Assembly: GCA_040755755.1 (NCBI GenBank)
Contig: JBFLZW010000064.1
Location: forward strand, 1-20,220
DNA length: 20,220 bases
Source: a bacterium
Lineage (GTDB): Bacteria; SZUA-182; DTGQ01
Direction: 5' to 3'
Shown piece after piece: positions 1 to 20,220 of this stretch. A program made the translations under genes and the position numbers. Position 1 is the first letter of the stretch, and every line of letters starts with the position of its first letter. The notes under the pieces were generated by a model, which was not told the DNA's origin, did not search any database, and worked only from the letters and a program-made list of their open reading frames with translations.

Positions 1-15
1 GCCTGGAAGCAAGCA

Positions 16-54
16 AAAAGTAAAAAGGCACAAGGAGGAACTTGTTTTACTTTT
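16..54. repeat. Imperfect inverted repeat at left edge
   Basis: The arms are AAAAGTAAAA (16-25) and TTTTACTTTT (45-54), with inner arms CAAG (31-34) and CTTG (41-44). A five-base bulge sits in the left arm. A second TTTTACTTTT follows at 51-60. The segment opening GCCTGGAAG at base 1 resembles GCCTGGAAGTAAAAAGG near the right edge at 20096, so it looks like a member of a dispersed A-rich extragenic repeat. No coding function is seen. Confidence 0.45.
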
Positions 55-70
55 ACTTTTCAATGATATC

Positions 71-94
71 CTCTGCGTCTCAGCGTCTCTGCGG
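71..94. repeat. Dispersed CTCTGYGTCTC extragenic repeat
   Basis: The segment repeats the theme CTCTGCGTCTCAGCGTCTC and ends CTGCGG. A similar copy with GTG in place of GCG lies at 11554-11579. Such repeats are common between genes in environmental bacterial genomes. This one lies downstream of the histidine kinase gene, in a 207-base stretch with no credible gene. Confidence 0.5.
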
Positions 95-207
95 GAGAAT
101 TACTAATTCTTATGTAAGTGCCATTCGTCTTAGCTTAACACCTATGCCCCAGAGGGGCGAGGGAGAAAAACGCGAACCTACCCTTCTGCGCCCCATCTCC
201 GTCCCCC

Positions 208-1734
208 TCACGAAAGGACCCGCTTGATCAGCTTCGACAGCTCCATGGCGGTATAGGGTTTCTGGATAAAGCCTACGGCACCTCCCTTCAGGAATTCCGA
301 GCTGATGCGGTTGGGCAGGTAGCCGGTCGAGATGACAACCCGGACATTCCGGTTGATTGATTTCAGCTCCCTGAAGGTTTCCAGCCCATCTTTTTTCGGC
401 ATGATCATATCCAGGATTACCAGGTCGATCGAATTATCATTCTTTTTATACACCTCAAGGGCTTCTTCTCCATCCGCGGCACACAGGACAGTATATCCGG
501 AGCGCAGCAGGATATTGGAGGTCATCTTCCGGACCAGGTCCTCATCCTCGACAATCATCACCGTGCCCTGCCCCTCACTTACCTGGCATCCGTCCGCTTT
601 GGCAGCAGAGCTTGAGATGGCGGGCAGATAGATATCAAAGCTCGTCCCTGCTCCAGGCTGACTCTCGACCAGAATGGTGCCCTGATGGGCTTTGACGATG
701 CCAAAGGCTACCGAGAGGCCAAGACCTGTTCCTTTCCCGACATCTTTGGTTGTAAAGAAGGGGTCAAAGATATAGGGGAGCAGTTTTTCCTCTATGCCGT
801 GGCCGGTATCGGAGATCCGGATATGAGTATATTTTCCTTCGCGAAGGCCGATATGCTTGAGGCAAAAATCCTCACTCAAGTCCAGGCTTTCCGTGATAAT
901 GGCCAATTTTCCGCCCTGTGGCATGGCATCTGTGGCATTATGACAGATATTCATCACTGCCTGCATGATCTGGCCTTTATCAATCCGGACTGGTAAGGAG
1001 CCTTCCTGCAGGCGAGTGACAACTTCGATCCGGTTTGAAAGGTGGTTGTTCCGCATCAGGCCGATAGCCTCTCTGATCACCTCATTGATATCGATTATCT
1101 GGGAATGGGATTCCTGCCGGTTGCCGAAAGCCATGAGCTGGGATACGAGATCAGCACCTACCGATGCTGATTTCTCGATAGTTTCCACGTGCTTGTAGTA
1201 TTCCTCATCTCCGTTCAGGGAAGCCCTTAAGTAGGAGGCGGAGCCCAGGATCCCGGTCAGGACATCGTTGAACTTATGGGCAACCTCGTTTACCAGTTTC
1301 CCGATGCATTCCATGCGCTGAGCGTTAATAAGCTGATCTTCGAGCTTCTTCTTGTCAGTTATATCCCGGATCGAGGCCTGAATCAGTCCCTTGTGAGAAC
1401 ATGCGTTTTTAATATACAATTCCACAATCTTGGTTTGACCATCTTTGGTAACGATTTCCACCTGAATATCAGAACGGGGGATCATGTGTTCATTGATGAT
1501 CATCCTGAAATAATGCCCGATGAACCTTTTTTCTTTAGCTGACAGAAGATCACTGTAATGAGTTTTTTCCAGCTCTTCGCTGGAATATCCGGTAATCAGC
1601 TCACAGGTTTTATTAGCGTCGTGAAGAAACCCGTCATGGTCTACAGTAAACAGCCCATCAGTGGCGTTCTGGTATAAATGGTAGTATTTTCCTTCCAAAC
1701 CTTGATCTTTACCAGGGTCGTTCATTTTCCCCAT
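208..1734 (-). CDS. PAS-domain hybrid histidine kinase with C-terminal receiver
   Basis: A 508-residue hybrid two-component sensor. Residues about 15-130 form a PAS domain. The dimerisation domain carries the H-box at 149-168 with phospho-acceptor His153 in VAHKFNDVLTGILG. The HATPase domain shows an N-box (CHNATDA, Asn266), G1 (SDTGHGI, Asp309), an F-box (FDPFFTTK) and G2 (GKGTGLGL). A receiver domain fills 390-508, with phospho-acceptor Asp442 (VILDMIMP), Thr470 and Lys492. No transmembrane segment or DNA-binding output domain is seen, so it is probably a cytoplasmic sensor that passes phosphate on to partners elsewhere. The H-box has HKFND where this subfamily usually has HDFNN. The start at 1734 has a GGTGAT ribosome site eight bases upstream; a second ATG at 1725 is possible. 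It lies 144 bases after the radical SAM gene and has no adjacent response regulator. The ligand cannot be read from the sequence. Confidence 0.93.
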   Translation of the reverse strand: MGKMNDPGKDQGLEGKYYHLYQNATDGLFTVDHDGFLHDANKTCELITGYSSEELEKTHYSDLLSAKEKRFIGHYFRMIINEHMIPRSDIQVEIVTKDGQTKIVELYIKNACSHKGLIQASIRDITDKKKLEDQLINAQRMECIGKLVNEVAHKFNDVLTGILGSASYLRASLNGDEEYYKHVETIEKSASVGADLVSQLMAFGNRQESHSQIIDINEVIREAIGLMRNNHLSNRIEVVTRLQEGSLPVRIDKGQIMQAVMNICHNATDAMPQGGKLAIITESLDLSEDFCLKHIGLREGKYTHIRISDTGHGIEEKLLPYIFDPFFTTKDVGKGTGLGLSVAFGIVKAHQGTILVESQPGAGTSFDIYLPAISSSAAKADGCQVSEGQGTVMIVEDEDLVRKMTSNILLRSGYTVLCAADGEEALEVYKKNDNSIDLVILDMIMPKKDGLETFRELKSINRNVRVVISTGYLPNRISSEFLKGGAVGFIQKPYTAMELSKLIKRVLS

Positions 1735-1878
1735 ATATTGAGATCACCCCCATTCTTTTGGAAAAATTTCAAAAGCCTCAGTGAAACCTCCTGGCATGAG
1801 GTGTCTTTCTGCGGCTTGGGTAATAAATAATGTGATTAACCGTGGCGACAGAGAAACTTCAGAATAATTATCGACTGA

Positions 1879-2982
1879 CTATTGTGGGGAAGCAGGTGAA
1901 TCCGGAATTTCCCCGCACCGAAGACCGCCAGGCTCCAGGCTCCTGTCGGGCTGGATGCGGATTTGCCGGCAGCGGCAATCCTGCTGCAACCGATTCAGGT
2001 TTTGCCGGTTATGGCCGATGAAAATGGATAACTCACGCTCCGGAACCATAATCACGAGCCGCCTGCCCTGGCCATCATGTCTGGCCAAAAGCTCCTGCAT
2101 CCGGTCAAACGCTATGGAAGATGTTACCAGCTCTCCCAAGGCAGGATGAAAGGGACCGGCAACCACGATCCCGGCATTCAGCATGCCCGGAACTGATTGC
2201 AGGCCGATCCGGGCAACATCGATGCCGCTTCCGGTCAGCCGCAGGGACAGCTCCTTGCAGATTCCAACCGCCTCCTCCAGCGTTAGTGGTGTGTAACTCC
2301 CGCGCCGGTACATCCTCTCCAGCTCAGTATCCTTAATGACCAGGGTGGGATGAATCCGCACAAAGTGAGGAGATAACCGGATAACCCGTTCAACGGTATC
2401 GTACAGACTCTCACGGCTCTCTCCCGGCAATCCGACCATCAGATGAAGACCGATGGTGAACCGGTGCTGGTGGAGCAGACCTACTGCCCCGGCAACCTGA
2501 TCCCCTGAATACGGCCGGCCAGCTTTTCGCAGCACATCTTCATCCATGGACTGAACGCCGATTTCAATGGTCCTGACCCCATGGTCTGCCAGAAACTGCA
2601 ATCCGTCCCCGGAAATATAATCGGGCCGGGTGGAAATCCGGATGCCGTCAATATGCCCTTCGTGAACAGCACGGGCCGCAGGCAGCAGGAATTCCCGCTG
2701 AACATCGGCGGTCATGCCCGTAAAGTTGCTGCCGTAATAGGCAACTTCAATCCGGCCGGGGAATCCGCTCTGTTTCCTTTGCCGGGTTTGCCGAATTGTC
2801 TGCAAGCAGGTCTGAATGAGCGGATAAATCTCCTGCGGATCATGGATCAGAGAGCTTCCGACCACCTCCTTCTGATTACAAAAGATACATCGATTCGGAC
2901 ATCCCTGATTCGGCAAAAAAACCGGGATGATTTTCGCCCTGGAATATTTGGTTAACTCCTGTCCGGAGTTAGTAATCCTCAT
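1879..2982 (-). CDS. Elp3-like radical SAM protein
   Basis: A 367-residue radical SAM enzyme. The [4Fe-4S] cluster motif C-x3-C-x2-C is at Cys28, Cys32 and Cys35 (GCPNRCIFC), close to the N-terminus. Motifs typical of the Elp3-like group follow: an AYYGSNFTGM segment, ISTRPDYI, EIGVQSMDEDVL, the Gly-rich LMVGLPGES, and the C-terminal segment PGMLNAGIVVAGPFHPALGE. The last 40 residues are Arg-rich and poorly conserved in appearance. There is no acetyltransferase domain as in eukaryotic Elp3, so this is the short bacterial form whose substrate is unknown; tRNA modification is a guess from the family name only. The ATG at 2982 has no good ribosome site, but no better in-frame start lies before the cluster motif. 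A 65-bp hairpin repeat separates it from gpsA upstream. Confidence 0.88.
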   Translation of the reverse strand: MRITNSGQELTKYSRAKIIPVFLPNQGCPNRCIFCNQKEVVGSSLIHDPQEIYPLIQTCLQTIRQTRQRKQSGFPGRIEVAYYGSNFTGMTADVQREFLLPAARAVHEGHIDGIRISTRPDYISGDGLQFLADHGVRTIEIGVQSMDEDVLRKAGRPYSGDQVAGAVGLLHQHRFTIGLHLMVGLPGESRESLYDTVERVIRLSPHFVRIHPTLVIKDTELERMYRRGSYTPLTLEEAVGICKELSLRLTGSGIDVARIGLQSVPGMLNAGIVVAGPFHPALGELVTSSIAFDRMQELLARHDGQGRRLVIMVPERELSIFIGHNRQNLNRLQQDCRCRQIRIQPDRSLEPGGLRCGEIPDSPASPQ

Positions 2983-3035
2983 CTTTGTTCTGTATTCTCA
3001 GACTTTCGATCCTATTCGAGTTTCAATGAATATTT

Positions 3036-3100
3036 TTAACCACAAAACACACGAAACACAGGAAAAGTACAAAAAATACTTTCGTGTGTTTCGTGGTTAA
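3036..3100. repeat. Long palindromic extragenic repeat (21-bp arms)
   Basis: Arms 3036-3056 and 3080-3100 are complementary over 21 bases with one mismatch; the right arm begins TTTCGTGTGTTTCGTGG. The loop is 23 bases. The right end lies seven bases beyond the gpsA stop codon, so transcripts leaving gpsA would form this hairpin before reaching the radical SAM gene. There is no T-run for a classic terminator. Elements of this sequence type (CACGAAACACACGAAA) are known as dispersed extragenic repeats in environmental bacteria. Confidence 0.8.
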
Positions 3101-3107
3101 CATTCCT

Positions 3108-4109
3108 CTATTCGTACTTCAAAGTGCGGCTCATCAGCTCCGAAAAAGCATTCGCAGGGTTTCTTCCCTCGAAGAGGATGGCTGATACCTGCTCGGCAAT
3201 AGGCATTTCCACCTGATATTTCCGGGCCAGACGTAAGGCCGCCCGGGTGGTCACTACCCCTTCGGCGACCATTTTCATGCCGCTCTGAATCCGGGATAAT
3301 TCCTCTCCCCGGCCTATCCGCAGCCCCAGAGTCCTGTTCCGGCTCAAATCACCAGTGCAGGTCAGGACCAGGTCTCCCATTCCGGCAAGACCATAGAAGG
3401 TTTCCTGACGGGCACCCATAGCTACCCCCAGACGGGTTATTTCAACCAGCCCGCGGGTGATAAGGGCGGCACGGGCATTATGGCCAAACCCCAGACCGTC
3501 GGAAATCCCGGCGGCAATGGCAATCACGTTTTTCAGGGAACCGGCCAGCTCCACACCAATAAGGTCACTGTTCCGGTAAACCCGAAAATAGGGAGAGGAA
3601 AACATATGCTGAACATAAATGGCTTCCTGCTCGCTCTGGCAGGCTACGGCTACGGCTGTGGCCATCTTCCGGGAAACCTCCCTGGCGAAACTGGGGCCGG
3701 AAAGGCATGATATCCTGATCTCAAGCCGGGGAGGAATTAATTGCTGAATTACCTGGGAAATGCGCAGTAAAGAATCCTCTTCGAGTCCCTTGGTAGCCGA
3801 AACAAGATGCACTCCTTCAGAAAGATAACGCCGGTACTGGAGGGTGACCTGCCGGGCCACATGGGAGGGAACTACGGAAACAATGACTGACTTTCCTCTG
3901 ACCGCCTCCTCAAGGGAATTTGTAGGACTTACGCCGGCAGGAATTTCAATTCCCGGCAGAAACAGAGTATTTTCTCTCTTTGTTTCGATCTCCTTAACCA
4001 GATCCGGCTCAAAGACCCACAGGGTAACTTCATACCCCTTGTCTGCCAGCAGAACAGCCAGGGTAGTTCCCCAGCTCCCGGCCCCGATAACCGCAACCTT
4101 CACACCCAT
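3108..4109 (-). CDS. gpsA: Glycerol-3-phosphate dehydrogenase [NAD(P)+]
   Basis: A 333-residue enzyme that reduces dihydroxyacetone phosphate to sn-glycerol-3-phosphate, the backbone for phospholipids, in the cytoplasm. The N-terminal Rossmann motif is VIGAGSWGTTLA. Further family signatures are SATKGLE, CLSGPSFAREV, the catalytic-region GVELAGSLKNVIAIAAG, and GLAGMGDLVLTCTGDLSRNRTLG. The length matches the family. I place the start at the ATG at 4109 because AGGTGA lies six bases before it. A GTG at 4115 is also open but too close to that site. The ribosome site overlaps the stop codon of purH (4118-4116), so the two genes are very likely co-transcribed and translationally coupled. Confidence 0.97.
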   Translation of the reverse strand: MGVKVAVIGAGSWGTTLAVLLADKGYEVTLWVFEPDLVKEIETKRENTLFLPGIEIPAGVSPTNSLEEAVRGKSVIVSVVPSHVARQVTLQYRRYLSEGVHLVSATKGLEEDSLLRISQVIQQLIPPRLEIRISCLSGPSFAREVSRKMATAVAVACQSEQEAIYVQHMFSSPYFRVYRNSDLIGVELAGSLKNVIAIAAGISDGLGFGHNARAALITRGLVEITRLGVAMGARQETFYGLAGMGDLVLTCTGDLSRNRTLGLRIGRGEELSRIQSGMKMVAEGVVTTRAALRLARKYQVEMPIAEQVSAILFEGRNPANAFSELMSRTLKYE

Positions 4110-4115
4110 AACCAC

Positions 4116-4736
4116 TCACCTGACCCTGGGGGCATTGCCCTCGATTGTTACCCTTTTCAAATACTCGGTGATGGCCTGATCGTAGTGGGCCGTATGAGCG
4201 TAGACTTTCTTCATGAGAGAAAATCTGGTAGCGCAACTGACCGATCCCTGGTTTTCCTCCATTTCCCGGCAAATTGAAGGATAATCCGACGGATCCACGA
4301 CTACGACCACATCCTGGAAATTCTTCGCCGCGGCCCGCAGCATGGTTGGACCGCCAATGTCAATGTTTTCAATGGCCTGATCAAATGTGCTTTTCGGATT
4401 GGCAACGGTTTTCTCAAACGGGTAGAGATTGACCACAACCATATCGATCGGCAGACAGCCCTGCTCGGCCAACTGCCGCATATGCTCAGGATTATCTCTT
4501 CTGGCCAGAAGCCCGGCATGGATTTTGGGATGCAGGGTCTTTACCCGGCCATCCAGCATCTCCGGCGATTGGGTATAGTCGGAAACCGGAACCATCGGTA
4601 TTCCCTTCTCCTTCAACAACCTGGCCGTACCTCCGGTAGACAGTATCTGAATGTTCCACTCATGCAGTTTCCCGGCTAATTCCACAAGCCCGGTTTTGTC
4701 CGAAACACTGATCAATGCCCTTTGAATTTTTCCCAT
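4116..4736 (-). CDS. purH: Stand-alone IMP cyclohydrolase (PurH N-terminal domain only)
   Basis: The 206 residues match the N-terminal, MGS-like IMP cyclohydrolase domain of bifunctional PurH, which closes FAICAR to IMP in the last step of purine synthesis. Signatures include [53 protein letters not shown] and [17 protein letters not shown]. The protein ends after the domain, where the AICAR transformylase half would start, with an intact stop and gpsA following at once. This is therefore a domain-sized gene, not an obvious truncation. Such stand-alone forms are known where another enzyme performs the formylation. The ATG at 4736 has GGAG five bases upstream and matches the usual N-terminus. 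An ATG at 4784 with AAAGGAG eight bases upstream would add 16 residues and cannot be excluded. Confidence 0.93.
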
Positions 4737-4808
4737 GAGCTCTCCATCCTTCCCCTGCCCTGGCCTTTCCTGCTGCCAGAGCATCAGGGAATCTCCTTTC
4801 CTTCGTTC

Positions 4809-5186
4809 CTAAAAATCCCCGCTATCTCCTGACGGGATCGATGTATCTGCCGTTCCCTCTCCTCCTTCCGCTTCATGTGCCGCCTCATCGATCATCTGCT
4901 CCAGCTCGTCACCGGCAAATTCCTCGCCCATTTCCTTCCCCATTTTTTTCATCCATCTGGCCATGCTGACCGGATCATTTTCATCCAGTCCTGCAAGTTT
5001 GGAGGGATCAGCCAATGACTCCAGTCTGGCCTCGTCGGATTTCAGCATCCGAACGCGAGAGATCAGTTTTTCAAGATCGTTACTGCCGCAGTGCCTGCAC
5101 TGTGGAGATTGAGGACTGGTCAGGTTTAAAATGAGAAAAGTTGACCTTTTGCAGCATTGCCTGCATTCATATTCATAAATTGGCAT
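4809..5186 (-). CDS. FmdB-type zinc ribbon protein
   Basis: A 125-residue protein starting MPIYEYECRQCCKR, the hallmark of the FmdB/CxxC-CxxC regulatory-protein family. Zinc ligands are probably Cys8/Cys11 and Cys30/Cys33 (CRHCGS). Residue 12 is also Cys, where the family often has Gly. The C-terminal two thirds are acidic (from about residue 70, GDELEQMIDEAAHEAEGGEG) and probably disordered. The family name comes from a formamidase locus; its true role is not established, and regulation or ribosome or metal-related functions are all conjectural. The start has AAAGGAG ten bases upstream. It lies directly before purH, with 72 bases between them (24 if the longer purH start is used). Confidence 0.88.
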   Translation of the reverse strand: MPIYEYECRQCCKRSTFLILNLTSPQSPQCRHCGSNDLEKLISRVRMLKSDEARLESLADPSKLAGLDENDPVSMARWMKKMGKEMGEEFAGDELEQMIDEAAHEAEGGEGTADTSIPSGDSGDF

Positions 5187-5202
5187 AAGGCTATTTCTCC
5201 TT

Positions 5203-5218
5203 TTTTACCTTGGTAAAA
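5203..5218. promoter_or_regulatory. Palindrome upstream of the FmdB-like gene
   Basis: Seven-base arms TTTTACC (5203-5209) and GGTAAAA (5212-5218) are separated by two bases. It sits just upstream of the AAAGGAG ribosome site of the FmdB-like gene. It may be an operator or part of the neighbouring repeat; nothing else supports a role. Confidence 0.3.
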
Positions 5219-5220
5219 GA

Positions 5221-5290
5221 AGTATCAGTTATCAGTTTCTTTACTGATCACTTGCTTTTTACTGACCACTGACCACTATCGACCACTATC
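5221..5290. repeat. Tandem ACTGACCACTG-type extragenic repeat
   Basis: The segment contains iterated units such as ACTGACCACTGACCACT followed by ATCGACCACTATC, plus two ATCAGTT units. ATCAGT (5231-5236) and ACTGAT (5243-5248) can form a six-base hairpin. It includes the TAG stop codon (5288-5286) of the Cys-rich gene. It belongs to the GTGGTCAGTGGTCAGT-type dispersed repeats seen between genes in several bacterial phyla. Confidence 0.7.
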
Positions 5291-6173
5291 CTGAATGCTC
5301 TTCTTCATTCTGGCAGTGGTTGATGCGGTAAAGTTCCTCCCTGGCCTGGACAATGCAATATTCGGGATTTGCCATACCCTTCAGGCATAACAATTTCCTT
5401 CTCTTTTGTCCTTCGGGCAAGGTCTCGGCCTCACTCACATCCACCAGGGAACCATGCGAGCAGTTCAGGCATTTTTCATATTGATCATCCATAATTCTGC
5501 CGGTCAAAAGTGCCTGCCTGGCCTCAGCCAGGGTCCAGGGGTGAGCTTTGGCCTTGCTCTCAATTTCAACCGCGTGGACCCGCTCCAGAATCAGCCTCCC
5601 CCGGTCCAGATGCAAGGTTGCCTTAAAGTCGAGCTGATCTCCCTCACCAAGCCGAAGGCGGCTCTGCTGAGAAGAGCTGAGGATGGCATAGATCGTATCC
5701 TCAAAAGGGGTAAGATCCACGAACCCTTCCTTGAACACCAGAATAAACCCCTGAAATAACAAGCGGGAATGACCGTTGTTACAGTTCATGATAACCCTGG
5801 GTTTGACTGTGGCGATTGTTCCGGCAAAGTCAACCTGTCGATCCTTCTTGCTCTGCAGCCACAGTTCGAATTCCTGAAAACCTTTCAGAAAAATTTGATG
5901 CTCCTGCGGGCTGAGGAGCAATTCAGGGCATTTGATGATTTTTTCATCATAATACTCAGGACAGGAGGAGCATTTCCTCCCCACATGCGTATACGACCTG
6001 GGACAGGAAAGCCCCCGGTTCAGCTTGCGGCATTTCCACTTAAAATAAATGCAGCCGTTCGGGTAGCATTTTTTTTCTTTCAGCACATGATAGGCGGAAA
6101 TCACATTCCCAAACCCCTGATGAGATTCATGCCTGCACCGGAAGATATCAAGCCTCTTATACTGGTTCTTCAT
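5286..6173 (-). CDS. Cys-rich protein with possible OB-fold centre, unknown function
   Basis: A 295-residue protein I cannot name. The first 82 residues contain eight cysteines (13, 36, 41, 48, 57, 68, 71, 82) in spacings that suggest zinc or iron-sulfur binding, including C-x2-C at 68/71. Residues about 112-205 alternate beta strands with a FAGTIATVKPRV opening and a RGRLILERVHAVEIE close, which resembles an OB-fold-like barrel (inference). The C-terminal 65 residues hold a second cysteine group (235, 238, 263, 273, 287). There is no signal peptide or membrane segment. I chose the ATG at 6173 because GGAGA lies six bases upstream. The open frame runs upstream to 6488, but that part is antisense to repeat sequence and the glycosyltransferase 3' end. 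The stop lies inside a tandem repeat. It may be first in the operon with the FmdB-like gene and purH. Confidence 0.78.
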   Translation of the reverse strand: MKNQYKRLDIFRCRHESHQGFGNVISAYHVLKEKKCYPNGCIYFKWKCRKLNRGLSCPRSYTHVGRKCSSCPEYYDEKIIKCPELLLSPQEHQIFLKGFQEFELWLQSKKDRQVDFAGTIATVKPRVIMNCNNGHSRLLFQGFILVFKEGFVDLTPFEDTIYAILSSSQQSRLRLGEGDQLDFKATLHLDRGRLILERVHAVEIESKAKAHPWTLAEARQALLTGRIMDDQYEKCLNCSHGSLVDVSEAETLPEGQKRRKLLCLKGMANPEYCIVQAREELYRINHCQNEEEHSG

Positions 6174-6202
6174 CGCGAATCTCCAAAAGCTGCTTATCAA
6201 AG

Positions 6203-6231
6203 AGAGTAGCACATTTGCCCTGAAAATACAA
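6203..6231 (-). promoter_or_regulatory. Possible promoter of the Cys-rich gene
   Basis: On the minus strand TTGTAT (6231-6226) and TACTCT (6208-6203) are separated by 17 bases, about 30 bases before the start codon at 6173. Both boxes are imperfect, so support is moderate. Confidence 0.35.
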
Positions 6232-6240
6232 TATAAAGTA

Positions 6241-6307
6241 CAGGAGTCAGGAGTCAGAATACAGAATCCAGAATGGGTAAAGCATGTATTCTGACTCCTG
6301 ACTCCTG
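6241..6307. repeat. Perfect long palindromic extragenic repeat (23-bp arms)
   Basis: Arms 6241-6263 and 6285-6307 are fully complementary over 23 bases, with a 21-base loop. The left arm begins CAGGAGTCAGGAGTCAGAAT. The right end is eight bases beyond the glycosyltransferase stop codon. No T-run follows, so a factor-independent terminator is not clear, although such a strong hairpin could protect or attenuate the transcript. The same CAGGAGTCAGGAGT theme recurs at 17753-17786 before lpxI. Confidence 0.88.
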
Positions 6308-6315
6308 GCTGCTCT

Positions 6316-7602
6316 TCACTGGCCACTTTCTTTCCCGCCCAGAACAGCCTTTCCAGCCGCCGAAAGGCGGTTGCTCCATATACTCCACTCTTCCTCGATC
6401 CGCCGCAGGATTGCGGCCCAGGCTTTGTGCTGCTCAGGTCCGGCCGTGGTCCGTGCCCTGTCCAGGAGGAGGTGCCGGTAAAGTGCAAGGGCTTTATCAG
6501 CGCTTTTGGCTGTTGAAAATTCCCGTGCAGTGCTTCGCGCCGCCTCGATCAGGGAGCGGCGTTTTTGGGGCTCAAGTGAGGTGATCGAAGAAATGGCCTG
6601 AATGAACAGCTCTATCTTCTCCTCCCCGATCAACCGGCCATTCTCACCATCCCGGACTACCTCATGCACACCCGGAGCATCGAGGGCCACAACCGGAACA
6701 CCGGCAGCCATGGCCTCGAGCAGCACCATGCCCTGGGTTTCGCTCTTTGAGGTAAAAGCGAAAATGTCCATTGCCTGATAAGCATCAGCCAGCCTGCTGC
6801 CTACCAGGGCCCCGGTAACATGGAGGCGCTCGCGAACCTCCGCGTTGATGAATACTTCTTCTATCTTCGTCTGAGCAGGGCCTGAGCCGACAACCAGGGC
6901 ATGACTCGTGGGTGACTGTCTGATGAATCCGGCAACGGCCTCAGCCCAGAATTCGAGATTTTTCTCCGCAGCAAGACGGCCCACATACCCGATGACCAGG
7001 GCGTCAGCCGGAATTCCCATATCAGCCCGGAACAGCGGGCCGTTTCCCTGTCCAAACCGTTCGATATCAACCCCGGTGGGAATGACGCTTATCGGGGTCT
7101 TCACTCCCCGCCCGGTGAGAATCGCAGCCACGCTCTCACTCGGAGCGATCACCTGGTCACAGAGGTTGGCATATCCGGTTGATAGCTCGATGACGAAATG
7201 CCGGAGTCTGGGCGAGTCTCCCGGCACGTAATGCGTGTACTGCTCATACATGGTATGATGGGTGAACACCAGGGGAATATTGAGGCTGGCCGCGGTGCGA
7301 AGGGCTGTATCTCCCAGCAGGTAGGGATGATGCGAATGGATGATATCTGCCTGGAACAGCTCCATTTTCTTCGACAGGACCAGGGGTATGGCCAGGCTGA
7401 CCGAAAAATCGCTTCCATTGAAGTTCTGAATGGCCCGGACCCGGATGACATCTTTTTCGTCCTGGGGCGTATTCTCAAAGACCGGAGCCACAACCAGAAC
7501 CCGATGTCCCAGCCTGCGGTACTCATCCGTAAAAGCCTTGACGGAATTGGCCACCCCGCCCACATGAGGAATAAAGGTATTGGTGAACATGGCAATATTC
7601 AT
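6316..7602 (-). CDS. GT4-family glycosyltransferase
   Basis: A 428-residue retaining GT-B glycosyltransferase. The N-terminal FTNTFIPHVGGVANSV loop and the HSHHP motif (89-93) form the acceptor side. The donor-binding side shows IGYVGRLAAEKN (about 204-215) and the E-x7-E motif (Glu288, Glu296) in SETQGMVLLEAMAAGVPVVA. The N-terminus resembles diacylglycerol glucosyltransferases and related lipid or sugar transferases, so a glycolipid product is possible but not shown. The last 70 residues are a helical, Arg-rich tail. Its start codon overlaps the stop of the glycosidase-like gene in an ATGA (7602-7599), which implies translational coupling and probably a shared pathway. It is the last gene of the operon that begins at 11318. 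Confidence 0.93.
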   Translation of the reverse strand: MNIAMFTNTFIPHVGGVANSVKAFTDEYRRLGHRVLVVAPVFENTPQDEKDVIRVRAIQNFNGSDFSVSLAIPLVLSKKMELFQADIIHSHHPYLLGDTALRTAASLNIPLVFTHHTMYEQYTHYVPGDSPRLRHFVIELSTGYANLCDQVIAPSESVAAILTGRGVKTPISVIPTGVDIERFGQGNGPLFRADMGIPADALVIGYVGRLAAEKNLEFWAEAVAGFIRQSPTSHALVVGSGPAQTKIEEVFINAEVRERLHVTGALVGSRLADAYQAMDIFAFTSKSETQGMVLLEAMAAGVPVVALDAPGVHEVVRDGENGRLIGEEKIELFIQAISSITSLEPQKRRSLIEAARSTAREFSTAKSADKALALYRHLLLDRARTTAGPEQHKAWAAILRRIEEEWSIWSNRLSAAGKAVLGGKESGQ

Positions 7603-9884
7603 GGCCGCAGGATTTCCACCTTTGTCTCTGAGGAAGCATCTGTCTGCCGGGGCTGAAGGCCCGGTATCCTCACTTCCATCATCGGTGCCTGTCCCCGCCA
7701 GGAAGCCTGCCAGGCGACAGTAACCTTGTGGGGCTCTGGCTCAATCTTCAGGCTTATCTCACCGCAGGGGGTAAGCGCAGGACCAAACCCGATCGGTTGT
7801 GGCTGATCGAGCCACTCAGGCAGTATTCCCGAAGCAAGAATCAGACGGTTTCCTTCTTCACGGACGAACATGGCGCGCATCATCATGATCCACTCTGCCG
7901 CAGCCCAGACGTGCTGACCATCTCCCATGCAGCCGCCGCGGGTCTGCGGATGAATGGCCTCTGGCCACTGGCCGGTTGGCGAGGCCAGATCGGCTATGGT
8001 TTTAACCAGATTACCAAAGCGGATGTCCCCGGCCCGCAGAAGAACCTGGGCCAGATGCAGGGTCAGGTAAGCGTTGATGCCGGAATGAATCATTTCCTGA
8101 AAGAAGGCCCCATTAACGAAGCAGTTCTCGATCAGGTAATTCACCGTCTCCAGCACCCGCCGATCATCCGGAGCCCACAGCCGCAGGGGATAGCTGGCTA
8201 CGATGCTGCCGATGGCACCCGCATCCATCCGCCGGTGAGGTGAAGCCGGAATCCCCGGGTGCCTGCGAATGCTGAAAGACCGCTCCAGACTCCGCTCGAT
8301 GGCCTGCATAAGCCCCTCTGCCTCCTGATTAAAATTGCGGGCTGCTTTCGGGTGGCCGAGGGCTTCGATCATGGATGCCGCTGCCCGCAGGCCAGCCACA
8401 CCCCAAAAGTCATCCCAGTAATAATTGTCATTCAGACCAAGATGCTCTGCACTGAAGCCGGCAGGCAGAAGCCCGGCCTGAAGGCTTGTGTTATCATCGG
8501 ATAAACGCTTCTCCTGTATCCACTTCCCACCCTTCATGATGCTCCAGGACCAGTCTGCCTGCGGCAGGGTACCGGTCAGCTCGCAGAGCCTGTGCATGAT
8601 CCAGAGGGCCTCTCCGTTGGAATCCCATTCCCCGGCCTGAGAGCGGAAAAAACCCGCCCCCGTCTGCCGTGCGGGAAAGCGGCTCACAGCCCGCACGACC
8701 CGCTCCTTCATGCCGACACACAGCATGGCCTGCAAAATAAAGGCCGCATCCCTGAACCAGAATCGCTTGTAGGTGTATGGCCCCGGATAAACCTCACCGG
8801 GAGAGTGCAGGATAAGGGTGCGCAGGGCAGCCTCGAAGAGGAATTGAAAACGCTGATCAGGCAGATTCAGACGGCAGAGGCCGTTCAGGGAATCCGACCA
8901 GCCTGTGCGGGGAGCGTCGGATGAAAACAGCGGGCTGCTTTCCTTATCTTCAGACAGCGCAATATCCACACTGACCGTGCGCTGCTGATCAGGCTCGAGC
9001 CGAAAGAGAGCGGCGGCAGTGGCCAGGCCCACCTCGCATTCGATAGACTCCGATTCCTGAGAATCGGGGAGACTCAAAAAAACATCGCCGTCCCGGTACC
9101 GGGAGACAGCATGCCGCTCAACCTGAGTATTGAAGGCAAGACAGCGCTTCTTATTGATGATCCAGCCTTTCCGGTCACTGGTCAGGGCCAGGTGATGAAT
9201 AATGCTGATGCCTTCGGGGTTGTATGGCCGAAGAGCGATCACCAGCCACCCCCCCTGCCCTCCCGACTGGCCAGCCAGGGCCTGAAAACTGATCCTGCAT
9301 ACCGGTGGAAGCCCCTGACGAGCCCCCTCGTCAGTGACCCTGGCCTCGATCTGCAGCAATGCGGCCTCGTGAGTTATCCTGGTCATGATCGAGAGATCAT
9401 CGCGGTTAAGAACCAGTTGCTGAGAAGCGGATGCCGCTTTTGACGGAATCAGCGGATCACTGTTCTCCGTCAATATCCATCCGTCGATCGACCAGCCATT
9501 AAAAAAGGGAGTGACCAGCCCCCTTGGATCGACAATCGGAAGTGCCCGGCAGTCGGGAACGCCAATAGCAGTCCAGTTCCGGTGAGTCAGGTTGACATGG
9601 GTCAAAGAGAATGCACGGGGAATGAAGGACCGATCCAGCGGGTCAAACTGGCGAAGGACCCAGAAAGGCCATACCCAATCGAGATTATGCTGAATAGCCC
9701 TGGTATTCATAAGACCCCGGGCATGGAACACCATCCCCGCCCGCAGCAGCTCGATCGGCTCAGCCACCTCCGATGGCTGGGCGAAACGGCGCAGATGAGA
9801 AAAAAGAGCCACAGGGTCAATAAACCCATGAGAGCGGGCAGCACGGCGAACGATATATTTCCATGGCAGCCAGGAAAGCCGCAA
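7599..9884 (-). CDS. Six-hairpin glycosidase-like protein (glycogen-debranching-like)
   Basis: A 761-residue protein. Residues about 40-310 are beta-rich, like the N-terminal sandwich of amylo-alpha-1,6-glucosidase-like proteins. Residues about 345-660 look like an (alpha/alpha)6 barrel, with KRFWFRDAAFILQA (373-386), GEWDSNGEALW (418-428), NDNYYWDDFWGVAGL (485-499) and a GQWPEAIHPQTRGG segment late in the barrel. The last 90 residues form a small beta domain. Candidate acidic catalytic residues are Asp379, Glu419, Asp421, Glu425 and Asp491/Asp492; I cannot choose among them. No signal peptide is seen, so it is probably cytoplasmic. The start is a TTG at 9884 with a GGGGGG ribosome site eight bases upstream. 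It is coupled to the GT4 gene by a 4-base overlap. Substrate and even activity are unknown; the family includes trehalose, glycogen and cellobiose-type enzymes. Confidence 0.82.
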   Translation of the reverse strand: MRLSWLPWKYIVRRAARSHGFIDPVALFSHLRRFAQPSEVAEPIELLRAGMVFHARGLMNTRAIQHNLDWVWPFWVLRQFDPLDRSFIPRAFSLTHVNLTHRNWTAIGVPDCRALPIVDPRGLVTPFFNGWSIDGWILTENSDPLIPSKAASASQQLVLNRDDLSIMTRITHEAALLQIEARVTDEGARQGLPPVCRISFQALAGQSGGQGGWLVIALRPYNPEGISIIHHLALTSDRKGWIINKKRCLAFNTQVERHAVSRYRDGDVFLSLPDSQESESIECEVGLATAAALFRLEPDQQRTVSVDIALSEDKESSPLFSSDAPRTGWSDSLNGLCRLNLPDQRFQFLFEAALRTLILHSPGEVYPGPYTYKRFWFRDAAFILQAMLCVGMKERVVRAVSRFPARQTGAGFFRSQAGEWDSNGEALWIMHRLCELTGTLPQADWSWSIMKGGKWIQEKRLSDDNTSLQAGLLPAGFSAEHLGLNDNYYWDDFWGVAGLRAAASMIEALGHPKAARNFNQEAEGLMQAIERSLERSFSIRRHPGIPASPHRRMDAGAIGSIVASYPLRLWAPDDRRVLETVNYLIENCFVNGAFFQEMIHSGINAYLTLHLAQVLLRAGDIRFGNLVKTIADLASPTGQWPEAIHPQTRGGCMGDGQHVWAAAEWIMMMRAMFVREEGNRLILASGILPEWLDQPQPIGFGPALTPCGEISLKIEPEPHKVTVAWQASWRGQAPMMEVRIPGLQPRQTDASSETKVEILRP

Positions 9885-9917
9885 TGTTTCTTCCCCCCTT
9901 CTTGATTGATTATAGTT

Positions 9918-10460
9918 TTACTCTTGAGTGGAGGTATTCAGGAATTTATTATCGAAGGTCCAGCCTTTGGGCCGGAGAGGACAGTACAGGTTCTGATGTG
10001 GCTCCCGGAAAAAAGCCGTATCATCAAAACTCTGGCTGGCATAGTACAGGAGACTACCTACCAGGAATGATCCGATACTGAGGAGACACAGCTCACGCCG
10101 TTGGTGAAGATCGGTGTTATCGTGCTCATCCTCCTCATCACCGGTGCGCTCAAGATACCATAGACCGGCTGTACCAGCCACCAGGAACGGTACAGCCAGC
10201 ATACGGCAGGTTGCCGAGGCGGTTTTTCCCAGCCCTGAGCCTGGCTGCTCGCTGCCTTCAGCTTCGATTTCCCGGTGAATCCCATCCTGCTCTGCAACGG
10301 GCAGGGGGGATGAGAGGGAAAATACCTGCCGTCCGGCAGCACAGCCTGACGAGGATATGGCAATCAGACAGGTCAGGAAGACAATCAGGCTTCCCGGAGC
10401 GGAAATCTCGATTTGGCTTTTCTCCTTGGAGATGGTGGTAAAATGATAATACCAGTCCAC
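9918..10460 (-). CDS. Small membrane or lipoprotein-like protein, unknown function
   Basis: A 180-residue protein I do not recognise. A hydrophobic segment at 24-36 (SLIVFLTCLIAIS) ends in SSGC40, which resembles a lipobox but lacks the usual Leu at -3. Two further hydrophobic segments at 87-103 and 124-141 are probable membrane helices, separated by an acidic loop (RTGDEEDEHDNTD). Either a lipoprotein with two helices or a three-helix membrane protein fits. The GTG at 10460 is the only open start before the first hydrophobic segment and overlaps the preceding gene by 76 bases. AAGGAG occurs inside the frame near 10425 but without a nearby ATG, GTG or TTG, so the start is uncertain. It ends 33 bases before the glycosidase-like gene and is probably in the same operon. 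Confidence 0.62.
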   Translation of the reverse strand: MDWYYHFTTISKEKSQIEISAPGSLIVFLTCLIAISSSGCAAGRQVFSLSSPLPVAEQDGIHREIEAEGSEQPGSGLGKTASATCRMLAVPFLVAGTAGLWYLERTGDEEDEHDNTDLHQRRELCLLSIGSFLVGSLLYYASQSFDDTAFFREPHQNLYCPLRPKGWTFDNKFLNTSTQE

Positions 10461-10699
10461 ACCTCTACATCCTGCCTGGTGATCAGTTTCATATCACAGG
10501 CAATGTGCACGGCTGCTTCCAAACCGGCCTCTTCGCCGTAGAGGTCTTCCATGAATTTGGCAATCTTATAATCCCGCCTGCCCTTCTTGGGGCTCCAGCC
10601 CATTCCGTGCGTGTAGCCGTCCATGAACCGATGGAGCTCCGGATGAGGCTTTATGCCCAGGAAAAGCTGGGTAACCCGGCAATGATCACGGTTATTCAT
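10385..10699 (-). CDS. Small hypothetical protein
   Basis: A 104-residue protein of unknown function. The core (about 10-85) is a plausible folded domain with the sequence IKPHPELHRFMDGYTHGMGW followed by charged helices (YKIAKFMEDLYGEEAGLEAAVHIACD). The last 20 residues are basic and overlap the next gene. His, Asp and Glu residues are present, but no metal-binding motif can be assigned. There is no signal peptide. The ATG at 10699 has only a weak AGTGG ribosome site and follows the previous stop by 21 bases. Tight packing supports a real gene; I have no family match from memory. Confidence 0.62.
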   Translation of the reverse strand: MNNRDHCRVTQLFLGIKPHPELHRFMDGYTHGMGWSPKKGRRDYKIAKFMEDLYGEEAGLEAAVHIACDMKLITRQDVEVWTGIIILPPSPRRKAKSRFPLREA

Positions 10700-10720
10700 C
10701 CACTACTCTTTTACTGCTTC

Positions 10721-11038
10721 CTACCCGATCTTCTTTTCCGGAAGCGGAGCGTTGAGGCCGTATATTTCACCCAGCAGGTCCTTGGCATGATCATCCAGGT
10801 CCGAATCATAGAGTTTCAGGACCTTCATATAAGCCTCACCCCAGGTTTTCCACATCTGCTGAGCATCCGGGGCAGCGATCCCGACACTCTGGCCTCGGGC
10901 GCTACTTAACTCCTGCAGCGCGACCACGTCCTTTTCGTCCAGAAGTGTCGTCGGTTTTAACTTGATCACCCTCTCCAGTTGCAGATCCCAGAATATCCTC
11001 AGTGCCTGCACCTTTTCCAGCAGGTTCCTGATCTCCAT
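10721..11038 (-). CDS. Small helical protein, unknown function
   Basis: A 105-residue, mostly alpha-helical protein that starts MEIRNLLEKVQALRIFWDLQ. The C-terminal half holds an aromatic-rich helix (QQMWKTWGEAYMKVLKLYD). The ATG at 11038 has GGGAGG seven bases upstream, a good ribosome site; a TTG at 11044 is also open but less likely. It overlaps the 3' part of the upstream coiled-coil reading frame by 137 bases. The strong ribosome site and protein-like composition make this frame the better candidate in the overlap. It may be a partner of the coiled-coil protein; this is inferred only from adjacency. Confidence 0.65.
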   Translation of the reverse strand: MEIRNLLEKVQALRIFWDLQLERVIKLKPTTLLDEKDVVALQELSSARGQSVGIAAPDAQQMWKTWGEAYMKVLKLYDSDLDDHAKDLLGEIYGLNAPLPEKKIG

Positions 11039-11318
11039 GAACAATCCCTCCCTTAATTAGGTGTACTTCCTCAGTAACCACTTGTTTCCATTCTCTGGCG
11101 CTTTCAGCCAGATCCTGCCGCCAGAGTCTGACTTCCTCTTTAATCAGGCGGTCATACTCCCTGAGCGTTTCCGATTTCCAGGTATTTTTTTCCCGAAGCA
11201 TCTCATTCCGCCAGGAAAGCGTTTCTCTCCGTAATTCGCCTTGCCATTTTCGGACTTCAGAACTCAAGGTTTCAATTTCACCTGAAGCCTGTCTGCGCCA
11301 CTCTCCTGCTTCAGCCAT
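10902..11318 (-). CDS. Coiled-coil protein with 11-residue Trp-spaced repeat
   Basis: A 138-residue frame. The first 88 residues are highly charged and predicted to be a long helix, with Trp at 7, 25, 36, 47, 66 and 77; Trp25, 36 and 47 are exactly 11 apart, as are 66 and 77. The segments WQGELRRETLS, WRNEMLREKNT and WKSETLREYDR are clear repeats. An 11-residue period suggests a hendecad coiled coil rather than a classical heptad one. From residue about 90 the composition turns Gly/Lys/Asp-rich and overlaps the next gene, so this tail may be out-of-frame sequence or follow a frameshift. The ATG at 11318 lies 11 bases after AAAAGGAG. It is first in the operon, behind a strong promoter at 11382-11410. 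Confidence 0.65.
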   Translation of the reverse strand: MAEAGEWRRQASGEIETLSSEVRKWQGELRRETLSWRNEMLREKNTWKSETLREYDRLIKEEVRLWRQDLAESAREWKQVVTEEVHLIKGGIVHGDQEPAGKGAGTEDILGSATGEGDQVKTDDTSGRKGRGRAAGVK

Positions 11319-11381
11319 AATTCATCAGGCTCCTTTTCAAGGTAGTAAAATTGTATCAAAGATAATGCCTACGTCACAACC

Positions 11382-11410
11382 ATAATATGACATACCGACC
11401 GTCAAGTCAA
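11382..11410 (-). promoter_or_regulatory. Strong sigma-70-type promoter of the six-gene operon
   Basis: On the minus strand, TTGACT (11410-11405) and TATTAT (11387-11382) are separated by exactly 17 bases. Each box differs from consensus at one position. The predicted start of transcription near 11375 leaves a leader of about 57 bases before the ATG at 11318. A four-codon frame, ATG AAT TAT GGC TGA (11325-11311), sits between the ribosome site and the gene start and overlaps the start region. Confidence 0.75.
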
Positions 11411-11553
11411 GATAAACTGCGCGAATTTCTTAACCAATTTTTCAGCACAAGAGTATGATTATAGCGGTTTTCATGTGGCTAAACTACAAAACCGACATCA
11501 GAGGATTTTACTCCCTCCTTTTCTCCGGGCTTACTTTTGGATTTGCCTGGGTC

Positions 11554-11579
11554 CCTCTGTGCCTCTGTGTCTCTGTGGT
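11554..11579. repeat. Dispersed CTCTGTG extragenic repeat
   Basis: The segment reads CCTCTGTGCCTCTGTGTCTC and ends TGTGGT, an iterated CTCTGTG theme. It resembles the copy at 71-94. It lies downstream of tupA, outside any gene. Confidence 0.55.
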
Positions 11580-11625
11580 GTCCTTTGCCTTTGCCTTTTT
11601 GTAGGAGATGCAATCGAGAACCGCT

Positions 11626-12453
11626 CTAGGGTATGGCCAGGGGAATAAAGAGAGGCTGGCCGAGTTTGTCCTTCCCGAACTCTCGGATAATTTTTTGTCC
11701 CTCCTGAGAGGTCACCCAGCCGATATAGGCCATAGCCAGAATGTAATTCGCCTTGGGATGTCTGGCCGGATTCACTGCCATAATGCCATACGGGTTGAAC
11801 AGGGCCGGGTCCCCTTCACTGAGGATTTCAAGGTTGATTTTGCTCTTGTAAGCCAGATAGGTGCCGCGGTCCGACAAGGTGTAGCCATTCTTCTCATGCG
11901 CCATCTGGAGGACCGCACCCATGCCCTGGCCAGCCTCGGCATACCACTGTCCTTTAGGCTCAAGACCTGCCTTGGCCCAGATTTCCTTCTCCTTTTTGTG
12001 GGTTCCCGAATCATCACCCCGCGAAACGAAAAAAGCCTGTGCCCTGGCGATCCTGGCCAGGGCCAGGGCCGCATCCTTGCTGCCTTTGATTCCCGCAGGA
12101 TCATTCTTGGGGCCGACAATAATGAAATCATTGTACATTACATCACGGCGATTAACACCAAACCCGGCCGCAATAAACTTATCCTCGGCCTGCCGGGCAT
12201 GCACAAAAACAACATCGCAGTCACCCATCTCGCCTGTTTTCAGGGCCTTTCCCGTCCCCTCGGCGATAACATCCACCCGGCAGTTAAACATTTTTTCAAA
12301 AGGGGGATTAAGAGCTGCAAACAGGCCGGTATTATCCGTGCTGGTGGTGCTGGAAACCCGCAGCCGCTGCTCCTGAGCACGAGCCAGGGAGAAAACACTC
12401 AAAGCAAGAATCAGGGCCAGGGTCAAAGAAACAAGTTTTTTCATACCTTTCAT
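11626..12453 (-). CDS. tupA: Tungstate ABC transporter substrate-binding protein
   Basis: A 275-residue periplasmic binding protein. A signal peptide spans about 1-26 (KKLVSLTLALILALSVF, cleavage after ARA). The mature start carries the oxyanion-binding TTSTDNTGLF (36-45), followed by AEGTGKAL (64-71), DVVFVHAR (80-87), SRGDDSGTHKKE (144-155) and LSDRGTYLAYK. These are the signatures of TupA-type tungstate-binding proteins rather than ModA. It would bind tungstate, perhaps also molybdate, in the periplasm and deliver it to a TupB/TupC permease-ATPase pair. Neither gene is adjacent: downstream there is only a repeat and an unrelated operon. The ATG has AAGGAG eight bases upstream. A strong promoter lies at 12523-12551 with three direct repeats just upstream, and a likely regulator gene precedes it. 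Confidence 0.92.
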   Translation of the reverse strand: MKGMKKLVSLTLALILALSVFSLARAQEQRLRVSSTTSTDNTGLFAALNPPFEKMFNCRVDVIAEGTGKALKTGEMGDCDVVFVHARQAEDKFIAAGFGVNRRDVMYNDFIIVGPKNDPAGIKGSKDAALALARIARAQAFFVSRGDDSGTHKKEKEIWAKAGLEPKGQWYAEAGQGMGAVLQMAHEKNGYTLSDRGTYLAYKSKINLEILSEGDPALFNPYGIMAVNPARHPKANYILAMAYIGWVTSQEGQKIIREFGKDKLGQPLFIPLAIP

Positions 12454-12522
12454 TGTGACGACTCCTTTTGTTTGTATGGGTGGATTATGGAAACCCGGAA
12501 AATCAGTGAATCATGGTAAAGT

Positions 12523-12551
12523 ATAGTATCCGCATTTTTTTCTGACGTCAA
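12523..12551 (-). promoter_or_regulatory. Sigma-70-type promoter of tupA
   Basis: On the minus strand, TTGACG (12551-12546) and TACTAT (12528-12523) are 17 bases apart. The expected transcription start is near 12516, about 63 bases before the tupA ATG. The -35 box borders a set of direct repeats at 12554-12583. Confidence 0.78.
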
Positions 12552-12553
12552 GA

Positions 12554-12583
12554 AATAATTAACCCATAATAACACAATATAAC
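12554..12583 (-). promoter_or_regulatory. Three 10-bp direct repeats upstream of the tupA promoter
   Basis: Read on the minus strand, GTTATATTGT, GTTATTATGG and GTTAATTATT follow each other without gaps, so GTTA recurs with a 10-bp period on one helix face. They end two bases before the -35 box of tupA, a position typical for an activator. The natural candidate to bind is the regulator encoded at 12665-13567; this is inference. Confidence 0.5.
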
Positions 12584-12664
12584 TACTCCGGGCAAAAGGA
12601 TAGACTGGGACGGATTGAGCACTACAAGGGAGGAAACGATACCGGAAGGTCAGGATACTAATCC

Positions 12665-13567
12665 TTAACAAATAATATTTCCTATGTCGTGTAAGTCGTA
12701 ACCGGAAAATCGCCTGCTGTAATCAATGAGCTCTTTTGAGCGTAAAAAGGCGATAAATGCCTGTATCTTATCCTCGAAAAAAAGTTTTTTACTGATAATC
12801 AGGTCAAACCGCTCTTTTCGTAACGGGATAAAATCCAGGCCCAGCATCTGGGCAACGGGCTGAATGGCCAATCCCGCATCCGCCCTCCCCGCTAGAACCT
12901 CAAACCCGACATCAAGATGGGTCAGGCAAATACGGTCATATCCTCTGACAGTCTGTGATTCGATGCCGTTCTTTTCAAGCTCATGTTCCAGCAGGAACCT
13001 GGTCCCCGTGCCAATCTGACGATTGACGATGGAGACATCCGGTCTTGCCATGTCCTTTATACCACGGATGTTTTTCGGATTGCCGGAAGCCAGAATCAAC
13101 CCTTGAGTCCTGTAGGCAAAATTAACCATGGTGAATTCGTCTCCAAGGATATCTTTGAGGCAGGACAGGTTATACTCTTCGCCCTCCTTGCTGAGCATAT
13201 GGGATGCAGCGATATGGCACCAGCCCCTTTTGAGCGCATTGATCCCTCCCATGCTTCCAATGCTGCTGTAGAAGGGAAGGATACTCTGGTACTGTTCCTG
13301 GAAGAAGGATAAAATATGGGCCAGAAGAAGGTCGTTACTTCCTGCGATAATCAGGGACTCGCTGAATATTTCCAGTTTATCCTTCATCCAGGGATAATTC
13401 TGTATGTTGTTATCGATCCAGATATCAACCAGGTTTTTGGGGAAAAGCCATTTTCCGGTTACTTTGGTGGCTGGCAAGCCCTTTTCCAGGATAAGGCTGT
13501 AAATCTTTTTTTCGTTGATGTCAAGGTACTCTGCCAGTTCGCGGGTATTGAACAATTCTTTACTCAT
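12665..13567 (-). CDS. HTH regulator with periplasmic-binding-protein-like sensor domain
   Basis: A 300-residue protein. Residues 5-52 form an excisionase/MerR-like helix-turn-helix (NTRELAEYLDINEKKIYSLI, then GKWLFPKNLVDIWI). Residues about 75-285 form a PBP-like domain of the kind found in presumed molybdate or tungstate regulators: SSIGSMGGINALKRGWCHIA, VNRQIGTGTRFLLEHELEKN, and GFEVLAGRADAGLAIQPVA. This domain organisation, together with tupA immediately downstream on the same strand, suggests an oxyanion-responsive cytoplasmic regulator of tupA, although the ligand is not proven. The ATG at 13567 has TGGAGG eight bases upstream; a GTG 15 bases earlier is the ribosome site itself. The gap to tupA is 211 bases and contains a separate tupA promoter. 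Its own promoter probably overlaps an intron remnant. Confidence 0.87.
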   Translation of the reverse strand: MSKELFNTRELAEYLDINEKKIYSLILEKGLPATKVTGKWLFPKNLVDIWIDNNIQNYPWMKDKLEIFSESLIIAGSNDLLLAHILSFFQEQYQSILPFYSSIGSMGGINALKRGWCHIAASHMLSKEGEEYNLSCLKDILGDEFTMVNFAYRTQGLILASGNPKNIRGIKDMARPDVSIVNRQIGTGTRFLLEHELEKNGIESQTVRGYDRICLTHLDVGFEVLAGRADAGLAIQPVAQMLGLDFIPLRKERFDLIISKKLFFEDKIQAFIAFLRSKELIDYSRRFSGYDLHDIGNIIC

Positions 13568-13596
13568 GCTGATTGCCTCCACAGGTCATATTTTGT

Positions 13597-13625
13597 ATTT
13601 TACCTGACAAATGGCTATCTGTCTA
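13597..13625 (-). promoter_or_regulatory. Promoter of the PBP-domain regulator, overlapping the intron remnant
   Basis: On the minus strand, TAGACA (13625-13620) and TAAAAT (13602-13597) are 17 bases apart; each differs from consensus at one position. The transcription start would be near 13590. The -35 box lies within sequence derived from the group II intron maturase. CAGGT (13606-13602) and ACCTG (13586-13582) form an inverted repeat across the -10 and start site, a possible autoregulatory operator. Confidence 0.55.
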
Positions 13626-13831
13626 CTGGCAGGGAAGGTATTTTCATCATCAGCCATGAACCCGGTATGGAGGCACTTCAACCAGACGCTGATTGCCCGG
13701 GCTATGAAGAAGTACACAAAAAGCTTAAAGGCCACAAGACGCGAGCGGGGCATTTCATGGAAGACATTGCGAGAAGGCAGTCACATCTGTTTGTTCACTG
13801 GCAGCCTGGAATGGCAGGCATGTTCGCTTGA
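13608..13831 (+). pseudogene. Group II intron maturase C-terminal remnant
   Basis: This is the broken C-terminus of a group II intron reverse transcriptase/maturase. One frame reads SAMNPVWRHFNQTLIARAMK and KKYTKSLK; a shift near 13706-13716 leads to the second frame, GHKTRAGHFMEDIARRQSHL then FVHWQPGMAGMFA and a stop at 13829-13831. Joined, these match the usual ending of intron maturases (...RHFN..L..WA..KYK.LKGHKTRA...LFVHW..GM.G..A). Upstream of 13650 a further shift seems to lie in the NGWINYYG region (here NGYLSTGR). Only about 70 residues of a roughly 400-450-residue protein remain, so it cannot be functional. It is followed directly by intron domains V and VI. Confidence 0.85.
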
Positions 13832-13834
13832 CGG

Positions 13835-13907
13835 GAGCGGTGTGAGTCGAGAGGCTCACGCCCCCTTCTGCGAGGGGCCGGGGGTGAAATTCCCCCCGTT
13901 TACTCAC
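13835..13907 (+). ncRNA. Group II intron domains V and VI (degenerate)
   Basis: Positions 13835-13868 make a 34-nt domain V: it opens GAGC, has the GTGAG/CTCAC stem around TCGAGAGG, and ends CCTTC. Two or so changes on the 3' side (CCCC where complementarity needs ACCG) disrupt the basal helix, so it is probably inactive. Domain VI follows with a GGGGG-TGAAATT-CCCCC hairpin and a TTTACTCAC tail with a candidate branch-point A. The exact 34-nt length and the position just after the maturase stop make the call firm. Confidence 0.8.
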
Positions 13908-14011
13908 CGCCTTGCAATTAATTATACTTAATTTTTCAGCAAAAAGTCAAAAGTTATCGATTATCTCCAGATATCCATTACCGTAAATTACTTTGAAGTA
14001 TCGGCTTTTAT

Positions 14012-14040
14012 TTGACTTTTCCTAAAACCTGTGCTAAAAC
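14012..14040 (+). promoter_or_regulatory. Possible promoter of the PHP-to-oxidoreductase gene run
   Basis: TTGACT (14012-14017) and TAAAAC (14035-14040) are 17 bases apart, about 83 bases before the ATG of the PHP gene. The -10 box is weak. It is the best candidate in the AT-rich region between the intron remnant and the PHP gene. Confidence 0.45.
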
Positions 14041-14129
14041 AATACGGCATTAGGTAGATAGAAAGACAGGCTCTTTGTGAGTAATTCAGTGAATAAAACC
14101 AAAAAGATAAGAGAATAACGAAAACCCTG

Positions 14130-14783
14130 ATGATCGACCTTCATACCCATTCTTTCTTCAGTGACGGTGTTCTTCTTCCGGCAGAATTAATCAGACGTGC
14201 CAAGGTGAAGGGCTGCCAGGCCGTAGGTATCACCGATCATGTTGATCAATCCAATTTTGATTCCGTGATACCGAGAATCATTACCGCCTGCGCCCGCTAC
14301 TCTGATTCTCATGGTATTATTGCTATTCCGGGAGTTGAAATTACCCATGTCCCTCCTCAGAATATCTTTGATCTGGTGAAAGAGGCCAGGGACCTGGGCG
14401 CTGTGCTGGTGGTCGTGCATGGAGAGACACTCGTGGAGCCGGTGGTACCTGGCACGAATTTTGCTGCGTTACAGGCAGACATTGATATCCTGGCGCACCC
14501 CGGTCTGATTTCAGAGGAGGAGGTGGCTCTGGCCAGAGACAGATCGATCTGCCTGGAGATTACTTCCAGAAAAGGGCACTCGCTGACCAACGGACATGTT
14601 GCCCAAATCAGCCGGAAGCTGGGTGCACGACTGGTTATCGATACCGATGCTCATGAGCCTTCGGATCTGATCGATCAGGAAATGGCCAGGAAAATCGGGT
14701 TAGGGGCCGGGATGACCAGGGAAGAGATCGAGACAGCTTTTGATAACTCAAAGCGGATCGTAGACCGCTGCCTGGTGAAATAA
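14130..14783 (+). CDS. PHP-domain phosphoesterase, histidinol-phosphatase-like
   Basis: A 217-residue protein made of a single PHP domain. Metal ligands are visible: His5 and His7 (DLHTHS), Asp12, His37 (TDHVD), Glu70 (PGVEITH), His97 (VVHGE), His123 (LAHPG), and Asp173/His175 (DTDAH). The complete ligand set suggests an active metal-dependent phosphoesterase. The substrate is not determined: homologues include histidinol phosphatases and nucleotide or RNA phosphoesterases, and no his genes are nearby. The ATG at 14130 lacks a clear ribosome site, but the conserved MIDLHTHS start fixes it. It is the first gene of the plus-strand run, 58 bases before the TPR protein. Confidence 0.9.
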   Translation: MIDLHTHSFFSDGVLLPAELIRRAKVKGCQAVGITDHVDQSNFDSVIPRIITACARYSDSHGIIAIPGVEITHVPPQNIFDLVKEARDLGAVLVVVHGETLVEPVVPGTNFAALQADIDILAHPGLISEEEVALARDRSICLEITSRKGHSLTNGHVAQISRKLGARLVIDTDAHEPSDLIDQEMARKIGLGAGMTREEIETAFDNSKRIVDRCLVK

Positions 14784-14841
14784 GCCATCAACCGTGATTG
14801 TAATCTTAGGCATTCAGGCATTCAGAGGGAGAGCAATAACA

Positions 14842-15861
14842 ATGCAGATTAAAAAGAAAATGACCCGGAAGCAGTTTTTGGCTCAAGATGATGAAGTTAT
14901 GTCATTTATGAAAAAGGCGGTAATCTGGCTGAAGAAAAATGCCAACCTCATTATTTTTGGAGTTATCGGCATCGGGGTTGTGGCTGCCGCCATCTGGGGT
15001 ATTCGTTACAAGAAAGAATCTGATCTGCGAAACTCGGCAAAGCTCCTGTCGGAAGCACGGGCGAGTTATTACGCGAAGGTCGAGGGAGAGCCAGGTGTCG
15101 ATGATCTTCAGAGCGAAAAGAGCTTTAAAAATATCAAAGAAAAATATACGGCAGCCGTGAAGACCCTGGATCAGCTTCTGCAGTTGTATCCTTCCTCGGC
15201 TCATGCAGAGGACGCCCTTTTTCTCAAAGCCGATGCCTACTATCATATGGGCGAATATGACAAAGCCATTCTCACCTATCAGCAATATCTTGAAAAATAC
15301 AAGACAAGGGGAGCATACAGCGTCGAAGCACTTTCCTCTACCGGCTACAGCTATGAGGCTAAGGGAGATTACCAGGAGGCAGCCAGGGTTTTTCAAAAAA
15401 TTACGGACGATTACCAGAGCTATCTGCTGCGCGACTCTATTTTCATGGAATTGGGCAGATGCTACGAACAGATGAAAGACTGGGGAAAAGCAAAAGAGGT
15501 TTACCAGAAGGTAGTCGCGAATTTTTCCGATTCTCCGCTGCTCAAGGATGCACAGGAAAAACTGAACAAGATAAATTCGGCCTCTGCCCAGGCAATGACT
15601 TCCGCCGTACCGGAACCGGCAAAGACCGGCGAGGCTTCCGGGACCGGACAGCCTCCCGAACCCGGCCAGGTATCCGGTGAAGCTGCTCAGACTCCCGCTC
15701 AGGCCGGGACAGCGCCTGATGCTGCCAGCAAAGCCCCTGAGACCGTTCAACCAGAATCCGGCAAAGCCCCTGATGCCAGCCAGTCGCCGGAGACTGCTGG
15801 CAAAATCCCCGATACCGGCAGCAGTGTTTCCGGGCAGGGCAGCGCTTCTGAAAAGAAGTAG
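14842..15861 (+). CDS. Membrane-anchored TPR protein with Pro/Ala/Gly-rich tail
   Basis: A 339-residue protein. A short cytoplasmic N-terminus is followed by one membrane segment at about 34-54 (NLIIFGVIGIGVVAAAIWGI), like YfgM and similar inner-membrane TPR proteins. At least three TPR-like helical pairs span about 100-243, each with the pattern ALFLKADAYYHMGEYDKAI or ELGRCYEQMKDWGKAKEVY. Residues 246-339 are low-complexity (PEPAKTGEASGTGQPPEPG and the like) and probably extend, disordered, into the periplasm. A role as a scaffold for envelope assembly is likely but unspecific. I chose the ATG at 14842 because AGGGAG lies upstream and the longer frame from 14794 adds an unlikely leader. The next gene starts 10 bases after its stop. 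Confidence 0.85.
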   Translation: MQIKKKMTRKQFLAQDDEVMSFMKKAVIWLKKNANLIIFGVIGIGVVAAAIWGIRYKKESDLRNSAKLLSEARASYYAKVEGEPGVDDLQSEKSFKNIKEKYTAAVKTLDQLLQLYPSSAHAEDALFLKADAYYHMGEYDKAILTYQQYLEKYKTRGAYSVEALSSTGYSYEAKGDYQEAARVFQKITDDYQSYLLRDSIFMELGRCYEQMKDWGKAKEVYQKVVANFSDSPLLKDAQEKLNKINSASAQAMTSAVPEPAKTGEASGTGQPPEPGQVSGEAAQTPAQAGTAPDAASKAPETVQPESGKAPDASQSPETAGKIPDTGSSVSGQGSASEKK

Positions 15862-15871
15862 GTTACAGGAA

Positions 15872-16423
15872 ATGCAGTGGCTTCAATCGATAAAGACAAA
15901 TATTCCCTGGGGAAAGAGGGAGAATGTAATCGTCAGGTGTGTTCTTTTCAGCCTCCCCCTGATTCTTGTCGTTCAGTTCTATCTGGTGCCGACTTTTACC
16001 AAAATCAGGAGCATTGCTCAATCCATTCCCAAAAGGCAAGAGGACCTGAAGGAACTGCGCAGACTGCGGAATGAGATGGTTGACCTGCGGGAGGGAACAG
16101 CCTGGGTAAATCAGGCGATTCAACGGCGGGGCATGGGTTTTGAGCTTCTTACCTTTCTTGAGGAACTGGCCAGAAAGTGCAAGATCGAGAGTAAGATTAT
16201 CTCGATGCGACCAGTGTCTTACCCTTCTCAGCCTCCAAACGAAAAAATTATCGAGATAACCATTGATGGGCTGGTAACCGAAGAGTTGACAAAATACCTT
16301 TATGAAATCGAAAATTCGGCCAAGCTCCTCACCATAAAGAAAACGACTATTCGATCAAATTTTGGCCCTGAAAAGTCTCTCGATGTCTCTCTTCAGGTCT
16401 CAACACTGATCGATCAGATTTAA
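15872..16423 (+). CDS. PilO/GspM-like inner-membrane protein
   Basis: A 183-residue protein with a membrane helix at 21-40 ([20 protein letters not shown]), a coiled-coil region at about 44-85, and a small alpha/beta domain at 90-183 that ends [20 protein letters not shown] and [10 protein letters not shown]. This layout matches PilO and GspM, inner-membrane parts of type IV pilus and type II secretion machines. No other pilus or secretion genes are in the window, so the assignment rests on layout and local sequence resemblance. The open frame extends upstream to 15677, overlapping the tail of the TPR gene, but the ATG at 15872 follows that gene by 10 bases and begins the protein-like part. 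It may work with the TPR protein before it. Confidence 0.75.
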
Positions 16424-16461
16424 TCCGATATTTTTTCCGGTCTGAAAAGGAGAAACAAACA

Positions 16462-16962
16462 ATGCTTGATATCAAGGCTATTCTGGAGTACCTGCCCCAC
16501 CGATACCCCTTCCTCCTGATTGACAGGGTGATCGAATTTGAAGAAAACAAGCGGATTGTAGCCATCAAAAATGTCACCATTAATGAGCCCTTCTTCTGCG
16601 GCCATTTTCCCGGCAATCCGGTCATGCCCGGTGTGTTGATCATGGAGGCACTGGCTCAGGCGGGCGGGGTCCTGTGTCTGGCCTCGGCGGGCGTTAAGAA
16701 TCATGGTCTTGTTTACCTCATGGGGCTTGATAAGGTAAAATTCCGTGCACCGGTCACTCCCGGAGATCAGCTTAAACTGGAGGTTTGTGCCCTCAAAACC
16801 CACCAGAGAGGATGGAAGATGAGTGCACAGGCTTTTGTGGGATCAACCCTGGTAGCTGAAGGCATGATTCTGGCCAGGGGCGGCGGGGCTCAAGCGGAAG
16901 CCGGCGGGACTGAAGCCGAATCCAATAGTATTGAATCCGCTTCGTGCACTATTGAACAGTGA
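16462..16962 (+). CDS. fabZ: 3-hydroxyacyl-ACP dehydratase
   Basis: A 166-residue hot-dog-fold enzyme that dehydrates 3-hydroxyacyl-ACP in fatty acid synthesis. The N-terminus reads [20 protein letters not shown], and the active site has His48 and Glu62 in [20 protein letters not shown]. The fold ends near [13 protein letters not shown]. About 22 further residues ([20 protein letters not shown] and TIEQ) form a tail not usual in FabZ. AAAGGAG lies nine bases before the ATG. The lpxA gene starts 13 bases after the stop. The pairing is meaningful: FabZ and LpxA compete for the same 3-hydroxyacyl-ACP. Confidence 0.96.
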
Positions 16963-16975
16963 GGAAAATCCAGGC

Positions 16976-17746
16976 ATGAATATCCACAAGACTGCAATTG
17001 TGCACCCTAATGCGCAAATTGAAGAAAACGTAACCATCGGCCCTTATTGCATCGTCGGCGAACATGTCATCATTCACAGCGGGACCGTTCTGGAAGCCCA
17101 GGTTTTTCTGGATGGATGGACCGAAATCGGAAAGAACTGCCATGTTTTTCCCTTTGCCGCTTTGGGTACTCCACCCCAGGATCTGAAATTTCAGGGAGAG
17201 AAGAGTGAATTGAAAATAGGGCAGGGGACCGTGATCCGCGAAGCCGTGACCGCTCATCGCGGCACCAGCGGAGGGGGAGGAGTCACCTCAATCGGTGAAA
17301 ATTGCCTGATAATGGCCTATGCTCATGTGGCTCATGACTGCCATGTAGGCAGCCATGTTATCCTGGCCAATGGCATTGCCATGGCCGGTCATGTTACGAT
17401 TGAAGACTACGCATCGATAGGCGGATTGACCGCCATTCATCAGTTTACCAGGGTCGGCAGCCATGCCTATGTCGGGGGCGCTTCGGCGGTATCAAAGGAT
17501 GTTCCCCCCTACGGAATGGCCGCAGGCAACCGGACCAGACTGTACGGGGTGAATTCCATCGGCTTGCAGCGAAAAGGCTTTTCTTCGGAAGCGATCGAGA
17601 ACATCAAGAAAGCTTATCGTCTGCTCCTATCGTCGCATCTGAATGTTTCTCAGGCAATTGCTCAGATCGAGGCAGAGATTGACACTCCTGAAGTCCGGTA
17701 TCTCGTAGATTTTGTAAAAAATTCCGATCGAGGAATTTGTAAGTAG
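16976..17746 (+). CDS. lpxA: UDP-N-acetylglucosamine O-acyltransferase
   Basis: A 256-residue left-handed beta-helix protein that catalyses the first step of lipid A synthesis, transfer of a 3-hydroxyacyl chain from ACP to UDP-GlcNAc. Hexapeptide repeats run through the first 190 residues (AIVHPNAQIEENVTIGPYCI). The catalytic-base region AYAHVAHDCHVG carries His120, and the REAVTAHRGT segment near 88-97 is also typical. The helical C-terminus (KKAYRLLLSS) is present and the length is normal. The ATG at 16976 has GAGGA about ten bases upstream. A Gfo/Idh oxidoreductase two genes later raises the possibility that the real acceptor is a 3-amino sugar nucleotide; no aminotransferase gene is seen. 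Confidence 0.96.
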   Translation: MNIHKTAIVHPNAQIEENVTIGPYCIVGEHVIIHSGTVLEAQVFLDGWTEIGKNCHVFPFAALGTPPQDLKFQGEKSELKIGQGTVIREAVTAHRGTSGGGGVTSIGENCLIMAYAHVAHDCHVGSHVILANGIAMAGHVTIEDYASIGGLTAIHQFTRVGSHAYVGGASAVSKDVPPYGMAAGNRTRLYGVNSIGLQRKGFSSEAIENIKKAYRLLLSSHLNVSQAIAQIEAEIDTPEVRYLVDFVKNSDRGICK

Positions 17747-17752
17747 TAAAGG

Positions 17753-17786
17753 CAGGAGTCAGAATTCAGGAGTCAGGAGTCAGGAG
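17753..17786. repeat. CAGGAGTCAGGAGT repeat forming the lpxI ribosome site
   Basis: The unit CAGGAGT recurs through this stretch, which belongs to the same family as the arms of the 6241-6307 palindrome. It ends directly at the lpxI ATG (17787). The AGGAG that lies seven bases before the ATG is a near-ideal Shine-Dalgarno sequence and is made by the repeat itself; another AGGAG abuts the ATG. Confidence 0.8.
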
Positions 17787-18608
17787 ATGGAAGGTCTGGG
17801 ACTTATTGCCGGGAGCGGCCAATTCCCCATCGTCGTAGCCAATGAGGCCAAAAAGCAGGGCCTGCGGGTCGTTGCTGTCGGCATCAATAGAATCACCTCG
17901 CCGAATCTGCTCTTTTCCGTGGATAAGCTCTCCTGGATCGAGCTGGGAAATCTCAGCAAACTCATCAAAGAATTCAAAGCCGAGGGCATTACCAAGGCGA
18001 TCATGGCCGGTCAGATCCGGCACGTGAACCTTTTCCGGGAGATCAGGATCGACTGGCGGACCCTGCTCTTATTGAAAAGGCTGATAAATAAAAAAGCTGA
18101 TACCATCCTGGGAGCTGTGGCCGATGAATTGGAGCGGGAGGGAATTCATATTCTGGATTCGACACAATATCTCGCCCCTCTCCTTCCCCAGCCTGGAGTT
18201 ATTACCAAAAGAAAGCCTTCGAAGAAAGAAATGAAGGACATAGAGTTTGGATTTGAAATCGCCAAGAGAATCGCCGGGGCTGATATCGGACAGACCGTGG
18301 TGGTTAAGGACATGACCGTCGTGGCTGTAGAGGCAATGGAAGGAACCGATGAAACCATCCGAAGGGGCGGTGTTATCGGCGGGAAAAAAACCGTTGTCGT
18401 CAAGGTAAGTAAACCCAATCAGGACATGCGCTTTGATGTCCCGGTCATCGGCCTGGGAACAATGAAGTCTTTGAAGGAAGCACAAGCTGCGGTGCTGGCC
18501 ATTGAATCAGGTAAAACCCTCTTTTTCGACCGTGAAGAGGTCATTGCCGAGGCAGATGCAGAGAATATTTCCCTGGTCTCGATTTCGGCCAGCCGGACAG
18601 GGAGATAA
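17787..18608 (+). CDS. lpxI: UDP-2,3-diacylglucosamine pyrophosphatase
   Basis: A 273-residue LpxI (formerly DUF1009) protein, which hydrolyses UDP-2,3-diacylglucosamine to lipid X and UMP; it replaces LpxH in many alphaproteobacteria and Desulfobacterota. Family signatures are GLIAGSGQFPIVVANEAK at the N-terminus, AIMAGQIRHVNLF, TILGAVADELEREGI, VEAMEGTDETIRRGG and KPNQDMRFDVPVIGLGTM. The length is normal. It follows lpxA by 40 bases, and its ribosome site is provided by a dispersed repeat. The order fabZ-lpxA-lpxI supports the call. Confidence 0.96.
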   Translation: MEGLGLIAGSGQFPIVVANEAKKQGLRVVAVGINRITSPNLLFSVDKLSWIELGNLSKLIKEFKAEGITKAIMAGQIRHVNLFREIRIDWRTLLLLKRLINKKADTILGAVADELEREGIHILDSTQYLAPLLPQPGVITKRKPSKKEMKDIEFGFEIAKRIAGADIGQTVVVKDMTVVAVEAMEGTDETIRRGGVIGGKKTVVVKVSKPNQDMRFDVPVIGLGTMKSLKEAQAAVLAIESGKTLFFDREEVIAEADAENISLVSISASRTGR

Positions 18609-18645
18609 AGGTTTTGCGGGTTTTCAGGGTTGCAGGGGAAAATCA

Positions 18646-19593
18646 ATGGATAAACTCAAAGTCGGAGTAATCGGGGTAGGGCACCTGGGAAAGCATCATG
18701 TCAGAATCTTTTCCGAACTGGAGGAGTGTGAGCTCTTCGGAGTTGCCGATACTGACAGGGAGCGGGCACAGGAGATCGCCGGGCAATACCATGCCATTGC
18801 CCTGACCGATTACCGGGATATGATTGGCAAAGTCGGGGCAGTAAGCATTGCCGTCCCTACGGTATCGCATCACCGGATTGCCAGGGATTTTCTGGCTCAG
18901 GGAATCGACGTTCTGGTTGAAAAGCCGATGACCGAAACCCTTCAACAGGCACAGGAATTGATCGATCTGGCAAACCAGCGGAAGGCTATCCTCCAGGTAG
19001 GCCATCTGGAAAGGTTTAACGGGGCCGTACTGGCCCTCGAAAAGCACATTCATGATCCCCGCTTCATCGAATCCCACCGGATCGCTCCCTTTGTCGAGCG
19101 TGGGGTAGATGTTGATGTGGTCCTCGATCTCATGATCCACGACATCGATATTATCCTGAGCCTTGTCAAATCCAGGGCCAGGAGGATAGAGGCAGTCGGC
19201 GTTCCGGTCATCTCCTCAAAAATCGATATCGCCAGTGCCCGCCTGGAATTCGAAAATGGCTGCCTGGCCAACGTAACCGCCAGCAGGGTATCCCTCAAGA
19301 AGGAAAGGAAGATCCGCCTCTTCCAAAAGGATGCTTATTTTTCCCTGGATTATGCCGATTCGCAGTTATATTCCTGTACGGTCAGGAGGGAGGAAGAAAA
19401 CAGCGGCCAATATCCATTCCATATTGTGAGGAACGACATACCGGTGCAGGAGGTCGAGCCCCTCAGAGCGGAGCTTCAAGCCTTTGTCCACTCCTGCCGC
19501 ACCCGGAAAAAACCGGTTGTTTCCGGTGAGGAAGGTTATGAGGCTTTATGCGTTGCCTTTCAGATACTGGAAAAGATCCCGGCTGTGGTCTGA
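18646..19593 (+). CDS. Gfo/Idh/MocA-family oxidoreductase
   Basis: A 315-residue NAD(P)-dependent sugar oxidoreductase. The Rossmann motif is VGVIGVGHLGKHHVRIF; the catalytic-lysine region reads VLVEKPMTETLQQA; and DLMIHDIDIILSL carries the conserved Asp/His pair. The C-terminal alpha/beta domain is complete. It lies 37 bases after lpxI, an arrangement common in Desulfobacterota, where lpxB usually follows. A GnnA-like role, oxidising UDP-GlcNAc at C3 to make a 3-amino precursor for lipid A, fits the location, but no GnnB aminotransferase is seen, so this is inference. AGGGG lies about eight bases before the ATG at 18646; the longer frame from 18502 overlaps lpxI and is not used. Confidence 0.92.
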   Translation: MDKLKVGVIGVGHLGKHHVRIFSELEECELFGVADTDRERAQEIAGQYHAIALTDYRDMIGKVGAVSIAVPTVSHHRIARDFLAQGIDVLVEKPMTETLQQAQELIDLANQRKAILQVGHLERFNGAVLALEKHIHDPRFIESHRIAPFVERGVDVDVVLDLMIHDIDIILSLVKSRARRIEAVGVPVISSKIDIASARLEFENGCLANVTASRVSLKKERKIRLFQKDAYFSLDYADSQLYSCTVRREEENSGQYPFHIVRNDIPVQEVEPLRAELQAFVHSCRTRKKPVVSGEEGYEALCVAFQILEKIPAVV

Positions 19594-19637
19594 CAGGGCT
19601 GAGCGCCCAGGGAATCACTGTTTGTGGAGCGGTATTT

Positions 19638-19662
19638 GGTGGGGCAAAAAAGCAGCCCCACC
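19638..19662. repeat. 8-bp hairpin after the lipid A gene run
   Basis: GGTGGGGC (19638-19645) and GCCCCACC (19655-19662) form a perfect stem with a nine-base A-rich loop, 45 bases after the oxidoreductase stop. No T-run follows, so a terminator is only possible. The left part GGTATTTGGTGGGGC (19631-19645) recurs with one change at 20203-20217. Confidence 0.5.
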
Positions 19663-19779
19663 CTCCATTATGGTCGCTGCCTTTCTGCTCCCTTTTCTGG
19701 CAAGTCCGCTGGTCTGGGCAGGGCTGGTGATGAGAAAAATATAAAGTTTGGCAAGAACTGTGATGCTCTGGTAAGGTTA

Positions 19780-20052
19780 TTATTTGTTGGCCGGAAGTCT
19801 CTCTTCTAACCAGAGATTTACTAACGTTTCCAGGGAAACTCCCTTTTGCTGTGCAACCTTTTTGATTTTTTCGGAGAGAGAAGGCTCCGGTAAAACTGCC
19901 TGAGGCAGCTCACTGCCCACTTCAATTTCCTCATTTACCGGACGCAAGTACTTTTCGGAATCACCAGCGTCATGGGTGTCCCAAAAATCTGAAGCTTCTT
20001 CAAGGCTGGCAAAGTGATTGGGAACAGAATCGTTTTTTTTATTTTCTTTCAT
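19780..20052 (-). CDS. CopG-type antitoxin without visible toxin
   Basis: A 90-residue protein with the signature FASLEEASDFWDTHDAGD near the N-terminus (about 14-31), typical of CopG-family or BrnA-like antitoxins of type II toxin-antitoxin systems. The C-terminal half (SLSEKIKKVAQQKGVSLETL, VNLWLEERL) looks like a ribbon-helix-helix DNA-binding domain that would repress its own operon. BrnT-like toxins are usually encoded directly upstream, but the 168 bases from 20053 to the window end contain no such gene. It is therefore either orphan or has its partner beyond the window. There is no good ribosome site before the ATG. The gene is convergent to the lipid A run. Confidence 0.82.
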   Translation of the reverse strand: MKENKKNDSVPNHFASLEEASDFWDTHDAGDSEKYLRPVNEEIEVGSELPQAVLPEPSLSEKIKKVAQQKGVSLETLVNLWLEERLPANK

Positions 20053-20202
20053 AGTGCATTTTTATTTTCTTTTCGGAAACGTGGTGTTTCCACTGGCCTG
20101 GAAGTAAAAAGGTAAAAGGAAAAAGAAAAGGAATCGCTCTCATTTATCAGTCGCCATACTTTCTGGCACCAGGAAAACAGGGAAAAGACGTAAGACACTT
20201 GA

Positions 20203-20217
20203 GGTATCTGGTGGGGC
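20203..20217 (+). repeat. Second copy of GGTATYTGGTGGGGC
   Basis: The sequence GGTATCTGGTGGGGC matches 19631-19645 at 14 of 15 positions. It is at the window edge, so a hairpin partner, if any, is not visible. Together the two copies flank the antitoxin gene in direct orientation. Confidence 0.4.
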
Positions 20218-20220
20218 TAC

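Follow-up and report, generated by a model that had tools for sequence, protein, structure and literature searches.

A GH15-like protein and a GT4 glycosyltransferase conserved as a gene pair across bacterial phyla, possibly the core of an envelope-lipid module

The GH15 enzymes known so far use soluble or polymeric glucans as substrates, with Glu as the usual general acid. Among systems that handle membrane lipids, some DedA proteins are undecaprenyl-phosphate (UndP) flippases and VTT proteins of the COG0398 type have been proposed as lipid scramblases (PMC10127716); PlcP-Agt lipid remodelling combines a phospholipase C with a promiscuous GT4 glycosyltransferase (PMC4796936), and CWH43/PGAP2IP-type EEP enzymes and GlcNAc-phosphodiesterases are further points of reference (PMC10704324). 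Here, we describe a locus in a bacterial window (the whole stretch of DNA analysed, 20,220 nucleotides) that encodes a GH15-glucoamylase-like protein (GH) next to a GT4 glycosyltransferase.

The GH gene (7599-9884, minus strand, TTG start) encodes 761 residues, for which structure prediction (pLDDT 85, pTM 0.87) gives a beta domain (about 100-310), an (alpha/alpha)6 barrel (about 323-680) and a C-terminal beta segment; the N-terminus is basic and lacks a hydrophobic segment, and there is no TM segment. The protein is identifiable only by fold comparison since sequence searches of Pfam, NCBIfam and the PDB fail or are weak: with the window protein as query Pfam returns nothing at E<=1, NCBIfam assigns no family, and GH15 models fail to hit any of 61 homologues at E<=0.01. 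The model aligns best with dextran dextrinase 9ju0 (Z 29.4, 4.2 Å, 533 residues), bacterial glucoamylase 1lf6 (Z 28.7, 3.0 Å, 529 residues) and glucodextranase 1ug9 (Z 28.3, 3.0 Å, 527 residues), and also resembles amylo-alpha-1,6-glucosidase 7vma and GH65-type phosphorylases. Thus, where Pfam is blank, the predicted structure shows the (alpha/alpha)6 glycosidase-like fold that a preceding sequence-only reading had proposed. Across an alignment of 61 sequences, from which distant homologues (L005-L008, 25-27%, some with discoidin domains) were excluded, two carboxylates are invariant and sit in motifs expected to be catalytic: Asp491 in W-D-D-F-W (codon 8412-8414, minus strand), the putative general acid, and Glu642 in W-P-E-A-I-H-P (codon 7959-7961, minus strand), the putative base. 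GH may be an enzyme of the alpha-glycosidase type. Plasmid and phage origins of GH were considered and rejected: only two plasmids gave matches (25% identical, half-length), and PHROG gave none.

Its partner (6316-7602, minus strand) is a GT-B glycosyltransferase of 428 residues and clearly GT4, as called before, with domain profiles above their cut-offs (PF13439, E 2e-36; PF00534, E 3e-33) and an EX7E motif (E288-E296, SETQGMVLLE) kept in homologues. In NCBIfam, MGlcDAG synthase NF049988 scores best (E 1e-42; E 3e-48 and 6e-54 for two homologues), ahead of MshA and GlcN-phosphatidylglycerol synthase; TuaC, EPS glycosyltransferases and glycogen-type synthases are similar, too. Acceptor specificity in GT4 glycosyltransferases is hard to predict.

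GH relatives occur at no fewer than 305 loci in a one-genome-per-species collection of contigs, and neighbourhoods were counted in the 80 nearest of these. Many phyla are represented, and where the order could be tested the GT4 gene comes immediately after GH in 63 of 74 cases; the median gap is 23 nt and the strand is shared throughout (67/67). An unrelated genome carries a pair that is 38% identical. Among 60 genomes (the window's own and 59 relatives), full-length GH is found in four and GT4 (E<=1e-90) in exactly those four. GH-GT4 is hence a deeply conserved pair across many phyla, and adjacency conserved at that depth supports the earlier pairing of a GT4 with an (alpha/alpha)6 glycosidase, the two probably acting on a single glycan or glycolipid. 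The canonical cluster is larger and runs from a VTT-domain membrane protein (TVP38/TMEM64) through GH and GT4 to a fused phosphodiesterase (PDE)/EEP phosphatase: a VTT neighbour was seen in 48 of 76 and a PDE neighbour in 47 of 66 testable loci, and complete contiguous modules number 33. In Marinobacter, the VTT-GH pair stands alone and the nearest GT4 lies elsewhere, fused to a membrane metallophosphoesterase; two Fibrobacteres genomes hold a GT4-PDE/EEP pair away from GH, which suggests that the parts also associate by gene content.

As for these partners, the VTT neighbour carries domain PF09335 (E 4e-27). The PDE half (PF01663) is NPP-like (7n1s, Z 21.7), keeps the residues of the AP superfamily and contains a hydrophobic hairpin, while the EEP half matches PGAP2IP/CWH43 (known from the remodelling of GPI lipids), its fold resembling those of mannosyl-6-phosphatase 4c1r and sphingomyelinases. 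Active-site residues are conserved in GT4, PDE and EEP alike. Nucleases and nucleotide pyrophosphatases also use the EEP and PDE folds. The true conserved partners of the pair, i.e. the VTT membrane protein and the PDE-EEP protein, lie outside the window, which holds only GH and GT4 and not the full module together; the sequence-only reading had not anticipated them. The window lineage has a reduced set: neither a VTT protein nor the PDE half was found in the window's genome; a stand-alone EEP homologue is encoded there on another contig and in the congener as well (54-55% identical to the EEP half), with none at E<=1e-40 in the other 58 genomes. With two of the four partners missing from the window's genome, the role of the pair may differ there.

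Because the usual neighbours of GH-GT4 are a membrane protein of the lipid-transport type and a double phosphodiesterase, GH and GT4 probably build and edit a sugar-bearing membrane lipid. We put at about even the chance that, as its cytosolic core, they belong to an envelope-lipid module that is widespread and, it seems, undescribed. Its substrate would be one membrane (phospho)glycolipid shared by a cytosolic alpha-glycosyltransferase and an alpha-glycosidase. In such a scheme, GT4 would transfer a sugar from an activated donor in alpha-linkage to a membrane lipid of the diacylglycerol, phosphatidyl or polyprenyl type, and GH, devoid of a hydrophobic N-terminal segment, would trim or reset this alpha-glycoside from the cytosolic side. 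A phospho-head-group or phospho-substituent may be taken off by the phosphodiesterase and the EEP enzyme (the latter encoded elsewhere in the genome in the window lineage), and the VTT protein may shift the lipid between leaflets. Counting against this reading are the glucan substrates of GH15 enzymes, the Asp in place of their usual Glu, the low NF049988 score of GT4, the use of EEP and PDE folds in nucleases and nucleotide pyrophosphatases, the lack of a Pho box and the two partners missing from the window's genome. A bolder version, which we regard as tentative and rather doubtful, sees an undescribed pathway spread over bacterial phyla: inside the cell, a new GH15-like family would edit an alpha-glycosyl membrane lipid alongside a VTT lipid scramblase and a fused NPP-type PDE/EEP, so that bacteria would have their own equivalent of GPI-type lipid remodelling. 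We found no description of a VTT-GH-GT4-PDE/EEP cluster in the literature (open-licence papers only, which is not proof of absence). The GH family, which travels with GT4, VTT and a double phosphodiesterase, has no Pfam or NCBIfam assignment despite its many loci. If our reading is true, it would be a common, unrecognised step of bacterial membrane glycolipid metabolism, one also encoded by marine and methane-oxidising bacteria available in culture (Microbulbifer, Rheinheimera, Methylobacter).

Two other functions have to be weighed against the envelope-lipid module. One is that GH-GT4 makes and degrades a soluble glucoside or a storage or compatible-solute glycan (glucosylglycerol-, trehalose- or glycogen-like) which the glycosidase recycles. 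The GH fold, that of enzymes for soluble alpha-glucans (1lf6, 1ug9, 7vma, GH65-type phosphorylases), the lack of a TM segment in GH and the likeness of GT4 to MshA and glycogen-type synthases would all fit; however, the top match of GT4 is a lipid glycosyltransferase and the usual neighbours are of membrane or lipid type (VTT, PDE with its hydrophobic hairpin, PGAP2IP-like EEP), so to our minds this option is unlikely. Similarly unlikely, we think, is an UndP-linked envelope glycan, in which the oligosaccharide extended by GT4 would be lipid-linked, the VTT protein would recycle its carrier, PDE/EEP would cut the phosphate bond and GH would trim. Apart from the DedA flippases cited above (PMC10127716) and the resemblance of GT4 to TuaC and EPS glycosyltransferases, this could draw on a weak match of the VTT neighbour to the model of the UndP transporter UptA (26 bits, cut-off 250), but across phyla only the four module families recur in the neighbourhoods, and an initiating transferase, a Wzx-type flippase or a polymerase family never recurs with them.

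All six minus-strand ORFs that the sequence-only reading had grouped into an operon are present in the window (11318-10902, 11038-10721, 10699-10385, 10460-9918 and, as fifth and sixth, GH at 9884-7599 and GT4 at 7602-6316). Successive junctions are a 137-nt overlap, a 21-nt gap, a 76-nt overlap, a 33-nt gap and the predicted ATGA coupling of GH to GT4 (7602-7599, a verified 4-nt overlap). Upstream of ORF1, the candidate sigma-70-like promoter (TTGACT-N17-TATTAT, 11410-11382, minus strand) is there, too, with the top consensus score of the region (10 of 12); such matches exceed those in shuffled sequence only moderately (14 versus 4.7, sd 2.5), and a consensus scan of this kind is not evidence of function. 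Codon preference backs the annotated frame in ORFs 2-6 and only weakly in ORF1, and comparison with the congener indicates purifying selection on ORF4, GH and GT4 (dN/dS about 0.14, 0.14 and 0.09, with dS near saturation). RNA elements and tRNAs were not found in the window, and an inverted repeat just 3' of GT4 (6241-6307, CAGGAGTCAGGAGTCAGAAT arms, the arm occurring 96 times in the genome) is outside the system.

The four small genes fare differently from the pair. ORF1 (138 residues, lineage-specific, no known family) had been called a coiled-coil; its first 88 residues do form a helical repeat, yet with an 11-residue (hendecad) rather than a 7-residue period, and owing to the overlap its C-terminal third runs out of frame over ORF2. 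It has no convincing relative in 88 loci, Pfam, NCBIfam or PHROGs, weak PHROG matches (E 0.008-0.04) being put down to helical bias. ORF2 (105 residues, ATG at 11038 behind AAGGGAGG) and ORF3 (104 residues) belong to no known family and have no relatives by tblastn against the 88 loci, the own genome and its relatives, and IMG/VR, nor, for ORF3, in phage records. ORF4 (180 residues) is lipoprotein-like, with an N-terminal hydrophobic segment, then a Cys and a second hydrophobic segment; outside the window it is conserved next to GH in the congener only (54% over the core), where ORFs 1-3 are absent and an unrelated 377-aa gene takes their place. The co-occurrence that the sequence-only reading asked for, three or more of the four with GH-GT, is seen in no other locus: the count is 0/4 in all non-congeneric loci and 1/4 in the congener. 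On sequence comparison they appear to be local additions beside the GH-GT4 pair; ORF4 may be a lipoprotein-like accessory specific to the window lineage, and ORFs 1-3 are orphan genes, possibly on the GH-GT4 transcript, whose functional link to the pair is not part of our model. That the small proteins act as regulators or scaffolds of the GH-GT pair, all six genes making up a system peculiar to this lineage, is improbable, as tight spacing, a single promoter candidate and an ORF4 that is under purifying selection and next to GH in the congener are set against a congener locus without ORFs 1-3 and the failure to find ORFs 2 and 3 in any of the other genomes searched. The operon reading thus keeps its pair and loses its small genes as members, these striking genes being the least informative part.

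How, then, does the locus compare with known systems? Like PlcP-Agt (PMC4796936), the canonical cluster encodes a GT4, which perhaps glycosylates diacylglycerol-type lipids, together with a phosphodiesterase. Unlike PlcP-Agt, the phosphodiesterase is of the AP superfamily and joined by EEP, a GH15-like protein and a VTT protein, and a PlcP-type phospholipase C next to GT4 is not recurrent. Furthermore, the regions upstream of the clusters, scanned in 81 loci with a single consensus (CTGTCAT-N4-CTGTCAT), gave no Pho box beyond chance (best scores averaging 8.6, against 8.4 for shuffled sequence), so a link to phosphate-starvation lipid remodelling is not indicated. With 1lf6, 1ug9 and 9ju0, the predicted GH fold shares the N-terminal beta domain and the (alpha/alpha)6 barrel, and GH has conserved carboxylates in both putative catalytic motifs, but it is only about 13-15% identical, lacks a GH15 profile match and a hydrophobic leader, has Asp for Glu as putative acid and carries the extra C-terminal beta segment. 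For alpha-monoglucosyldiacylglycerol synthase (NF049988), GT4 scores best over nearly its full length and has the EX7E motif, yet with 147 bits it falls far short of the equivalog cut-off of 400. The canonical GH neighbour has the VTT domain of the COG0398/TVP38-TMEM64 branch of the DedA superfamily, which is absent from the window, and no VTT protein was found in the window's genome. Finally, the EEP partner matches PF23226 above cut-off, a link to CWH43/PGAP2IP-type enzymes (PMC10704324), but differs from them in being fused, in most genomes, to an NPP-like PDE.

Our comparisons show that, within the six minus-strand ORFs spanning 11318-6316, it is the last two that form a deeply conserved pair: GH (9884-7599), a 761-aa protein resembling GH15 glucoamylases, and the 428-aa glycosyltransferase GT4 (7602-6316). 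Searching 84,980 species genomes yielded at least 305 GH relatives; the best 80 of these are 53-78% identical over nearly their full length and come - by the taxon labels of the records, many of them MAGs - from Gammaproteobacteria (Microbulbifer, Rheinheimera, Marinobacter, Methylobacter, Hahella) as well as Desulfobacterota-type MAGs, Nitrospirota, Nitrospinota, Omnitrophota, Sumerlaeota, Fibrobacteres and others. Around these best 80, GT4 adjoins GH in 63 of the 74 loci whose flanks are long enough to judge; the two genes invariably share a strand there, with a median gap of 23 nt. In a distant genome a GH of 38% identity also adjoins a GT4, in divergent orientation. Full-length GH occurs in four of 60 genomes (the window's own and 59 relatives) and GT4 (E<=1e-90) in the same four. 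The sequence-only reading was right to link the two.

That reading had proposed that all six genes may form one glycan or glycolipid system. The ORFs do exist as it described them, with ORF1 (11318-10902), ORF2 (11038-10721), ORF3 (10699-10385) and ORF4 (10460-9918) ahead of GH, successive junctions of -137, +21, -76, +33 and -4 nt and a TTGACT-N17-TATTAT promoter candidate that scores highest in the region; Pfam/NCBIfam clearly recognise GT4 alone. The co-occurrence that the reading asked for, at least three of the four small genes together with the pair, failed: when the 88 loci that surround GH homologues were searched by tblastn, ORFs 1-3 had no relatives and those of ORF4 lay in a congener only (L002/L009). 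Whole-genome searches of relatives returned nothing for ORFs 2 and 3 beyond the window itself, and neither did viral collections (phage records: ORF3). To judge from sequence searches, these genes lie outside the conserved unit. ORF1, which overlaps ORF2 by 137 nt and has a weak codon signal, shows 11-residue periodicity over residues 1-88 (period 3.67; an offset of 11 gives 19 identities); for its supposed coiled coil, a right-handed form or an amphipathic helix that binds a surface fits this pattern better than a plain heptad coil. Lipoprotein-like ORF4 has two hydrophobic segments with a cysteine after the first, a layout shared by its congener homologue. There, an unrelated 377-aa protein (L009:6152-7285; no Pfam match, GIQQ tandem repeat near the C-terminus) occupies the place of ORFs 1-3, and it may resemble Rpn/PD-(D/E)XK transposase-type proteins.

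Directly after GT4 lies an inverted repeat (6241-6307) with CAGGAGTCAGGAGTCAGAAT arms, a dispersed palindromic element with 96 genomic copies of the arm (<=1 mismatch) and none in a reversed control. Upstream of the promoter candidate, at ~11545-11600, CACAGAGACACAGAGGCACAGAG-type repetitive sequence is possibly another dispersed repeat. The next minus-strand gene (5286 to ~6200; ~320 aa, Cys-rich N-terminus, no Pfam match) is 74% identical in the congener (L009:11764-12741), and an FmdB-type zinc-ribbon gene follows it in both.

Neighbour clustering and family searches gave a canonical order of VTT-domain membrane protein, GH, GT4 and a fused phosphodiesterase-EEP phosphatase (PDE/EEP). Among testable loci of the best 80 of at least 305 relatives, VTT is present in 48/76, PDE in 47/66 and EEP in 46/66, with all parts contiguous in 33. 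Compared pair by pair, the identities of the module's parts are correlated (r 0.77-0.89); co-inheritance predicts this, but so would any set of genes drawn from one group of genomes. The association is imperfect, since EEP was not found in G003 (a 91%-complete relative with GH and GT4) or the more distant G020, nor PDE/EEP at all in several GH genomes. Two Fibrobacteres genomes have GT4 next to PDE/EEP and GH elsewhere. Marinobacter retains VTT-GH, and its nearest GT4 (L109:1450-3693) is fused behind a membrane-anchored metallophosphoesterase and a hydrophobic segment; with a strong MGlcDAG-synthase-like score for the GT4 part (209 bits), this is possibly a further phosphoesterase-GT4 lipid system.

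The window carries a reduced form of this module. Its genome has no VTT-domain match, as opposed to 13/14 control genomes, although absences here carry a caveat because the draft is 97.6% complete. Such an apparent lack of any VTT/DedA-domain protein is unusual, given that some bacteria cannot do without DedA functions. The same genome does encode a 250-aa EEP protein that stands alone (G000:C7:859-1611) and is 55% identical to the EEP half; the congener has it as well, and none of the other 58 genomes does at E<=1e-40.

The glycosidase-like fold proposed for GH, which has no Pfam or NCBIfam assignment, is borne out by a model built from a 61-sequence alignment (pLDDT 85, pTM 0.87; residues 24-75 poorly modelled). 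Its best predicted structural matches are GH15 enzymes: glucoamylase 1lf6 (Z 28.7, 3.0 Å over 529 residues), glucodextranase 1ug9 (Z 28.3, 3.0 Å over 527) and dextran dextrinase 9ju0 (Z 29.4, 4.2 Å over 533). Since Foldseek alone ranks GH94-type phosphorylases above them, we keep both readings, hydrolase and phosphorylase. In GH15 the general acid directly follows the motif Trp, and a Glu in a late motif serves as base; by analogy, D491 and E642, invariant in the 61 sequences, are putative acid and base.

In the PDE half, D46, T87, D260, H264, D306, H307 and H494 (L010 numbering) are conserved, and its fold matches bacterial NPP 7n1s (Z 21.7). The EEP half keeps the usual EEP residues, and its fold matches those of EEP enzymes, among them mannosyl-6-phosphatase 4c1r and sphingomyelinases. 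A role in GPI-lipid remodelling is ascribed to the PGAP2IP/CWH43 group of EEP proteins, whose relatives strip GlcNAc of phosphocholine or phosphoethanolamine (PMC10704324); for COG0398 VTT proteins, phospholipid scrambling has been proposed (PMC10127716). All parts of the canonical cluster are consistent with metabolism of a membrane (phospho)glycolipid, to which GT4 would add a sugar that GH could remove, with PDE/EEP as a double phosphodiesterase and VTT as lipid-moving membrane protein. Since GH lacks both a hydrophobic leader and a TM segment, and GT4 has no TM-like stretch beyond one buried in its fold, the sugar would be added and trimmed on the cytosolic side of the membrane. For the substrate, we regard an alpha-glycosyl lipid as about an even bet, with soluble glycosides, which a leaderless GH of glucoamylase-like fold might also accept, and undecaprenyl-linked glycans as main rivals. 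Phosphate-starvation control of the module is unsupported.

In the open-licence papers searched we did not find the four-gene cluster described; its components are all of known kinds. GT4 retains EX7E and scores best against alpha-monoglucosyldiacylglycerol synthase, its closest family, yet stays under that family's cut-off. GH, in turn, has a predicted fold similar to that of the GH15 enzymes but would differ at the putative acid position, where a weak profile alignment sets W-E-D-M of dextran dextrinase, with its Glu, opposite W490-D491-D492-F.
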